Origin: Salinivirgaceae bacterium
GTDB lineage: Bacteria; Bacteroidota; Bacteroidia; Bacteroidales; Salinivirgaceae
Length of the DNA: 64,000 bases
Direction: 5' to 3'
Assembly (NCBI GenBank): GCA_027858775.1
Contig: JAQICA010000282.1
Location: 1 to 64,000 of the forward strand
This document shows positions 1 to 64,000 of this stretch, in pieces. Position 1 is the first letter of the stretch; each line of letters opens with the position of its first letter. The notes below the pieces were generated by a model that had not been told where the DNA came from, ran no database searches, and saw nothing but the letters and a program-made list of their open reading frames with translations. Both the position numbers and the translations under genes were made by a program.

Positions 1-789
1 AATCTCCTGAATGTTTTTTGGAATGTTTTTTAATGTGATAAGTGGCGTTTTTCCGGCTTCAACCATGGCAAGGGAAGCTCCTTTCCCCATAAAACTGTAG
101 ATGCCCGCTACATGAGCAAAGCAATGATCCAATGGTAATATTAATAATGTTTTAAAGTCTGCCGGAATATCCATTAAACTGTAGGCTTGTTCTACATTTG
201 CAGTGTAGTTCCTGTGGGTCAGTATAATTCCCTTCGGATCGCTTGTTGTTCCCGAAGTATATGAAATATTGGCCAAAGATTTGCCGGTAAGAGATTTTTT
301 ACGATTTTCTATTTCTTTATTATCAGTAGATTGGCCTTTTTGAATTACCTCGCTAAACGTAATGCCTTCGTCATTCGAATCAGCACCATCAATGTAAATA
401 ATATGTTTAACGTGCGTAAATTTCTCTTTTATCAATTCTATTTTTGGCGCTTGTTGCCTGCTTACAATCAGGAATTTTGCTTCTGAATGATTAACTCTGA
501 ACAGCACCTCGCTTGCTTCCAGCTTAATGGAAAGTGGAACATTTACTGCGCCTGTGTATAGAACTCCTAATTCGCAAATAATCCATGCATTGCGTCCTTC
601 ACTCAAAAGCGCAATGTGATCTTTTTGTTCTACGCCAAGTTCGATGAGGCCTTTAGCAAATTGCTGAGCTTGCTCTTTTGTTTGCTCATAAGTAGTGGCA
701 AGATATTTTCCATCAGACTTTTGCCACATGAATGGCCGCAAACCAAATTGCGTTACGCTACTTTCGAATAGATCAATTATTGTCTGCAT
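1..789 (-). CDS. AMP-forming long-chain acyl-CoA synthetase (partial, N-terminal 263 residues)
   Basis: The minus strand is open from an ATG at 789 to the left edge of the window. Translation begins MQTIIDLFESSVTQF and includes LLSEGRNAWIICELG and LYTGAVNVPLSIKLEA, both typical of the N-terminal subdomain of ANL-superfamily adenylating enzymes. The ATP/AMP-binding P-loop is visible at about residues 243-259 as YTSGTTSDPKGIILTHRN; the usual Gly after TSGTT is Ser here, a tolerated variation. The family activates fatty acids to acyl-AMP and then acyl-CoA on the cytoplasmic face of the membrane, for beta-oxidation or phospholipid synthesis. The catalytic C-terminal half lies outside the window, so chain-length preference and completeness cannot be judged. 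The next gene rightward is more than 800 bases away on the other strand, so this is the first gene of its own transcript. The family assignment is firm; the exact substrate is not. Confidence 0.88.
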   Translation of the reverse strand, partial: MQTIIDLFESSVTQFGLRPFMWQKSDGKYLATTYEQTKEQAQQFAKGLIELGVEQKDHIALLSEGRNAWIICELGVLYTGAVNVPLSIKLEASEVLFRVNHSEAKFLIVSRQQAPKIELIKEKFTHVKHIIYIDGADSNDEGITFSEVIQKGQSTDNKEIENRKKSLTGKSLANISYTSGTTSDPKGIILTHRNYTANVEQAYSLMDIPADFKTLLILPLDHCFAHVAGIYSFMGKGASLAMVEAGKTPLITLKNIPKNIQEI

Positions 790-930
790 ATCATAAATAT
801 TTAGAGTGCTAATATAGCAAAAATCATAAACTACAAATTTTATGCGCTTTTCATCCAGATTTTTTATATCAATTATTATAGTGTGTGAAAGAAACCCCAA
901 TAGCTGCTGAAGAAGCTTTGAAAACAATCG

Positions 931-1060
931 ATTGCCTACATATAATGCAATTAAAGCAGGTTATTGGAAAAATGTGCGTTGCTTCGGGAATCTGCCGGAT
1001 ACCGACTAATTTCCCAATCCGGAGAAGGGGTTCCTTGCAGTATTATATCCTCATCCTCGA
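931..1060 (+). pseudogene. Decayed, internally deleted relic of a histidine kinase
   Basis: Aligned by eye with the kinase at 5576-7429. Bases 969-1000 match the 5' part of that gene (about 5658-5689) at about 28 of 32 positions and encode EKCALLRESAG against EKRVLLRETAG. Directly after, with GCCGG shared, bases 995-1033 match the 3' end of the gene (about 7361-7399) at about 31 of 39 positions and encode AGYRLISQSGEGV against AGYRIISQPGDGV, the last beta-hairpin of the ATPase domain. The middle, roughly 1.67 kb, is missing. A stop codon and a frameshift lie just upstream. The simplest reading is a former paralogue that lost its centre by recombination at a short homology. It cannot make a kinase. 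Confidence 0.5.
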
Positions 1061-1312
1061 TTTTGGGAATTTGTTTATTCCATATTTTTTTGAATAAGAA
1101 AAGATGGCGATTAACATGGAGTACTTTGGGAGTTTTAACCCTTATTATTTTGATTCATTCAATCTACTTCAATATCAATTATTTCGTTTTAACAAAACAT
1201 TAACCCTAAAAAAGATAGCTAGCTAATAGTCAATAGTTAAGCATATTAGACCTTAGGTTTTCCGCATGGGCTATAAACTTAATGCAACAAATAAAGAATC
1301 AATGGTAATACC

Positions 1313-1342
1313 TTTGATATTCCCTTATTTTTTGTAACTTTG
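1313..1342 (+). promoter_or_regulatory. Bacteroidota-type promoter candidate
   Basis: TTTG at 1313-1316 and TAACTTTG at 1335-1342, separated by 18 bases. This fits the -33 TTTG / -7 TAnnTTTG pattern known from Bacteroides (spacing usually about 19-21, so one short). It would give the secreted-protein gene at 1600 a leader of about 250 bases. Confidence 0.45.
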
Positions 1343-1599
1343 TCCACCAAATAAAAGGTGTAATTCTTATGTTTGTTCGCGTAAGTTCGTAAAGATAAGT
1401 ACGATACGGTGAATATATGATATAGAATTCATGAAACATAAGTAACAGAATAGAGCTATGAGAGTGCTATTTTAGTGTATTAGACCCAAATGAAACGAAC
1501 TTTTTACGAAGTTTGATTGTGTAAACTAACCATGGATTAGAAACATCTAATGTATGGAAATAATTTTATTTATTAATTTTTAAACCAAATTCTAATTTT

Positions 1600-4500
1600 A
1601 TGAGAATTTTTAATTTTTTTACTAAATCTGCCCTGCTGACTGTGCTCCTATTTGCATGGTCAAGCGCCGTTTGGGGGCAGTATGAAGGTTCTGGCACCTT
1701 CACTAAAATCACAAGCGAAGCTGAGCTTGTAGATGGCTTCTATGTGATAGCCAATAGTACTAGTGAAGAGTTTGTCATGAGCAACACTAATGGAGGTTCG
1801 TACTTTGACAAAAGTGATTTGACTCCTGCTAGTGGTGAATTTGTTGACCCAGCAGCATCAGTTGTGTGGGAGATTACAGATGACGGAAATGGCAACAAGA
1901 TTGTTTACAATCACGAGACCAGTAAGTATGTTGCTTATTCTGGAAGTTCTAATAACGCTTTTGCTGTAGCTAATCAGGATAGTAACGAATCGTTATGGAC
2001 GATTACTTACGACGCTGGTGGAAGTGAGTTCATAATGACAAATGTGGATAATACTGCAAGGATTCTTCAGTACAATGCAGGTGCTCCTCGTTTTGCTTGT
2101 TATACAAGCAATCAGCAAAAGTTGTCATTATTTGTAATGCCTCACAACTACGAAATTGAAGTAAAAGATGCTGCTGACGCAGTTGTTTCTTCTGTAGAGT
2201 TTGGTGCTGTAGACTATGGTTATGCTGCAATTGATGCAGAAACCATTTCAATTACAAACATTGGAACTGGCGAGATAACAGGTCTTTCAGTTGCTTCTTC
2301 TGATGCTTCTTTTGAAGTAAATCAGCCTGATGCAACTATTGCTGCCACTTATACTTCTACATTTACAGTAGCTCCTACTGCAGATTTAACTGCCGGAACA
2401 TATACAGGAACAATTACTGTAACTGCTGCTAACGAAGTTTCAGAAAGCTTTGTTGTTTCTTTTACTGTAAATGATACTTACGGGTTATCACTTGACGCTG
2501 ATGCAGAAGTTGTATTTACTGCTGCTGAGGTAGGTTACACACCTGTTGAAGAAACTGTAACTATTGAAAACCTTGGTTCAGGCGAATTAACTGGTTTAGC
2601 TGTAGCTTCTAGCGCAACTGACTTTGTGGTAACACAACCAGCTGCAACACTAGCTTCTACTTATACTACTACATTTACAGTAGCTCCTGCTGCAGATTTA
2701 ACTGCGGGAACATACACAGGAACTATCTCTGTAACTGCTGATAATGAAGTGTCGGAAAGCTTTGACGTTACATTTAATGTAACTGATACATATGAATTAG
2801 CACTTGACGCTGATGCAGAAGTTGTATTTACTGCTGCTGAGGTAGGTTACACACCTGTTGAAGAAACTGTAACTATTGAAAACCTTGGTTCAGGTGAATT
2901 AACTGGTTTAGCTGTTGCTTCTAGCGCAACTGACTTTGTGGTAACACAACCAGCTGCAACTTTAGCTGCAACTTACTCAACTACATTTACAGTAGCTCCT
3001 GTTGCCGATCTTACTGCCGGAACATATACAGGAACAATTACTGTAACTGCAGATAATGATCTATCAGAAAGCTTTGACGTTACATTTACTGTAACTGAAA
3101 CATATGAAATAGCTCTTACTGATGGTGAAAACGCAATTGTTTCTCTATTAGAATTTGCAACTGCTGAGTTAGGTTATACTGCTATCGACGGTGAAGTTAT
3201 CACTGTAGAAAATGCAGGTACTGGCGAAATCGCTGATTTAGCCGTTACTTCTAACGATGCTGCATTTGAAGTTTCTGCATTGTCAGCTACTTCGATTACA
3301 TATTCAGAAACAGCTACTTTCTCTGTAAATCCTGCCGAAGGATTAACCGCAGGTACTTACACTGCTACAATTGAAGTAACTGCTGCTAACGAAGTTTCAG
3401 AAAGCTTTGTTGTTGCATTTGAGGTTACTGCGCCTTCTGCATATATGGTTACATTTAACGTTGCCGACGAGGCAGGTACCGTAATACAAGGTGCTACTGT
3501 TAATGTAAACGAAACTGATCTTACTACAGATGTTGATGGTATAGCAACTATCGAGCTTGAAGCCGGTGACTATCCTTACACTGTAAACGCTGATGGTTAC
3601 ATCGAATATACTGAAACTGTTCAGGTTGTTGATCAAACTGTAGGCGTTGATGTAGCTATGATCGAAGAAGAAGCTATTGTTGACCCAATTAACGTTACTG
3701 TTGATGTAGATGGTTTCAATGCTACAATGATGTATGATATTGTTGTCTTATTTAACGATAGTTTCGAAGATGGAACATTCGACGCATGGGCTGAAGTGGT
3801 TGAAGGTGATGGAACTGTAGGTGATGCAGGATTGGCACACTGGTATGTTTCAGCTCCTGATGGTGGTACAGCTCCTGATGGTGTTAATGTTGCCCATATT
3901 GATTGGGGATATTCTATTGATACATGGATGATTTCTCCTTCAGTTGAAGTTTCCGAGGGTATGACACTTGGATTCCAGTGGAATAAGAGTTATACATGGT
4001 CAGTAGATCCTTATGACAATGATGATCTGATGGTGAAAATTTCTACTGATGATGGTGCTACTTGGACTTCTATTTGGTCAGAACAAGACTATGGTGAATT
4101 TGAAGACTTTGCGTGGATTGAAACCGTTCTTGATCTTTCTGCTTATGCAGGACAATCAATTCAGATTGCATTTAATGTGTTAGGTGACGATAATGGTACT
4201 AATGAAGTTGACATGATTAGTGTTAGTAGCGCTAAACGTGGAATTGGTAGTCGCGTAATTTCTGATGCTGCTAATGTATCTAAAACTGCTAAATCAGATG
4301 GCGGATATAATTATACCTTCATTGATGGAGCTAGAGATAAAGCTTTTGTAGACTACACTATCTACTTAGATGATATGACTACTCCATATGCTGAAAATGT
4401 AACTGCAAATTCATTTGAGTTTACTGATTTAGCTATTGGAACTTATACTGCAGGTGTTCAGAAAGTTTATACTAATGGTACTTCTGAAATTGTAACTGTT

Positions 4501-5253
4501 GGTTTCGAAATTGTAGACCCAGTTGTTGAGTACGAAATTACGTTTAGTGTTGCTCAGGGTAATGGTGCCATTTCTGCTACTGTAAACGAGGAAGCTATTG
4601 CTTCTGGCGATATGGTTGAAGAGGGACTTACTGTATTGTTTACTGCAACTCCTGATGCCGGTTGGGAAGTATCCGATTGGTTATATAACGGAGGCTCTAC
4701 TGGTATTACTGATCCTAATGTTGAGTTATCAGAACTGGATGCTGATGCTAACATTATGGTTGAATTCTCAGAAGTTGCTCCTGTTCTTTATAACGTAACA
4801 TTTAATGTTGTTGATGATAATAGTAATGTTCTTGAAGGAGCTACTGTTACATTTGACGGAACAGATTATACTACCGATGCTGACGGACAAGTAATCATTA
4901 CTGATCTTGCTAATGGAACTTATCCAGTTACTGTAACCAAAGACGGATATTCAGAATATACTGAACCCGTTATTGTTGATGGTGCAGACGAGGTAGTACC
5001 TGTAACTCTTACTGGTATGGAAGCTATAACTGTTGATTTCAACATTTATCCAAACCCAACTTCTGGTAACTTGAACATTAAAGTTCAGGGTAGCTACGAT
5101 GTAACTGTTGTAAATGCTATTGGCAGAGTAATTGCTACTGAGCAAATCGATGGAAACTCAGTTATCGATCTTTCAAATAATGTGTCAGGAGTTTATTTTA
5201 TCCGCCTTCAATCAGGTGATAAAGTATCTACAAAACGCATCATTCTTGAGTAA
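1600..5253 (+). CDS. Large secreted multi-domain protein with T9SS sorting domain
   Basis: 1217 residues. A signal peptide occupies about residues 1-27 (charged start, hydrophobic core, cleavage near VWGQ). Residues 28-180 resemble a Bacteroidota secreted-protein module (motifs ARILQYNAGAPRFACYTS). Residues 184-614 are four Ig-like repeats of about 104 residues, each ending with a LTAGTYTGTITVTA-type strand and SESF. Next come a carboxypeptidase-regulatory-like domain (615-690), a cleaved-adhesin/MAM-like jelly-roll beginning FEDGTFDAW (722-875), a fibronectin-like segment, an InlB-type B-repeat (978-1060), a second regulatory-like domain (1064-1140), and a type A T9SS sorting domain (about 1146-1217) with FNIYPNPTSGNL, GVYFIRLQ and the final KRIILE. 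It is therefore expected to cross the outer membrane by T9SS and be anchored at the surface or released. No catalytic domain is visible; adhesion or matrix function is an inference. A strong terminator follows, so it is probably monocistronic. Confidence 0.9.
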   Translation: MRIFNFFTKSALLTVLLFAWSSAVWGQYEGSGTFTKITSEAELVDGFYVIANSTSEEFVMSNTNGGSYFDKSDLTPASGEFVDPAASVVWEITDDGNGNKIVYNHETSKYVAYSGSSNNAFAVANQDSNESLWTITYDAGGSEFIMTNVDNTARILQYNAGAPRFACYTSNQQKLSLFVMPHNYEIEVKDAADAVVSSVEFGAVDYGYAAIDAETISITNIGTGEITGLSVASSDASFEVNQPDATIAATYTSTFTVAPTADLTAGTYTGTITVTAANEVSESFVVSFTVNDTYGLSLDADAEVVFTAAEVGYTPVEETVTIENLGSGELTGLAVASSATDFVVTQPAATLASTYTTTFTVAPAADLTAGTYTGTISVTADNEVSESFDVTFNVTDTYELALDADAEVVFTAAEVGYTPVEETVTIENLGSGELTGLAVASSATDFVVTQPAATLAATYSTTFTVAPVADLTAGTYTGTITVTADNDLSESFDVTFTVTETYEIALTDGENAIVSLLEFATAELGYTAIDGEVITVENAGTGEIADLAVTSNDAAFEVSALSATSITYSETATFSVNPAEGLTAGTYTATIEVTAANEVSESFVVAFEVTAPSAYMVTFNVADEAGTVIQGATVNVNETDLTTDVDGIATIELEAGDYPYTVNADGYIEYTETVQVVDQTVGVDVAMIEEEAIVDPINVTVDVDGFNATMMYDIVVLFNDSFEDGTFDAWAEVVEGDGTVGDAGLAHWYVSAPDGGTAPDGVNVAHIDWGYSIDTWMISPSVEVSEGMTLGFQWNKSYTWSVDPYDNDDLMVKISTDDGATWTSIWSEQDYGEFEDFAWIETVLDLSAYAGQSIQIAFNVLGDDNGTNEVDMISVSSAKRGIGSRVISDAANVSKTAKSDGGYNYTFIDGARDKAFVDYTIYLDDMTTPYAENVTANSFEFTDLAIGTYTAGVQKVYTNGTSEIVTVGFEIVDPVVEYEITFSVAQGNGAISATVNEEAIASGDMVEEGLTVLFTATPDAGWEVSDWLYNGGSTGITDPNVELSELDADANIMVEFSEVAPVLYNVTFNVVDDNSNVLEGATVTFDGTDYTTDADGQVIITDLANGTYPVTVTKDGYSEYTEPVIVDGADEVVPVTLTGMEAITVDFNIYPNPTSGNLNIKVQGSYDVTVVNAIGRVIATEQIDGNSVIDLSNNVSGVYFIRLQSGDKVSTKRIILE
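2479..3102 (+). repeat. 312-base tandem repeat within the secreted-protein gene
   Basis: Two consecutive units, 2479-2790 and 2791-3102, each exactly 104 codons, encode Ig-like repeats 2 and 3. Over the first about 160 bases of each unit I count only a few substitutions (for example GGC/GGT and GTA/GTT third-position changes), far closer than their similarity to flanking repeats 1 and 4. This indicates a recent duplication or ongoing gene conversion. Confidence 0.85.
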
Positions 5254-5275
5254 TTCTTAAGAAATTGCATAACTC

Positions 5276-5308
5276 AAAAGCCGTCGGTTCTACCGACGGC
5301 TTTTTTTT
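5276..5308 (+). terminator. Rho-independent terminator
   Basis: Perfect inverted repeat GCCGTCGG / CCGACGGC (5280-5287 and 5293-5300) around the loop TTCTA, with A residues before it and eight T residues after it. It ends the secreted-protein transcript 25 bases after its stop codon and isolates it from the kinase at 5576. Confidence 0.93.
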
Positions 5309-5488
5309 GTGCTTTTTTTTTAATGACAAACTTGTATCCACCTATTATTAAATGTCTAAAGTGGTAATACTCTACAAATCACAAAATTTTAAAGATTGGT
5401 CGATTTTAGTTCTCAATACACTGAAAGGCATGCTATCATATGTATTGTTTTAAAGTAAGGGTCTTGTGCATATTCATCTGCTATTCAC

Positions 5489-5532
5489 AAAATAAATATA
5501 CCGTAGTTATTGGAGTTTTCTTATGCGCACTA
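5489..5532 (+). repeat. Dispersed palindromic repeat, copy A (right end only)
   Basis: Bases 5511-5532, TGGAGTTTTCTTATGCGCAC plus TA, are identical to 38686-38707 in copy C, and the preceding AGTTAT matches copy D. Only the right third of the element is recognisable here; the left arm is lost or diverged. It lies 44 bases before the kinase start at 5576. See the finding on the repeat family. Confidence 0.65.
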
Positions 5533-5575
5533 TTTAAGTTTTTAGTAACTTGTGCCATAAGCACAATCTTTTATT

Positions 5576-7429
5576 ATGGACGAAAAGGGTTACCAAGCAA
5601 ATATAGCTGCACTAAGCCAACGTATAGAGCAATTGGAGCGTGATATCGAAAAACGTGTATTGCTTCGGGAAACTGCCGGTATACCTATATTAATGATTCG
5701 CGGGTTTGTTTTTGTCGATTGTAACTCAATGGCCGAAGAAGTTTTCGGACTCCCTAAAGAACAGATAATTGGCAAAGAACCCTTTATTTTGTCCCCAAAA
5801 TATCAGCCCGACGGAGTTAGCTCCGAAGAAAAGGCAATACAACTGATCGAGGAGTTAGCTCATGGCGAACATCGGAATTTTGATTGGGTGCATCTGAGAG
5901 GCGATAATTCACGGTTTTATGTTGATATACAGCTTAATAAAATTGTGGTTGACAATGAGGCGTTAGTTCAGGTTATTTTCCGTGACATCTCTAAGCAAAG
6001 GCTCGATACGGAAAGGTTGGAGAATCAGAATAAAATTATTAGACATCTGAATAAAAAATACCAACGACAAAATGTAGCCTATGAAAAGCTAGTGGAGCAA
6101 ATTCAGAAACAGCAAGAATTGAATAATACCATATTGTCTGCAATTAATGACGGCGTAGCTGTATTTTCGCGTGAAAATATCATTTATATTAATAAGCAAA
6201 TGCAGTATATGGCTGGAATTTATTCAGATTCGCCAACACCTAAAAGCTTGTTTGAAGCACTTGGTTTAAATTTTGCGCAAATAGATTTCCCTACTCGAGG
6301 AACCCGTCAATTAGATGTGTGGCCTTCGGGGCGAAATACACAAAGGTATTTTAGAATGCAGATTATTGCTATTGCCGACACCAATGATTATCTGGCTCAC
6401 CTTACTGATTATACTGCAATTAAAAAGGCGCATAGCGCAATTGAAGAGAGCGAATACAAGTTCAGATCTATTTTCCACAGTAGTACAGACGGCATTATTG
6501 TGGTCGATCAATCGCTCGGCATAAAGGAAGTAAATGAAACCTTTGAATCCCGGTACGGATATGTACATACAGATCTGATGGGAGTGAGAGTCGATACTCT
6601 TTTTCACAATCCGACAGTTGGAGCATTTACCACCTGGATGAGTGAAAACGCCGATGAGCAGCTCAAACTAACGGAATTCGATGCTTTATCAGCCACGGGG
6701 GCTGTGTTTCCGGTAGAAATTGGCTGTCGCAGAATAGAATTAGGTGCTACTGGTGTGTTTCTGGTAATTGTACGCGATATTTCGTTTCGCAAGAGTTTTG
6801 AGCAACGCTTGCTGCATCGCACCATAGAAACTGAAGAAAAAGAGCGAAAACGTATAGCTGCCAATTTGCACGATGAGCTCGGACCTGTTTTGTCTTCGTT
6901 AAAACTTTACAATAACATTTTGAAAGGCAAAAAAGAGGAGCAATTACAGTTTTTATCAAACAACTTTGATGAATTAATAACCGAAGCTGTCGAAACTGTA
7001 CGGTTACTATCAGAAGATTTGAGCCCTGTATCTTTGTATAAAGGAGGGCTGGAAAGAGCCATCGAACGCAGAATTAAGGCCTTAAATAGCTTTTTTGAAA
7101 TTCATTTTGAATCAACCTTGCAAAGCACCCGATTTAGTGAGCAAATTGAGATTAATACCTATCGTATAGTAAATGAATTGGTAAATAATACCATGAAGCA
7201 CGCCCGGGCAACAGTCATTAACATAAAATTGATCAAAGCCAAAAGCACTCTTTATATTCATTATAGCGACAATGGCATAGGGTTAAAGAACCCAACCGAA
7301 GCAGAAAAAGATGATGGACGTGGCGTAGGTAATATTCTTGGGCGGTTAAAATCTATGCAGGCCGGCTACCGTATAATTTCGCAACCCGGAGATGGTGTAA
7401 GATATGATATTGATATTCCAATTGTATAA
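5576..7429 (+). CDS. Triple-PAS sensor histidine kinase (HisKA_3 / NarX-like)
   Basis: 617 residues with no signal peptide or membrane segment, so cytoplasmic. After a short coiled coil there are PAS-like domains at about 35-150, 187-285 (weak) and 288-410; the third is clearest (SIFHSSTDGIIVVDQSLGIK, then VIVRDIS). The dimerisation domain is of the HisKA_3 type, with ERKRIAANLHDELGPVLSSL placing the phosphorylated His at residue 432. The ATPase domain shows the N-box VNELVNNTMKHA and the G1 box DNGIGL, then GVGNILGRL. Kinases of this class normally phosphorylate NarL-type (HTH) response regulators; none is adjacent, so its partner is unknown. PAS ligands cannot be predicted. A degraded relative of this gene lies at 931-1060. 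No terminator is obvious after it; the purB promoter region follows. Confidence 0.92.
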   Translation: MDEKGYQANIAALSQRIEQLERDIEKRVLLRETAGIPILMIRGFVFVDCNSMAEEVFGLPKEQIIGKEPFILSPKYQPDGVSSEEKAIQLIEELAHGEHRNFDWVHLRGDNSRFYVDIQLNKIVVDNEALVQVIFRDISKQRLDTERLENQNKIIRHLNKKYQRQNVAYEKLVEQIQKQQELNNTILSAINDGVAVFSRENIIYINKQMQYMAGIYSDSPTPKSLFEALGLNFAQIDFPTRGTRQLDVWPSGRNTQRYFRMQIIAIADTNDYLAHLTDYTAIKKAHSAIEESEYKFRSIFHSSTDGIIVVDQSLGIKEVNETFESRYGYVHTDLMGVRVDTLFHNPTVGAFTTWMSENADEQLKLTEFDALSATGAVFPVEIGCRRIELGATGVFLVIVRDISFRKSFEQRLLHRTIETEEKERKRIAANLHDELGPVLSSLKLYNNILKGKKEEQLQFLSNNFDELITEAVETVRLLSEDLSPVSLYKGGLERAIERRIKALNSFFEIHFESTLQSTRFSEQIEINTYRIVNELVNNTMKHARATVINIKLIKAKSTLYIHYSDNGIGLKNPTEAEKDDGRGVGNILGRLKSMQAGYRIISQPGDGVRYDIDIPIV

Positions 7430-7788
7430 GTTCTTTTCGAATAATTATGAGTTTTTTTAAATGGGACGATGATAGGGTTCATTGTGTGAGAAAGAATGAA
7501 ACCCGACAAATTTGTATCAGCGTTTTTTAGTTTTTCTATATCAGTTTTTAGTTTTGTTAATAGAAAGAATATAGTTTTGCTTACTACTATTCTTTATTAC
7601 ACCCACTACTTTTCGCTGTAATTTTTTACTTTTGCAGTGAAATTTGAATCAAGTAGTATTAACCGCACATGAATTTTAATCAGATTAAGCTACACACTCA
7701 GAAGCATGGTTAGAAATCAATGTGACCTCCACACGGCTCTGTTATTAGGCAGACGAGTTTTGATAAATAAAATTAAAATTATAAACAG
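7430..7788 (+). promoter_or_regulatory. Intergenic leader before purB with two candidate -7 elements
   Basis: This gap of about 360 bases holds no ORF. Two exact TAnnTTTG matches occur: TAGTTTTG at 7549-7556 and TACTTTTG at 7627-7634. Neither has a clean TTTG at -33 (the second has TTTTCG at about 7610). An imperfect hairpin, GGGTTCATT pairing with AATGAAACCC, lies at 7475-7505 and lacks a T-tract. The most likely purB start site is just after 7634, leaving a leader of about 145 bases. Confidence 0.35.
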
Positions 7789-9135
7789 ATGAATACAACT
7801 AGTTTACTTGCAGTTACTCCAATTGACGGTCGATATGTTGAAAAAACCAAAGAGCTCAGAAAGTATCTTTCCGAATACGCCATAATTAAATACCGTATTT
7901 GGGTAGAGGTAGAATATTTTATTGCTCTCTGCGAATTGCCGCTTCCTCAGCTCAAAGACTTTGATAAACGGTTATACGAAAAGTTGCGACTTTTGTACCA
8001 TAGTTTTACTCCCGAAGATGCTTTGCAGGTAAAAGAAATTGAAAAAGTGACCAACCACGATGTGAAAGCGGTTGAGTATTATATTAAAGATAAACTCAAA
8101 GGACTGAAAATTAATAAATATCTAGAGTTTATTCACTTCGGACTTACCTCGCAGGATGTAAACAATACCGCATTTCCGGCCGCTTTGCGCGATGCGGTTA
8201 ATAAACTATACTATCCGCTTTTAGAAAACCTTATGGAAGAGCTCGAAGATAAAGCCATTTTGTGGAAAGACCAGCCAATGCTTGCCCGTACTCACGGTCA
8301 ACCGGCATCACCCACCGTATTAGGAAAAGAAATTAAGGTCTTTATTGAGCGGGTATTTAAGCAATACGAACTCTTAAAACAAATTCCGGCCAACGGGAAA
8401 TTTGGCGGAGCTACAGGTAACTTTAATGCTCACCATGTAGCATATCCCGAAATCGATTGGAATACTTTTGCCGATGACTTTGTGCGCGACCATTTGAAGC
8501 TTGAGCGCTTACAAACTACAACTCAAATTTCGCATTACGACGATATGGGAGCTATTTTCGACAATCTTAAACGAATAAATACCATTTTACTCGATTTTAG
8601 TCGCGATATGTGGACTTACATTTCCATGGACTACTTCAAGCAAAAAATAAAAAAAGGAGAAGTAGGCTCATCCGCCATGCCACATAAAGTTAACCCTATC
8701 GATTTCGAAAATGCTGAGGGAAATCTCGGAATTGCGAATGCTATTTTTGAACATTTATCAGCAAAATTGCCCATATCCCGTTTACAGCGCGATTTGACTG
8801 ACTCAACTGTCATAAGGAATATGGGCGTACCGTTGGGACATACCCTTATTGCCCTATCTGCCCTTATCAAAGGAGTCGACAAGCTTATTCTGAATGCCAA
8901 CAAACTCGATAGCGATCTGGATGAAAATTGGGCGGTGGTTGCCGAAGCTATTCAAACTATTTTACGTCGCGAAGGCGTCGAAAAACCATACGAGAAATTG
9001 AAGAACCTGACTCGAAATAATGATAAAATTACCGAAGAAAAAATTCATCGTTTTATCGAAAATTTGCCTGTCGCAGATGCCGTAAAAGAGGAGTTGAAAA
9101 CAATTACTCCGCACAATTATACCGGAATTCACTAA
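7789..9135 (+). CDS. purB: Adenylosuccinate lyase
   Basis: 448 residues, normal length for the bacterial PurB subgroup that includes E. coli. It catalyses two steps of purine synthesis: SAICAR to AICAR plus fumarate, and adenylosuccinate to AMP plus fumarate, in the cytoplasm. It starts MNTTSLLAVTPIDGRY, the characteristic PurB N-terminus; HFGLTSQDVNNT and ARTHGQPASPTVLGKE carry the conserved substrate-binding and general-acid His, and the superfamily signature GSSAMPHKVNPIDFENAEGN carries the catalytic Ser loop. It stands alone, between a kinase and a glycosyltransferase-like gene. An imperfect hairpin (CAGCGAAGCTG core, 9155-9180) followed by a short T-run may end the transcript. Confusion with fumarase or aspartase is excluded by the N-terminus and signature. 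Confidence 0.97.
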   Translation: MNTTSLLAVTPIDGRYVEKTKELRKYLSEYAIIKYRIWVEVEYFIALCELPLPQLKDFDKRLYEKLRLLYHSFTPEDALQVKEIEKVTNHDVKAVEYYIKDKLKGLKINKYLEFIHFGLTSQDVNNTAFPAALRDAVNKLYYPLLENLMEELEDKAILWKDQPMLARTHGQPASPTVLGKEIKVFIERVFKQYELLKQIPANGKFGGATGNFNAHHVAYPEIDWNTFADDFVRDHLKLERLQTTTQISHYDDMGAIFDNLKRINTILLDFSRDMWTYISMDYFKQKIKKGEVGSSAMPHKVNPIDFENAEGNLGIANAIFEHLSAKLPISRLQRDLTDSTVIRNMGVPLGHTLIALSALIKGVDKLILNANKLDSDLDENWAVVAEAIQTILRREGVEKPYEKLKNLTRNNDKITEEKIHRFIENLPVADAVKEELKTITPHNYTGIH

Positions 9136-9269
9136 GAAAAAGTAAATTGCATGTCTCTTTTGGCAGCGAAGCTGGGAGAGGCTCGTTTTTACTGAACCTT
9201 CTCGTCTTTTTTTGAACGAGTGAATTCGGAACGAAATAGTATATTGTTAAATAAACCAACAAGAACGAA

Positions 9270-10841
9270 GTGAATTTTTTTGCACAACTCTGGACACAAA
9301 AACCATTACGAGCAATAATTATTATAGCATTACTGTTGCGTATTATCGCTGTTATTTTTTCAAAAGGGTATGCAGTTCACGAAGACCACTTTATGGTTAT
9401 CGAAACAGCACAAGCCTGGCTCGATGGAACGGCTTACAGAGATTGGTTGCCAGGCGGGGAAGTTAATCCCCAGGCAGTTCCAAAAGGGAAGAGTATTACG
9501 TATGTTGGCATGCATTATTTGCTATTTCAGTTCCTTGAGTTTTTGGGTGTGATGAATGCCGGAAGTAAAATGCTTATTGTACGACTAATTCACGCACTAT
9601 TTTCGTTGTTGGTTGTCAACTATGCTTATCGTATTACGCATTTAGTGAGTGAAAAAGACATTGCCAGATACGTGGGACTCTTGGTTGCCACGTTTTGGCT
9701 GCTTCCATTTGTTAGTGTGCACAACTTTGCCGAGTTTTTTGCTGTCCCGTTTCTCATGCTTGCCACTTGGTTTTTTCTACGACCACAGTATCGCGATAAG
9801 CCTTATAAATGGGCATTTTTAGGAGGGCTGGTTTTAGGTGTAGCCATGTCTATATGGTTATTTGTTTTTCTTTTTGTTATTGGTTTTTTTGGAGTATTGC
9901 TTTATCAAAAGCGCTGGAAGGTTGCCTTTATTACTTTTATAGGTTTTGCACTATCGATGGGCTTACTACAGGGGGTTGTCGATTATTTTTTCTGGGATCG
10001 GCCTTTCGCAGAATTGTACACATTCTTTCAGCAAATCGAAATTCCATTTACAAAACCCCGGCGAACCATATTCTCAATGTATGCAGTGATGCTTCTTTTG
10101 GTTTTAATTCCCCCAATCAGTATTTTTTGGCTGGTGGGATGGGTTAAAAGCGCTAAACGTAACCTATTATTATTCGTACCCGCGTTTCTTGTATTCCTGT
10201 TTTTTTCCTTTTCTATTCAGCAGCACGAACGCCACATTATGGTGGTATTTCCCTTCATTCTTATTTCCAGCGTTGTGGGTTGGAACCGCATTATTCAGAA
10301 ATCGGTATTTTGGAATAATCACCCCGGGATGCACCGAAGTATGGTAATCTTTTTCTGGATTGTTAATTTTACTCTACTCTTTTCAGCGTCAACTATGTAC
10401 TCCAAACGATCGCCTGTTGAAGCAATGCTCTATTTACAAAAACATAAAAACACAATTAATACTGTATTGATTGAAGATTCTAATCGAACATCTGTAAAAT
10501 CGATGCCGCTTTTTTATATGGAGAAATGGGTCGAAATGTATAAATTACCCGATTACAAAGAGTATGGCGCTCCCCTTTCGGTTCGGAAACGTTCTAACTG
10601 GGAATATATAATTTCTACTCCACGTTATTTTCTTGATTCAGTTGCGCACACTCCCGATTTTGTGTTGTTTGTGGGGCAGAAGAGCCTCGATGAACGTATT
10701 CAGCGGTTGAAACCTTATTTACCTAGTCTGCAATACAAAAAAACCATAAAAGCAGGAATTATCGACCGCATATTTTTTAAAATTAATCCTAAGCACAATG
10801 CCAACCAAGATATCTTCATTTACCGCGTGGCTCATCCTTAG
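9270..10841 (+). CDS. GT-C fold glycosyltransferase-like multispanning membrane protein
   Basis: 523 residues with an initial transmembrane helix and roughly 9-11 more up to about residue 370, then a soluble C-terminal region. The first extracytoplasmic loop has HEDHFMVIETAQAWLDG, where the acidic pair matches the catalytic DE motif of GT22/ALG-type mannosyltransferases (compare HPDEHFQ), and residues near 315 read QQHERHIMVV, resembling their HKE-R-F motif. Such enzymes transfer a sugar from a polyprenyl-phosphate donor on the periplasmic side. I infer a glycan or lipid modifying role from these motifs. The only reasonable start is GTG at 9270; an ATG would lie well inside the first helix. 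Its 3' end overlaps the next gene by 44 bases, so the two are co-transcribed. Confidence 0.62.
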   Translation: MNFFAQLWTQKPLRAIIIIALLLRIIAVIFSKGYAVHEDHFMVIETAQAWLDGTAYRDWLPGGEVNPQAVPKGKSITYVGMHYLLFQFLEFLGVMNAGSKMLIVRLIHALFSLLVVNYAYRITHLVSEKDIARYVGLLVATFWLLPFVSVHNFAEFFAVPFLMLATWFFLRPQYRDKPYKWAFLGGLVLGVAMSIWLFVFLFVIGFFGVLLYQKRWKVAFITFIGFALSMGLLQGVVDYFFWDRPFAELYTFFQQIEIPFTKPRRTIFSMYAVMLLLVLIPPISIFWLVGWVKSAKRNLLLFVPAFLVFLFFSFSIQQHERHIMVVFPFILISSVVGWNRIIQKSVFWNNHPGMHRSMVIFFWIVNFTLLFSASTMYSKRSPVEAMLYLQKHKNTINTVLIEDSNRTSVKSMPLFYMEKWVEMYKLPDYKEYGAPLSVRKRSNWEYIISTPRYFLDSVAHTPDFVLFVGQKSLDERIQRLKPYLPSLQYKKTIKAGIIDRIFFKINPKHNANQDIFIYRVAHP

Positions 10842-11544
10842 CGTTCCAGCATTTTTATTGCTTATAAATAGTTGCGATGCTTTTTACGACGAAGGCGAGT
10901 GGGCCACTGAAGTGCGAAACACAGAAGACTTTTATCGTGTAAATGTGAAAGATGTTGTGGATGTTATTTATAAATACAGCGACTCAACCTATGCTGAAAT
11001 AAATTTCTACCGCAAGCACCTTTCTGATATAAAACTTAGCGTAACCGACGAGATTCTCACCATCGAAAGTGCGTTTTCGTCTCAGTGGTACACCGATATC
11101 CGAAAGCCCGTAATAACCATTTATTCGCCGGGCTTTTCGCACCTGTTTGTGAAAACTGCCGCCGGTTTCTATTGTGTTGACACACTAAAACATTCCCGGT
11201 TTTTATTTCAGGTAGTTGGTGATTTATACGATGCACGGCTTTTAGTTGATGTCCCTTTGCTTGAAATTAGTATAGAAAGTGCCTCCGGAGTGACAGAAGT
11301 GCATGGTGAGGTCGCTGTGCTGAGCATCTTAAACAGAGGAGAATCGAAGATCGACGCCTCCCAAATTGTGGTGCCCAAAGCTATTGTAAGGCAGGAATCC
11401 TATCTGGATGTGTGGATTAATGCTACTGACTTTCTCAATTACGAAATACGTAGAGGAGGAGATATTCACTTATACGGAACCCCTGAAATCCAGGGAACCA
11501 TTTATGGAACAGGAAAATTAATACGTTATGGGGCAGATAAGTGA
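10798..11544 (+). CDS. GIN-domain (DUF2807-like) lipoprotein
   Basis: 248 residues. An N-terminal hydrophobic segment ends in LLLINSC, a lipobox with acylated Cys at about residue 26, so this is an outer-membrane or periplasmic lipoprotein. The rest alternates short beta strands (FYRVNVKDVVDVIYKYSDS, then LLEISIESASGVTEVHG and KIDASQIVV), the pattern of the putative auto-transporter adhesin head GIN domain, a right-handed beta-helix common in Bacteroidota. No enzymatic residues are evident. It overlaps the preceding membrane-protein gene by 44 bases and the following PagL-like gene by up to 17, so all three form one translationally linked operon; a role at the outer membrane is therefore likely, but the specific function is unknown. 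Confidence 0.65.
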   Translation: MPTKISSFTAWLILSVPAFLLLINSCDAFYDEGEWATEVRNTEDFYRVNVKDVVDVIYKYSDSTYAEINFYRKHLSDIKLSVTDEILTIESAFSSQWYTDIRKPVITIYSPGFSHLFVKTAAGFYCVDTLKHSRFLFQVVGDLYDARLLVDVPLLEISIESASGVTEVHGEVAVLSILNRGESKIDASQIVVPKAIVRQESYLDVWINATDFLNYEIRRGGDIHLYGTPEIQGTIYGTGKLIRYGADK

Positions 11545-12784
11545 CTATTTGAAGTTCAACAAGAATGATAATTGGGTAGCCAGAATGAGAAAGCGAAAAA
11601 ATACAACGTGTTCCAATAGCCCATTAATGATGGAAGTAGGATATGCTACCACTTGTAATGCAACCTGGGTTAAGTATTTCATTAGTACAACACTTCTTCT
11701 TTTGTCTTTTGGGCTTTCTATACAGGCACAAGACAGCTTGACTATAAAGGATCGTTTGTATTTAAAATTCGAAGGACTTGCAGGAAACAGCTATGCGCAT
11801 CACAATGCAATTAATTATCTTTTGCAATATCCCCCATATGGCGTTGGGCTGCAGGTAGGGCTTAACAGTAGTGGACGCAAATCATGGGAAAATGACTTGA
11901 AAATGCCGCATTATGGCTTGGGGTTTCAAGCTTCGCAGTTGGGGAGTAGTTATCTGGGAAATGCTTATGCTATGTACCTTTACGTGGGATCTTCGTTTAT
12001 TCATAAACAACGCTGGAAATGGTGCTATGATATTGGTGCCGGAGTTGGATATGTCGACAACCCCTATGATCCGGAAAAGAATCCGCTAAATATTGTTAAT
12101 GGATCGGCCTGGAATGCTTTTTTACGTGTTTCAACGGGTGTTTCATACCGGTTTGCCCGTAAACATGCAGTGAGTCTTAATGGAGGACTATTCCACTTGT
12201 CGAACGGGAATAGCACTTTGCCGAATTGGGGTGTTAATACGCTGTACTATTCTCTGGGTTATAACTATAAACTTACAGATGCTCATACAAAAAAGCAATC
12301 TGCTAAAATTGATGAAAAAAGCACCAGAGTAACGCTTTATGGTGGAACTGGGTTTAAAGAAGAACCGCCCATCGATGGTGTTAAGTTCTTTGTAGCCGAT
12401 ATGCATGTAAATGCATGGCATACGTTCCGTCCTGCTCACGCCTGGGGCGGTGGAATTAGCGCATTTTACGACGGATCTGCAGCCAAAGTTTTTAGCCGAA
12501 ACGAATTTGATTATTTGCCCCCGTTAGACGAGTACAATATGAAAACGAGTAATTACTATTCACTTGGTGCACAGGCGGGTTATATGCTGAATATGCATCC
12601 GGTTTATTTCTCGTTTGAATTTGGAGTATACATTATTTCGCCCACCGGAAAAGATGTGTATAACCGATGGTTATTGGAAGTAAAACTTACCGAACGTATC
12701 CGAATTGTGGGTGGTTTGACTTCGCGTTTTGGCAAGGCTATGAATATTTCGTGCGGACTGGGCTACGATTTGTTCAGGAATTAA
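11528..12784 (+). CDS. PagL-like lipid A 3-O-deacylase (acyloxyacyl hydrolase family)
   Basis: Up to 418 residues. The hydrophobic signal segment (FISTTLLLLSFGLSIQAQ) begins about residue 52, so the true start is probably a later Met: 11585 or 11627. The mature protein is beta-rich, like an outer-membrane barrel. Around residues 220-240 it contains FHLSNGNSTLPNWGVNTLYY; the His-x-Ser pair fits the catalytic His and Ser of PagL, whose family removes the 3-O acyl chain of lipid A in the outer membrane. The C-terminal half (FFVADMHVNAWHTFRPAHAW onward) forms further strands, making it about twice the length of Pseudomonas PagL, as is usual for Bacteroidota homologues. It is last in the operon with the GT-C protein and GIN lipoprotein, which supports a lipopolysaccharide or surface-glycan role. 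Confidence 0.6.
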   Translation: MGQISDYLKFNKNDNWVARMRKRKNTTCSNSPLMMEVGYATTCNATWVKYFISTTLLLLSFGLSIQAQDSLTIKDRLYLKFEGLAGNSYAHHNAINYLLQYPPYGVGLQVGLNSSGRKSWENDLKMPHYGLGFQASQLGSSYLGNAYAMYLYVGSSFIHKQRWKWCYDIGAGVGYVDNPYDPEKNPLNIVNGSAWNAFLRVSTGVSYRFARKHAVSLNGGLFHLSNGNSTLPNWGVNTLYYSLGYNYKLTDAHTKKQSAKIDEKSTRVTLYGGTGFKEEPPIDGVKFFVADMHVNAWHTFRPAHAWGGGISAFYDGSAAKVFSRNEFDYLPPLDEYNMKTSNYYSLGAQAGYMLNMHPVYFSFEFGVYIISPTGKDVYNRWLLEVKLTERIRIVGGLTSRFGKAMNISCGLGYDLFRN

Positions 12785-12913
12785 ATCGTTATTTTTGGAA
12801 TATTGGTTTATAACGGGTTATTTGACCCGAAAATTGTAATTAATTAGCATTAGTTTTGTATAAAAGTTGGCTTAAACTGAAAAATTTGTATTTTTACACA
12901 TATTCATAAAACG

Positions 12914-13489
12914 ATGAGAAGAAATATGAGCACAAAATTCAATTTCATTAAAACGGTTCTTTCCCTGCACGATGAAATGGTTTCTAACGGATTCTCTCTT
13001 GTATATGAGGGCGAATTTAGCCATGATATAATGAAAATGTTTACCTCAATGGCTGAGCAGAATATGGAGAAAGCCAATGAGGATCGGACAATTCGCAGAA
13101 GAGTATTTCATGTTATGGTCGAATGTTTGCAGAACATGACTAAGCACTCAGATTCGTATGATGAGGATGACCGTATCGGGAACGGAATGTTTATTGTCGG
13201 TAAAAGTGAAGAGCACTGGAATATCATTACTGCCAATAAGATTTTCAAAAACCGGATCGATGAATTAAAACAATCTATCGACGAAATTAATAGTATGAAT
13301 AAAGAGGAACTAAAGGTTCTCTACAAAAAACAAATCAGGCAAGGAGTACTTTCCGAAAAAGGTGGAGCCGGGTTGGGGCTTATCGATATTGCCAGAAAAA
13401 CCGGAGAGCGACTTGATTATCAGTTCCTGCCGCTTGATGATAACGAAAGTTATTTTTTCTTACTCAAAGTTAAAATACGTACAAAATAG
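12914..13489 (+). CDS. SiaB-family protein kinase (DUF6272)
   Basis: 191 residues, cytoplasmic. It has a GHKL-type ATP site in compact form: the N-box VECLQNMTKHSD at about 74-85 and the glycine lid GGAGLGLIDIARKTGE near 154-169. This arrangement matches SiaB-like kinases, which in Pseudomonas phosphorylate SiaC and are opposed by the phosphatase SiaA to control a diguanylate cyclase. Neither a SiaC-like (DUF1987) gene nor a SiaA phosphatase is adjacent; the only SpoIIE-type phosphatase in the window is at 24414. An in-frame ATG at 12926 is an alternative start. A TAGTTTTG element at 12851-12858 could be its -7 site. A terminator at 13592-13624 separates it from the cyclase gene. The family is likely; the target protein is unknown. 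Confidence 0.7.
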   Translation: MRRNMSTKFNFIKTVLSLHDEMVSNGFSLVYEGEFSHDIMKMFTSMAEQNMEKANEDRTIRRRVFHVMVECLQNMTKHSDSYDEDDRIGNGMFIVGKSEEHWNIITANKIFKNRIDELKQSIDEINSMNKEELKVLYKKQIRQGVLSEKGGAGLGLIDIARKTGERLDYQFLPLDDNESYFFLLKVKIRTK

Positions 13490-13591
13490 CTGCAAATAAT
13501 TTGTTTAGCATTAGATTGTACTTTGCATAACTTGCCTTTTTCGTGTACTCATCCGAATATATCAATGCTTTATAGCATTAAAAATACAGTT

Positions 13592-13624
13592 GGTCAAAAA
13601 CTCCGGGTTTTGACCATTTTTTTT
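13592..13624 (+). terminator. Rho-independent terminator
   Basis: GGTCAAAA (13592-13599) and TTTTGACC (13608-13615) pair perfectly over an 8-base loop, followed by A and eight T residues. It ends the SiaB-like gene transcript. Confidence 0.88.
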
Positions 13625-13731
13625 GGCATCACCTCTAATTAATTCGTACTTTTATTAATTAACCATTTCCCTTTCGGGAAAAGGGATTTCGACAACGTTT
13701 AAATTGTTAAAAAATATTTTTTATAAGATTG

Positions 13732-16700
13732 ATGATGGCCAGGCGAATTTTGATCATACTATTGATGTGTATTCCTTTACTGCAAAGTTTTGGTCAGGTA
13801 CTGAATTTTAAGAATTATTTTGTCGATAATGGCCTTTCGCAATCGCAAATTACAGCTATTGATCACGATAAGAAGGGGTTAGTATGGTTTAGCACCTACG
13901 GAGGAGGAGTAAATAGTTTTGATGGAACCACTTTCCGAACGTATGACCCAAGTCTGGGGTTACCGCACCATCAAGTTCTCGATATTTATGTAGATGTCCA
14001 TAATAACGTTTGGTGTGCATTGCAAAATGGCGGAATTAGTGTTATTCATGATCAAAGAGTGCACGAAGTGGGGTGCGACAGTTGCCAAAACAACGTTTTT
14101 ACTGCTATAGACGGTTATGCCGACCAACTTTATGCAGGTACAGACAATGGCTTGCTTTTTCGTAAAAATGAAGCAAACAATATGGTTCTGCACCATAATT
14201 TTGGGAATCACAAAGTTAACAGTGTTTTAGTTCACGATACACTTCTGTTTGTAGCCGTAGAGGGAAAAGGACTTTATCGTGTAACCGAAACCGATACATA
14301 CCTTCTATTTGATGCAGATCAGCTTAATACCATGTATTTGCACCTTGATAATTTGTATTTAGGTGTCGATAACGAACTGCATGTTTATAATGTACAAACC
14401 AATGAACTTTCTTTTAAAGCCGAGTTTGCCTCCAAAATTTCGGGTCTTACATTCGATGCCCGTACAACCACCGTTTGGGCTGCGCTCTACGGAAATGGCA
14501 TAGCACGATACATTAATGGCTCCATTTCGTATTTAACAGAGGCGAATGGGTTGGCAGGCAACTATACACTGGCTATTCACCGCGATTTATACGGGCTTAT
14601 TTGGATAGGCACAGACGGTGCAGGAGTGAGCCGTTTTTCTGGTTTCGAATTTATTCATTACTCGTTTAATGATAAGCTCTCGGGGCAGCCCATTATGAAT
14701 ATTTTTAAAGAAAATGAAGACCAAATGTGGTTTGCTTCTTACGGAAACGGTATCATTAAGAAAAATAAGGGCGAATATACAATCTACAACAAGACTAATG
14801 GTTTTCCCTCAAACACTTTTTATTCTATAGAAAAAACCGGCAATGGTTTCATGTGGTTTACTACCCGCGAAGATGGATTGGTGAAATTTTCACCTCAAAC
14901 GGGAAGCATACAGCATTTTCATTCAGGAAACGGTATTGTGGGTAATAATCTTTTGTATTTGAAGGAGGGTTCGGACGGTAACTTGTACGTAACCAGCAAA
15001 GATCAAGGTATTTTTATATATGATGGAAATACGTGGAAACAGCTTAGTCGCGAAAATGGATTGCCCGATAATCATATTAATTATTTGTGTTTCGATGATG
15101 ATAATAACACCCTTTGGCTAGCTTCGGCTACTTCTGGCCTGGTGAAAATTTCATATTCAGATTTACAACAATTTATCAAGGGCGAGAGCTCCCACGTGCC
15201 CACCGAAACCATTGTACTGGAAAATGAAATGAGTACACCACAACAAATTCTTACTATAGTGCAAGACCAAAATGGAATCATTTGGGTGGGCTTTTTTGGT
15301 GGTGGTATAGCTTCGGTTAAAAATGGAGCCCTGCATCCAATGAAATACAACAGACAACTTAACTCGCTGAATATTTATTCATTAACTTACGATGATGAAC
15401 ATAATTCGCTGTGGGCAGGAACCGATTTGGGAATAGCAAAAATTGCAATTAGTGCCAAATCAATAGCAATCAGAGTTAATAATTATTCAGGCGACGAGGG
15501 CTTTTCAGGAGTAGAATGTAATCGGAATGCCATTTTGTACGATTCCGAAAACAGTAGCTTATGGACAGGAACTGTTAAGGGAGTTACGCAATTTTTCCCC
15601 GATTTGTATTTCCCTCCCGGTATTGCACCGAAGCTGAGCATTCAAGGCTTCACTTATCAAGGAGAATCATTGCCGGTTCATACTTCTTATCGTTTCGATT
15701 ATATTGAATGGGACAGGGTTCCAGAAATTCCGCACGATAGCAATAATGTGAGAATACAATTCAAGGGAATTGACCAGTGGCAACCCTATTCTGTACAGTA
15801 CCAATGGGTGTTAATGGGATTGAAAGGCGGCTGGCACGAGCTAACAACCCAGCAGCAAGTCGAGTATAATTACCTGCCGCCGGGCAGATACGTATTTAAA
15901 CTTCGTGCGATAAACGGACAGGGAATTTGGACCGAAAGTCCTTTGCACTTGCCATTTACTATTGAACGACCGTATTGGAAAACAAATTGGTTTTATGCCT
16001 CCATTGTTTTAGTGTTTATAGGAATTGTTACAATTTTCATGTACATGAGGCAGCGCTCGTTACGTACCCGAAACCGGAAACTGATGGATGCAGTATATGA
16101 GCGAACAGAAGCACTCAATAACGAAAAGTTGGTAGTTGAACAGCAACGGGAAGAACTACGAGCACAAACCGAACACCTTGAACAGGCAAACAAAGAACTT
16201 GAGAAACTGTCGCTGGTAGCCAGTAAAACAGATAATGCTGTGCTTATTGCCGATAAAGATGCAAAATGGGAGTGGGCGAATGAAGGTTTTGTCAAAATGT
16301 ATGGTTATACGCTCGATGAATTTATTGCACAACGTGGCGAAACTATCTTGAATGCCAGTTCTACATCTAAAATTAACCATATTATCGAAGAGGCTGTGTA
16401 CCTCAAAAAGTCGGTTACCTATACGGCAAAAGCTTCGAAAAAAGACAGTACCGAAATTTGGGTGCAATCTACACTAACGCCAATTTTTGATGATCACGAT
16501 GCTCTTAAACGGTTTATTGTTATTGATACCGATATTACCCACATTAAGCAGATAAACAATGAGTTGAGGAAATTGTCTCTTGTGGCAAGTAAAACAGACA
16601 ACTCGGTAATAATGATGAATGAAACCGGACGAATTGAGTGGGTTAACGATGCGTTTCACCGATTTTACGATATGTCGTTGGAAGAGTTTAAATATTTGTA

Positions 16701-17652
16701 TCAGAAAACCATATTTGACTTACACTCCGATGTACAGGGATTATTCAATGTTGAAGAAATTATTAAATCGCGAAAATCGAAATCGTTTGTCTCATCGTTT
16801 GTTACACGTAAGGGTGTGCATAAGTGGATTCAATCACTTATAACTCCGGTGGCCGGAATGGGGAATGGCAGCGATCACTTAATTGCAATAGAAACCGACA
16901 TTACCCGAATTAAAGAGGTGGAAGAGGAAGTGAAAGAGCAGCGGAAAAAGTCCGACGAACTATTGCTGAATATACTGCCTGCCGAAACGGCCGAGGAATT
17001 AAAAACTCAAGGACAGGCACAGCCGCGGTACTACAATTCCGCATCGGTGCTATTTTGCGATTTTAAGAACTTTACTGCCTATTGTGAAGAGCTTTCGCCT
17101 CAGCAGTTGGTTAGCGAGTTACGAGAATATTTCGATGTGTACGATGATATTGTTGAAAAGTACTTCGTGGAAAAAATTAAAACCATTGGCGATGCTTACA
17201 TGTGTGCCGGTGGATTGCCCATCCGAAATCGCAGTCATGCATTTGATGTAGTACTTACAGCGCTGGAAATACAGATTAAAACTTACAATATTAACCTGAT
17301 AAAACAACAAGAAGGAAGACAACCATGGCAGTTACGCATGGGAATTCATACCGGCGATTTAGTTGCAGGGGTTGTAGGTAAAAAGAAATTTGCGTACGAT
17401 ATTTGGGGCGATACCGTAAATATTGCCAGCCGTATGGAAAGTGCCTGCGATGTAGGCCGAATTAATATTTCGGGCGACACCTACAATATTGTGAAGGAAT
17501 ATTTCGAATGCACATACCGTGGTAAAATTGAAGCCAAAAATATTGGCAAATTCGACATGTACTTTGTCGATGGAATAAAACCCGACTTCTCGGTCGATGG
17601 AATGGGAGCCGAACCCAATCAGGCGTTTAAGGAGTTTCTGGCTAAATTATAA
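13732..17652 (+). CDS. Propeller / Y_Y_Y / PAS / class III adenylate cyclase receptor
   Basis: 1306 residues from ATG 13732 (TTG at 13729 and ATG at 13735 are alternatives). A signal peptide is followed by about 600 residues of two-component-regulator propeller repeats (for example GLSQSQITAIDHDKKGLVWF and NGLPDNHINYLCFDDDNNTL), a Y_Y_Y domain (about 675-745), one membrane helix (about 755-775), a coiled coil, two PAS domains (about 825-940 and 945-1060), and a cyclase homology domain. Metal-binding Asp are D1110 (LFCDFKNFT) and D1154 (KTIGDAYM); K1150 and D1223 (YDIWGD) are the adenine-selecting pair; N1230 and R1234 (NIASR) stabilise the transition state. All are present, so active adenylate rather than guanylate cyclase is predicted. 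The layout copies hybrid two-component systems for glycans but replaces the kinase with a cyclase. It converges on hydF with a 6-base overlap. Confidence 0.9.
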   Translation: MMARRILIILLMCIPLLQSFGQVLNFKNYFVDNGLSQSQITAIDHDKKGLVWFSTYGGGVNSFDGTTFRTYDPSLGLPHHQVLDIYVDVHNNVWCALQNGGISVIHDQRVHEVGCDSCQNNVFTAIDGYADQLYAGTDNGLLFRKNEANNMVLHHNFGNHKVNSVLVHDTLLFVAVEGKGLYRVTETDTYLLFDADQLNTMYLHLDNLYLGVDNELHVYNVQTNELSFKAEFASKISGLTFDARTTTVWAALYGNGIARYINGSISYLTEANGLAGNYTLAIHRDLYGLIWIGTDGAGVSRFSGFEFIHYSFNDKLSGQPIMNIFKENEDQMWFASYGNGIIKKNKGEYTIYNKTNGFPSNTFYSIEKTGNGFMWFTTREDGLVKFSPQTGSIQHFHSGNGIVGNNLLYLKEGSDGNLYVTSKDQGIFIYDGNTWKQLSRENGLPDNHINYLCFDDDNNTLWLASATSGLVKISYSDLQQFIKGESSHVPTETIVLENEMSTPQQILTIVQDQNGIIWVGFFGGGIASVKNGALHPMKYNRQLNSLNIYSLTYDDEHNSLWAGTDLGIAKIAISAKSIAIRVNNYSGDEGFSGVECNRNAILYDSENSSLWTGTVKGVTQFFPDLYFPPGIAPKLSIQGFTYQGESLPVHTSYRFDYIEWDRVPEIPHDSNNVRIQFKGIDQWQPYSVQYQWVLMGLKGGWHELTTQQQVEYNYLPPGRYVFKLRAINGQGIWTESPLHLPFTIERPYWKTNWFYASIVLVFIGIVTIFMYMRQRSLRTRNRKLMDAVYERTEALNNEKLVVEQQREELRAQTEHLEQANKELEKLSLVASKTDNAVLIADKDAKWEWANEGFVKMYGYTLDEFIAQRGETILNASSTSKINHIIEEAVYLKKSVTYTAKASKKDSTEIWVQSTLTPIFDDHDALKRFIVIDTDITHIKQINNELRKLSLVASKTDNSVIMMNETGRIEWVNDAFHRFYDMSLEEFKYLYQKTIFDLHSDVQGLFNVEEIIKSRKSKSFVSSFVTRKGVHKWIQSLITPVAGMGNGSDHLIAIETDITRIKEVEEEVKEQRKKSDELLLNILPAETAEELKTQGQAQPRYYNSASVLFCDFKNFTAYCEELSPQQLVSELREYFDVYDDIVEKYFVEKIKTIGDAYMCAGGLPIRNRSHAFDVVLTALEIQIKTYNINLIKQQEGRQPWQLRMGIHTGDLVAGVVGKKKFAYDIWGDTVNIASRMESACDVGRINISGDTYNIVKEYFECTYRGKIEAKNIGKFDMYFVDGIKPDFSVDGMGAEPNQAFKEFLAKL

Positions 17653-18873
17653 GTAATCTGTAGCATTCTCTTCAAAGCTGGTGAATGGCGCAATGGCACG
17701 CTGATAAATCCCTTGCACGTAGGCAATGGCCATTCCGTAGTTGGTAACCGGAATTCCTGCTTCAATTGCCGGCCTAATACGGTTAATCAACTGCTTACGG
17801 GTAATCATGCAGCCACCGCACTGAATTACAAGACTGTAATCTGTAATAGGTCGTGGCAGCTCATTGAGACCCGATACCACATCATATTCGTGCTTTTTTC
17901 CCGTAAAGGCACTAATCCAACGGGGAATTTTTACGCGTCCAATATCATCGCATGCTACGTGGTGCGTGCACGATTCCAATAATAAAATTCGGTCGCCGTC
18001 GGCTAGTTGATCTATACGTGGCGTGCCATTCAAGTACGCGTCAAAATCGCCTTTGTATCGCGCCAGCACAATACTAAAACTCGTTAGTGGGATGTGTCTG
18101 GGAATAGAGGCGTCGGCTTTTGTGAAAATTTGGCTGTCGGTTATAGCCAGTGCAGGTTCTATTTTTGTTTTACGTAAAAACGCATCTACTTCCCGTTCTT
18201 TTAATACAATGCAAATGGCATCGTTATCCAAAATATCCCGAATAGCTTGTACTTGTGGTAAAATTAGCCGCCCTTCCGGAGCCTCAATGTCGATGGGAGT
18301 GATGAGTAAAACTATATCGCCGTACGAAATTAAATCGCCAACCAACGATGGTGTGGCAAAAGCCGATTCGGGAATAGTACTTTTTATTGTGGCGATAATT
18401 GGTTCAGTATTATTTTTTACTGTACTGTGCTCAATAACTTTGCAATTGTATTTCTGCATTAATGTTTGAGCAAAGTCCGGATTCAGAGCAACCAAATCCG
18501 ATTTGTTATGTATAATAAAGAAGGGCGTCGAAGTTTTTTGAAAAGCGTTAATCAGGTCTTCCTCATAGGTGTCGAAAGTGTTGTTAGTGATAATGATTAA
18601 GCCCAGATCGATGGTTTTGATGGAGGCTTTGCTTTTGGCCACGCGTTTTTGTCCAAGTTCACCCGTATCATCTATTCCCGCCGTATCGATGAGTACTACA
18701 GGACCGAATCCGGTTATTTCGAACGATTTTTTTACCGGGTCGGTTGTTGTTCCTGCAAAATCAGAAACAATGGCGATCTCTTGTCCGGCCAGCTCGTTGA
18801 TGAGTGTGCTCTTCCCGTTGTTGCGTCTCCCGTATATTCCTATATGTGGCGTGTTTGTTTTTCCTTTTTGCAT
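17647..18873 (-). CDS. hydF: [FeFe]-hydrogenase H-cluster maturation GTPase HydF
   Basis: 408 residues. The N-terminal GTPase domain has the P-loop GIYGRRNNGKST, the switch region SDFAGTTTDPV, DTAG at G3 and NKSD at G4. Residues about 310-375 carry the iron-sulfur ligands: ESCTHH and IQCGGC, the Cys-x-His plus CxxC pattern specific to HydF, which separates it from Era or TrmE. HydF is the scaffold on which the [2Fe] subcluster is assembled before transfer to apo-hydrogenase. It follows aspA by 12 bases on the same strand, so the pair is an operon. The partner maturases hydE and hydG and the hydrogenase itself are not in the window. Its 3' end overlaps the cyclase gene by 6 bases in convergent orientation. 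Confidence 0.95.
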   Translation of the reverse strand: MQKGKTNTPHIGIYGRRNNGKSTLINELAGQEIAIVSDFAGTTTDPVKKSFEITGFGPVVLIDTAGIDDTGELGQKRVAKSKASIKTIDLGLIIITNNTFDTYEEDLINAFQKTSTPFFIIHNKSDLVALNPDFAQTLMQKYNCKVIEHSTVKNNTEPIIATIKSTIPESAFATPSLVGDLISYGDIVLLITPIDIEAPEGRLILPQVQAIRDILDNDAICIVLKEREVDAFLRKTKIEPALAITDSQIFTKADASIPRHIPLTSFSIVLARYKGDFDAYLNGTPRIDQLADGDRILLLESCTHHVACDDIGRVKIPRWISAFTGKKHEYDVVSGLNELPRPITDYSLVIQCGGCMITRKQLINRIRPAIEAGIPVTNYGMAIAYVQGIYQRAIAPFTSFEENATDYL

Positions 18874-18885
18874 ATATTTTGTATC

Positions 18886-20334
18886 TTAGTGCATGTCCCT
18901 GTCTACATCACCGGGCTTAAATCCTGTTTTCAACAGGTTCGATGGTGTGAGAATTGCTTCCAGCTTTTCTTTGTTTATTGCTTTTAGTTCATCATTAGCT
19001 TCAAAAATGGTAATACTGTTTTGTTTCATTTTTTGTGCCAAATCGCCGGCTTTGTGGTAGCCAATGTAAGGAATTAGTGCAGTAGCTATGGATGGACTGG
19101 AGTACAGCCTTTGTGTGGCTCGTTCGCTATTAATTTGCAGACCTTCCAGTAAGTTTGTTTGGAATGTATTGTTGGCTGCAATTAGCAAGTCGAGGCTATT
19201 GAGCAATGCATCGCCAATAGTGGGCAAATAAGCATTGAGTTCCAGTTGTCCCTGGCCGCATAACGAGCTGATAAGCATATCGTTTGCATATACTTTGTGT
19301 GCACTGCTGATAATAAATTCGGCAATTACCGGATTAACTTTCCCGGGCATAATGGAGCTACCGGTTTGTTTTTCTGGAATGGTTATTTCGTTGTGTTTTG
19401 AAAGATCAGAGGCCAATAATCTAATATCGGCTGCTGCCTTTTCGAGGTTTACCGCGTGGGCTTTGAGTGTTGCATGTATTTCTACAAAAACATCGAGATT
19501 ACTGGTTGTGTCCATCATATTTTCGCTGCGAGTAACAGGCAAGTTTGTAAGGCGCTGTAGTGTTTGCACCACTTCCATAATAAAATAGGTAGGCACCGTA
19601 ATGCCTGTACCTATGGCGCTTCCGCCCAGATTAACCACTTTAATGCGTTCAAAACACTTCGAAACTCGCCACCAATCGCGCGAAAGGGCATCGCTATAAG
19701 CGCTAAACATTTTTCCATACGACGTAGGAACTGCTTCCTGCAACTGTGTATAAGCCGGTCGCATTGCCTCACGGTATTTTTGTTCTGCTTTTTCAAATGC
19801 GGTACGCAATTCATTAATCGATGTTTCCAGCTTGGTAAAAAGCTGCATGGCGGCCACCCGCAATGCTGTAGGCACAGTATCGTTGGTCGATTGGAAAATA
19901 TTGGCATGTTCGACCGGATCAATGATGTGATACTCCCCCGGCATTTTGCCCGTATTTTTAAGCGCTACATTGGTAACAATTTCGTTTATGTTCATGTTGA
20001 TACTTGTACCTGCACCACCTTGCATTGCAGGTACAATAAAATGCTCGTAATGCTTGCCTTGCGCTACATGCGTAGCTGCGTTTTTCAACTCCGTTATTAT
20101 TTTGCTATCGATTAATGAAATCGGAATTTTCTCACCATATTTCTGATGCAGTGCCACAGCATACTTTTCATAGGTTAAATAGCAGGCTTCCTTTACTGCG
20201 CCCATGGCCTTGTACCAAGCTTTATGAAAGGGCGCACTGTTTGGGAAGTTGGCCTGTGCACGCACAGCATTTATTCCGTAAAGGGCATCTTTGGGAATTT
20301 CACACGAGCCCATTTTGTCTTTCTCTATTCTCAT
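18886..20334 (-). CDS. aspA: Aspartate ammonia-lyase (hydrogenase-maturation associated)
   Basis: 482 residues, the usual aspartase length. It belongs to the aspartase/fumarase superfamily: QGGAGTSINMNINEIVTN (aspartase form, where fumarase has GSGTQSNMN), the signature TGSSIMPGKVNPVIAEF with the catalytic Ser loop, and SENMMDTTSNLD. The enzyme splits L-aspartate into fumarate and ammonia in the cytoplasm. It is transcribed with hydF 12 bases downstream. Aspartase genes are known from genome context to accompany hyd maturation genes in many anaerobes, and a supply of ammonia for the azadithiolate bridge of the H-cluster is a reasonable inference. A -7-like site is seen upstream at 20428-20435. 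A general catabolic aspartase is the alternative. Confidence 0.88.
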   Translation of the reverse strand: MRIEKDKMGSCEIPKDALYGINAVRAQANFPNSAPFHKAWYKAMGAVKEACYLTYEKYAVALHQKYGEKIPISLIDSKIITELKNAATHVAQGKHYEHFIVPAMQGGAGTSINMNINEIVTNVALKNTGKMPGEYHIIDPVEHANIFQSTNDTVPTALRVAAMQLFTKLETSINELRTAFEKAEQKYREAMRPAYTQLQEAVPTSYGKMFSAYSDALSRDWWRVSKCFERIKVVNLGGSAIGTGITVPTYFIMEVVQTLQRLTNLPVTRSENMMDTTSNLDVFVEIHATLKAHAVNLEKAAADIRLLASDLSKHNEITIPEKQTGSSIMPGKVNPVIAEFIISSAHKVYANDMLISSLCGQGQLELNAYLPTIGDALLNSLDLLIAANNTFQTNLLEGLQINSERATQRLYSSPSIATALIPYIGYHKAGDLAQKMKQNSITIFEANDELKAINKEKLEAILTPSNLLKTGFKPGDVDRDMH

Positions 20335-20427
20335 TGCAATCTATTTCAGGCGTTCACTTGTTACTTTTTGTGATTTCCGAAAATTAAGTCGTTCCGCTTA
20401 GCGGGATAACTTTTTCCAAATAAAATT

Positions 20428-20435
20428 CAAAATTA
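20428..20435 (-). promoter_or_regulatory. Candidate -7 element for aspA-hydF
   Basis: On the minus strand this reads TAATTTTG, an exact TAnnTTTG match, about 93 bases before the aspA start. No good TTTG occurs at -33. It lies only 13 bases from an opposed element (20449-20456), so the two divergent promoters would overlap and could share a regulator. A short GC palindrome CCGCTTAGCGG lies at 20393-20403 in the leader. Confidence 0.38.
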
Positions 20436-20448
20436 AGGTTTTATCTGT

Positions 20449-20456
20449 TAATTTTG
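20449..20456 (+). promoter_or_regulatory. Candidate -7 element for the lipoprotein-subtilase operon
   Basis: TAATTTTG, an exact TAnnTTTG match, 92 bases before the lipoprotein start at 20548. If used, transcription would begin near 20460, at or after the ATG of the small ORF at 20459, which argues against that ORF being translated from its first codon. Confidence 0.35.
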
Positions 20457-20458
20457 TA

Positions 20459-20551
20459 ATGTACATTCGTTGTACTAACCAAAAAAAATGTCCGTCGTGC
20501 CAATTTTATGCCGATGAATGCCCGATGCGGCTAACCGGATTTCACCTATGA
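20459..20551 (+). CDS. Possible 30-residue Cys-rich small protein or leader peptide
   Basis: An ORF too short for standard gene finders encodes MYIRCTNQKKCPSCQ and continues FYADECPMRLTGFHL. Four Cys (positions 5, 11, 14, 21) in C-x5-C-x2-C-x6-C spacing suggest a metal-binding knuckle. Its TGA stop overlaps the ATG of the lipoprotein gene at 20548 in the arrangement ATGA, typical of translational coupling. Against it: a -7-like site sits only 3 bases upstream of its ATG, so the transcript might not include the start. It could equally be a chance ORF. Confidence 0.25.
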   Translation: MYIRCTNQKKCPSCQFYADECPMRLTGFHL

Positions 20552-21240
20552 GAAAAATTATTACATATTTACTCCTTTTGTTGGCTTTCGGATGCACAGA
20601 CAAAACTACTGAAGCGCCCCAAATTGACTATGGTTACCCTTATTTTCCTTTGCATGCAGACTACGCGTGGGTCGATGAGGTTACCCACATATCCATTGAT
20701 GCGCCAAGCGAAGTGTACGACACCATAAATTATTCCATCAAAACGGTAGTCGATAGTGTGGCAAGTTTTCCCAAATACGAGCGATTTTATTGCACCCGTT
20801 ACCGTCAAAATTCCAATGCTCAATGGGTATTAGAGCATGTATTTTGGTTTGAAAAATGGGAGAAAAAATTATTACGTTTCGATCAAAATGAGATTTGGCT
20901 CGATATGGTTTTCCCCTTATATGAGTCTCTTTCGTGGAATTCATTTGCATACAGCGTTTATTCCGATACTTCTGCACGTAATACCGTATATCGGAAAGAT
21001 GCTTTTTGCATGGTGAATCAGCAGCCCTTCGACAGCACATTAATTATTCATCATCAGATGGATTCTACCTTGGTTTACAAATATACCGACCGCAGCTTCT
21101 ACGGCAGAGGAGTCGGATTTTTGTATCGCGAAAGCGTGAGTATTATTTCCGACGATCCAAATTACGATTATACGCTGCCCATTGAGGAGCGGATAAAAAC
21201 AGCTACTATAATATTAACAAAAAGAAACTACAATGATTAA
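20548..21240 (+). CDS. Hypothetical lipoprotein
   Basis: 230 residues from ATG 20548 (an upstream in-frame ATG at 20518 would put ten extra residues before the signal peptide). MRKIITYLLLLLAFGC is a lipoprotein signal with acylated Cys at residue 16. The mature part is rich in aromatic residues and beta strands (YPYFPLHADYAWVDEVTH, then FYGRGVGFLYRESV). I do not recognise the family; similar Bacteroidota lipoproteins of this size are unannotated. It overlaps the subtilase gene by 8 bases, so the two are translated together and may act together at the cell envelope. Confidence 0.7.
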   Translation: MRKIITYLLLLLAFGCTDKTTEAPQIDYGYPYFPLHADYAWVDEVTHISIDAPSEVYDTINYSIKTVVDSVASFPKYERFYCTRYRQNSNAQWVLEHVFWFEKWEKKLLRFDQNEIWLDMVFPLYESLSWNSFAYSVYSDTSARNTVYRKDAFCMVNQQPFDSTLIIHHQMDSTLVYKYTDRSFYGRGVGFLYRESVSIISDDPNYDYTLPIEERIKTATIILTKRNYND

Positions 21241-22867
21241 ATTTACCTACCTGTTTTTAATTGTCTTGTTCAGCCAAATTGCCTTTGCGCAAGTGGCTCC
21301 CGACCAATATGTGATTTTTTTTAACACCAAAGAGGGAACCCCATACAGTATTGATGAGCCAGAGAACTTTTTAACGCAACGCGCCATCGAGCGTCGTACT
21401 CGCTTTTCAATTCCTGTCAATGAAACCGACTTGCCTGTCAATCCCGCATTTGTCGATAGTTGTTACGCTGCAGGAGCCGATGTACGCTATACAAGCCGTT
21501 GGTTCAACTTTGCAGTGGTTGAGGCTACCGACGAAATTGTTGCTATTATTGAGCAAATGAGTTTTGTGGATGCCTCGCGCTTAAATCGAACAGGGAAAGT
21601 ATTTTCGCAAGCAACCGACGATTCCAAATTTGGTGCGCCATCAAAATATAAAAGAGCGAGTTCGCCCACTTCAGACGATGTGCAACAGCAAATTAACCTT
21701 AAACCATTGCACCAGCTGGGCTTTAAGGGGAGCGGCGTCCGTGTGGCGGTTATCGATGCCGGTTTTACAAGCCTCGACGATATGGAGGCATTCGATCACT
21801 TATTCGATGAGGGACGCGTTATTGCAACACGGAATTTTGCCGACGATGCAAATATTTATTATGGTCACAGTCACGGTACGTCGGTTAGTTCCATCATGTG
21901 TGGCCGGTTGGGAAACGAATTTGAAGGTTCTGCCTCCGATGCCGAGTATATTTTTATTCGCTCAGAAACCGGAGCTACCGAATATTTAGTGGAGGAATAT
22001 AATTGGGTGGCAGCAGCGGAGTTTGCCGATAGTCTGGGAGTAGATGTTATTAATACATCGCTCGGGTACACAACCTTCGACTGGCCTCAGCATAGCCACA
22101 CTTACGACGATTTAGATGGACAAACGGCCATTGCTTCACGAGCTGCAGGTATGGCTTTCGATAAGGGAATGCTAGTTGTGGCCTCAGCCGGAAATTCCGG
22201 TGCAGGCTCGTGGACGTACATCGGTGTGCCGGGCGATCATCCCAATGTGTTAACTATCGGTTCGGTAAATGTAGATGGATACTATTCATCGTTTAGCTCC
22301 ATTGGGTTATCGGTTGAATCGGGTAAGCCCGATGTGGTAGCATGTGGCGAAAACACACCGTACATTTCCGGCAGTACGGTTTATCATGGCAATGGAACAT
22401 CATTTTCCAGTCCGCTGGTAGCCGGTGCAGTTGCTTGTTTGCGTCAGGCACTCCCCGAAATTTCGGGAATCGATATCTTAAATGCAATTCGCCAAAGCAG
22501 TCATCTCCACCCAGATAATACACAACAAATGGGGTTCGGAATTCCCGATTTTACAGATGCCTACTTTAGCTTGCTCGATTCGCAGTATATCCCCAGTCAC
22601 CTTTTCGAAGTCGATTTTATTTCAGCTTATACCGATAACCAAAAGGCTATTAGAGTTAAGTTCTACTCGCCACGACGCATCGAAGCTGAAGTGAAAATTT
22701 ATAATTTACAACAACAACTTTTTTACAACCGTAAACATCAACTCGAAGGTGCCCGGGTTACTGATATTTTTATACCCAATGCCGAAGTGGGAGGAAGTGG
22801 TCAACTGCTTTTGGTGAACATTAGCGGCGAGGGATTTAGCGAAACAAAAAAAATTATATTGCCCTGA
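21233..22867 (+). CDS. Secreted subtilisin-like serine peptidase (S8 family)
   Basis: 544 residues with a signal peptide cleaved near AFAQ. A propeptide-like region follows (about 20-160, with YVIFFNTKEGTPYS and LTQRAIERRTRF). The catalytic triad is complete: D175 in VAVIDAGF, H214 in GHSHGTSVSS, S390 in NGTSFSSPLVAGA; the oxyanion Asn lies in VVASAGNSG. The C-terminal 80 residues form a short beta domain ending TKKIILP, similar to a T9SS sorting tail but lacking the YPNP motif, so T9SS export is probable rather than certain. The gene overlaps the lipoprotein gene by 8 bases. Substrates are unknown; extracellular protein degradation or processing of co-secreted proteins is the usual role. Confidence 0.93.
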   Translation: MIKFTYLFLIVLFSQIAFAQVAPDQYVIFFNTKEGTPYSIDEPENFLTQRAIERRTRFSIPVNETDLPVNPAFVDSCYAAGADVRYTSRWFNFAVVEATDEIVAIIEQMSFVDASRLNRTGKVFSQATDDSKFGAPSKYKRASSPTSDDVQQQINLKPLHQLGFKGSGVRVAVIDAGFTSLDDMEAFDHLFDEGRVIATRNFADDANIYYGHSHGTSVSSIMCGRLGNEFEGSASDAEYIFIRSETGATEYLVEEYNWVAAAEFADSLGVDVINTSLGYTTFDWPQHSHTYDDLDGQTAIASRAAGMAFDKGMLVVASAGNSGAGSWTYIGVPGDHPNVLTIGSVNVDGYYSSFSSIGLSVESGKPDVVACGENTPYISGSTVYHGNGTSFSSPLVAGAVACLRQALPEISGIDILNAIRQSSHLHPDNTQQMGFGIPDFTDAYFSLLDSQYIPSHLFEVDFISAYTDNQKAIRVKFYSPRRIEAEVKIYNLQQQLFYNRKHQLEGARVTDIFIPNAEVGGSGQLLLVNISGEGFSETKKIILP

Positions 22868-22914
22868 TATTGATTGATTTGGACACAAACATTTTCGACA
22901 AAATTGTTTTTTGA

Positions 22915-24306
22915 ATGAGTAAACCAACGCTAAGTTTAGCCGAACTAAATAATTTATTACGCGATATTATTGAAGCCAACTTTCCCGATGAGCTTTGGAT
23001 AGTGGCAGAAATTAGTGAACTTAACGTTAATGCCCGGGGGCATTGCTACATCGACCTGATTGAGCGCGATGAGTTGACAAAAAAAATAATTGCCCGGCAG
23101 CGTGGCACCGTGTGGGCTTTTCAATACCGCCTGGTGAAAGGGCACTTCGAAAGCATTACGGGGCAGGAGTTAACCTCCGGATTAAAAGTTTTGGTGAAGG
23201 TGCGTGTAAATTATCATGTGCTTTATGGCTTGTCGCTAAATGTTGTCGATATCGACCCAACATACACCATTGGCGATCAGGCTCGGCACAGGGAACTCAT
23301 TTTGCAGCAGCTCGAAGAAGATGGCGTGCTTGATATGAATAAAGAAATGGACCTTGCCAATGTGCCGCAGCGAGTTGCTGTTATCTCATCGGAAACGGCA
23401 GCAGGCTACGGCGATTTTGTGGAACATCTTACTAAAAACCCCTACGGCTATCGGTTTACCATGGAGCTTTTTCCTGCCAGCATGCAAGGCGATCAAACCT
23501 CACCATCGGTTGTGGCTGCGCTGGAAGCTGTATACAAACGCGAAGACGAATTTCATGCTGTACTCATTATTCGTGGCGGTGGCGCAAAGGCGGAGTTGGC
23601 TGCTTTCGACGATTACAATATTGCATTTATGGTATCGCAGTCGCCTATCCCGGTTTTAACCGGAATAGGCCACGAGCGCGATCAGTCGGTTACCGATGTG
23701 GTAGCATGGCAGGCCTTTAAAACCCCTACGGCTGTGGCCGATTTTTTACTCGAAAAAATGGCTGCATTCGAGCAAGCTATAGACAACAAAGCGTCCGCAG
23801 TATTTCAAAGTGTGCGACAGAAGATGGAACAGAGCAACTACTATTTGCAGCAACAACAAGCGGCTCTTTTAGGAGCAGTTAAAACGTTTCACTCCGATAA
23901 ACGGCACGGACTAGAGCGCTTTGCATCGCAAACCCGTTATACTGTAGACAAGCAATTGCAACAATATAAAACCCAATTAAAATCACAATCGGCCATCATC
24001 AAACAAGCGGTGTTTTTGACCATTGGCAGACATGGTATGCAGTTTGACAAATACCGTTACGACACCGAAGCCGCTACACGGCGCTATATTTCCGACCAAT
24101 TTCATAAATTTTCTGTTTACCAGGAAATTGCTATGCAGAACCGCCCCGAAAAATTACTCAAAGGTGGTTATGGTTATGTTACTCATCAAGGGCGCAGAGT
24201 ATCGTCGGTAGACCAATTGGCCATGAATGACGAAATAAATATTGCGTTTATCGATGGAGTTATTAGTGCTCGCATAATGTCGAAAACAAAAAAAGACCTG
24301 AAATAG
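22915..24306 (+). CDS. xseA: Exodeoxyribonuclease VII large subunit
   Basis: 463 residues, close to the usual 400-460. It starts with an OB-fold nucleic-acid binding domain (LSLAELNNLLRDIIEANFPD and ISELNVNARGHCYIDL), then the catalytic core with VPQRVAVISSETAAGYGDF, IRGGGAKAELAAFDDY, LTGIGHERDQSVTDVVA and KTPTAVADFL. A coiled-coil region (about 290-390) binds the small subunit. Exonuclease VII degrades single-stranded DNA from both ends in repair. The small subunit xseB, commonly just downstream, is not visible in the 107 bases before the next gene. The last residues, MSKTKKDLK, lie in frame with xseA and look like the start of a small-subunit protein, which is curious. A weak A/T hairpin at 24341-24366 followed by T residues may be its terminator. 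Confidence 0.96.
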   Translation: MSKPTLSLAELNNLLRDIIEANFPDELWIVAEISELNVNARGHCYIDLIERDELTKKIIARQRGTVWAFQYRLVKGHFESITGQELTSGLKVLVKVRVNYHVLYGLSLNVVDIDPTYTIGDQARHRELILQQLEEDGVLDMNKEMDLANVPQRVAVISSETAAGYGDFVEHLTKNPYGYRFTMELFPASMQGDQTSPSVVAALEAVYKREDEFHAVLIIRGGGAKAELAAFDDYNIAFMVSQSPIPVLTGIGHERDQSVTDVVAWQAFKTPTAVADFLLEKMAAFEQAIDNKASAVFQSVRQKMEQSNYYLQQQQAALLGAVKTFHSDKRHGLERFASQTRYTVDKQLQQYKTQLKSQSAIIKQAVFLTIGRHGMQFDKYRYDTEAATRRYISDQFHKFSVYQEIAMQNRPEKLLKGGYGYVTHQGRRVSSVDQLAMNDEINIAFIDGVISARIMSKTKKDLK

Positions 24307-24413
24307 CCTTCGTAGAACATATTTTCAAGAATAATGAATGAAAAAACAGGGTAGCGCCGTTTTTTTTGTAAAAGTTGCATAAATTCGCAACACAGCAGCT
24401 TAAATGGCTATAC

Positions 24414-27023
24414 ATGAAAAAAAACATTCGAATGCAGAATTACAGACATCGCTTTTTATCCGTATTTTTTATTTTTATTACCATCGGGTTAAGTGCAAAC
24501 CCCATTGATAGTCTTAAAAAGGTTATTTCGCAGTCGCCAAATGCAAAGCATTTTGAACTATGGGTACAGGTTGGATTACACTATCGTGAAGCCGGTAATT
24601 TCGACAGTGCTCAAATTGCATTTCACAATGCACGAACAATGGCTGTTAACGATTCATTGAAGGCGGTTTACTGGCATAATCAAGGCGGACTAAATTGGCG
24701 TTTCGGATATTACAATCAGGCAATAGCATTTTACGATAGTGCTATTGATGCGCGAATGCAGAACGGACTTCATAGCCAGGCAAATAAAAGCAAGTATTAC
24801 CTTACGCTGGTTTACCGGGATTTGTCGCAGTACCGTAAGGCAATCGATCTGGCCAAATCGCTTATTGCTCCCTACACAAATGATGACGATAGTGCATCGC
24901 TGGCCGATATTTACAATCATTTGGGAAGCATATTTTTGCGATTACACAATTACGATAGTGCCAACTTTTGGTACGAACAAGCCATTGATATTCGGTTTGC
25001 TATGAAAGACTCGCTCAAAATGGCCGACAGTTATTCCAACATGGGGAAAATAGCCCGTGAGCAGGGTGTTTACAACGATGCGATTGCCCATTATAAAAAA
25101 GCACAGCAAATTTATACTACGCTCAAAGATAAAGATAAAGTGGCCTACACATATTTATTGTTGGGGGGAACATACTGGCAAGCCAAAAAGTACCAGGAGG
25201 CGTTGCAGGAATATCTCATTAGCATGCGTTTATACGAATCAATAGGAAGTAAGCAACACGTAGCATCGGCGCAAAAAAATATCGGATTAATTTATCGCGA
25301 CATTGGCAATATAGACAAAGCAGTGGAGTACCACATGCGCTCTTTAGATACGTATCGCGAAATTGGAAACAAGCCGCTTATTGGCGTTGCCGTGAGTATT
25401 TTGGCCGGTGATTATTGGTCTGCCGGAAATTACAACCAGGCGTTAAGTACCTATATAAAAGCACTCGATATTCGAAAAGAACTGGGGAATAAATCGCATA
25501 TTGCCGGCGGCTACAATAATGTGGCTCTGGCCTATAAGAGTTTGGAAATGCAAGATTCATCGATGATTAACTATCGTCGTGCATTAACACTTTACAGAGG
25601 AATTGACGATCAGCGTAATGAAGCCGCTATCCTTAATAATATTGGGAATTTGCATAAGCGAGATAGTGCTGTTGATTCTGCGGTACACTACCTGCAAAAA
25701 GCGCTCGCATTGCGCAAACGTATTGAGCATCGACAGGGAATTGGGTACAGTTCGCTAAATTTAGGGCAGGTGTATTGGACTGAACAGAAAAGCAGAAAAA
25801 GCGAAAAAATACTATTGGAAGCCAGAGCCATTGCACAGGAACTTAGCGACGACTACTTATTGAAAGAGAGTTGTTTGCTACTGTCTGCCATTTATCAGAA
25901 AACGGGGAATTATCAAAAATCACTGGCGTTTTATCAGGAGTTTCATGCTGCCGAAAAGCGGCTGCAAGTAGACGAGTCCATTCGCCGTGTGGCCGATATG
26001 CAAATTCGTTTCGAAGCCGAAAAGCGCATGCGAATTGTAGAAAAGAAAGATGCAGAGCTAAAACAACAGGCCATGCGTATTTACTATCTGCTGGTCGGAT
26101 TGGCATTGCTTCTTGTACTCATTGTGGTGGTAATTATTGCACTACTCCAAAAAAGAAAATCGAACCGTTTGCTGGCAATGCGTAACATGGAAATTCAGGA
26201 ACAAAAAGCTGAAATTGAAGCGCAACGCGATTTGGCCGAAGACCAACGCGATACAATTGCCGGGCAAAACGATAAAATCAATGATAGTATACTCTACGCC
26301 AGTCGAATACAGAATGCGCTATTGCCACCCGACGATCAAATGGAAGGACTGCTTAAGCAGCATTTTATTTTTTTTAAACCAAAAGACGTGGTGAGCGGCG
26401 ATTTTTATTACTTCCAGAACTATCAGCAATACACCGTAATTGCTGCGGCAGACTGTACCGGACACGGTGTTCCCGGAGCATTTATGAGCATGCTGGGCAT
26501 TTCGTTGCTCAATGAAATTATGGCTACAGGAGAGATAGAAAATGCTGCCGATGTTTTACAAATCCTACGTGCAAAGGTGATGAAAAACCTGCACCAGACA
26601 TCTGTGCGCGATGGAAACAGCGACGGAATGGATATTTCGCTCATTATGCTTAATCGTGAAACACAAAAGCTTCATTTTGCGGGAGCAAATAATCCACTGG
26701 TAATAGTTCGAAATGACGAACTTATAGCTTACGATGGCGACCGAATGCCTATTGGAGTGCATATTCATGCCGATAGATTTAAAAATAACCAGATTAGTTT
26801 GCAAAAAGGCGATAAGCTATACATGTATTCCGATGGATATGTGGATCAGTTTGGCGGTAAATACGGACGGAAACTCATGTCTAAAAACTTTAAAAAATTA
26901 CTGCTCGAATCCTCAAAATTCGATATGCCTGAACAGAAAACCCAATTAAATACATTTTTTGAAAAATGGAAGGGCAATTACCGACAAATTGATGATATTG
27001 TTATAATTGGACTCGAAATATAA
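24414..27023 (+). CDS. TPR sensor with SpoIIE-type serine phosphatase (PP2C)
   Basis: 869 residues from ATG 24414; an upstream frame extension to 24375 would push the signal peptide inward. A signal peptide is followed by about 11 tetratricopeptide repeats (residues 35-540; units such as KAVEYHMRSLDTYREIGN), one membrane helix (about 553-578), a coiled coil with QRDLAEDQRDTIAGQNDKIN, and a SpoIIE/RsbU phosphatase domain. Metal-site Asp are in VVSGDFYYF, AADCTGHGVPGAFMSM, SDGMDISLI, YSDGYVDQFG and QIDDIVIIG. The expected role is periplasmic sensing through the TPRs coupled to dephosphorylation of a serine/threonine phosphoprotein, such as an anti-sigma-factor antagonist, in the cytoplasm. No STAS or anti-sigma gene is adjacent. 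It heads a run of four signalling genes on one strand, ending near 31.96 kb. Confidence 0.93.
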   Translation: MKKNIRMQNYRHRFLSVFFIFITIGLSANPIDSLKKVISQSPNAKHFELWVQVGLHYREAGNFDSAQIAFHNARTMAVNDSLKAVYWHNQGGLNWRFGYYNQAIAFYDSAIDARMQNGLHSQANKSKYYLTLVYRDLSQYRKAIDLAKSLIAPYTNDDDSASLADIYNHLGSIFLRLHNYDSANFWYEQAIDIRFAMKDSLKMADSYSNMGKIAREQGVYNDAIAHYKKAQQIYTTLKDKDKVAYTYLLLGGTYWQAKKYQEALQEYLISMRLYESIGSKQHVASAQKNIGLIYRDIGNIDKAVEYHMRSLDTYREIGNKPLIGVAVSILAGDYWSAGNYNQALSTYIKALDIRKELGNKSHIAGGYNNVALAYKSLEMQDSSMINYRRALTLYRGIDDQRNEAAILNNIGNLHKRDSAVDSAVHYLQKALALRKRIEHRQGIGYSSLNLGQVYWTEQKSRKSEKILLEARAIAQELSDDYLLKESCLLLSAIYQKTGNYQKSLAFYQEFHAAEKRLQVDESIRRVADMQIRFEAEKRMRIVEKKDAELKQQAMRIYYLLVGLALLLVLIVVVIIALLQKRKSNRLLAMRNMEIQEQKAEIEAQRDLAEDQRDTIAGQNDKINDSILYASRIQNALLPPDDQMEGLLKQHFIFFKPKDVVSGDFYYFQNYQQYTVIAAADCTGHGVPGAFMSMLGISLLNEIMATGEIENAADVLQILRAKVMKNLHQTSVRDGNSDGMDISLIMLNRETQKLHFAGANNPLVIVRNDELIAYDGDRMPIGVHIHADRFKNNQISLQKGDKLYMYSDGYVDQFGGKYGRKLMSKNFKKLLLESSKFDMPEQKTQLNTFFEKWKGNYRQIDDIVIIGLEI

Positions 27024-27170
27024 TCGTGTTTACAGCAATTTTTGTAACTTAAAGGCTTAAAAGCTGTTTGTAAGGCAAATGCATTGTAAATAAACGAGTT
27101 GAGACGATATTTCAAACAATGTTGCCGAATGGTGCAAGCACTAGTTACTATGTAATTATGAGACTAAGCT

Positions 27171-27947
27171 ATGGAAAATGCTAAGGATTTTCAGGTACTA
27201 ATTATTGATGATGAGCGTGTTGGACAAGCCTATTTGGAAGAGATTACTGATGAGGTACTTCCGTATGGCGTGTTAAAAAAGTCGGTTAGTACTGCCAAAG
27301 CAATGGATTTATTGAATGATCATAATTTTAGGTGTGTGTTCTGTAATGTGCCTGATATACAGTTTCTTGATGGCGATTTTTTCGTAACCCTGAAAAATCA
27401 TATTGCACAAAAATCGCATTGTTTTCTCTTGTTAATAGTAGACAATGATGTGATGAATGCAATTGGACATGAACTCCGTGGTGGAGTAGATGAAATAATT
27501 ACGAAGCCCATCAATAAAATAGCATTAAAAATGTATTTCATAAATAAGCATGAAGCAATGGATGACCCTGCCGAATATCCTCAGTCAGATTACACATACC
27601 TGTTGAATCCGAAACGGATTATTAAGTTGTATAACAATAATGGTAAAAAAATTGCCGGAATACTGAACATGTACCGGGAAACATTGCCTAAGCAAATAGA
27701 TATGCTCGCCCGGGCATTTAATTCCGGTAGCCTCGATTTGCTCAAAAGTGCAGCACATTCGTTGAAAAATTCATTTGCCTATTTGGGGAACCAGGATCTG
27801 TACCTGGTAGCGCTCGGTATAGAGGAAGATACCGATAGAAAACCCGGAATGGCTGAATTTGAACAGCGGGTGTTCCTCGTATTAAATGCAGAAAGAGACT
27901 TACAAAATGCATTGTTGCATTTAATTGAACACTATGAAAATAACTAA
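27171..27947 (+). CDS. Degenerate receiver fused to Hpt phosphotransfer domain
   Basis: 258 residues, cytoplasmic. The N-terminal domain folds like a response-regulator receiver: acidic pair in VLIIDDERVG, conserved Lys in IITKPINK. At the end of the third strand, where the phosphorylated Asp should be, the sequence is CVFCNVPDIQFLDG, with Asn 59 at the expected place, so phosphorylation is probably lost. Residues about 160-255 form an Hpt helical bundle with AAHSLKNSFAYLG, giving His 196 as phosphoacceptor. Such a protein could pass phosphate from a hybrid kinase to a regulator, with the pseudo-receiver acting as docking module. Its 3' end overlaps the TPR-kinase gene by 14 bases, which suggests the two proteins act in one pathway. 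Confidence 0.82.
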   Translation: MENAKDFQVLIIDDERVGQAYLEEITDEVLPYGVLKKSVSTAKAMDLLNDHNFRCVFCNVPDIQFLDGDFFVTLKNHIAQKSHCFLLLIVDNDVMNAIGHELRGGVDEIITKPINKIALKMYFINKHEAMDDPAEYPQSDYTYLLNPKRIIKLYNNNGKKIAGILNMYRETLPKQIDMLARAFNSGSLDLLKSAAHSLKNSFAYLGNQDLYLVALGIEEDTDRKPGMAEFEQRVFLVLNAERDLQNALLHLIEHYENN

Positions 27948-30624
27948 TAGGTTAATACTGCTTTTGTTGTTGAGTTTGCAAACGATCCAACTGTTTGCAC
28001 AGAAAGTTACGGCCGACTCAATGGTTTATGTTGAACGGATTGAATACCTGAAAAATAGTGTACTAAATGGGGATAAATTCTCCGATTCGGCCGATTCATT
28101 CATCAACGATGGCCTGGAATTGGCCAAAGCAGCATCAGATACGGCTGCCCTAGTTGATTTTTACACCCTTAAAGGCGATTATGAAAAAGAGCAAAACCGT
28201 TACGATGAATCGCTTGCAGCCTACGAGCAAGTAGTTGATTTTATTTCTCCTTTTACCCAAAAAGAGCTGTTTGCCCGCACAAGAAAAAAAATGGGTAATC
28301 TCTTTTGGCGGTTCAATAAGCATAACCTGGCCTTGCAAAGCTTTCTGGAGTCCCTCCGGTTTTATCAGCAGCTGGGAAATGCACTGGAAGTGGGCAAAAC
28401 CTACAACAACCTGGGAACCATTTCCAGAGGTGGATCCGTGTACGATTCGGCCTTGTATTATTATAATAAAGCATTAACTATATTTACCGAAATCGATGAC
28501 CAGTACTGGATTTCGAGTACACAAAACCTCATTGGAAACACATACTTGCAAATGGGGAAACCCAATGCGGCCCTGAAATATTACCAGCAATCACTGGCTA
28601 TTCGCAGAACTTTAGGCGATAGTTTGGCCGTATCGGGGAGCCTAACCAATATAGCCAAGGCTCACCTGAAGCAACGTAACGACGAACAAGCCCTCAAAGC
28701 TGCCAATGAAGCTTTGGAAATTAGGCGGGGACACAACGATCTCGATTTAGTGGCCTCCAGCCTCGTGGATTTGGGCGGTATTTACAAAGAAACAGGCAAC
28801 TATGCCAAAAGTATTGAGTTTTTCCAACAGGCACTCATTATTCGACGCCAGCTTGGCGATGAATTGCAAATTGCTGCATCATTGCTTAATGTAGGTAGTA
28901 TCTACCGGCAACTCAATTTGGTTGAAACAGCTCTGGAATACTATACCGACGCATTGGAGTTATATCAGAAAATTGGCGACGAAGCACGTGTTAGCACCGT
29001 TTTAAACTACATAGGAGGTGTTTATTACAAACAAGGCGCCTACGATAATGCCCTCGATTATTTCCTAAGTGCCCTCGGATATCGTGAAGTGTCTGGCGAT
29101 CAGCGGCAAGTGGCACGAATTTCCAATAATGTGGCCATGATTTATAAAAACATTGGAAACTATCCTAAGGCGCTCGATTATTACAATGAGGCCCTTTCCT
29201 ATTACAAGAAGCAAGGAAATCGAAAGCAGTATGCTGCCACACTCAACCATATTGGAAATTTACATGTGGTTTGGGGAAATGATTCTGAAGCACTAAATTT
29301 TCTGAAAAAGGCTTACTTTGAACGCCGCGAAATTGGCGATAATTACGGATTTGCTCATTCGGCACTTGATATTGGCGAAATTTATCTGACACAAGAAAAA
29401 CTAACTGCCGCAAACGCATACTTTAGCAAAGCCTTAGAAATGGCAAAATCGCTTCATAACTTTGAGCTAAATCGCGATGTGCATTTTGCAGTGTATAGAC
29501 TCGAAACGGCTCGGCGGAAATATAGGGCAGCACTTCGGCATCATGAAAAATATACGGCCTGGAAAGATTCTGTGTTCAACTATGAAACGCTCCAACGCAT
29601 TACTCAAGTGCAAATGCAAAACGAACCCGAACGGAGAAACATGCAAATTGAGTTTGAACGGAAAAAACAGCAGATGGAAATCGATCGGCTTCGAAAAAAT
29701 CGTGAAGAACGGGAGGCATATTTTGAGCTGAAGGAGCAAAATCAATTGCAAACCCGTAACCTGATTATTGCTGTAGCAGCTGGACTATTACTGGTGGTTA
29801 TTTTATTAATTAGCCGTTTTATAATGAAGGTGAGAACCAATAAAAAACTGCACCGACTCAATAATGAATTGTCTAACCTAAATACCGACTTGCAACAATC
29901 TCAAAAGTCGCTTCGTCAGCTTAACGCGACCAAAGACAAGTTCTTTTCCATTATTGCACACGATCTTAAAAACCCCTTTACTGCTCTGGTTTCGCTGGCT
30001 GATATTTTGCACGAAAAATTCCAGGTAATGGAAGAGCATCGCAAAAGCGAAATACTAAACCAAATACACATTGCAGCAAAAAATACGTTCCGGTTGCTCG
30101 AGAATTTACTCGAATGGAGCAAAGCCCAGCAGGGTGGAGTAGTGTATACTCCCGTAGAAGTGGATGTTGCCACAGAAATTAATCATGCAGTCGATTTGTA
30201 TGTAAATGCATTACATCAAAAAGATATTGATGTAAAAATAGACATATCGCAATACCTTGAGGTAACTACCGACAAACATATGCTTTCGTTTGTATTGCGC
30301 AACCTCATTGGCAATGCAGTGAAATTTACCCCATTTAGCGGAAAAATTATTATCCGGATGGAAAAAAGAAAGAATGATCTGTTGGTAAGTGTAAAAGATA
30401 CCGGAGTAGGTATGACCCGGAGTGTTATGGAACGATTGTTCGATTTGAATGTGCACTACACTACCGAAGGAACTAACAAGGAGCGTGGTGCAGGTTTAGG
30501 ATTAATACTTTGTAAAGATTTTGTGACGAAAATGGGCGGTGATATTATGGTAGAAAGTACGCCGGGCGAAGGAAGTGCTTTTTCATTTACACTGCCATAT
30601 CCCGCAAAAAGCAGATTGAAATAA
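27934..30624 (+). CDS. TPR sensor histidine kinase
   Basis: 896 residues from ATG 27934 (the frame extends to a TTG at 27925, less likely). Signal peptide (LILLLLLSLQTIQLFAQ), then about twelve tetratricopeptide repeats to residue 540 (for example ALKYYQQSLAIRRTLGD), a coiled coil, one membrane helix near 610-632 and a cytoplasmic kinase core. HisKA has FFSIIAHDLKNPF with the phosphorylated His at 676; the ATPase domain has LIGNAVKF, KDTGVGM and GAGLGLILCKDF. It autophosphorylates in response to a periplasmic signal presumably read by the TPRs. No DNA-binding regulator is adjacent; the overlapping upstream receiver/Hpt protein is the obvious candidate partner. The TPRs resemble those of its neighbours at 24414 and 30745. 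Confidence 0.94.
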   Translation: MKITNRLILLLLLSLQTIQLFAQKVTADSMVYVERIEYLKNSVLNGDKFSDSADSFINDGLELAKAASDTAALVDFYTLKGDYEKEQNRYDESLAAYEQVVDFISPFTQKELFARTRKKMGNLFWRFNKHNLALQSFLESLRFYQQLGNALEVGKTYNNLGTISRGGSVYDSALYYYNKALTIFTEIDDQYWISSTQNLIGNTYLQMGKPNAALKYYQQSLAIRRTLGDSLAVSGSLTNIAKAHLKQRNDEQALKAANEALEIRRGHNDLDLVASSLVDLGGIYKETGNYAKSIEFFQQALIIRRQLGDELQIAASLLNVGSIYRQLNLVETALEYYTDALELYQKIGDEARVSTVLNYIGGVYYKQGAYDNALDYFLSALGYREVSGDQRQVARISNNVAMIYKNIGNYPKALDYYNEALSYYKKQGNRKQYAATLNHIGNLHVVWGNDSEALNFLKKAYFERREIGDNYGFAHSALDIGEIYLTQEKLTAANAYFSKALEMAKSLHNFELNRDVHFAVYRLETARRKYRAALRHHEKYTAWKDSVFNYETLQRITQVQMQNEPERRNMQIEFERKKQQMEIDRLRKNREEREAYFELKEQNQLQTRNLIIAVAAGLLLVVILLISRFIMKVRTNKKLHRLNNELSNLNTDLQQSQKSLRQLNATKDKFFSIIAHDLKNPFTALVSLADILHEKFQVMEEHRKSEILNQIHIAAKNTFRLLENLLEWSKAQQGGVVYTPVEVDVATEINHAVDLYVNALHQKDIDVKIDISQYLEVTTDKHMLSFVLRNLIGNAVKFTPFSGKIIIRMEKRKNDLLVSVKDTGVGMTRSVMERLFDLNVHYTTEGTNKERGAGLGLILCKDFVTKMGGDIMVESTPGEGSAFSFTLPYPAKSRLK

Positions 30625-30744
30625 AGTAACAAAGCATGTGAAGTTAACGCGTTGTTAAAATCATATTGCAGTTTTGAGGAAAATAAAATTTTATTCGTAC
30701 AGAAAAATTTGTTATTTTTCTAAAAATATAGAAAATTGTGATTA

Positions 30745-31962
30745 ATGAGAACTCTAACTAATTCGCTATTTACGTTGCTTTTTGTATTTGTGCTTTCCAT
30801 ATGCACTACACACGCAGCGGTTATTTCTTCATCTCAAAAAGTTGATAGCCTGCTTCGCAGCGCCGCGCAACACATCGATAGCAATCCACAAAAAGCCCGA
30901 CAATACATCAATGAAGCTCTTACTTTTGCAGAAGGTGCTGATTTGCAGCGCTCAGTAGCGAATGCGCTAAACTACTTGGGCATAACCTATTACAACGAGC
31001 AGCAGTACGAAGAAGCTATTCAGCAGTTCCAGAAATCACTAAAAGTTTTTTTCCGGTTGGGCGATAAGGACAAGATTGCCAACATGATGAAGAAAATAGG
31101 ACTGTCATACCTTAACCAAAAAAAATACAGCAAAGCTATTGAGTATTATGAGTTTGCCCAGCGGATATTTGAACAGGAAAAATACATTGATTATAAAGCA
31201 GAAACACACGTCGAGTTAGGAGTAATTTATCGCTTGTCTAACCGATATTCAAACGCCCTTAAAGAGTTTGAAGAAGCATTGCAATTGTTCCAGCAACTCG
31301 ATAATAAAACCGGACAGGCAGAGACGCTCCACCATATGGGAGTTACAGCCCACGAAATGGGAAATTTGGTGAAAGCGCAGGAATTTTTCGGTGAAAGCAT
31401 TAGTATTTATGAGAACTATCTCGATTATAGCGGTCTGTCTGCTGTACTTAACGATTATGGCCGAACGCTTATCGATCTTAAGGAATATGAAAAAGCAAAA
31501 AAGGTACTGGAACAAGCCAAAGAAAAAATACAAATCGACAATCCTCATTTGCTTGGTCGCATATTGTCGAACTATGGCGCAGTACTCATTTATAAGTCTG
31601 AATTTCAGGAGGCAGAACAATATTTGCATCAGGCTATGGAAATTGCCGATTCTGTTCAGGCCAAGGAGCTTCAGGCTCAGGTGTACCGAACTATGTACGA
31701 ACTCTATTTTCGCAACAACGATACGCGAAGTGCATTGGCATATTATCAGAAATATATTGCAGTTCGAGATACTACTGCAAATGTTGTTTTTAAAGGTCAA
31801 ACCTCACCCGACGATGATCTTCATCTGAGTAATCTAATTATTTTCATCACTGTTTTTGGGTTTATCATTATTATCGGGTTGGTAATTTGGCTCGTCAATA
31901 TAATTAAACAACGCGATAAAGCCCATGAAGAGTTACGTAAACTCAAAGAAACGAAAAGTTAG
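30745..31962 (+). CDS. TPR membrane protein without an output domain
   Basis: 405 residues. Signal peptide (about 1-24), then about seven tetratricopeptide repeats (residues 45-345, for example YYNEQQYEEAIQQFQKSL), one membrane helix at about 361-387 (LIIFITVFGFIIIIGLVIWL) and a short charged coiled coil, DKAHEELRKLKETKS, ending the protein. The layout is that of the sensor half of the two neighbouring TPR proteins, but no kinase or phosphatase follows. The stop is directly followed by a strong terminator, so this looks like a designed end rather than a truncation. It may pair with another TPR receptor through the membrane or coiled coil; that is inference. Confidence 0.85.
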   Translation: MRTLTNSLFTLLFVFVLSICTTHAAVISSSQKVDSLLRSAAQHIDSNPQKARQYINEALTFAEGADLQRSVANALNYLGITYYNEQQYEEAIQQFQKSLKVFFRLGDKDKIANMMKKIGLSYLNQKKYSKAIEYYEFAQRIFEQEKYIDYKAETHVELGVIYRLSNRYSNALKEFEEALQLFQQLDNKTGQAETLHHMGVTAHEMGNLVKAQEFFGESISIYENYLDYSGLSAVLNDYGRTLIDLKEYEKAKKVLEQAKEKIQIDNPHLLGRILSNYGAVLIYKSEFQEAEQYLHQAMEIADSVQAKELQAQVYRTMYELYFRNNDTRSALAYYQKYIAVRDTTANVVFKGQTSPDDDLHLSNLIIFITVFGFIIIIGLVIWLVNIIKQRDKAHEELRKLKETKS

Positions 31963-31986
31963 CATTATTTTTTAACCGCTTCGTTT

Positions 31987-32027
31987 AGCCGTATACATTT
32001 TCGTAATGTCCACGGCTTTTATTTTTT
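31987..32027 (+). terminator. Rho-independent terminator with two-part stem
   Basis: AGCCGT (31987-31992) pairs with ACGGCT (32012-32017), enclosing a second stem ACATT / AATGT around TTCGT, followed by TTTTATTTTTT. It ends the TPR gene cluster 24 bases after the last stop codon. Confidence 0.88.
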
Positions 32028-32054
32028 GCACTAAACCATAAAAATTTGCTGATA

Positions 32055-33182
32055 ATGGAACTGAATAAGCTCATTAAAATACGCCAATATTTACACCAAC
32101 ATCCGGAAGTCTCGCATAAAGAGAAGCAGACCTCTGCATATTTAATTGATAAAATTGCTGAAACCCGCCCCGATGAGGTGACAAAGCAAAAAGATGGTTA
32201 TGGATTTTTAGTGCAGTACAAGCATAAGAATCCGGAACCCCTAATTGCCTTTCGTACCGATATTGATGCGTTGCCTATTCAGGAAATCAACACGTTTGAT
32301 TATAAAAGTCAGCATAATGGTGTGGCACATAAGTGCGGACACGATGGACATGCTACTTCAATGCTGGGATTTGCCCATCGCATAAAAGATTCTCGCACAA
32401 GTCCCATCAATCTCGTTTTTCAGGGTGCGGAAGAAACAGGAACGGGCGCCGAACAGTGGCTTAACGATGGCGCTATGACGAGTTTTAGCCCAAAAAAAAT
32501 ATTTGCGTACCACAATTTGCCCGGTTTTCCGCTGAAAAGCATCATTATTCGTAAAAATGTTTTCTCGGCTGCATCAATTGGTGTTACGGTTAAGTTTCAT
32601 GGCAAAACGTCGCATGCCGGGCATCCCGAGCGGGGTGTGAGTCCTGCACCAGCTGTTGCAGAGCTTATTCAACAAATCGAAAATATTCCCAAATCAGCGT
32701 CATTTAACGATTTTACACTCACAACCGTGGTGCATGCCTTACTGGGCGAAATTGCCTTTGGTACCGCTCCCGGATATGCCGAGGTGCGCGCTACATTAAG
32801 GTCGTTCGATAACGATGATCTTACAATAATGCAGAAGAAAACAGAAGGTTTTGTATCTGCACTGGCTGAAAAGTATGGATTGAAAACCGACGTGGATTAT
32901 TGTGAGTATTTTCCTGCAACGGAGAACAACGACGAGTGTGTGGAAATTGTTCGAAGAGCTGCCCAAAACCTTAATTTAGAAATTATTGAGCGAGATGAAC
33001 CCTTTCGGTGGTCTGAAGATTTTGCACATTTTACTTTGCAATTTCCGGGAGCCTTGTTTGGAATCGGTTCCGGCACAAATCATCCCCAATTGCATAATCC
33101 CGATTACGATTTCCCCGACGATATTTTACCGGTGGCCATCGATATGTATCAGGAAATTTATGCATTGGCAGCAAAATCGTAA
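32055..33182 (+). CDS. M20-family amidohydrolase (IAA-amino-acid / hippurate hydrolase-like)
   Basis: 375 residues from ATG 32055; the frame opens at a TTG at 32046, which is less likely. Metal-binding residues of the M20D type are seen: HKCGHDGHATS (Cys and His ligands), QGAEETGTG (catalytic Glu pair), YHNLPGFP (His) and near the C-terminus GTNHPQLHNPDYDFPD (His ligand). GKTSHAGHPERGVSP is the dimerisation-domain substrate loop. The family hydrolyses N-acyl or amide-linked amino acids in the cytoplasm with two divalent metals. The substrate cannot be read from sequence. It stands between a terminator and tilS as a single gene. Confidence 0.9.
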   Translation: MELNKLIKIRQYLHQHPEVSHKEKQTSAYLIDKIAETRPDEVTKQKDGYGFLVQYKHKNPEPLIAFRTDIDALPIQEINTFDYKSQHNGVAHKCGHDGHATSMLGFAHRIKDSRTSPINLVFQGAEETGTGAEQWLNDGAMTSFSPKKIFAYHNLPGFPLKSIIIRKNVFSAASIGVTVKFHGKTSHAGHPERGVSPAPAVAELIQQIENIPKSASFNDFTLTTVVHALLGEIAFGTAPGYAEVRATLRSFDNDDLTIMQKKTEGFVSALAEKYGLKTDVDYCEYFPATENNDECVEIVRRAAQNLNLEIIERDEPFRWSEDFAHFTLQFPGALFGIGSGTNHPQLHNPDYDFPDDILPVAIDMYQEIYALAAKS

Positions 33183-33233
33183 TGGATGAGAATTGCACCC
33201 TGAATAGATTAGCTTAAAAAACAAACAAAGCCT

Positions 33234-33241
33234 TATCTTTG
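33234..33241 (+). promoter_or_regulatory. Candidate -7 element for tilS
   Basis: TATCTTTG, an exact TAnnTTTG match, 16 bases before the tilS ATG, which would give a very short leader, common in Bacteroidota. No clear -33 TTTG is seen. Confidence 0.42.
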
Positions 33242-33257
33242 CCGAAAATCGGAACAA

Positions 33258-34613
33258 ATGAGTGAATATGCCCTTGAAAATGCCTGTGCACAATACATTG
33301 AGAAACATCAGTTGTTTACCAAAAACGACTCTTTGTTGTTGGGTGTGAGTGGCGGTAAAGATAGTATGGTGCTGGCCTCAATTCTTCATAAAATGGGATA
33401 TGCAATAATTGTGGCTCATTGCAATTTTCGCTTGCGCGGACAGGCTTCCGATTCCGATGAGCAGTTAGTGCAGCAGTGGTGCAAACAGTACGATGTTCCT
33501 TTCCACATAAAACATTTCGACACAGTGGCGTTTGCCGAAAAAGAAAATATTTCCATCGAAATGGCAGCCCGGGAACTAAGGTACAATTGGTTTGAAGATA
33601 TTCGTAAGAACTTAAAAGCACAAGCCATAGCCGTTGCCCATCATTTGAACGATCATGTAGAAACCTTTATGCTAAATATAACTCGTGGAACAGGCATATC
33701 GGGGTTAAAGGGCATTGTTCCCAAAAATGGAAATGTTGTTCGTCCCTTGCTTTTTGCTTCGCGCCAAATGATTGATGCCTATGCATACGATTTACAAATT
33801 CCATTTCGCACCGATCATACGAATGAAGATGTTCGCTTTAAGCGGAATTTTATAAGGCATGAAATTATTCCTCATTTTCAACAACTCAATCCCTCTTTTT
33901 TAAATACCATGCAACAAAACATGGTACGGTTTGAACACGTAGCGCGCTTTATGGAAACGCAGTTCGAAACCATGGAACAGAGGCTGGTTACACAAAACGG
34001 TACCGACCTGTTTATACATTTTCCGGAAGAGGTTGAGATGCTTGTTTTTACTGATTTTTTACATTATTTTTTCAAAAAAAATGAATTTAATGCTCCGCTT
34101 GCAGAGGTTGCTGCGTTGGCACAATTGCAGGTAGGGAAGCGAGTGCTATTTGGCAATCAGCAAATTGTAAAAGAACGCTCAGGATTGGTTATTTCCAAAG
34201 CTTCTGAAGATACGCCGCATTCGGTTCAGGTCGTAACATTTCCCGGTAAGGTGCAATTTAATCCATACGAATTTACCTTCACCACATTCGATGTGTCCGA
34301 CGAATTGGCCATGCCACAGGGTGCCAATGTTGTATGGTTAGATGCGCATAAAATTGAACTGCCGGTCAGTATCAGGGTCTGGCAACCGGGCGATACAATG
34401 ATTCCTTTCGGGATGCAGGGAAATCGAAAAATAAAAAAAATGCTGACCGATGCCAAAATATCAAATGTAGCCCGCAAAAATTATCCGGTAGTTTGCGATA
34501 AAAGCGCTATTATTTGGTTGCCGGGTATTCGGCCGCATAACCATTTTGCTGTATCGGCACACACCCGGCGTGTGCTTTGCATAGCTATCCGTTTGCTACC
34601 TGCTCAGTTTTAG
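33258..34613 (+). CDS. tilS: tRNA(Ile)-lysidine synthetase
   Basis: 451 residues, normal for the long bacterial form. The N-terminal PP-loop ATPase has LLGVSGGKDSMVLAS at about 26-40, VAHCNFRLRGQASDSDE, and the TilS-specific AVAHHLNDHVETFMLNITRG plus FKRNFIRHEIIPHF. The C-terminal domain, about 375-450, has RVWQPGDTMIPFGM and KIKKMLTDAKI, which contact the acceptor stem. TilS attaches lysine to C34 of tRNA-Ile with anticodon CAU, switching it to read AUA, and is essential. It is transcribed alone from the promoter-like site at 33234. There are no anomalies. Confidence 0.97.
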   Translation: MSEYALENACAQYIEKHQLFTKNDSLLLGVSGGKDSMVLASILHKMGYAIIVAHCNFRLRGQASDSDEQLVQQWCKQYDVPFHIKHFDTVAFAEKENISIEMAARELRYNWFEDIRKNLKAQAIAVAHHLNDHVETFMLNITRGTGISGLKGIVPKNGNVVRPLLFASRQMIDAYAYDLQIPFRTDHTNEDVRFKRNFIRHEIIPHFQQLNPSFLNTMQQNMVRFEHVARFMETQFETMEQRLVTQNGTDLFIHFPEEVEMLVFTDFLHYFFKKNEFNAPLAEVAALAQLQVGKRVLFGNQQIVKERSGLVISKASEDTPHSVQVVTFPGKVQFNPYEFTFTTFDVSDELAMPQGANVVWLDAHKIELPVSIRVWQPGDTMIPFGMQGNRKIKKMLTDAKISNVARKNYPVVCDKSAIIWLPGIRPHNHFAVSAHTRRVLCIAIRLLPAQF

Positions 34614-34939
34614 ATGTAAATTGAGAGCAATGTGTTACAGCCCCCATTGTTTCGTTGTGCAGTTCGAGTCCGAATTTGGAAAATCAGTCATAGCAAACCT
34701 TGTTGCTCAATTGTTTTCGTAAAGGAACGCAATAATTGAGTTTAGGATTATTATGCATTTTCTTTTATTCTTGTTTGCTGATTCTCTCGCAGCGACTACT
34801 GTGCGGTTGATTTTCAAAAACCACAACGGCGGCTTCGCTTGGAACGAAACCGCCGACTGTCTGTGCACGCTGTGCGTAAGTGATTTGGCATTCCGGCAAG
34901 TCACCGTGTGAGTAATCGAATGCCGCGAAATGGTGTTTT
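34614..34939. other. Structured gap of about 325 bases between tilS and a convergent gene
   Basis: Contains several inverted repeats. The strongest is CGGCGGCTTCG (34827-34837) pairing with CGAAACCGCCG (34845-34855) over a 7-base loop with one mismatched position. GGCATTC (34889 region) and GAATGCC (34917 region) form a longer-range 7-base stem. A 53-codon plus-strand ORF (34754-34913, starting MHFLLFLFADSLAATT and containing three Cys) covers the same stretch; its composition is unlike a known family and I do not call it a gene. The stems have no T-tract in the tilS direction. Confidence 0.45.
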
Positions 34940-36421
34940 TTATTTTTTAATGATTCGTTTTTTATCAATTGGGCGCCCATCTTGTTGAATAACAATTAGA
35001 TAAATGCCTTTTGACAAAGAGGCAATATTGATGGCCATTAGTTCTTGATTTGCCGCAATACTTCCTTCTTGCACTAATCTTCCTGTAATATCATGTATCT
35101 TATAACTGTCGGCCAAATGATTTTTTAATTTCACGTTAAGTGTCTGTTCGGCTGGAATTGGATAAACATGAAGGTTTGCCTGTTGATGGACGCTTTCTAT
35201 GTCAAGAAAGTGTATCGGTTCTCCATAAGTACTCCCATCTGCCAGAGAATAGTACTTCAACGTTTTTTTATCATTAATCATGTGATACTCGTATTCCATT
35301 CTTTGATAATAGGGACCTCCAAGGCCCTTAATATAGTAGTATTCATCAATATGAAGAAGGTCATCATAAAAACCACACGAATCACCCGGGCTTGCCCACA
35401 CCGGAAGTGAAAATGGCATGTAAGCGGGTTTTTCGTGTTTTATTGTCAATATGTTAGTCCCATTTGGGTTGTAAAACATGGGTTTACTGAATATAAAATA
35501 GCTTTTGCTATATTCACTGGTAATCGTATCAACAGCAACATCACCATATAAATAATACATAGTGCCATTTTCCTCGTCATCATATGCAGCAGAATCAACA
35601 CCAATTTGCTTTTCACGTATGAATTTAATTATTACTTTATCGGCATTCTCAATTCTATCGATTGTTTGGTATTTAAGAAGTTTTCTGTCAGTAATGTATG
35701 GTGTTTCATCCCAGTAAGAATACTCAATATGAAACTCATCACCAACATGGAAATCATTTATTTCGGCCTGGCTCACATTTGTTATTTCTTCGAAGGAAGG
35801 ATATGCGCCATCAATGAATTCTTCCTTTGAAAAACGATTGTACGGCGATAAAAGTTCAGGTATCCGATACGGGAATATAACCCATGCAAGTGTTCTTATC
35901 ACACCCGATTTCTCTCCGATTTTTATAAAGTTGTTGTCTATAGTTTGGTACATAATTTCCGGAGCATCGCTTTCGATACTAAATCGAATTGTATGGATAA
36001 TATCGTTGTTGCCATTAAACGATGCAGATGAAATAGATTCTACAGTTGCATTAACTGTGATGATTGAATCGGTGTAACAAATCCACTCTTCACCTTCATC
36101 TCTATCCATGTAAATTGGAATACTATCGCCGTACCGATTGTAAAACAGATAATTTCCCGTTGAACGTTTAGTTGTTTTTGGCCCTATTATGTTTGTTCCT
36201 GCAGTGTCCAGGCAATCGAAGCCGTTGTAGGAAATCATTCCGCTATTAAAGTATAGTGTTGTATCGCCGTTGTGAGCGTTTAGTGAATCAATTTTTACAG
36301 GCCAGATACTTTGGTAAAAAAATTCATAATAGTGAACGGTTTCGTTAAAGAATCCGGACTGCGCGCTGGCAATAAAGTGCGATGTGCAAATAAACACAAG
36401 GAGTAGTAAAAATTTTCTCAT
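34940..36421 (-). CDS. Secreted protein of unknown function with T9SS sorting domain
   Basis: 493 residues. Signal peptide MRKFLLLLVFICTSHFIASA, then about 390 residues of beta-rich sequence with many Tyr, Asp and Glu (YLFYNRYGDSIPIYMDRDEG, then YYIKGLGGPYYQRMEYEYH). I recognise no enzymatic family. The last 80 residues are a type A T9SS sorting domain: LHVYPIPAEQTLNVKL, KIHDITGRLVQEG, GIYLIVIQQDGRPIDKK and the final KRIIKK. The protein is thus exported through T9SS. It faces tilS convergently and is divergent from the M28 peptidase, with about 415 bases between the two starts; it appears monocistronic. The resemblance to hypothetical Bacteroidota proteins with a conserved GLGGP-YY motif is only an impression. 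Confidence 0.85.
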   Translation of the reverse strand: MRKFLLLLVFICTSHFIASAQSGFFNETVHYYEFFYQSIWPVKIDSLNAHNGDTTLYFNSGMISYNGFDCLDTAGTNIIGPKTTKRSTGNYLFYNRYGDSIPIYMDRDEGEEWICYTDSIITVNATVESISSASFNGNNDIIHTIRFSIESDAPEIMYQTIDNNFIKIGEKSGVIRTLAWVIFPYRIPELLSPYNRFSKEEFIDGAYPSFEEITNVSQAEINDFHVGDEFHIEYSYWDETPYITDRKLLKYQTIDRIENADKVIIKFIREKQIGVDSAAYDDEENGTMYYLYGDVAVDTITSEYSKSYFIFSKPMFYNPNGTNILTIKHEKPAYMPFSLPVWASPGDSCGFYDDLLHIDEYYYIKGLGGPYYQRMEYEYHMINDKKTLKYYSLADGSTYGEPIHFLDIESVHQQANLHVYPIPAEQTLNVKLKNHLADSYKIHDITGRLVQEGSIAANQELMAINIASLSKGIYLIVIQQDGRPIDKKRIIKK

Positions 36422-36676
36422 AGCAGTAACATTTAGAATTTATAATCAAGTTACACATTATGTAATAGGAAACCAGTTTTTACATAAAAAATTTGGCAAT
36501 AAGTAATGCCAGGACGAAAACCACCTGCTTTTCTGACTGCTTGATTTATATGTTTATAATTTTGATTTTAATGGTCATATGGAGCTCGCCATGATAAGTA
36601 CAATAAGTAACATGCTATTTTATAATTGTCTAATAATAAATATCGTTCGAGACTAAATTTTAGACATGACTCGGTT

Positions 36677-36787
36677 CGAAAAGTTCAAGTTCAAGGCTTG
36701 GCCTTTTTGAAGATCAAGGCGTTCCGATTCTCGGGATAACGGTTTTCAAAAATATAATGCCGTTATTTGAGTTTTCTTAGGCACAAT
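36677..36787 (+). repeat. Dispersed palindromic repeat, copy B
   Basis: Shares with copy D the blocks TTGAAGATCAAGGCG, CCGATTCTCGGGAT, GTTTTCAAAA and GAGTTTTCTTA in the same order. TTTTTGAA and TTCAAAAA form the stem around a TCCGATTCTCGGGA hairpin. Compared with copy D one stem pair is changed on both sides (A-T to T-A), preserving pairing. It lies 49 bases before the M28 peptidase start. The rest of the 36422-36836 gap shows nothing else. Confidence 0.8.
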
Positions 36788-36836
36788 TAACTCGTTTTTT
36801 ATCGAGAGCTTTAGAATTATATTTAAATTTCCCCAT

Positions 36837-38465
36837 ATGAAAAAAATCAGTTTACTCCTTCCGTTATTATTCGCACTTTCAACCTATTCACAAACTACTG
36901 TCGACCATACCACTACTATTGTGCTTACCGAACAGCTTGAAAAACATGTCTATACACTGGCTGCTGATAGTATGGCAGGCCGAGAAACCGGTGAACCCGG
37001 ACAAAAAATGGCTGCCGACTACATTTCGAGTCATTTTCGAAATTATAAACTCGATAGTTTGGGCTTCAATAATTATTATCAATCGTATAACCTTTTTACA
37101 TACAATCGTGGACGGGCATACATTTCGTATAAAGCTACCGGGCAGTGGGCCAAAAAGAGGAATTTTATGTCATTTTTCGGACATGCTTTTTTTACTCATC
37201 CTATATCGTACAACGATACACTTACCTTTTCTTATTTGGGCTATGGTAAACAAGTGCCAAAGCAGGAGCTGAAAAATAAGGTGGTCGTATTACTTCTTGA
37301 TCGGGATTTTGGAACGACCTACGGTAATATAAAGCATATCGCCAAAGACACTGAAGCCCGTTTTTTTGTGGTATTATTTCCCAAAATCGGGTTTCGAAAC
37401 TTCAATCCCCAAAAACACTCTATTGGAGAAACAAATAAAGTAGATCGATTAAATGGGTTATTCGATCGATTTTCGACCTGTTCACTGGAAAAAAACTTAG
37501 CCAAATATCAACAGTCTGTTGATTCCTACAAAGAGTTTGTTGCTCACGACGATACATTATTAATAGCCCTTGCACGTCCCGAAAGAGCCCAAAGCTTGTT
37601 CAATGTATCGTACAAAGAGTTAGTAAAGCTTGAAAAAAAGATAACGAAAGGCAAGGCAAGTCGCGACATCCCATTTCGTAACGATACCGCAATTGTTTTT
37701 GCCGATACCAAAATGCTAATAAAAGATACCGTGCAAACAGAAAATGTGGTTGCATTTATTGAGGGAACTGCCAAAAAAGATGAGGTAATTGTGGTGAGTG
37801 CGCATTACGATCATCTGGGTAAACATGGTGAGCGAGTAGTATCCGGAGCCGATGATAATGCCTCCGGAACGGCTGCAATAATGGAAATGGCCAATGCATT
37901 AGAGCAATTAACGGCAGAAAAGGGGAAACCACTTCGAAGTATTCTTTTTGTTGCTTTTAGTGGTGAAGAAATTGGACTACGCGGCTCCGACTATTTCGTT
38001 TCTAACTGTCCGGTTCCTATAGAATCTGTAGTGCTCAATATGAACTTAGATATGGTTGGACGCAACAGAGCAGGAGAGGAGAAATATAATGAAACCGTAT
38101 TTTTCTTAGCAAATGGAAAACGAAAACGGATGTATAAACGAATGGTTAAACGAAATGGTAAATTAAACGAGAATTTAGATATTTCGTTCCACCCGGGGCT
38201 CGATAAACGACTTATTTGGACATTCTCTTCAGACCATTTTCGGTTTAAACGCCGCAACATTCCATTTATAACCCTATTTACCGGCTTGCACCCCGATTAT
38301 CACACTTCACGTGATACGCCCGACAAAATAAATTATCCGAAACTCACTGAAATAACACGAGTAGGAGCTGAAACTTTATGGCAAATAGCCAATTCGGATA
38401 AAAATATTCAAAGTCGGTTGAAAACCCCAACAACTAAAAATCTGATTGAGCGTCTAATGGATTAG
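36837..38465 (+). CDS. Secreted M28-family zinc aminopeptidase
   Basis: 542 residues; signal peptide cleaved near STYSQ. Residues about 30-150 include SMAGRETGEPGQKMAADYI, the typical N-terminal segment of Bacteroidota M28 enzymes; a PA-like insertion follows. Metal ligands and catalytic residues: VSAHYDHLG (His, about 320), GADDNASGTAA (bridging Asp), FSGEEIGLRGS (catalytic Glu and ligand Glu), NMNLDMVG (Asp) and a C-terminal HPDYHTSRDTPDKI (His). The enzyme should remove N-terminal residues from peptides in the periplasm or outside. No T9SS tail is present. Palindromic repeat copies B and C lie on both sides of it. A second M28 enzyme is encoded at 61547-62782. Confidence 0.93.
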   Translation: MKKISLLLPLLFALSTYSQTTVDHTTTIVLTEQLEKHVYTLAADSMAGRETGEPGQKMAADYISSHFRNYKLDSLGFNNYYQSYNLFTYNRGRAYISYKATGQWAKKRNFMSFFGHAFFTHPISYNDTLTFSYLGYGKQVPKQELKNKVVVLLLDRDFGTTYGNIKHIAKDTEARFFVVLFPKIGFRNFNPQKHSIGETNKVDRLNGLFDRFSTCSLEKNLAKYQQSVDSYKEFVAHDDTLLIALARPERAQSLFNVSYKELVKLEKKITKGKASRDIPFRNDTAIVFADTKMLIKDTVQTENVVAFIEGTAKKDEVIVVSAHYDHLGKHGERVVSGADDNASGTAAIMEMANALEQLTAEKGKPLRSILFVAFSGEEIGLRGSDYFVSNCPVPIESVVLNMNLDMVGRNRAGEEKYNETVFFLANGKRKRMYKRMVKRNGKLNENLDISFHPGLDKRLIWTFSSDHFRFKRRNIPFITLFTGLHPDYHTSRDTPDKINYPKLTEITRVGAETLWQIANSDKNIQSRLKTPTTKNLIERLMD

Positions 38466-38524
38466 TTTTATTATATTGCATCCCTTAACTTAGTAATTCC
38501 AAGAAAACACATTTTTTTGTTGTG

Positions 38525-38708
38525 GGCAGTAATAAAACTTCAAGAACAAGCCTTGCATCTGCATAGCTTCAATGAACGCGGATGGAACAGTCAACCTGTC
38601 CTCGAAAATCGTGAGTTGGTTCATATCGAAAATCAATGCATACCGATTCTCATAATTGATGTTTTCAAAATGGATAGCTATGTACTGGAGTTTTCTTATG
38701 CGCACTAC
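38525..38708 (+). repeat. Dispersed palindromic repeat, copy C (with insertion)
   Basis: The left end, 38527-38550, is identical over 24 bases to 46240-46263 of copy D. The right end, 38686-38707, is identical over 22 bases to copy A. The middle keeps CCGATTCTC and GTTTTCAAAATG but is about 60 bases longer than in copy D, with an extra segment at roughly 38565-38640. It lies directly upstream of the M1 peptidase and supplies part of the open frame before its real start. Confidence 0.82.
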
Positions 38709-38733
38709 TTATGAAACAATAAAAGATAAGCTT

Positions 38734-40665
38734 ATGAAAAGTAAAAATGGTTTTTATAGACTAATTAGCGTTGCATTTTTTTTGACATTCCTTGTGCCAA
38801 ATGTCAGCAGCCAATCGGGTGGCGTACTTTCCCCCAGACAGGCCGCCTATGATGTTAATTTTTACGATTTGGAAATCGCATTTGATTTCGAAACGAAAAC
38901 AATTGAGGGCTCATTACTTTGCCGTGCTAAAGTAATTGATCCAATCGACTCACTTGAGCTTGATTTGAGAAGGACCTATGATGTTGATTCTGTTTTGTGT
39001 GCTTTGAATAATAATACGTTGAGTGCAGTTGGTTTTCGGCACGAATCCGGCAAACTGATGATTAATATTCCCGAAGATGCAACTTCTGATCAGGTGGTTA
39101 CTGTAAAAGTATTTTATGGCGGTGCTCCTCCGCTCACCTCGGGTTTGCCATGGAGCAGTGGCTTTGACTGGAATACTACTTTTAATGGAATTGGTTATGT
39201 GGGCGTTGCATGTGAAATGGATGGAGGAGATGTTTGGTGGCCATGCAAAGATCATCCTTCTGATGAACCCGATTCTGTAGCATTGAGCTTCACCGTACCT
39301 CAGCCACTCGAATGTGTCTCAAATGGTGTTTTTGTCGATAGCTTGCATCATGGCGATAGCACAACCACTTTCCGGTGGTTTGTTTCTTCTCCCATAAATA
39401 ATTATAACGTAACATTTTACATTGATGAATTTGTGCTTATAGAGGATAAGTATTCTAGTGTTATTGGCGACTCAATACCATTTTATTTTTGGGTACGACC
39501 ATCGCATTACGACCGTGCTATGGAAATGATGGAGCCTTACAAGGAAGAATTTGACTTTCTTGAATCGATTGGTGGGCCATACCCTTTTGGACATGAGAAA
39601 CACGCATTTGCACATTGTCATTATCCCGGCATGGAACATCAATCCATTATTGCTTATGGATCTAATTTTGCTCTCAATAGTTGGGGATTTGATTATATTC
39701 ACTTACACGAATTAGCTCATGAATGGTGGGGGAATCTTCTCACAGCAAAAAACTGGGCCGATGTGTGGATTCATGAGGGCATTGCGACCTACACCGAGGC
39801 TCTTTATGTAGAGCATATTGCCGGGATAGACCGTTATTTCGACTATGTACATAATATTTGGCCATCTAGCTCTACTGTACCATTGGCTCCGCGTCAGGAG
39901 CTTACTACCGATGAAGGGTACGACTTGAATCCATACTATCGCGGAGCTGCCGTGATGCATACATTACGCTATTACCTTGGCGATGAGGAGTTTTTTAACG
40001 TTTTAAAGCATTGGGCATATCCAGATACTACCGATTACGATAATACAAATGGCAGACAGTGCAGGCTTGTTACAACAGACGATTTGCTGGCACAAACAGA
40101 GGATATTACAGGAAGAGACATGGATGCATTTTTTGAAGTGTTTTTCAGAGAGGCTTGGTACCCCAAAATTTATTATACACGATACGAATCGGAAATTGCC
40201 TTTGAGTGGAGAACCCAAACGGGTGTTCTGCTCGATTTGAATATCCCGGTTGTTGCAAATGGAGTAGAATATACTGTTGAAATGGTCGATGGATTTGGGA
40301 GTCTCCCCGTGCCCGGAGACGCAGAATTGGTTATTGATCCCAACAAATGGTTACTCGATAAAACACCAGAGGAACTTGTTGGATTAAATCAGCAATTTGT
40401 TGGCAAAGGATATAAATTGGAGCAAAACTATCCGAACCCTGCTGATAATAGAACCACAATAAAATTAACAATTCCTAAATATGAACATGTTTCATTAAAA
40501 ATATATAATTCGTTGGGAAAAGAAGTGCTGAGTGTGTTCGACCGGAAATTAATGCCAAATACCTATGAAACTACTGTAGATCTGACCCAATTTGAACCCG
40601 GAATTTATTATTATATCATGCAGGTAAATGAATTTGCAGATACTAAACGTTTAATGATTCGTTAA
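38734..40665 (+). CDS. Secreted M1-family metallopeptidase with T9SS sorting domain
   Basis: 643 residues from ATG 38734; the open frame extends to 38656 but that part is repeat DNA and would mask the signal peptide (FYRLISVAFFLTFLVPNVSS). M1 hallmarks: the exopeptidase motif in this lineage appears as CHYPGMEHQSII, and the zinc site is HELAHEWWGN (H325, E326, H329) plus E348 in DVWIHEGIATYTEAL. The C-terminal 85 residues are a T9SS type A sorting domain (LEQNYPNPADNRTTIKL, GIYYYIMQ, KRLMIR). It probably acts at the cell surface as an aminopeptidase on imported or external peptides. The GAMEN motif has become GMEH, which may alter N-terminal recognition. A terminator follows at 40793. Confidence 0.94.
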   Translation: MKSKNGFYRLISVAFFLTFLVPNVSSQSGGVLSPRQAAYDVNFYDLEIAFDFETKTIEGSLLCRAKVIDPIDSLELDLRRTYDVDSVLCALNNNTLSAVGFRHESGKLMINIPEDATSDQVVTVKVFYGGAPPLTSGLPWSSGFDWNTTFNGIGYVGVACEMDGGDVWWPCKDHPSDEPDSVALSFTVPQPLECVSNGVFVDSLHHGDSTTTFRWFVSSPINNYNVTFYIDEFVLIEDKYSSVIGDSIPFYFWVRPSHYDRAMEMMEPYKEEFDFLESIGGPYPFGHEKHAFAHCHYPGMEHQSIIAYGSNFALNSWGFDYIHLHELAHEWWGNLLTAKNWADVWIHEGIATYTEALYVEHIAGIDRYFDYVHNIWPSSSTVPLAPRQELTTDEGYDLNPYYRGAAVMHTLRYYLGDEEFFNVLKHWAYPDTTDYDNTNGRQCRLVTTDDLLAQTEDITGRDMDAFFEVFFREAWYPKIYYTRYESEIAFEWRTQTGVLLDLNIPVVANGVEYTVEMVDGFGSLPVPGDAELVIDPNKWLLDKTPEELVGLNQQFVGKGYKLEQNYPNPADNRTTIKLTIPKYEHVSLKIYNSLGKEVLSVFDRKLMPNTYETTVDLTQFEPGIYYYIMQVNEFADTKRLMIR

Positions 40666-40792
40666 TTTTTTTTTCAATGTCGATAACTCAGCGCAACCAA
40701 TAATTCGTCTGAGGTTTAAATTTGTTAGTTTTACCAATAAACAGAAGTGAATTTTTATGCCATGAATCAGGTGTAATTTTTGGGGTACAAGC

Positions 40793-40832
40793 GAACCGGG
40801 AGCGGCTGAAAGGCTTCTTCCGGTTCTTTTTT
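40793..40832 (+). terminator. Rho-independent terminator
   Basis: GAACCGG (40793-40799) pairs with CCGGTTC (40820-40826), with a smaller AGC/GCT pair inside and a run of six T residues after. It ends the M1 peptidase transcript just upstream of the blaI promoter. Confidence 0.85.
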
Positions 40833-40850
40833 ATACGGGAAAACTAAGAA

Positions 40851-40906
40851 TTTAGTTAACTAACTAAAAAAATAGTTGTGTAACTAATAGTTTAGTTTTA
40901 TATTTG
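40851..40906 (+). promoter_or_regulatory. blaI promoter with overlapping palindromic operators
   Basis: The promoter reads GTTG at 40875-40878, 20-base spacer, TATATTTG at 40899-40906. Upstream, TTTAGTTA and TAACTAAA form a perfect 8-base inverted repeat around AC (40851-40868). A second pair, TAGTT / AACTA, spans 40873-40886 over the -33 region, and AACTA-A-TAGTT at 40882-40892 lies in the spacer. The repeated TAGTTA/TAACTA words are good candidates for the binding site of the BlaI-type repressor encoded next, so autorepression is inferred. Confidence 0.65.
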
Positions 40907-40912
40907 CAGTGT

Positions 40913-40933
40913 AATGATGATTGAACGCACGCA
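40913..40933 (+). repeat. Left arm of inverted repeat flanking blaI/M56-TonB
   Basis: AATGATGATTGAACGCACGC plus A. Its reverse complement, lacking one T, is found at 42700-42719, directly after the M56-TonB gene. In the mRNA it lies in the leader, about 7 bases after the -7 element. Confidence 0.75.
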
Positions 40934-40964
40934 CGTTTGTCGAACGGAGTAATAATTTTGAACT

Positions 40965-41345
40965 ATGACAGAGCTTACCAAAGCAGAAGAACAAATAATG
41001 CAGCAACTGTGGTCCCTGAAAAACGCATTTGTAAAAGATATTGTCGATCAACTCCCTCAGCCCAAACCGGCTTACAATACTGTATCTACAATTGTTCGCA
41101 TTTTAGAGAAAAAGGGATTTGTTGCACATGATGCATTTGGAAAATCGCATCGATATTACCCGTTGGTTTCAAAAAAGACCTATACACGCGGCTTTATGAA
41201 AGGATTTTTGAACAACTATTTTAGTAATTCTTTTAAAAACCTGGTTTCGTTTTTTGCTAAAGATAAATCGTTAAGCATAGCAGAAATGGAGGAGCTGAAG
41301 AATATGTTGGAAGTTGAAATTGAACGTCAAAAAAATAATGCATAG
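40965..41345 (+). CDS. BlaI/MecI/CopY-family transcriptional repressor
   Basis: 126 residues. The N-terminal winged helix has LTKAEEQIMQQLWSLKNAFV and the recognition region PAYNTVSTIVRILEKKGFVA; the wing reads HRYYPLVSKKTY and the C-terminal helices mediate dimerisation. Repressors of this family bind palindromes as dimers and are released when a membrane M56 peptidase, encoded next to them, triggers their cleavage. The M56-TonB gene begins 20 bases downstream, and palindromes cover the promoter. An alternative frame ORF at 40937 is a shadow. The regulated genes beyond this operon are unknown; no beta-lactamase is nearby. Confidence 0.93.
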   Translation: MTELTKAEEQIMQQLWSLKNAFVKDIVDQLPQPKPAYNTVSTIVRILEKKGFVAHDAFGKSHRYYPLVSKKTYTRGFMKGFLNNYFSNSFKNLVSFFAKDKSLSIAEMEELKNMLEVEIERQKNNA

Positions 41346-41365
41346 ATCATTTTAAACTCGAAATT

Positions 41366-42691
41366 ATGATTGACTTGCTCACTACACCCGGGTGGTTTAT
41401 TTACCTGCTGGAATCGACAGTATGTTTGATGTTTTTTGCAGTATTTTATCTGTTATTTTTGCGGAAGCAAACGTTGTTTCAGGTAAACCGATATTATTTA
41501 CTGGTTACCTTGTTTCTGAGTTTGTTTATTCCGGCTATTGATTGGTTAATTCATATCCCAAATTCTTTGGCGGCGCCGGTAGTGCTTCTTGATACAGTGG
41601 TGGTTACCGCCCGCTATGCCGAAGGGGTTGCAGCTCAAACTATGCAGCAATTTCCGTGGTTAGCCGTTTTACTTTTGTCGGGCTCCGGCCTTGTTCTTTT
41701 CTTTTTAGTAGGTAGCTTCGGGTATATAATTTCACTGAGATTGAGTAGCGATATTGTTCGGAAAGACGGCGTTGTGTTTGTTATTAACGAACAAATCAAA
41801 CATCCATTTTCTTTTGGGTACTTCATATTTTTACATCCGAAATTGTTTTACAATGAGGAATATAACCATATAATAATTCACGAAAAAGTTCACGTAAAGC
41901 AGTATCACACAATCGATTTATTAGTTTCAGGTATAGTAGCAGCATTACAATGGTTTAATCCATTTGCATGGATTTACAGAGATGCATTTCGCGAAGTACA
42001 CGAATATATGGCCGATCAGCAGGTTTTAAAGCAGGGTGTGGATCCCATTCTGTATAGGAAAACCATGGTTGAAGAGGCCGGAGGGCTAATGCCCGGAAGT
42101 TTAAGTTTTTTTAATGTTTCATTTACAAAAAGGAGGTTTAAAATGATGTCAACAATTAAAACACCAAAAACCAAAGCACTTAAAGTGCTGGTTATGATAC
42201 CTTTTACCATTATTATGGTTCTGGTATTTTCTTGTAGTACCGATTACGAAAATGAGGATGTTCCTACAGCTCCAACAGAAGTTCCCGCCGTAACGCAAGA
42301 TGCCGTTCAAGCGCCGAGTAAAGTGGACGATGCTACACCAGTTTACTCAGTTGTGGAGCAAATGCCCGAATACGAAGGTGGCATGCAGAAGCTTTCTCAG
42401 GATATTAGCTCAGGAGTTGTTTTTCCAGAAAAAGCCAAAGCCGATGGTATTGAAGCCAAAGTGTATGTGCAATTTATTATCGACGAGTCGGGTAGGGTTA
42501 CCAATGTTGGCGTAGCTCGTATTGTCGATCTGGCGGGCAATGAGGTAACTTTTGGAGATGCTTTTTCTGCATCGTTTTCCGAAGCCGCTATAAATTCTGT
42601 TAAAGGCTTGGCGAACTGGAAACCCGGAATGCAAAATGGTGAAAATGTGCGTGTTAAGTTCGTGATCCCCATAGCATTTAAATTAGATTAA
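41366..42691 (+). CDS. M56-family membrane peptidase with C-terminal TonB domain (BlaR1-like)
   Basis: 441 residues. Four membrane helices are predicted (about 10-32, 40-58, 97-120, 273-291). The zinc site lies in the cytoplasmic loop: IIIHEKVHVKQYH (HExxH) and EVHEYMADQQVL (Glu ligand). After the last helix comes FSCSTDYENED, a Cys that could be lipidated only if the protein were cleaved there, then a linker and a TonB C-terminal domain (about 335-441: VVFPEKAKADGIEAKVYVQF, GLANWKPGMQNGENVRVKF). BlaR1-type proteins sense a signal outside and cut their BlaI partner inside. Here the penicillin-binding sensor is replaced by a TonB-like domain, common in Bacteroidota, so the signal may concern outer-membrane receptors. 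A TonB-dependent receptor gene follows at 43189. Confidence 0.9.
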   Translation: MIDLLTTPGWFIYLLESTVCLMFFAVFYLLFLRKQTLFQVNRYYLLVTLFLSLFIPAIDWLIHIPNSLAAPVVLLDTVVVTARYAEGVAAQTMQQFPWLAVLLLSGSGLVLFFLVGSFGYIISLRLSSDIVRKDGVVFVINEQIKHPFSFGYFIFLHPKLFYNEEYNHIIIHEKVHVKQYHTIDLLVSGIVAALQWFNPFAWIYRDAFREVHEYMADQQVLKQGVDPILYRKTMVEEAGGLMPGSLSFFNVSFTKRRFKMMSTIKTPKTKALKVLVMIPFTIIMVLVFSCSTDYENEDVPTAPTEVPAVTQDAVQAPSKVDDATPVYSVVEQMPEYEGGMQKLSQDISSGVVFPEKAKADGIEAKVYVQFIIDESGRVTNVGVARIVDLAGNEVTFGDAFSASFSEAAINSVKGLANWKPGMQNGENVRVKFVIPIAFKLD

Positions 42692-42699
42692 CAAATTGT

Positions 42700-42719
42700 T
42701 GCGTGCGTTCATCATCATT
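42700..42719 (-). repeat. Right arm of inverted repeat flanking blaI/M56-TonB
   Basis: The minus strand reads AATGATGATGAACGCACGCA, matching 40913-40933 except for one missing T. It begins 9 bases after the stop codon of the M56-TonB gene. Between 42720 and 43188 (about 470 bases) I see no gene, no terminator with a T-tract and no convincing promoter. Confidence 0.75.
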
Positions 42720-43188
42720 CTAAAACTACTTTTTCCTTAATTCCATCATTACAAACCCTATAGTCTAACTTAGAAAACTTTGTGCTTTGAATACTTAATG
42801 AGAATTTCGCAATTATGAAATCTTGGTTTGTAATTTTTTATTATTTACTCCCTCTCTTTAAAGTAACTACGTATTTCTACTACTTTTGCTATTCTAATTC
42901 TTTGCTATTACTAGCACAGCAATATCCCTCCAATTTACGTTTGATTCCGCGAACACTTTTAATTGCCACATAATTAGTGCTTTGTCGGCCAGTTTCAAAA
43001 CGCGCCATTTATTACAACGAAGATGTAGTTGTTTATACAGTTATGTTAAAAATGGTAGTTTGGTAGTAGATTTACTCTAAAATATATTTTTATCTTTAGC
43101 TTTAGCTTCGAAGGGGCTTGTTTTACCGGTTCTTTTTGAGTGAATTGACTTTGAGAATTGTTAACTGAAAATTTACGATCACAAACTA

Positions 43189-45162
43189 ATGCTTATGAAA
43201 AGAGTTATTTTACTTTCGATTTCTATTGTCTTGTTTTTTACGATTAACGGCATCGCGCAAAGCGACGATATTGAGCAAACCGCAATGTTTGAGATGTCAT
43301 TGGAAGAATTGATGAATATTGAGGTGAGCGTGGCAGGTAAAAATGCCGTTTCGAATATTCGGGAAACACCCGGAGCGATTAGTACAATTAGTCGTAGAGA
43401 AATTCAATTGAGTGGTGCTTACGATTTAATGGAGGTGCTTCAGCGGCTGGTGCCGGGACTTGCTTTTGGTACCGATGTGGAAGGTGTTACCGGTATTGGT
43501 GTACGAGGAATATGGGCACACGAAGGTAAAGTGCTTCTCATGATTAACGGAATTAGCATGAATGATGAGCAATTTGCCACTACGCAATACGGAAACCATA
43601 TTAATGCCGATATGATTGAGAAAATAGAAATTATTCGCGGTCCCGGAAGTAGCGTTTATGGTGGATATGCCGAAATGGGCGTTATTAATGTTATTACATC
43701 TGAGGAAGAAAATGAGGGACGTATTTCGCATGCATCATCTATAGCACAATCGGGGATGGTGCGAGAAAACTATTCGGCTTCTGCTGGAATCACGCACAAC
43801 GATTTACAGATATCCATAAATGCCTCTCTCAATAAAGGAAATCGGAGTGATGCCGTTTATCGCGATTTTACAGGTCGCGATACAAGTTTTTTGAATTCAA
43901 ATGAAATAAACAGCGTTTATCTTGGGGCTAATATTAATTACCAAGGGCTACAAGTTTCTATGCTGATGGACAAGTACGAAATAAGCACGATGGATTTGTG
44001 GGGAGCTCATTCTCCTGTTGCTTTTAACGAGAAATGGGACACTTATGGCGCAAATATGAGCTACGACTTTGAATTTGGCGACCTGAAAATTACGCCATAC
44101 ACAAAAGTAAAGTATCAGCTGCCCTGGAATACTCAAATGGTGGCGGAGGAGTACATAAACAATAAAAATGCTCAAAAACTCACCACCGGGGTTGTTCTTC
44201 AGTATAAGCTGAGTGATCAAATTTCTTTTACTGCCGGAACAGAAGGGTATGAGCATAACTTAATGTTGCCAGACGATATATCGGACTACGAAGAGGTTTT
44301 TCGTTCCGGAAAAGATGTGATGACCATTAGTAGCATTGGTGCATTTGCGCAAAGCACATTGAAAACCCAAATTGCAAACGTAATGGCTGGTGTAAGATAC
44401 GATCGGTTTAGCGAATTTGGTGATGCCTTTGTACCGCGATTGGCAGTAACAAAAATAATTGGAAATTTCCATATGAAAGGCATGGCCAGCGGATCGTTCA
44501 GAATACCCGGTGGAATTATTCCTAACCGAACTTTTGACGTGAATACGAAAATTGAACCCGAAAAAGTATGGTCCTATGAGTTGGAGGCGGGGCTGCGCTT
44601 TTCGGAGAACAATTTCCTTACAGTTAACGGCTTTTATCATGATCTGCGTAATGTAATTGTATATCAAACCGAAGGAGCCATTGGGTTTTATGGAAACGGT
44701 GGCAGACTTGGAACAGCCGGTGTTGAAGCTGCTTACCGATATGTTACACGATTACTGAACTTGAATATTAACTATGCCTATTATAAGCCTATGGGCTCTT
44801 TGGAGAACGATTATATTGTTCCCCAAAAAGACAACTATTACCTGGGCTTTGCCAATCATCGGGTAAATGCAAATGCCAGCTTGAGAATTCAGGATAATGC
44901 TTATTTTAATTTGGCTATGCGTTTCTATGGTAACCGATATGGAATTGTGGGCGATGGACTTATTGCTAAATCGGATGATGGACTGTATTTGGATGCTAAT
45001 TTTGTTCTCGATCGGTTTTTAGTCCAAAACCTGAGTACATCTTTCGGTATTCAAAACCTATCTGACAATAGATTTATTTATTATCAAGCGTATAATGGAG
45101 GCCATGCCGGTTTGCCATCGCTGGGAAGAACACTGATGGTGAAGGTCGAGTATCGTTTTTAG
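43189..45162 (+). CDS. TonB-dependent outer-membrane receptor
   Basis: 657 residues (or 655 from the ATG at 43195). Signal peptide to about residue 24 (INGIAQ). The plug domain runs about 40-165: ISTISRREIQLSGAYDLMEV, QRLVPGLAFG, GIGVRGIWAHEGKVLLMING and the classic EKIEIIRGPGSSVYGG. The rest forms the 22-strand barrel and ends in an aromatic residue (VKVEYRF). No carboxypeptidase-like N-terminal domain or SusD partner is present, so it is of the simple FhuA/BtuB/FepA type rather than a SusC. Such receptors import iron complexes, vitamins or other scarce ligands using TonB energy. The substrate is not deducible. The upstream M56-TonB pair may sense or regulate it. Confidence 0.92.
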   Translation: MLMKRVILLSISIVLFFTINGIAQSDDIEQTAMFEMSLEELMNIEVSVAGKNAVSNIRETPGAISTISRREIQLSGAYDLMEVLQRLVPGLAFGTDVEGVTGIGVRGIWAHEGKVLLMINGISMNDEQFATTQYGNHINADMIEKIEIIRGPGSSVYGGYAEMGVINVITSEEENEGRISHASSIAQSGMVRENYSASAGITHNDLQISINASLNKGNRSDAVYRDFTGRDTSFLNSNEINSVYLGANINYQGLQVSMLMDKYEISTMDLWGAHSPVAFNEKWDTYGANMSYDFEFGDLKITPYTKVKYQLPWNTQMVAEEYINNKNAQKLTTGVVLQYKLSDQISFTAGTEGYEHNLMLPDDISDYEEVFRSGKDVMTISSIGAFAQSTLKTQIANVMAGVRYDRFSEFGDAFVPRLAVTKIIGNFHMKGMASGSFRIPGGIIPNRTFDVNTKIEPEKVWSYELEAGLRFSENNFLTVNGFYHDLRNVIVYQTEGAIGFYGNGGRLGTAGVEAAYRYVTRLLNLNINYAYYKPMGSLENDYIVPQKDNYYLGFANHRVNANASLRIQDNAYFNLAMRFYGNRYGIVGDGLIAKSDDGLYLDANFVLDRFLVQNLSTSFGIQNLSDNRFIYYQAYNGGHAGLPSLGRTLMVKVEYRF

Positions 45163-45164
45163 CA

Positions 45165-46049
45165 TTATTGATACCAATGGAATACAACCTTTTCTTGTTG
45201 ATAACTTACAGCAGGCAATGGTATTTTAATCATGTTCAGGGCTCGCAACAGTACGCGAAGCCCTTTTCTTTTTGTATTAATTTGCTGCCAGTCAATATCA
45301 AGCGATAACAAAAACTGTCGGTATCGTTCGGGATAAGCGTTGTCCGTTTTGTGTCCGGCAACCATTCCATGGGCTCCGTAGCCGCCGGAAATGGCCAGCC
45401 ATTTGGGTATGGCTTTAATTCCCGTAAGCCTGTTCAATCCCACGCTTAACCAGTATGTTTGTGCATTGTAGTCTTTCAGCATGCGCTCAGGCAAATTGCC
45501 TCCCAGCTTGTCGGGCGCCATAGTAGCATAGGGAGAAGGCCGGTAGCTGTATTTTAACCGAACAATTTGCTCGTTAAAGGCAAGTGCCTGCGATAAATAT
45601 AATCCAACGCCTGTTGTGTTGGCCATCAGGTCGCCGGCAGAAGCGCCCCAATGTTTCGAAAAACCATCGAAAAGCTCAATGCTGCTTATTATCGTTAAGG
45701 CTATGCCGCTACTGAGTATGACCGCTTTTTTTTCGCTCAGACCTGTTTTCTGCAGTAACCTTCCGTTTTGTAACGATAGTTGATAAGCTGCATAGGTGTG
45801 CCCCGCTTTATCCATTTGTAACCACTCGTTATTGTCGTTAAACCAATGAAACCGGGTTCTGGGATAGTTCTTGTACCACGCTTCATTTAGTACCAACATT
45901 GCACCTGCATAGCTTACTGCTTCAGCGGTAATTAAATGTGTTGGTTGTATTGTAAATTGCAGCGAATCTTCTTTATGCTGGGCGTGCACAGGTGTGCCGA
46001 AAATAAAAATAGTTACAAGCGCGTAGAGCAATATGCGAAACCGATACAT
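45165..46049 (-). CDS. DUF2279-family (YfiM-like) envelope protein
   Basis: 294 residues. Signal peptide cleaved near VHAQ. The motif WFNDNNEWLQMDKAGHTYAA (about 68-87) followed by a region with small hydrophobic helices (GIALTIISSIELFDGFSKHW, ASAGDLMANTTGVGLYLS) matches the DUF2279 predicted periplasmic family. The C-terminal half has beta strands. The function is unknown. The gene ends 2 bases from the stop of the TonB-dependent receptor, in convergent orientation, so the two share their 3' region. Confidence 0.75.
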   Translation of the reverse strand: MYRFRILLYALVTIFIFGTPVHAQHKEDSLQFTIQPTHLITAEAVSYAGAMLVLNEAWYKNYPRTRFHWFNDNNEWLQMDKAGHTYAAYQLSLQNGRLLQKTGLSEKKAVILSSGIALTIISSIELFDGFSKHWGASAGDLMANTTGVGLYLSQALAFNEQIVRLKYSYRPSPYATMAPDKLGGNLPERMLKDYNAQTYWLSVGLNRLTGIKAIPKWLAISGGYGAHGMVAGHKTDNAYPERYRQFLLSLDIDWQQINTKRKGLRVLLRALNMIKIPLPAVSYQQEKVVFHWYQ

Positions 46050-46236
46050 GGTTAATTCAATTTCTCCAAATCTACAAACTTTTAGTTACATGATGAAATT
46101 ACCGAACAGGCATACGGTGTCTGCTGTGTTGCTCTTCTGGTCCCGAGAAGCAATTATTGGTTTATTCATTTTAATTTGTTACCTCTGCAGTCATATTTGT
46201 TGTTTCTGTAGCTAAAAACCTCCTGTTTTTTGGTGT

Positions 46237-46360
46237 GCCCAGTAATAAAACTTCAAGAACAAGGCTTGTTCATTTTGAAGATCAAGGCGTCCCGATTCTC
46301 GGGATTACTGTTTTCAAAATGAACATAACGCAGTTATTGGAGTTTTCTCATATACACTAC
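46237..46360 (+). repeat. Dispersed palindromic repeat, copy D (most complete)
   Basis: GTTCATTTTGAA (46268-46279) and TTCAAAATGAAC (46313-46324) form a perfect 12-base stem. Inside it TCCCGA-TTC-TCGGGA (46290-46304) makes a second hairpin. The outer ends AAAACTTCAAGAAC (46247 region) and the reverse complement of GTTATTGGAGTTTT (46332-46346 region) match at about 11 of 14 positions, so the whole element is one long imperfect palindrome. GAACAAG-G-CTTGTTC is a further nested palindrome on the left. The remainder of 46050-46558 is empty. Confidence 0.85.
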
Positions 46361-46558
46361 AAGTAGTGTTTATAGTTGTTTTCGCTACAACGATGGTCGC
46401 TTACGGGCACTATGTAGTAGGAAACAGAAGATTTTGGAATAAATGACAGAGAGCGCTAGAAATTACTTTTGTAAAGGGAAAAGTTTTTTTATTCCCGTTT
46501 TTTTATGTTTTTTTTGTTTGTTTCCCTAAACGCATTAACTTTATTAAAAAAATATATT

Positions 46559-46957
46559 ATGGATAGTTTACCCTGGGCTAATATCGACTGGAAAGGCAAA
46601 AAGATTTTACTTGCTGAAGACGAAGAGGTTAATTTGATTTTTTTCGAAGAATTACTTGAAGATACTGGCGTTGAGTTAATTGTTACATCTGATGGACAAT
46701 CGACACTTGATGCTGCGCTGGAACACGACGATATCGATTTAATTCTTATGGACATTAAAATGCCGGTAATGAGCGGGTTAGATGCTACCCGGAAAATTAA
46801 GGTGAAAAAGCCGAGTCTTCCTATTATAGCACAAACAGCATATGCCATGGAAGATGAAAAACAGCATTGTTTAGATGCCGGTTGCGACGATTATATTTCT
46901 AAACCCATCGATCCTACAGCCCTGTTTACACTGCTTAAAAAATATATGAACAAGTAA
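46559..46957 (+). CDS. Single-domain response regulator (CheY-like receiver)
   Basis: 132 residues from ATG 46559; an open extension to 46505 would add an unlikely hydrophobic leader. Receiver hallmarks: LLAEDEEVN (acidic pocket), phosphorylated Asp 65 in LILMDIKMPVMSG, Thr in IIAQTAYAM and Lys in YISKPIDP. There is no output domain, so it acts by protein interaction or as a phosphate sink or relay. It closely resembles the receiver at the end of the hybrid kinase at 59151 (DLILMDIQLPELNG, PIIAQTAFA, GCDDY), which suggests common origin from a hybrid kinase. No kinase is adjacent. Confidence 0.92.
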   Translation: MDSLPWANIDWKGKKILLAEDEEVNLIFFEELLEDTGVELIVTSDGQSTLDAALEHDDIDLILMDIKMPVMSGLDATRKIKVKKPSLPIIAQTAYAMEDEKQHCLDAGCDDYISKPIDPTALFTLLKKYMNK

Positions 46958-47271
46958 ATCGTGCGTATTGCAAAAAGCCTGCAATCTCTTGCCGGATTAT
47001 TTGTTTTTGAGTACATCTCGCAATGTAGAATTTGTGGGTTTTTTTGTATGTGCTACCATTGTCCATATGCAATTCGCACAAAAAAATATAACAGATTCGT
47101 AATTTGCTTCTCGTATTAGCCGCGTTTTTTCCATTGTACCTTCTTGTTAGCGTGCGTGATAGAACTGCAATTTGTTCAACTTTCTGATAGGTTACCATCA
47201 GTGAAAAGAGCTATTCTAAAACTATTTGAATATTTTTTGATAAAGGGTACTTGAAAAAAAATGAGGATTAT

Positions 47272-48684
47272 ATGGCTATCAAAAATATTTTCTTCTCGCT
47301 TTTATTATTATTTATTCATTTACAACTACTTAGTCAGGTTGATACGATGACTAAACATACAACGATCAACGACTCGTTGGAATTGGAAGAGGTGCTGCAA
47401 GCGGCCATGAATGAAAATGAGCCAGATTCAGTGCTAAACTGTAAACATCAAACCGACTCGTTGGTGAAATTGCTGGAGAAAAAATCGGAACAATTAAAGT
47501 ACATTGAAGATTCTCTAACGGGATGCATTAAACGCAACCGGACTTTACACGATTCTGCTGTTCTGCGTAATACAGAAAATATTCTTATAAAAGATTCTAT
47601 CCGAAAAGCAACTGCCAAACTCGACTCCATGGCTATGGAACAGTATCGCGTAAAGCGCTCTAGAGCTGTTCTTGCAGATAGTTTAGTACAACTACACTTT
47701 ATTCTGGATAGCCTCGATTCTGCCGCCCGGCACTATTACGAAAAAACAAAGTCGCTACAGCCGCTTAATGAAGAGTTGAGTAGCCAAATTGAATTATTGC
47801 AATCAAAAATTGATGATCAGGGGGCTATGCTGAACGAGCAAATTGAAAAAATTCGGGAAAAAGAACAACTCTTTGCCGAAAAAGAACAGATCTACCAAAA
47901 AGCAATACAGGAATCAAAAATCGACTTGGTAAAGCTCCAAGGACAGCTCCAAAGTAAAAATAGTGAGTTGCACGGAAAGGGGCGCGAAATAGAATTACTT
48001 GCTCAAAGCATTGAGGAACGAAAGCAATCCATTGAAAAGCAAAATCAGGAAATAGATGCTATACGCCAACGAAGAGAGAAGGTGACGCACCGACTCGATA
48101 CGTTACGCAATTATCTTCAGGAAACCGAAAAAGAACTGATTGTTACAAAAGAAAAACTTAAATACGCTGAGCAGGATGTTAGTCGGTTAAAAAAACAAAT
48201 TCACGATTTAACCAACAAAAAGAAGACCATACGCCTGGTTCAGGGAATGGCCATTCGGAATTTTCGAACGCCACTGTATAGTCTGAACCCCGAAAGCTCC
48301 GACAATCCTGATGAATATGTAATTTCTAATGAAAATGGCGGCGATTACGAATTTGATTTTGTTACAGGAGCAACATTTCGCCTGCTCGATATTGGTTCAG
48401 ATGAAGGAAAATTCACATCCGACGTAGGTTTCTTTATGGGCTTTGGTGGTAAAAACCTGTTCAAAAATTTTTATATCGGCCCCAATATTAAGCTTTTCGA
48501 TGTTATTCATATAAATGCCGGACTTAATATTGCGGAGTTTCGTATGTTGAAGAGTGGATTTAACGAAGGAGACAGAGTGCCTCAGGGCACTTCCATTCCC
48601 ACCGTTAGCGAATGGAAACTTTCGCCATACTTCGGACTAACATTCGATTTTAGCCTTATTACATCAATTGCCGGTAAACTGTAA
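47272..48684 (+). CDS. Secreted coiled-coil protein with C-terminal beta-barrel-like domain
   Basis: 470 residues from ATG 47272 (the frame opens at a TTG at 47251). Signal peptide MAIKNIFFSLLLLFIHLQLL with cleavage near LSQ. Residues about 25-325 form a very long coiled coil (for example QIELLQSKIDDQGAMLNEQI and EIDAIRQRREKVTHRLDTLR). The last 145 residues are beta-rich (FVTGATFRLLDIGSDEG, NFYIGPNIKLFDVIHINAGL, SPYFGLTFDFSL) and resemble a small outer-membrane barrel. The protein could tether the outer membrane to periplasmic partners. I do not recognise a named family. Confidence 0.72.
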   Translation: MAIKNIFFSLLLLFIHLQLLSQVDTMTKHTTINDSLELEEVLQAAMNENEPDSVLNCKHQTDSLVKLLEKKSEQLKYIEDSLTGCIKRNRTLHDSAVLRNTENILIKDSIRKATAKLDSMAMEQYRVKRSRAVLADSLVQLHFILDSLDSAARHYYEKTKSLQPLNEELSSQIELLQSKIDDQGAMLNEQIEKIREKEQLFAEKEQIYQKAIQESKIDLVKLQGQLQSKNSELHGKGREIELLAQSIEERKQSIEKQNQEIDAIRQRREKVTHRLDTLRNYLQETEKELIVTKEKLKYAEQDVSRLKKQIHDLTNKKKTIRLVQGMAIRNFRTPLYSLNPESSDNPDEYVISNENGGDYEFDFVTGATFRLLDIGSDEGKFTSDVGFFMGFGGKNLFKNFYIGPNIKLFDVIHINAGLNIAEFRMLKSGFNEGDRVPQGTSIPTVSEWKLSPYFGLTFDFSLITSIAGKL

Positions 48685-49133
48685 GTTGAAATTCACGTGG
48701 CATAGAACCATAAGACGAATTTGAGGTCTTCATATTTGAACAGCAGCAACGCCCTTTGATTAAAAAATTTTCAGATAATCAATGGTTTATGGTGAGCGAG
48801 CCCCCCGATACGAAAGGATTGAACCTTTGGGCACACCTACTTAGTGCATGCACTACTTACTTCCTCCGCTTAAATCAATCCCTCCCTTTTTTTATTGCGA
48901 TTATTCATCATTTCGATGTTAGCAGAACTTAAATTACGTTGCTGTGTTTCTTTTATAACCTGGTTAAGTTATCATACTCCATGTTGTTGTGGATTAATTT
49001 TCACCTTAACGGACTGATGCCGATGATGATTGTTTCACTAAATCATTGCCAGTATAAGAAATAAACTATAAATTGTAAGTTGGTAGAAAGACTTTTCTAT
49101 TATTGTTTTTATTTAGGTTGAAATCTTATCCCT
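48685..49133. other. Gene-free stretch of about 450 bases
   Basis: Contains a perfect 14-base palindrome TAGTGCATGCACTA at 48842-48855 and a nearby small hairpin AAAGG-ATTGAA-CCTTT (48818 region). The second looks superficially like a tRNA T-arm on the minus strand, but no acceptor, D or anticodon stems fit. There is no ORF of interest and no clear promoter for the PAS kinase that follows. Confidence 0.5.
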
Positions 49134-51044
49134 ATGGAATCACACGACAAAACAAAACATAATACTCACATTCCCCAGTCAATTGGGTTTATTTTCGACC
49201 GTTTGGGCGAGGTTGATTTGTACAGTAGTTTTCTGGAGGAGAATCCACATCCGATATTGGTAACCGATACCCAGGGCATTATTGTGTATGCTAATGCAAA
49301 GATGATTGAGTTGTGTGGTTATTCGAAAACAGAATTGACCGGGCAAAGTAGTGCAATATTTAATAGCGGACATCAGCCGGAGAGTTTCTACAAGAATATG
49401 TGGGAAAAAATTCTTGCCGGAAACCCATTTGAGGACCGCTTTAAAAACCGACATAAGAATGGATCCACCTACTGGGTATATTCTACAATTCGCGCATTGC
49501 GCAACTGTAATGGCGAAGTTCGTGGGTATGTTAGTATCCAGGAAGATATCACAAATCTTGTCAAAATTGAGTCAAAATCAATTACAGATGAGGTTGTGTT
49601 GTTAAATTTAGTCAGAAATCTACCTAAAACCGGTATTGTAATATACAACATCGCCGAGCAAGAAACCTACATGGCCGAAGGTGAAATTATTCATGAGCTA
49701 TTCTCAGATCGCACTCCTTCGTTGGCCGAAATGGACAGCGTGTTCTCTACCGACAATTATTCTTTTGGCGACACATTGCAACAGGCCGACCAAACAGGCG
49801 ATGAAATTAAACAGCTGGTAAAACTTGGCGGCCGCACTATTGATTTGCGGGTTTCTGTATTAACTTTTGGACCAGGTGCCGCTCGCAATGTTCTGTTAAT
49901 TATTAAAGATGTAACCGATTATCAGAATATAATTGAAAATGTAGAACGCAGCGAGCAACAGTTGGAGGCCATATTCCAAAATGCCGGAATTGGCATTGGC
50001 ATAATAAACACACAAGGAAACTATATTCGGTTGAACCATGGATGGGCAGATATGGTTGGCTTTTCTGTTTCTGAAGTTTTAGAGAAAAACGTAAAACAGC
50101 TTTTGTATAAAGATGATTATGACCATTATCAGCCTGAACTGCAAAAATTAATTAATGGAGAACGAGCCGAATTTCGGGCAGAAATGCGGTTTGTGCGAAA
50201 AAACAACAAAATTCTTTGGGCCGATGTAAGCATGACAACCCTTCGCGATAGTGTTGGCGAAATAGAACTGGTAATTGCCGTAGCAATCGATATTACAGAG
50301 AAAATACATGCATTAAGAGCTCTTCAAAATTCCGAACACGAGCTTTCTGAACTGAATGCAACAAAAGATCGGTTCTTTTCCATTTTGGCTCACGATTTAA
50401 AAAACCCGTTCAATTCAATTATAGGCTTGTCGGAGTTGGCCACATTCGAAGGCACGGCAATTTCTTCCGAAAAAGCTGCCGAATATTTCGAAGCCATTAA
50501 CACAACGGCAAATCATGCCTACAGTATTCTTGAAAATTTACTCGATTGGTCGCGTATACAAACCAATACTATTAAGCCACAGCTAAAACAGACCGATATT
50601 TATTTATTTATTGTAGATACTGTGGAGCTTTTGAGCACCATGGCCAACAAAAAGAATGTCTCCATTAAGTATGCCGGTGCAACCAGAGCCATTGCTTTCT
50701 GCGATTCAAATATGATGCAAACCGTATTTCGGAATTTACTTTCCAATGCCATAAAGTTTAGCAATTCGGGGGGAACCATAACTGTAAAAATTACTGTCGA
50801 TACAGAAATTATCCGTGTGGCTGTGGCCGATAATGGAGTTGGAATGACCAGCGAACAGATCGATCGGCTCTTTGCTCAGTTCATACAGCAATCGACACCC
50901 GGTACGGATAATGAAAAAGGTACAGGCCTTGGTTTTGGGCTAATAAACGATTTTGTAAAAATGAATAATGGAAAAGTCAATGTAGAAAGTGAACTCCACA
51001 AAGGTTCAACATTTACAGTAACCATTCCGCGTGCTCAAACGTGA
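49134..51044 (+). CDS. PAS-domain sensor histidine kinase
   Basis: 636 residues, no membrane segment, cytoplasmic. PAS domains: about 30-150 (NPHPILVTDTQGIIVYANAK, IQEDITN), a degenerate one at 160-265 (VIYNIAEQETYMAEGEI, LLIIKDVTDY) and 275-395 (FQNAGIGIGIINTQGNYIRL, AVAIDITEK). HisKA follows with RFFSILAHDLKNPFNSII and the phosphorylated His at 420, then LLDWSRIQ. ATPase motifs: LLSNAIKFS, DNGVGM, GTGLGFGL, HKGSTFTVTIP. All catalytic boxes are intact. No response regulator is adjacent, so the partner is unknown. The kinase core resembles those at 27934 and 57852, pointing to lineage-specific expansion. Confidence 0.93.
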   Translation: MESHDKTKHNTHIPQSIGFIFDRLGEVDLYSSFLEENPHPILVTDTQGIIVYANAKMIELCGYSKTELTGQSSAIFNSGHQPESFYKNMWEKILAGNPFEDRFKNRHKNGSTYWVYSTIRALRNCNGEVRGYVSIQEDITNLVKIESKSITDEVVLLNLVRNLPKTGIVIYNIAEQETYMAEGEIIHELFSDRTPSLAEMDSVFSTDNYSFGDTLQQADQTGDEIKQLVKLGGRTIDLRVSVLTFGPGAARNVLLIIKDVTDYQNIIENVERSEQQLEAIFQNAGIGIGIINTQGNYIRLNHGWADMVGFSVSEVLEKNVKQLLYKDDYDHYQPELQKLINGERAEFRAEMRFVRKNNKILWADVSMTTLRDSVGEIELVIAVAIDITEKIHALRALQNSEHELSELNATKDRFFSILAHDLKNPFNSIIGLSELATFEGTAISSEKAAEYFEAINTTANHAYSILENLLDWSRIQTNTIKPQLKQTDIYLFIVDTVELLSTMANKKNVSIKYAGATRAIAFCDSNMMQTVFRNLLSNAIKFSNSGGTITVKITVDTEIIRVAVADNGVGMTSEQIDRLFAQFIQQSTPGTDNEKGTGLGFGLINDFVKMNNGKVNVESELHKGSTFTVTIPRAQT

Positions 51045-51096
51045 AGCCTTTCCCCGAAGATTTATGCCAACTGCGATTCAATGTAAGTAATACCTA

Positions 51097-51227
51097 AGTT
51101 GAGCGGTTTGAACGTAATGAAAAAGCGCTTTACTTCGGTTTAACCCCGATTTAGAAATTGTCGGTTTTCACCGACTAGGTGAGGTAAAAACCTTACAATT
51201 TCTTTATCGTGAGCGAAAATCGCTCAA
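51097..51227. other. Multi-stem intergenic element (possible structured RNA or palindromic repeat)
   Basis: AGAAATTGT (51153-51161) pairs perfectly with ACAATTTCT (51195-51203). Between them lie TCGGT-TTTC-ACCGA (51161-51174) and TGAGGT-AAAA-ACCTTA (51180-51195), giving a compact three-way junction. Next comes TGAGCGA-AAA-TCGCTCA (51210-51226), and TTGAGCG near 51097 could pair instead with that hairpin's right arm, enclosing the whole. There is no T-tract after it. It lies 50-180 bases after the PAS kinase and about 320 bases before the metal transporter. The function is unknown. Confidence 0.5.
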
Positions 51228-51380
51228 TTTGGGAAATAAATGAACCGAGCCACAACAAATTTGTCAGCCTATACTTTTATAACTATAATAAAGCTAAAAA
51301 TACCATATGATGTGCATTGGGAAAATCAGGGAGAGCTCCATCTGACCATTGAAAATTAATAATAAACAGATGAAATTGTG

Positions 51381-51388
51381 TAACTTTG
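51381..51388 (+). promoter_or_regulatory. Candidate -7 element for the metal ABC transporter operon
   Basis: TAACTTTG, an exact TAnnTTTG match, 160 bases before the substrate-binding protein gene. No TTTG is present at the usual -33 distance. Confidence 0.38.
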
Positions 51389-51443
51389 TATATAAATTCA
51401 AGGTTGAATGAGTGTGCGAGAAGTGCTTTGAGCTTGACATGGA

Positions 51444-51521
51444 ATATACTATAAGTTCTTTGCTTTTTTTTTCAACTTCTTTGGGGTTGCTTTGTTTTTA
51501 TGAGGGTATATACTCTAAGTT
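51444..51521 (+). repeat. Direct repeat upstream of the metal transporter
   Basis: ATATACTATAAGTT at 51444-51457 and ATATACTCTAAGTT at 51508-51521 differ at one of 14 positions and are 64 bases apart start to start; the second ends 28 bases before the first gene. Possible paired operator for a metal-responsive repressor. Confidence 0.5.
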
Positions 51522-51548
51522 ATTGTTAAACATTATTCGTTTTTTAGT

Positions 51549-52442
51549 ATGAAAAAAAATCTATTTGTTATTCCTGTTGTTTTGGTATTTGTGCTTTCAG
51601 CATGCTTTACCCCCGATAAAAATATGAACGCTTCGGCAAAAAATGCCATTTACGTAAGTATTCCACCCCAAAAATACCTTGTTGAACAAATTGCCGGAGA
51701 AACTTTTGCAGTTCATGCCTTGCTGCCGCCCGGCGCCAGTCCGGCTATTTATGAGCCTACACCCGCACAGCTTCGCCAACTTTCCGGAGCTAAAGCCTAT
51801 ATCCGCATTGGTTATATAGGTTTCGAACTGGCCTGGATGGATCGTATTGCATCAACAAATAAAAAGATGATAATTTTTGATCAATCGAAGAACGTAAACC
51901 TCATTGAAGCAAATCACCAGCATAACGAAGAAGGGCATCACACCCATGATGGAAATGTAGATCCCCATATTTGGATGTCGCCATCGGAAATGAACGTGCA
52001 AGCAAGCAATATTTACAATTCACTTTGCCAATTAATGCCTGATAGCACACAGTATTTTAAAAATAATTACCAAGAGCTATTGGCTACAATTGCCGATACC
52101 GATAAAAAGATCATGTCTAACTTCAATGATATAAAGAACCGTTCATTTATGATTTATCATCCCGCCATGAGCTATTTTGCACGCGATTATCAGTTAAAAC
52201 AAATTCCGTTGGAGTACGAAGGCAAAGAGCCTAGTGGTAAGTATATGGCCAAATTAATTGAAACAAGTAAAGAAGAGGGTATTAAAACCATTTTCATACA
52301 AAAAGAGTTTCCTGTTGAGCGGGCAGGTACTTTAGCAAATGAACTCAATGCCAATGTTGAAGTGATCGATCCGCTGGCTTATAATTGGCCTGAGAACATG
52401 GTGGGAATTTCGAAACAGTTGCGACGTGCCATGAATAAATAA
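51549..52442 (+). CDS. Zinc/manganese ABC transporter substrate-binding lipoprotein
   Basis: 297 residues. Lipoprotein signal MKKNLFVIPVVLVFVLSAC. Cluster 9 (ZnuA/TroA) fold: ISIPPQKYLVEQIAGE-type first strand, a His-rich loop HQHNEEGHHTHDG at about 118-132, DPHIWMSP (ligand His), FMIYHPAMSYFARDY (ligand His) and VIDPLAYN (acidic ligand). The first usual ligand, His in the SPHxYEP motif, is Ala here (ASPAIYEPTP). It captures divalent metal in the periplasm for the permease encoded two genes downstream. The His-rich loop favours zinc; manganese is possible. The ATPase gene begins 20 bases after its stop. Confidence 0.9.
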   Translation: MKKNLFVIPVVLVFVLSACFTPDKNMNASAKNAIYVSIPPQKYLVEQIAGETFAVHALLPPGASPAIYEPTPAQLRQLSGAKAYIRIGYIGFELAWMDRIASTNKKMIIFDQSKNVNLIEANHQHNEEGHHTHDGNVDPHIWMSPSEMNVQASNIYNSLCQLMPDSTQYFKNNYQELLATIADTDKKIMSNFNDIKNRSFMIYHPAMSYFARDYQLKQIPLEYEGKEPSGKYMAKLIETSKEEGIKTIFIQKEFPVERAGTLANELNANVEVIDPLAYNWPENMVGISKQLRRAMNK

Positions 52443-52462
52443 CTGTTAAAAAGAGGACGAAG

Positions 52463-53233
52463 ATGAGCGAAAAGTTAGTTGAGTTAAGAAATATTCGGGT
52501 TGCGTATGAAGGTACAGAGGTACTCCGAAATGTAAATTTGAGTATCTATGAAAATGATTTTATAGGAGTTATTGGGCCCAACGGGGGAGGGAAAACCACG
52601 ATGGTAAAAACCTTGCTCGGACTTATAAAACCAGTCTCCGGAAATGTAATTTTTCATCGTGAAAATATAGAAATCGGTTATTTACCGCAGTATACCAACG
52701 TCGATCATCGGTTCCCGCTAAAAGTTTGCGATGTAGTGCTCAGCGGATTGATGCAAAAGAAAAAACTTTTTGGCCGTTACACCAAGGCTGATAGGAGCAC
52801 GGCCTGCGAAGCCTTAAGCTGGGTGGGAATAGAACATATGGCCAATCATCATATTGGAAGCCTATCGGGTGGCGAAACTCAGAAAGCCCTACTGGCAAGA
52901 GCTATTGTGGCTAAACCGAAACTTTTAGTCCTAGATGAACCCAATACATATGTTGATTATGCATCTGAAGGAGAAATATACGAATTACTAAAAAAGTTGA
53001 ATAATCAAATGGCAATCATGATGGTATCGCACGATTTGGGTATGATATCCTCATACATCAAAACAATTGCCTGTGTAAATAGAGATTTGCATTACCATAA
53101 AAGCAATGTAATATCGCCAACACAGCTTCAGACCTATAATTGCCCAATACAATTGGTAACACACGGGAATGTTCCGCATACAGTGTTGGCCGATCACGAA
53201 CATAGACACATCTCTATCAATGAGAGCAAATAA
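52463..53233 (+). CDS. Zinc/manganese ABC transporter ATP-binding protein
   Basis: 256 residues. Walker A GPNGGGKTTMVKTL (about 35-48), Q-loop YLPQYTNVDHRFPLKV, signature LSGGETQKALLARAI, Walker B KLLVLDEPNTYVD and switch His in MMVSHDLGM. The D-x-x-FP segment after the Q-loop is typical of ZnuC-type subunits. It powers metal import on the cytoplasmic face with the permease whose gene starts 14 bases after this stop. The C-terminal tail has several His residues (DHEHRHISIN), perhaps a metal sensor or buffer. Confidence 0.94.
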   Translation: MSEKLVELRNIRVAYEGTEVLRNVNLSIYENDFIGVIGPNGGGKTTMVKTLLGLIKPVSGNVIFHRENIEIGYLPQYTNVDHRFPLKVCDVVLSGLMQKKKLFGRYTKADRSTACEALSWVGIEHMANHHIGSLSGGETQKALLARAIVAKPKLLVLDEPNTYVDYASEGEIYELLKKLNNQMAIMMVSHDLGMISSYIKTIACVNRDLHYHKSNVISPTQLQTYNCPIQLVTHGNVPHTVLADHEHRHISINESK

Positions 53234-53247
53234 TAAATTGATCCTAC

Positions 53248-54108
53248 ATGAGTTTTTTTGATATATTTCAATACGATTTCTTTATCAATACAATAATGGC
53301 AGCATTTTTTGCAAGTGTTGCAGCCGGAGTTATTGGAACCTATATTGTATCGCGACGCATGGTTTTTTTAAGTGGAGGTATTACGCATGCCTCTTTTGGA
53401 GGAATTGGGTTAGCCCATTTTCTGGGATTAAACCCCATTTTGGGAGCCGCTGTATTTGCTGTGTTTTCAGCAGTTGGAATAGACCTGTTTGCACAACGCA
53501 AAATTATGCGTCACGATAGCCTCATTGGCCTATGGTGGTCGGCCGGAATGGCGCTTGGCGTTTTTTTTATTTACATAACCCCCGGGTACACACCAAACCT
53601 AATGACCTACCTCTTTGGTAGTATTCTTACCGTAACCACGCTCGATGTACTTATGCTGGCCATCCTGGCTTTGGTTATAGTTGTTTTTTTTGGTGTATTT
53701 CATAAGGCCATAATGTTTATTGCATTCGATCCCGAATATGCACAAACACATAAATTACCCGTTTATGCCCTATCGTTGTTCACTTCAGCGTTAGTTGCAC
53801 TCACCATTGTGTTTAGCATAAAAGTAGCCGGAATTATTCTGGTTATATCTTTACTTACGGTGCCTCAGGCTATTGTGAATATGTTTACCTATAACTATAA
53901 AAACATTATGTTATTTTCGGTTGTTCTTTCTTTCGTAGGAATATTTATCGGATTGGTTATTTCATTTAGTATTGACATTCCTTCCGGAGCAACTATTATA
54001 TTTGCATTATTGCTTATGTTTATTGTAGCAAGAACCATCTTACTTATCAGTAAAAAGCTAAAGTTAAAGCAGATAGTGCGAAATGAAATTGGAAACGATA
54101 TCAAATAA
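53248..54108 (+). CDS. Zinc/manganese ABC transporter permease
   Basis: 286 residues with about eight hydrophobic helices, ABC-3 family. Conserved features: FASVAAGVIGTYIVSRRMVF, SGGITHASFGGIGLAHFLG and KVAGIILVISLLTVPQA, the coupling region of ZnuB/MntB-type permeases. It forms the transmembrane channel for the operon. The tail ends in a Lys-rich stretch. The lpdA start lies 20 bases further, so lpdA is probably on the same transcript. Confidence 0.94.
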   Translation: MSFFDIFQYDFFINTIMAAFFASVAAGVIGTYIVSRRMVFLSGGITHASFGGIGLAHFLGLNPILGAAVFAVFSAVGIDLFAQRKIMRHDSLIGLWWSAGMALGVFFIYITPGYTPNLMTYLFGSILTVTTLDVLMLAILALVIVVFFGVFHKAIMFIAFDPEYAQTHKLPVYALSLFTSALVALTIVFSIKVAGIILVISLLTVPQAIVNMFTYNYKNIMLFSVVLSFVGIFIGLVISFSIDIPSGATIIFALLLMFIVARTILLISKKLKLKQIVRNEIGNDIK

Positions 54109-54128
54109 TTAATAGAAAAGTACAAATT

Positions 54129-55520
54129 ATGAGTTACGATTTAATAGTTATAGGAAGCGGCCCCGGTGGATATGTGGCTGCAATAAGAGCATCGCAATTA
54201 GGAATGAAAACTGCCGTTGTTGAAAAGTCAGAACTTGGCGGTATTTGTCTTAATTGGGGATGTATCCCAACAAAGTCGTTGTTGAAATCGGCCCAGGTAT
54301 TCGATTACGCCAAACATGCATCAAACTATGGCGTTAAGATCGATGGCGATATTAAGCCCGATTTCGAAGCCATGGTGAATCGAAGTCGCGAAGTTGCAGG
54401 TGGCATGAGCAAAGGAATAGCCTTTCTATTTAAAAAGAACAAAATAGAAGTCATTAATGGTTTTGGCAAAATTGTAGGCAAAGGTAAAGTTGAAGTAACC
54501 AACGCCGAGGACAAAAAAGAAACCATCGAGGCAAAAAATATTATTTTGGCCACAGGTGCTCGTTCTAAGGAGCTGCCAAATTTGAAGCAAGACGGAAAGA
54601 AAATCATCGGTTACCGGAAAGCCATGACGCTAGACAAGCAACCTGAATCAATGATTGTTGTGGGTTCAGGAGCCATTGGCAGCGAATTTGCCTATTTTTA
54701 TACTACCATTGGTACAAAAGTTACACTTGTAGAGTATTTGCCAAATGTATTACCAAACGAAGACGAAGAGGTTTCAAAACAAATGGGGCGGTCGTTTAAG
54801 AAAGCCGGCATGAAGGTTATGACCAACGCATCGGTAGAAAAAGTCGACACTTCGGGCGATAAATGTAAAGTTACCATCAAAACCAAAAAAGGTGAAGAAG
54901 AACATGAAGCCGATGTGGTATTATCGGCTGTTGGAATTGCTCCGAACCTCGAAAAAGTTGGAATTGAAGAAATGGGCATTGAACTTGAAAATGGAAAAGT
55001 AAAAGTCGATGAATTTTATCAAACCAATGTTGAGGGAATTTATGCAATTGGCGATATTGTGCATGGCCCGGCATTAGCGCATGTGGCTTCGGCAGAAGGT
55101 ATTTGTGCAGTTGAAAAAATGGCCGGAGAGAATCCGCAACCCATCGATTACGGAAACATACCCGGTAACACTTATACCGTGCCCGAGGTGGCTTCCGTTG
55201 GCATGACAGAAAAACAAGCCAAAGAAGCCGGCTACGAAGTTAAAGTTGGTAAATTCCCATTCACTGCATCAGGTAAAGCCAGCGCTGCCGGAAATAAAGA
55301 TGGTTTTGTAAAACTTATTTTCGATGCGAAATATGGCGAATTACTGGGCGGACATTTGGTCGGACTCAACGTAACCGAAATGATTGCGGAACTTGTGGTG
55401 GCCAAAAAACTCGAAACCACCGGACGCGAATTAATTAAAGCAATTCACCCTCACCCAACCATGTCGGAAGCCATAATGGAAGCTGCTGCCGCAGCCTACG
55501 ATGAGGTTATTCATATTTAG
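54129..55520 (+). CDS. lpdA: Dihydrolipoyl dehydrogenase
   Basis: 463 residues, normal length. FAD-binding GSGPGGYVAAIRASQLG at the N-terminus, redox disulfide in GGICLNWGCIPTKSLLKS, NAD-binding VVGSGAIGSEFAYF, second FAD motif GIYAIGDIVHGPALAH and the C-terminal interface HPHPTMSE with the catalytic His-Glu pair. It reoxidises dihydrolipoamide of 2-oxoacid dehydrogenases or the glycine cleavage system. No E1, E2 or gcv genes are adjacent; it instead trails the metal transporter by 20 bases, an odd pairing with no obvious functional link. A terminator is at 55629-55665. Confidence 0.96.
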   Translation: MSYDLIVIGSGPGGYVAAIRASQLGMKTAVVEKSELGGICLNWGCIPTKSLLKSAQVFDYAKHASNYGVKIDGDIKPDFEAMVNRSREVAGGMSKGIAFLFKKNKIEVINGFGKIVGKGKVEVTNAEDKKETIEAKNIILATGARSKELPNLKQDGKKIIGYRKAMTLDKQPESMIVVGSGAIGSEFAYFYTTIGTKVTLVEYLPNVLPNEDEEVSKQMGRSFKKAGMKVMTNASVEKVDTSGDKCKVTIKTKKGEEEHEADVVLSAVGIAPNLEKVGIEEMGIELENGKVKVDEFYQTNVEGIYAIGDIVHGPALAHVASAEGICAVEKMAGENPQPIDYGNIPGNTYTVPEVASVGMTEKQAKEAGYEVKVGKFPFTASGKASAAGNKDGFVKLIFDAKYGELLGGHLVGLNVTEMIAELVVAKKLETTGRELIKAIHPHPTMSEAIMEAAAAAYDEVIHI

Positions 55521-55578
55521 CAGACATAGATTTTTTTGTGGCCAATGAAGTCTAACTGTCAGAAAACAAGAAGTTGAA

Positions 55579-55596
55579 ACGGATAATTATATCCGT
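55579..55596. repeat. Short perfect inverted repeat
   Basis: ACGGATA-ATTA-TATCCGT, 7-base arms, 59 bases after the lpdA stop. It could be a protein-binding site or part of an extended 3' structure. Confidence 0.5.
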
Positions 55597-55628
55597 AGCT
55601 TACCTTTCGAATAACCGATTTGCAAATA

Positions 55629-55665
55629 AAAAATCCGTGAGAGTTTTTGTTTCTTGCGGATTTTT
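55629..55665 (+). terminator. Rho-independent terminator
   Basis: AAAAATCCG (55629-55637) pairs with CGGATTTTT (55657-55665), the T residues being part of the right arm. It ends the znu-type/lpdA transcript. Confidence 0.8.
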
Positions 55666-55682
55666 GTCATTTTGTGACAAAA
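55662..55682. promoter_or_regulatory. Perfect inverted repeat before the SUMF1-lipoprotein gene
   Basis: TTTTGTCA (55662-55669) and TGACAAAA (55675-55682) around TTTTG, ending 19 bases before the ATG at 55702. It overlaps the terminator tail. Its position suits an operator or a leader hairpin of the next gene. Confidence 0.5.
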
Positions 55683-55701
55683 TTACCGAAAAACTAAAAA
55701 T

Positions 55702-56820
55702 ATGCATTTTTTATACAAATTTCTTATAGGACTATTATTAGTCACTGGTACTATTGCTTGCGAAAAAGAGGAGGCTAAAAACCAAGCTCCCTTGTGTGCA
55801 ATTACAAGCCCTCAAAATGGCGATGAATTTGATCAGGGACGAAATGTTATAATTGTTGTTGATGCCAGTGATCGCGACGGAGGAGTAAAAGAAGTTCGCT
55901 TTTTCGTAGATGGTTTTCAGATATTCGTTGATCGGGAAGCCCCTTATCGGTGTGTGTGGGAAACAACCCAGGTTGATACCGGAACGTACACCATAAGTGC
56001 TAAAGCATTCGATATTGATATGGAACAAATATCTGACCAAATCCAGATAACACTAACGGGCGAAGTGGTTTATACCGAGTTGCAAATGATTGATGTGGAG
56101 GGAGGACCCTTTACAATGGGCTGTACCGCAGAGCAAACAAACTGTTTTGACCAAGAGTTACCCGCGCACGATGTCTCTGTTTCTTCGTTTCAATTAAGCA
56201 AACATGAAATTACCAACCATCAGTACGCTCAGTTTTTGAACCAAATAGAAGCATCTGAAAACGGTGTTATCAATGATGTTGAATACATTCATATGAATGC
56301 CGAAACGTGCCAGATTAGTTATCGCAACGAGGAATTTATCGCTAAAAGCGGATATGAGAACTATCCGGTTGTAGAGGTTTCATGGGTCGGTGCCAACGCG
56401 TTTTGCGAGCATTTTGGTGGAAGGTTACCCACCGAAGCGGAGTGGGAGTACGCCGCTCGTGGCGGAAATCGAGCCCGGGCAACAGAATATGCAGGAAGCG
56501 ACACAATTTATGAAGTTGCCTGGTATTCGGTAAATTCAAACCATTCTGCACAAAAAGTAGGGACGAAGTACCCAAATGAACTAGGTTTGCAAGATATGAG
56601 TGGAAATGTGTGGGAGTGGTGCAGCGACTGGTATAGTGAGACGTATTATGCCGAAAGCCCGGAGGAGAACCCTACAGGCCCTGAAGCAGGTGTCGATAAA
56701 GTGCTGCGTGGTGGTATCTGGAACGGCGACGCTAAATACTGCCGGGTAGCCTACAGAGCCGAAACCAACCCAATTATTACAAACGCTGCCAATGGATTCC
56801 GATTACGGAAAGACTTATAA
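55702..56820 (+). CDS. Lipoprotein with Ig-like domain and SUMF1/FGE-type domain
   Basis: 372 residues. Lipoprotein signal MHFLYKFLIGLLLVTGTIAC (Cys 20). Residues about 30-118 form a Big_9-type Ig-like domain (ITSPQNGDEFDQGRNVIIVV, VKEVRFFVDGFQIFV). Residues 125-372 are the formylglycine-generating-enzyme/SUMF1 fold: GGPFTMGCT, YQ-type helix with FQLSKHEITNHQYAQFLNQ, GRLPTEAEWEYAARGG, LGLQDMSGNVWEWCSDWYSE, VLRGGIWNGDAKYCRVAYR and GFRL at the end. True FGE needs a copper-binding Cys pair and is cytosolic; this surface protein has only scattered Cys and is more likely a ligand-binding member, as in the GldJ/GldK proteins of Bacteroidota motility and secretion. Not a GldJ or GldK orthologue as far as I can see. 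Confidence 0.85.
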   Translation: MHFLYKFLIGLLLVTGTIACEKEEAKNQAPLCAITSPQNGDEFDQGRNVIIVVDASDRDGGVKEVRFFVDGFQIFVDREAPYRCVWETTQVDTGTYTISAKAFDIDMEQISDQIQITLTGEVVYTELQMIDVEGGPFTMGCTAEQTNCFDQELPAHDVSVSSFQLSKHEITNHQYAQFLNQIEASENGVINDVEYIHMNAETCQISYRNEEFIAKSGYENYPVVEVSWVGANAFCEHFGGRLPTEAEWEYAARGGNRARATEYAGSDTIYEVAWYSVNSNHSAQKVGTKYPNELGLQDMSGNVWEWCSDWYSETYYAESPEENPTGPEAGVDKVLRGGIWNGDAKYCRVAYRAETNPIITNAANGFRLRKDL

Positions 56821-56972
56821 CCCAAAATCGGTTTGTGATCGGTGATCTGAGCTTCCAGCCAGGATTACTTGACTGTTGAATATTTATACTGACACAGGGC
56901 TTCTGAGAGGGTAAATAGTTGACTGAAAATTTTATCTTCAAAAAACGCCCCGGAATTGAGTACTAAACTTCT

Positions 56973-57722
56973 TTATTTCCCTACCGAATGTCTAAAAATT
57001 AAATCGCCCGAAAAGGCTGGTGGGTTTTCTTGATCGTAAGGAACAAGCTCGTTTTTATGAATGTAAAAAGCCTTGTAATCCATTGAAAGTAATAGCTGCA
57101 AAATAACATTTCTGTTTTCCCCATCCGTTTCGATCTGGATTGTAGGTTTATGCTTTTCAATAATGGATTTAAACTGTGGAATAACCACAATTTCAAATCC
57201 TTCAATATCACACTTAATGTAGTCTAGCTTTTTCAGGTCGCCAAAAAGATTGTCCGGCGTGCGCATTTCAGTTGTAAATTCGTACGCATACGTATCATCG
57301 GGCTTCGAATCAATAATTTTTGTTCGGCCGTGGCTCAGATATTTATTTGTTGCCGGCAGTCCCATCACTGTTTCTTTGCCATTTTCATCGCCCAGAGCAT
57401 AAGGTAAAACCTTAACTTGAGGGTGTTTTTTAATGGTGTTTTGTAAAATATCTCTGAACAATTGTACCGGTTCTACTGCATAAACTACCCCCGTTTTACC
57501 GGTTGCACGGGCAAAAATCCAACTGTAGTAACCTAAATTTGCCCCAATATCAATAATTGTATCTCCTTTATTAATGAATTGTGGTACCTTGTAGTGGCAG
57601 TAGTATTCGTTTTTATTGCGAAGCATTCCGCTTTTATAGGCTAGTAAAAAAGTGCTCCGAACAAGCTTCAGGTAACATCTGATGCCAACTATTTTGAAAA
57701 GGATTCTTTTAATGAACCACAT
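56973..57722 (-). CDS. FkbM-family SAM-dependent methyltransferase
   Basis: 249 residues. SAM-binding motif I is clear, TIIDIGANLGYYSWIFA at about 56-72; VYAVEPVQLF is the acidic loop after strand 2, and YIKCDIEGFEIVVIPQF is the hallmark FkbM motif near residue 167. Family members O-methylate sugars or polyketides, and many in Bacteroidota modify surface glycans. The N-terminus has a basic, hydrophobic stretch (FIKRILFKIVGIRCYLK) that may be amphipathic. It is alone on the minus strand between the SUMF1 lipoprotein and a kinase; no glycosyltransferases are near. Confidence 0.88.
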   Translation of the reverse strand: MWFIKRILFKIVGIRCYLKLVRSTFLLAYKSGMLRNKNEYYCHYKVPQFINKGDTIIDIGANLGYYSWIFARATGKTGVVYAVEPVQLFRDILQNTIKKHPQVKVLPYALGDENGKETVMGLPATNKYLSHGRTKIIDSKPDDTYAYEFTTEMRTPDNLFGDLKKLDYIKCDIEGFEIVVIPQFKSIIEKHKPTIQIETDGENRNVILQLLLSMDYKAFYIHKNELVPYDQENPPAFSGDLIFRHSVGK

Positions 57723-57825
57723 AGCATATTCTATTTTTAGGTGAAATTAAACGACGAAATTACTCATCAATATGATTGAGCCAACATAAATCAATAAAAA
57801 AATATGGGTTATTACTATATTTTTT

Positions 57826-57833
57826 TAGTTTTG
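57826..57833 (+). promoter_or_regulatory. Candidate -7 element for the broken histidine kinase
   Basis: TAGTTTTG, an exact TAnnTTTG match, ending 18 bases before the ATG at 57852. No clear -33 TTTG. Confidence 0.4.
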
Positions 57834-57851
57834 TAGGTGAAACGCAGATGA

Positions 57852-58406
57852 ATGGACAATAAAAGTACACATAACGAGAATGCGCGATTAACCGCATTGA
57901 TTAAAGAGGTTCAGCAAAAAAACCGCGATTTGGAGTTGCATCGCGAAAAAGTTGAGATGCAAAATATCAAAGCGCGCCGCCGTACCATTGAGCTTTTTGG
58001 CAAAATGATTGACCTTAAAAAAGCCAAGAAAATTATTGTGCTTCAAAACGAGGAGCTCGAAAAAAAGAACGAAGAAATAAATCGAAAACGAACTGCCCTC
58101 GAGCATACGTATGTTAAATTCAGGAAACGAACCATTGAGCTTTTTGGTAAAATGGTCGATCTGCGTAAAGCATACAATATTATCAATAATCAAAAAAAAG
58201 AGATCGAGCAGCAAAGGAAAAAATTACATGAATTAAATGCGAGTAAAGACAAGTTTTTTTCCATTATTGCTCACGATCTCAAAAACCCCATTGCCGGATT
58301 TCTTGGGTTAACCGAAGTAATGGCGATGGACATGAAATCTTTTTCCGATGAGGAAAAACAAGAGTTTATTAATCTTTTGTTCGATTCCTCCAAGCAACTA
58401 CACTAA
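57852..58406 (+). CDS. Histidine kinase, N-terminal half, ended by an in-frame stop
   Basis: 184 residues, cytoplasmic and without a sensor domain. It opens with a coiled coil containing a repeated unit: RRTIELFGKMIDLKKAKKI and KRTIELFGKMVDLRKAYNI, about 52 residues apart, followed by KFFSIIAHDLKNPIAGFLGL, the HisKA phosphorylation site with the His at about residue 141. The frame ends at TAA (58404-58406) after DSSKQLH. In the same frame translation would resume at once with LLENLLQWSRAQ, the second HisKA helix found in intact kinases such as 27934 (LLENLLEWSKAQ). So one point change split a kinase of about 360 residues. This half could still be phosphorylated by another kinase but has no ATP site. 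Confidence 0.8.
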   Translation: MDNKSTHNENARLTALIKEVQQKNRDLELHREKVEMQNIKARRRTIELFGKMIDLKKAKKIIVLQNEELEKKNEEINRKRTALEHTYVKFRKRTIELFGKMVDLRKAYNIINNQKKEIEQQRKKLHELNASKDKFFSIIAHDLKNPIAGFLGLTEVMAMDMKSFSDEEKQEFINLLFDSSKQLH

Positions 58407-58931
58407 TTGCTAGAAAACTTGTTGCAGTGGTCCAGAGCACAAACAGGTCGCCTGTCATTCAAACCCCGTAAGTTGCAGGCACACAAAATTATTAGCGATA
58501 ATTTTTCTCTGCTTAATGCAAATGCCGAAGTGAAAAATATTGAGTTGATCAATGATGTTGATCCTAACATGGAAGTTTGGGCCGATGCCGATATGGTAAA
58601 TACCATAATTCGAAATTTATTAACCAATGCCATGAAATTTAGCCATAAAAACAGTACGGTGAAAATTACCTCGGAACCCGAAGATAAATTTCTATCCATT
58701 TGTATTGTCGATAGCGGCGTTGGAATAAGTGAAAATGAGCTGGAAAAACTATTTAAAATTGGCTATAATGCCTCTAAGCCAGGCACTGCCAACGAAGAGG
58801 GAACTGGTCTGGGATTAATTCTTTGTAAAGAATTTGCCAAACGCAATGGAGGCGATGTTCGCGTAAAAAGCGAAGTGAATAAAGGAAGCACGTTCAGTTT
58901 GACCTTGCCCATTTATCAACAAAAATTATAA
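58407..58931 (+). CDS. Histidine kinase, C-terminal ATPase half, after in-frame stop
   Basis: 174 residues if translation restarts at the TTG immediately after the stop; the next ATG is at 58569, inside the ATPase domain. It contains the second HisKA helix (LLENLLQWSRAQTGRL) and the full HATPase domain: IIRNLLTNAMKFS (N-box), DSGVGISENEL (G1), EEGTGLGLILCKEFA (G2) and NKGSTFSLTLP. All catalytic boxes are intact, as expected for a recent break, readthrough of the stop, or restart. It is in the same frame and directly adjacent to the N-terminal half. Most likely the two together are a recent pseudogene or a split kinase. Confidence 0.7.
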   Translation: MLENLLQWSRAQTGRLSFKPRKLQAHKIISDNFSLLNANAEVKNIELINDVDPNMEVWADADMVNTIIRNLLTNAMKFSHKNSTVKITSEPEDKFLSICIVDSGVGISENELEKLFKIGYNASKPGTANEEGTGLGLILCKEFAKRNGGDVRVKSEVNKGSTFSLTLPIYQQKL

Positions 58932-59076
58932 TCCAAAATCGGCGCTAGTTTGAGGATAATATCCTTCGCCTGTGCTACAATTGCATTAATGGTTTGTAAT
59001 TTCAGCAAGTCCTAAGCCTCTGAGTGGTAATAGTAGTTCTACAACCCCCTAAGCCGAAAAATTGATATAAAAGTGT

Positions 59077-59084
59077 TAATTTTG
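59077..59084 (+). promoter_or_regulatory. Candidate -7 element for the hybrid kinase
   Basis: TAATTTTG, an exact TAnnTTTG match, 66 bases before the ATG at 59151, without a recognisable -33 TTTG. Confidence 0.35.
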
Positions 59085-59150
59085 AATAAAGACGATCGGA
59101 AGAACAATAGCTAAAAGCTTGTTGTTTGTTCCTTATAAAGAGTTTGCACT

Positions 59151-61484
59151 ATGAGCAAAGAAGAGAAGTTGCAGCAGCGAATCGAACGTTTAGAGTTGGA
59201 GAACCGACGCTTACGTAAAATTCTTAATTCAGACACTCCAGAGAATAAAATCGGATATCTCGAAGCGATTATTCATTCCCTGCCCGACATTGTATTTCTT
59301 ATCGATGAAAAAGGAACTTACCTGGATATTTTAACCGAGCGTTCATCGCTGTTATTTAAGGAAGCCTCCTTCCTGCTCGGAAAAACTTTTCGGCAAGTGC
59401 TTCCAACCGAAGTTGCCGAATTGGCCGAAAAAGCCATTGATGAAATCTTACAAAATAACAAGCCGACAACCATCGAATATAAGCTCGTATTGAATAATGA
59501 GGAAAAGTGGTTTGAAGGTCGAATTTCGCGTGTTCGCGCGACAAACAGCCTAATGTTTGTTTTTGTAGTGGTCGATATTACCGAACGTAAAAATATGTCG
59601 CAAACATTGGAAAACAGACGCCATCACTTACGTAAAGCACAAGAAATTGCAAAAATGGCCTATTTCCAATGGGACTTAAGTACGGGGCAAGTTGTTTTTT
59701 CCCATGAGATGAATACACTGCTTGTCTTGCCTTCAAACGTTCACATCGATCGCGACCTTTTCTTGAAACAAGTGGTGGCCACCGATAGAAAACAGATATT
59801 GCAAGGCATCGAGCGCCAGATTAATACAGATCCATATTTTGTGTATGAGTATCACATTGCCAATAAGCCCGGCGAGCTGCGTACCCATCTCATGCATTGC
59901 GAATTGCACAAACGAGATGCAATGCCCGGCGTGGTTTTTGGCGTTGTTCAGGACGTAACTGATATACGTGCGCTTGAAACAGACCATATGCGAAAAACCG
60001 AAGAGCGGCAGGCAATGCTTCAGGCCATTCCCGATATGATTTTTATTCAGGATAGTGAAGGGGTATTTATCGATTTTTACGCATCAGAAACTCATTACGA
60101 TAGAATGTTCGTAGAACCGGATGATGTAATCGGAAAAAAGGGAATCGAAATTTTACCTCCCGATATTGCTTCTCAAAACCTAAACTATATCAGAAAAATA
60201 GTCAATAATAACCAATACATAAATTACGAGTACTCCTCACTGATTGGTGGGCGTACAGTATTCTTCGAAGCACGCATGGTTCCGGCAGGCAAGAGCCGTG
60301 TACTGTCTATTGTTCGCGATATAACTGCTAAAAAGCAAGCCGAAGACGAATTAATGAAAGCCAAACTGATGGCTGAAGAGTCAGACCGGTTGAAATCTGA
60401 ATTTTTAGCGAATATGTCGCATGAAGTCAGAACTCCAATGAATGGAATTATTGGCTTTGCCGAATTGCTTTTGCAAGACGATATTCCATACGATGAACGC
60501 ATTGAGTATTTTAATATCATTGAAAAAAATAATTACCAATTATTGCAATTGATTGATGATATTGTGGATGTATCGAAAATTGAAACTAATCTATTAAACC
60601 TTGTGTTTATCGACTTTAATATCAATGATTTAATTCACCAATTAGAACAAACCTATCAAAAAGAAATTGATATGGCCGATAAGGCCGTTGCATTAAATGT
60701 TCAACCCATTTTAAATAATGCAGATGTCTGGATAAATGGAGACAAGGGAAGGCTGATGCAGGTGATCGAAAATCTGTTGTCGAATGCGGTCAAGTTTACC
60801 GAAAAAGGACAAATAGATGTTACTGCCCGTGTCGAAAATAGGAATCTTATTTTTCAGATTAAAGATACCGGAATTGGTATTCCCGATATGGCACGTAAGC
60901 GAATTTTTGAACGCTTTAGCCGGGCAAATAACCTGGCTGATAAAATCTATCGAGGAACAGGCCTTGGACTAGCCGTTACCAAAGGCTTGGTAGAACTGAT
61001 GGGCGGGCAAATTAGTGTGCAGTCCGAAGAAGGAGCCGGATCGTCATTTACGTTTTTTATTCCTCATAAAAAAGCCGATGCAATTCTTAAAAAAGGGAAA
61101 GAGAGCGCCTGGAGAGCTTTTTCAGGCCGTAATATTCTAATTGTCGAAGATGAAGATACATCATACCATTACCTTGCGTCCATATTGAAAAGGCAAAATA
61201 TTGGATATATACGAGCCCAAACGGGCTACGAAGCTATCGAGAAAGTAAAAACGGAGCCTGTCGATCTCATTCTCATGGATATTCAGTTGCCTGAGTTAAA
61301 CGGTTACGATGCTGCCCGGTACATCAAAAAACTTGCACCCGATTTGCCCATTATTGCACAAACCGCCTTTGCCCTTTCCGGCGATGAGGAAAAGGCGCGC
61401 GATGCCGGTTGCGATGACTATGTGGCAAAGCCCATTTCATCAACACAACTGCTTGAAAAGTTGAAGCACTTCTTGCTAACTTGA
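59151..61484 (+). CDS. Hybrid PAS sensor histidine kinase with C-terminal receiver
   Basis: 777 residues, cytoplasmic. Coiled coil (EKLQQRIERLELENRRLRK), then PAS domains at about 35-150 (IIHSLPDIVFLIDEKGTYLD), 165-280 (weaker, FQWDLSTGQVVFSHEM) and 285-400 (QAIPDMIFIQDSEGVFIDFY). HisKA has FLANMSHEVRTPMNGIIGF with His 424; ATPase boxes are IENLLSNAVKFT, KDTGIGIP and GTGLGLAVTKGL. After a linker the receiver (about 660-775) has LIVEDEDTS, phosphorylated Asp 710 in LILMDIQLPELNG, AQTAFAL and VAKPIS. Phosphate would pass from His 424 to Asp 710 and then need an Hpt protein; the only Hpt in the window is at 27171. It converges on the M28 peptidase gene, 62 bases apart. Confidence 0.94.
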   Translation: MSKEEKLQQRIERLELENRRLRKILNSDTPENKIGYLEAIIHSLPDIVFLIDEKGTYLDILTERSSLLFKEASFLLGKTFRQVLPTEVAELAEKAIDEILQNNKPTTIEYKLVLNNEEKWFEGRISRVRATNSLMFVFVVVDITERKNMSQTLENRRHHLRKAQEIAKMAYFQWDLSTGQVVFSHEMNTLLVLPSNVHIDRDLFLKQVVATDRKQILQGIERQINTDPYFVYEYHIANKPGELRTHLMHCELHKRDAMPGVVFGVVQDVTDIRALETDHMRKTEERQAMLQAIPDMIFIQDSEGVFIDFYASETHYDRMFVEPDDVIGKKGIEILPPDIASQNLNYIRKIVNNNQYINYEYSSLIGGRTVFFEARMVPAGKSRVLSIVRDITAKKQAEDELMKAKLMAEESDRLKSEFLANMSHEVRTPMNGIIGFAELLLQDDIPYDERIEYFNIIEKNNYQLLQLIDDIVDVSKIETNLLNLVFIDFNINDLIHQLEQTYQKEIDMADKAVALNVQPILNNADVWINGDKGRLMQVIENLLSNAVKFTEKGQIDVTARVENRNLIFQIKDTGIGIPDMARKRIFERFSRANNLADKIYRGTGLGLAVTKGLVELMGGQISVQSEEGAGSSFTFFIPHKKADAILKKGKESAWRAFSGRNILIVEDEDTSYHYLASILKRQNIGYIRAQTGYEAIEKVKTEPVDLILMDIQLPELNGYDAARYIKKLAPDLPIIAQTAFALSGDEEKARDAGCDDYVAKPISSTQLLEKLKHFLLT

Positions 61485-61546
61485 ACTGAAAACGATTATA
61501 AAACCGTAAAAGTGCAGTAATTATCCTTCTTCTTGCAGATTTTGGG

Positions 61547-62782
61547 TTAATACCTTTCGGTAAATTCAATTAAAAGCTGAAACAACTCGTCCCATTTGGT
61601 AAGTGCTAGTTTTCCCTTATCCAGAGGAGTGTGGTAGTGTGGCTGTTCCTCTCCACGTGTAAAAATAAATATTGCCGGAACACCTTTTTCGGCAAACGCA
61701 CAATGGTCGCTATTGCAGCTTGCGCCTCCCGAGCGAATATCTGTAAAATAATTGTTCTCTTCGTTTATAACACGAATTAAACTATCGGCTTTCGGTTCAA
61801 GCTTGGCGTTGACCATTCCAATGCCCTCGCTTCCGGATCCAACCATATCCAGGTTAAACAAAAATTTTATTTTGCTTAAATCTATTGGAGGGTTCTCTGC
61901 CGCATATTTCGATCCAAAAAGCCCGCTCTCTTCCGCCGCAAAAGCCATAAAGACCATTGAATATTCTGGTTTATTTTCTGGCAAACTGTAGTGTCGCGCC
62001 AAATCAAGTATCATTGCGGTTCCACTTGCATTATCGTTAGCACCGTAAAAAATGGTCTCATCGCCCATCATACCCAAATGGTCGTAATGCGCCGTAAATA
62101 CGTAAAATGAATCGCGGTGCGTAGTTCCTTCAATAGTCGCCATTACGTTGGCCGTTTTATAGTCTTTGTAAAATACACTATTGATTTTAACGTCTACTTC
62201 TTTTGCATTGCTTATCAATGAGTCGTACGTGTGAAAATAGAAATAGGAACGCGTTGTAACGGCATCGCTTAAGCGCCAGTATAATTTTTTTGCGCGTGTA
62301 AAAATGTAGCCTTCCGCATTTAGCTCATATGTTCGTTTGTCTTTTTCAGCAATTGCAGGCAATACGGCCACTTTCCCTGTTAGCTCTGCTGCAAGCTCCT
62401 TGGTATTTTGAAGTTGGGTAGTATCTAAATGCACCAATTCAAAACGTCCATCTACACTGGGCGAACCGCCACCAACCATGTAATCAGAGCCCGGTGTCAA
62501 TTCCGTTTCGTCTATTTTCAATGACAAACTATCGGGAAATGTGTTGATACTTATTTCGAAAGGGTGCAGGTAACTTTTTCCAATGGGCGATACATTTAGC
62601 TGCTTAAAAGCCATTGCAATGTATCGCGCAGCCAGAATATCCCCATTGTTTACCGCTCCGCGGCCAAAAAACTCTTTCGAAGCTAGTTCCTGGGTTACTT
62701 TGTGAGCATAGTTTTTGTCTTGACTTTTTCCATTTGTGCAAAATACTCCAATTATGAGTAGTAGCAATAGTGTGGTGCGCAT
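61547..62782 (-). CDS. Secreted M28-family zinc peptidase
   Basis: 411 residues. Signal peptide MRTTLLLLLIIGVFC; the Cys at 15 could also be a lipidation site, though the preceding residues fit a lipobox only loosely. Early motif ELASKEFFGRGAVNNGDILA parallels the SMAGRETGEPG segment of other Bacteroidota M28 enzymes. Metal and catalytic residues: VFTAHYDHLG, GANDNASGTAM, AAEESGLFGS, FNLDMVGSG and QPHYHTPLDKG. Expected to be an aminopeptidase of the periplasm or surface. It is about 130 residues shorter than the 36837 enzyme and clearly not its duplicate. It is downstream of trmD on the same strand, 54 bases apart, perhaps co-transcribed. Confidence 0.92.
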   Translation of the reverse strand: MRTTLLLLLIIGVFCTNGKSQDKNYAHKVTQELASKEFFGRGAVNNGDILAARYIAMAFKQLNVSPIGKSYLHPFEISINTFPDSLSLKIDETELTPGSDYMVGGGSPSVDGRFELVHLDTTQLQNTKELAAELTGKVAVLPAIAEKDKRTYELNAEGYIFTRAKKLYWRLSDAVTTRSYFYFHTYDSLISNAKEVDVKINSVFYKDYKTANVMATIEGTTHRDSFYVFTAHYDHLGMMGDETIFYGANDNASGTAMILDLARHYSLPENKPEYSMVFMAFAAEESGLFGSKYAAENPPIDLSKIKFLFNLDMVGSGSEGIGMVNAKLEPKADSLIRVINEENNYFTDIRSGGASCNSDHCAFAEKGVPAIFIFTRGEEQPHYHTPLDKGKLALTKWDELFQLLIEFTERY

Positions 62783-62836
62783 GCGAAGTTGGTTTTGGTA
62801 ATTATAAATACATTTTTAGGCCTGTAAAATGCGAAG

Positions 62837-63529
62837 TTACTGTTCGTCGTCGAACTGTTTATATAAATCGGGGCGTAACGAACGTGTACGGTCAATTGCT
62901 TGTTGTAATTTCCATTCTTCAATAAGAGCATCGTTGCCCGAAAGCAATATTTCTGGTACCTTCCAGCCATTAAACTCTGCCGGACGAGTGTAGACTGGTG
63001 GCGCCAAAAGCCCGTCCTGAAACGAGTCGGTTAGCGCACTTGTTTCGTCGCCCATGGCGCCGGGAAGCAACCGAACCACACTGTCAGCAATTACTGCAGC
63101 CGCCAGTTCCCCGCCTGTTAGCACATAGTCGCCAATCGAAATTTCACGCGTAACTAAATGATCTCTAATTCGCTGATCGATACCCTTATAGTGCCCGCAT
63201 AAAATAATGATGTTTTTGTAGGTCGATAACTGGTTCGATATTTTCTGCGTAAGCCTTTCACCATCGGGCGAAGTGTAGATTATTTCATCATATTCGCGTT
63301 GCGATTTTAAATGGTTTATGGCCTTATAAACGGGCTCGATTTTTAATACCATTCCTGCTCCTGCACTGTAGGCATAGTCATCAATGCGGTTAAACCGATC
63401 TTCAGAATATTCCCTCAAACTGTGGATCTGAATTGTTGCTGTGTTGTTTTCCTGTGCCTTTTTCAGGATACTATTATTTACTGCTCCTTCTACTATTTCA
63501 GGAATAACTGTCAAAATATCAATTCGCAT
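62837..63529 (-). CDS. trmD: tRNA (guanine-N1-)-methyltransferase
   Basis: 230 residues, typical TrmD length. SPOUT-fold knot motifs: [14 protein letters not shown] (SAM binding), [17 protein letters not shown] and the N-terminal [23 protein letters not shown] lies in the tRNA-contacting region, and [21 protein letters not shown] closes the active site. The enzyme methylates G37 next to the anticodon to prevent frameshifts and is essential or nearly so. The usual rpsP-rimM neighbours are absent, as is normal in Bacteroidota. A -7-like element lies 12-19 bases upstream. Confidence 0.97.
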
Positions 63530-63540
63530 TTTTTTTTCTA

Positions 63541-63548
63541 CAAATTTA
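63541..63548 (-). promoter_or_regulatory. Candidate -7 element for trmD
   Basis: The minus strand reads TAAATTTG, an exact TAnnTTTG match, 11 bases before the trmD start. No clear -33 TTTG is found. Confidence 0.4.
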
Positions 63549-63749
63549 TAAAAATCTTGCTTGCCATGGAAGCATCTTTTTTTGTAAACAGATAAATTGT
63601 GCCTGTTTCGTGCACCATATATCGTGTTATACCATGCTTTTTTACAATAAAACTAAAAACAGTTAAGATAATTTTGATGAATCTCAATGAAATACCTATT
63701 TTCGTACGTTAATTAGAAATTGTTTATTTCGAGTAAATACCGCCGTAGT

Positions 63750-64000
63750 ATGAATGTGAATGAATTCAACGAAAAGCCGAAAATGCCTGAGAATGATAAT
63801 TCTCCAGCATCTGAAGACCAGCAGAATGTTTCAGATGATAATATGCAAGAGCAAAACGAGACCGTAAATGAAAATGCCACAGGCAGTTCATTAAACACCG
63901 ATGCAGCTGCAGAAGAACAGCAACGGCCTACTGAAAATCATAAAAAAGAAGCCGAATCGGATCCGGAAGATTCCTCGGCCTCAGGTACATTTTCCGAGCA
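63750..64000 (+). CDS. Acidic, low-complexity protein, N-terminal fragment
   Basis: An ATG at 63750 opens a frame that runs off the right edge. The 83 visible residues are highly acidic and polar (MNVNEFNEKPKMPENDNSPA, many Glu, Asn, Gln, Ser) with no hydrophobic core, so disordered; no signal peptide. Such tails occur before DUF349 and similar domains in Bacteroidota, but nothing here identifies the family. A TAATTTTG element at 63669-63676 could be its -7 site. Codon use looks coding: no stop in the frame over 250 bases and a bias to A/T third positions. Confidence 0.6.
   Translation, partial: MNVNEFNEKPKMPENDNSPASEDQQNVSDDNMQEQNETVNENATGSSLNTDAAAEEQQRPTENHKKEAESDPEDSSASGTFSE

Follow-up and report, generated by a model that had tools for sequence, protein, structure and literature searches.

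A probable class-wide family of MITE-like elements with a covarying folded core and an oriented excess at stop codons in Bacteroidota

Overview

The DNA examined, a stretch of 64,000 nucleotides from a Salinivirgaceae bacterium (the window), contains several intergenic repeats that probably belong to a class-wide family of miniature, non-autonomous, MITE-like transposons. Members have terminal inverted repeats (TIRs), a second TIR-like repeat and a 6 bp target, TANNTA, that is duplicated on insertion, and it is the combination of TIRs and a duplicated target that leads to this classification. An earlier note on the window had considered selection on the fold and mobility of a REP- or MITE-like kind. 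Target-site duplication, copies found across the class and covariation all back the view of a MITE-like mobile element whose fold is under selection.

Elements in the window

Four copies, A to D, had been described between genes, and all four are present (Table 1). The 24 nt common to C and D (CAGTAATAAAACTTCAAGAACAAG) and the 22 nt common to A and C (TGGAGTTTTCTTATGCGCACTA) are also there as described. However, the left end and the last 50 bases of D had been missed, and the aligned copies place the left boundary previously given inside the element. D starts with a degenerate left terminal repeat, GCTAAAAACCTCC, which is followed by the second TIR-like repeat, GTGTGCCCAGTAATAAAACTTC, and then by the folded core. 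At the right end of D, an extra hairpin segment (ATATACACTACAAGTAGTGTTTATAG...GGTCGC) lies ahead of TTACGGGCAC, and the aligned copies show the same segment in L002 and L004. Copies A, B and C are degenerate, and B represents a sub-family with a longer left part that is shared with L041.

From the aligned copies, a full copy in the genome that includes the window is made up of TAGTGCCAGCACGAAAACCACCTGTTTTTTG - GTGTGCCCAGTAATAAAACTTCAAGAAC - AAGGCTT - stem - tip - stem - CATAACGCAGTTATTGGAGTTTTATTACGGGCACTA. The outermost repeat on the left and the end on the right form the TIRs, which are GTGYYTGCAAGAAAAC-like and about 17-22 bp long, and the second TIR-like copy is located within the left end. 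The elements are short, non-coding and present in many copies, with lengths of about 35-260 bp.

Table 1. Coordinates of the elements and their target sites in the window
Feature	Coordinates	Strand	Details
Element A, right end only	5489-5530	+	Followed by TATTTA at 5531-5536
Remnant of a further copy	36500-36590	+	TAAGTA then ATGCCAGGACGAAAACCACCTGC, left terminal repeat; interior decayed
Element B, core	36635-36792	+	48.7 bits (covariance model); ends decayed
Left target-site copy of C	38487-38492	+	AACTTA
Element C, side arm enlarged	38493-38705	+	Covariance-model match 38485-38713, 51.9 bits
Right target-site copy of C	38706-38711	+	TACTTA
Left target-site copy of D	46205-46210	+	TCTGTA, 5/6 positions identical to the right copy
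Element D, complete	46211-46410	+	132 bits (covariance model)
Conserved folded core of D	46247-46346	+	Stem 1, AAGGCTT side arm, stem 2, TCCCGATTCTCGGGA tip, ATAACGCAGTTATTGG strand
Right target-site copy of D	46411-46416	+	TATGTA

Copy number and distribution

The earlier note had given a handful of copies without covariation as an outcome that would count against its reading. A genome-wide count, which it had proposed, instead found that D matches 41 places in its own genome (4.25 Mb, 305 contigs) at E <= 1.2e-15, which is far above chance, and covariation was strong (see below). A pattern for the right end was found at 34 places in this genome versus 2 for a reversed-pattern control, and one for the left end at 26 places versus 0 for the control. 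Matches were present in 53 of 393 genomes at the level of the order, and the covariance model identified 26 of 395 genomes in the class, namely the genome of the window and 25 others. An exact pattern search recovered 53 stretches from named records, 52 titled Bacteroidota, Bacteroidales or named members of these and one titled Chlorobiota. TIR counts reach 110-157 per genome.

Rfam release 15 has no matching family at either gathering or permissive thresholds. Neither the ends nor the tip matched viral contigs, and the plasmids searched gave no meaningful match. Distant relatives of the core in L316, L317, L322 and L323 are without TANNTA ends and lie within long inverted repeats such as GGGCATCTCTAAAAAC...GTTTTTAGAGATGCCC; these are possibly part of a deeper superfamily.

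Target-site duplication and the mobile unit

Target-site duplication, a check suggested earlier, was assessed using 99 distinct copies, whose boundaries were set by the model independently of the flanking sequence. Identical 6-mers flank 52 of the 99 copies, compared with a mean of 7.9 and a maximum of 18 in 5000 shuffles. The target is a directly repeated 6 bp TANNTA, and where both flanks are TANNTA the NN are equal in 48 of 54 copies (9.3 when shuffled). Among informative NN, 34 are direct and 1 is inverted, and this, together with the identical flanks, indicates duplication of the target and not extension of a palindrome. In G001, a complete genome from the same genus, the ends and target repeats of several copies are perfect, e.g. 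TAACTA/GTCTC...GGCAC/TAACTA. Fresh target duplications show that movement has been recent.

Some copies consist only of TIRs with intact duplications, namely L220 (35 bp, TAACTA on both sides) and L099 (36 bp). In others (L167:5480-5633, L224:1380-1523, L213 and L240), the palindrome between these terminal repeats is a different, unrelated one, TGTCATTTCGA...TCGAAATGACA. It is therefore the ends that define the mobile unit. For core-bearing copies, no clean empty site was found in relatives. A 153 bp indel between orthologous regions (L154:864-1018 versus L161:6337-6351) was considered as an empty site and rejected; it holds a TTTCCCGAAGTTTCGGGA palindrome and is unrelated to the element.

Covariation in the folded core

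D folds better than all 200 of its dinucleotide shuffles (z = -5.7), and the compensatory double change reported earlier, from A-T in D (CATTTTG/CAAAATG) to T-A in B (CTTTTTG/CAAAAAT), is present. Extending the analysis to further copies, as had been proposed, gave an alignment of 102 distinct copies in which 39 of 42 pairs have changes on both sides. This covariance alignment is fitted to the structure, but two-sided changes were already found in 24 of the 36 pairs predicted by RNAalifold from a prior, unfitted MAFFT alignment of 39 copies. In the model alignment, 93.6 % of cells pair versus 78.8 % when shuffled, and the covariation of 0.422, versus 0.156 for shuffled alignments, was reached by none of 500 shuffles, with slid controls below 0.1. 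The fold is real, and the strong covariation supports selection on it. The degenerate state of A, B and C would suit palindromes arisen by chance, or old repeats in decay whose structure is not under selection. However, both the covariation and the 41 strong copies in the same genome refute this reading, which retains essentially no probability.

G.U is more frequent than A.C at 23 pairs and less frequent at 8, in an alignment where fitting to the model slightly favours G.U and the A.C count is raised by one pair out of register. Near fixation is seen for two wobbles, U.G in 86 and G.U in 95 of the 102 copies. Unpaired bases are also conserved across the class. In most of the copies tested, the window strand read from left to right folds better than the opposite strand, and this bias suggests that selection probably acts on one single strand, either RNA or DNA.

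Exchange of hairpin arms

By eye, the core forms a three-way junction in which some copies have TCCCGATAGCAATCGGGA in place of the side arm AAGGCTT, and some have CCGTACGG in place of the tip TTTACnnnGTAAA. At an orthologous site with matching flanks, L154:1466-1623 and L161:6785-6951 differ by few substitutions and in both arms, while at the orthologous sites in L206/L218 and L165/L199 the side arm differs. The swaps involve whole modules (AAGGCTT versus GTCCCGATAATTATCGGGAT, and TTTACTAAAGTAAA versus CCGTACGG), with little else changed. Hairpin arms are replaced in place between species, and the TCCCGATTCTCGGGA tip of D is one of the interchangeable palindromes.

Position and orientation at stop codons

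Where the right end faces the 3' end of a gene, a stop codon is found at offsets -3 to +3 in about 40 of 67 cases; for the left end the figure is 4 of 42. For copies with a recognisable target, a native stop lies within -10 to +8 on the right in 40 of 81 and on the left in 6 of 81. When the empty sites were rebuilt, native stops of full-length ORFs were at offset 0 (the target opens with TAA/TAG) or +4 (TA and the next base) on the right in 18 of 65 and on the left in 4 of 65. Among non-disrupting TANNTA sites in similar sequence, which served as the background, 7.4 % have a 0/+4 relation on both sides together (3.7 % per side). Relative to this, the excess on the right is about 7-fold (p about 2e-11) and the left side is not significant, in a statistic based on simple ORF calls that also counts some orthologous locus pairs (e.g. 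L203/L206), judged too few to alter the conclusion. The copies in the window show no such placement; the left target copy of C starts about 20 bp past the stop of the gene at 36837-38465.

Exact 0/+4 stops were also found for TIR-only copies and for copies with other interiors. Hence, the bias arises from how the ends are inserted or retained, independently of the core, and it seems to be a property of insertion. These observations bear on whether the repeats are instead a structured RNA or 3'-UTR element serving the host, such as a terminator or mRNA stabiliser, that was dispersed by chance and kept at stop codons by selection. Very strong covariation, conservation of unpaired bases across the class and placement at gene 3' ends would suit such a role. 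However, the strand with the weaker fold is the one read by the gene at stop codons, coreless copies are located there too and the fresh target duplications reflect recent movement, making a host function quite improbable. A preference for TANTTA over TAANTA was considered as the cause of the orientation and is unlikely, as TAAGTA, TAAATA and TAACTA are, by eye, as common as TACTTA, TATTTA and TAGTTA. For copies that do not lie at stop codons, the two flanks differ little in GC content.

Under the favoured reading, that of a MITE-like transposon, a transposase or integrase supplied in trans would recognise the ends and insert the element at TANNTA, and its right end would preferentially join the 3' boundary of a gene. 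Such an insertion would spare the protein, since the stop codon either stays within the target (TAA/TAG NTA) or is restored, as TA|G, where element and target meet. The core may persist because the folded single strand aids the life cycle of the element or makes copies in 3' untranslated regions tolerable. That a transposition system reads the stop codon as the 3' boundary of many unrelated genes in a fixed orientation, and that the elements it moves have a folded strand conserved throughout the class and arms swapped as modules, is a tentative and somewhat doubtful proposal.

Candidate mobilizing enzymes

None of the loci examined has a transposase gene enclosed by matching ends, and it is from this that we infer mobilization in trans. 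Candidate autonomous copies in G001 and G095 were dismissed, as their unpaired ends are those of short or decayed copies. The IS4 transposase with DUF4372 (PF14294) was also rejected as the parent, because its ends (CACTAGTGTCC...) differ and there is no TANNTA duplication. The DUF4372 IS4-type elements in L255, L259 and L262 have ends such as CACTAGTGTCCACTAAAA and TAGTACTGATGCGTTAA.

A REP-like element and a search for a Y1 (TnpA_REP) transposase gene were among the suggestions of the earlier note. On this reading, a REP/REPIN-like element would be moved by a Y1 (RAYT/TnpA_REP) transposase acting on the folded single strand. The elements are indeed folded intergenic palindromes with one strand folding better, and Y1 genes are present in all 16 genomes tested. 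However, RAYT-associated REPs are 20-40 nt hairpins with a GTAG tag and do not duplicate the target, whereas these elements lack the tag and have a direct 6 bp target duplication. Of 30 Y1 loci in the 16 element-bearing genomes, none is flanked by copies, the one nearby TIR pair being an incidental neighbour of a broken Y1 remnant. Several Y1 genes (L334, L337, L357 and others) are flanked by separate, unrelated REP-like repeats, AACCCCGAAGGGGTGA, and the tip motif is no more frequent around Y1 genes (56 matches) than in control loci of similar size (61 matches). Mobilization by this route is accordingly very improbable. L349 and L358 (G001:C1:1393776-1394967) contain equal-scoring Y1 transposase genes in tandem with a spacing of 847 bp.

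A tyrosine recombinase could use the ends as core sites flanking a 6 bp overlap (GGCAC-TANNTA-GTGCC at the circle junction), with a small folded circle integrating. Inverted arms around a 6 bp spacer, direct core repeats, the single TANNTA shared by some tandem neighbours and a stable folded strand are all compatible with this. However, no recombinase was linked to the element, targets have only TA..TA in common, which would leave minimal overlap homology, and a 6 bp duplication equally marks a DDE transposase; we regard this system as unlikely. A DDE transposase with a 6 bp stagger and a tyrosine recombinase with a 6 bp overlap would both leave such marks, and prior knowledge of MITEs (PMC10969869) slightly favours the former.

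Relationship to known elements

MITEs such as Correia/NEMIS, RUP, Nezha and ERIC are short, foldable, intergenic and free of ORFs, with TIRs, a target duplication and a high copy number (PMC10969869). The elements described here share all of these properties and are MITE-like by every feature tested, except for a parent element. They differ from known MITEs in the 6 bp TANNTA target and in that no parent insertion sequence was found in the loci examined. The class-wide covarying core, the oriented insertion at stop codons and the exchange of hairpin arms are new relative to MITEs.

REPs and REPINs, with their RAYTs, are likewise dispersed palindromes and have been hypothesised to act as folded single strands (PMC3733652). 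The present elements differ from these in lacking the tag, in duplicating their target and in not adjoining Y1 genes. BrickBuilt, a MITE of Porphyromonas gingivalis, has IS5-type terminal repeats (AAGACCTTTGCA), variable target duplications and an internal minisatellite (PMC4596501). The similarity is that of a MITE in Bacteroidota, and those three features set BrickBuilt apart.

Tn7 inserts at a gene end, attTn7, with its right end toward the gene and the protein spared, and this one conserved site is read by TnsD. The elements described here also have the right end toward the gene at a gene end but, unlike Tn7, are found at many different genes with the stop codon within the duplicated target. 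No description of the family was found in the literature of one open-access library, which is weak evidence of novelty, and it is apparently undescribed to date.

As the family is spread over many genomes of one class, it offers extensive data on the question of why a covarying fold is maintained in a MITE, and the arm swaps at common sites are hairpin modules replaced in place. From the oriented excess at stop codons, one can envisage how a transposon might spread in compact genomes while leaving proteins unbroken. The rule for the target, a TANNTA at a stop codon and a right end that points to the gene, is directly testable.
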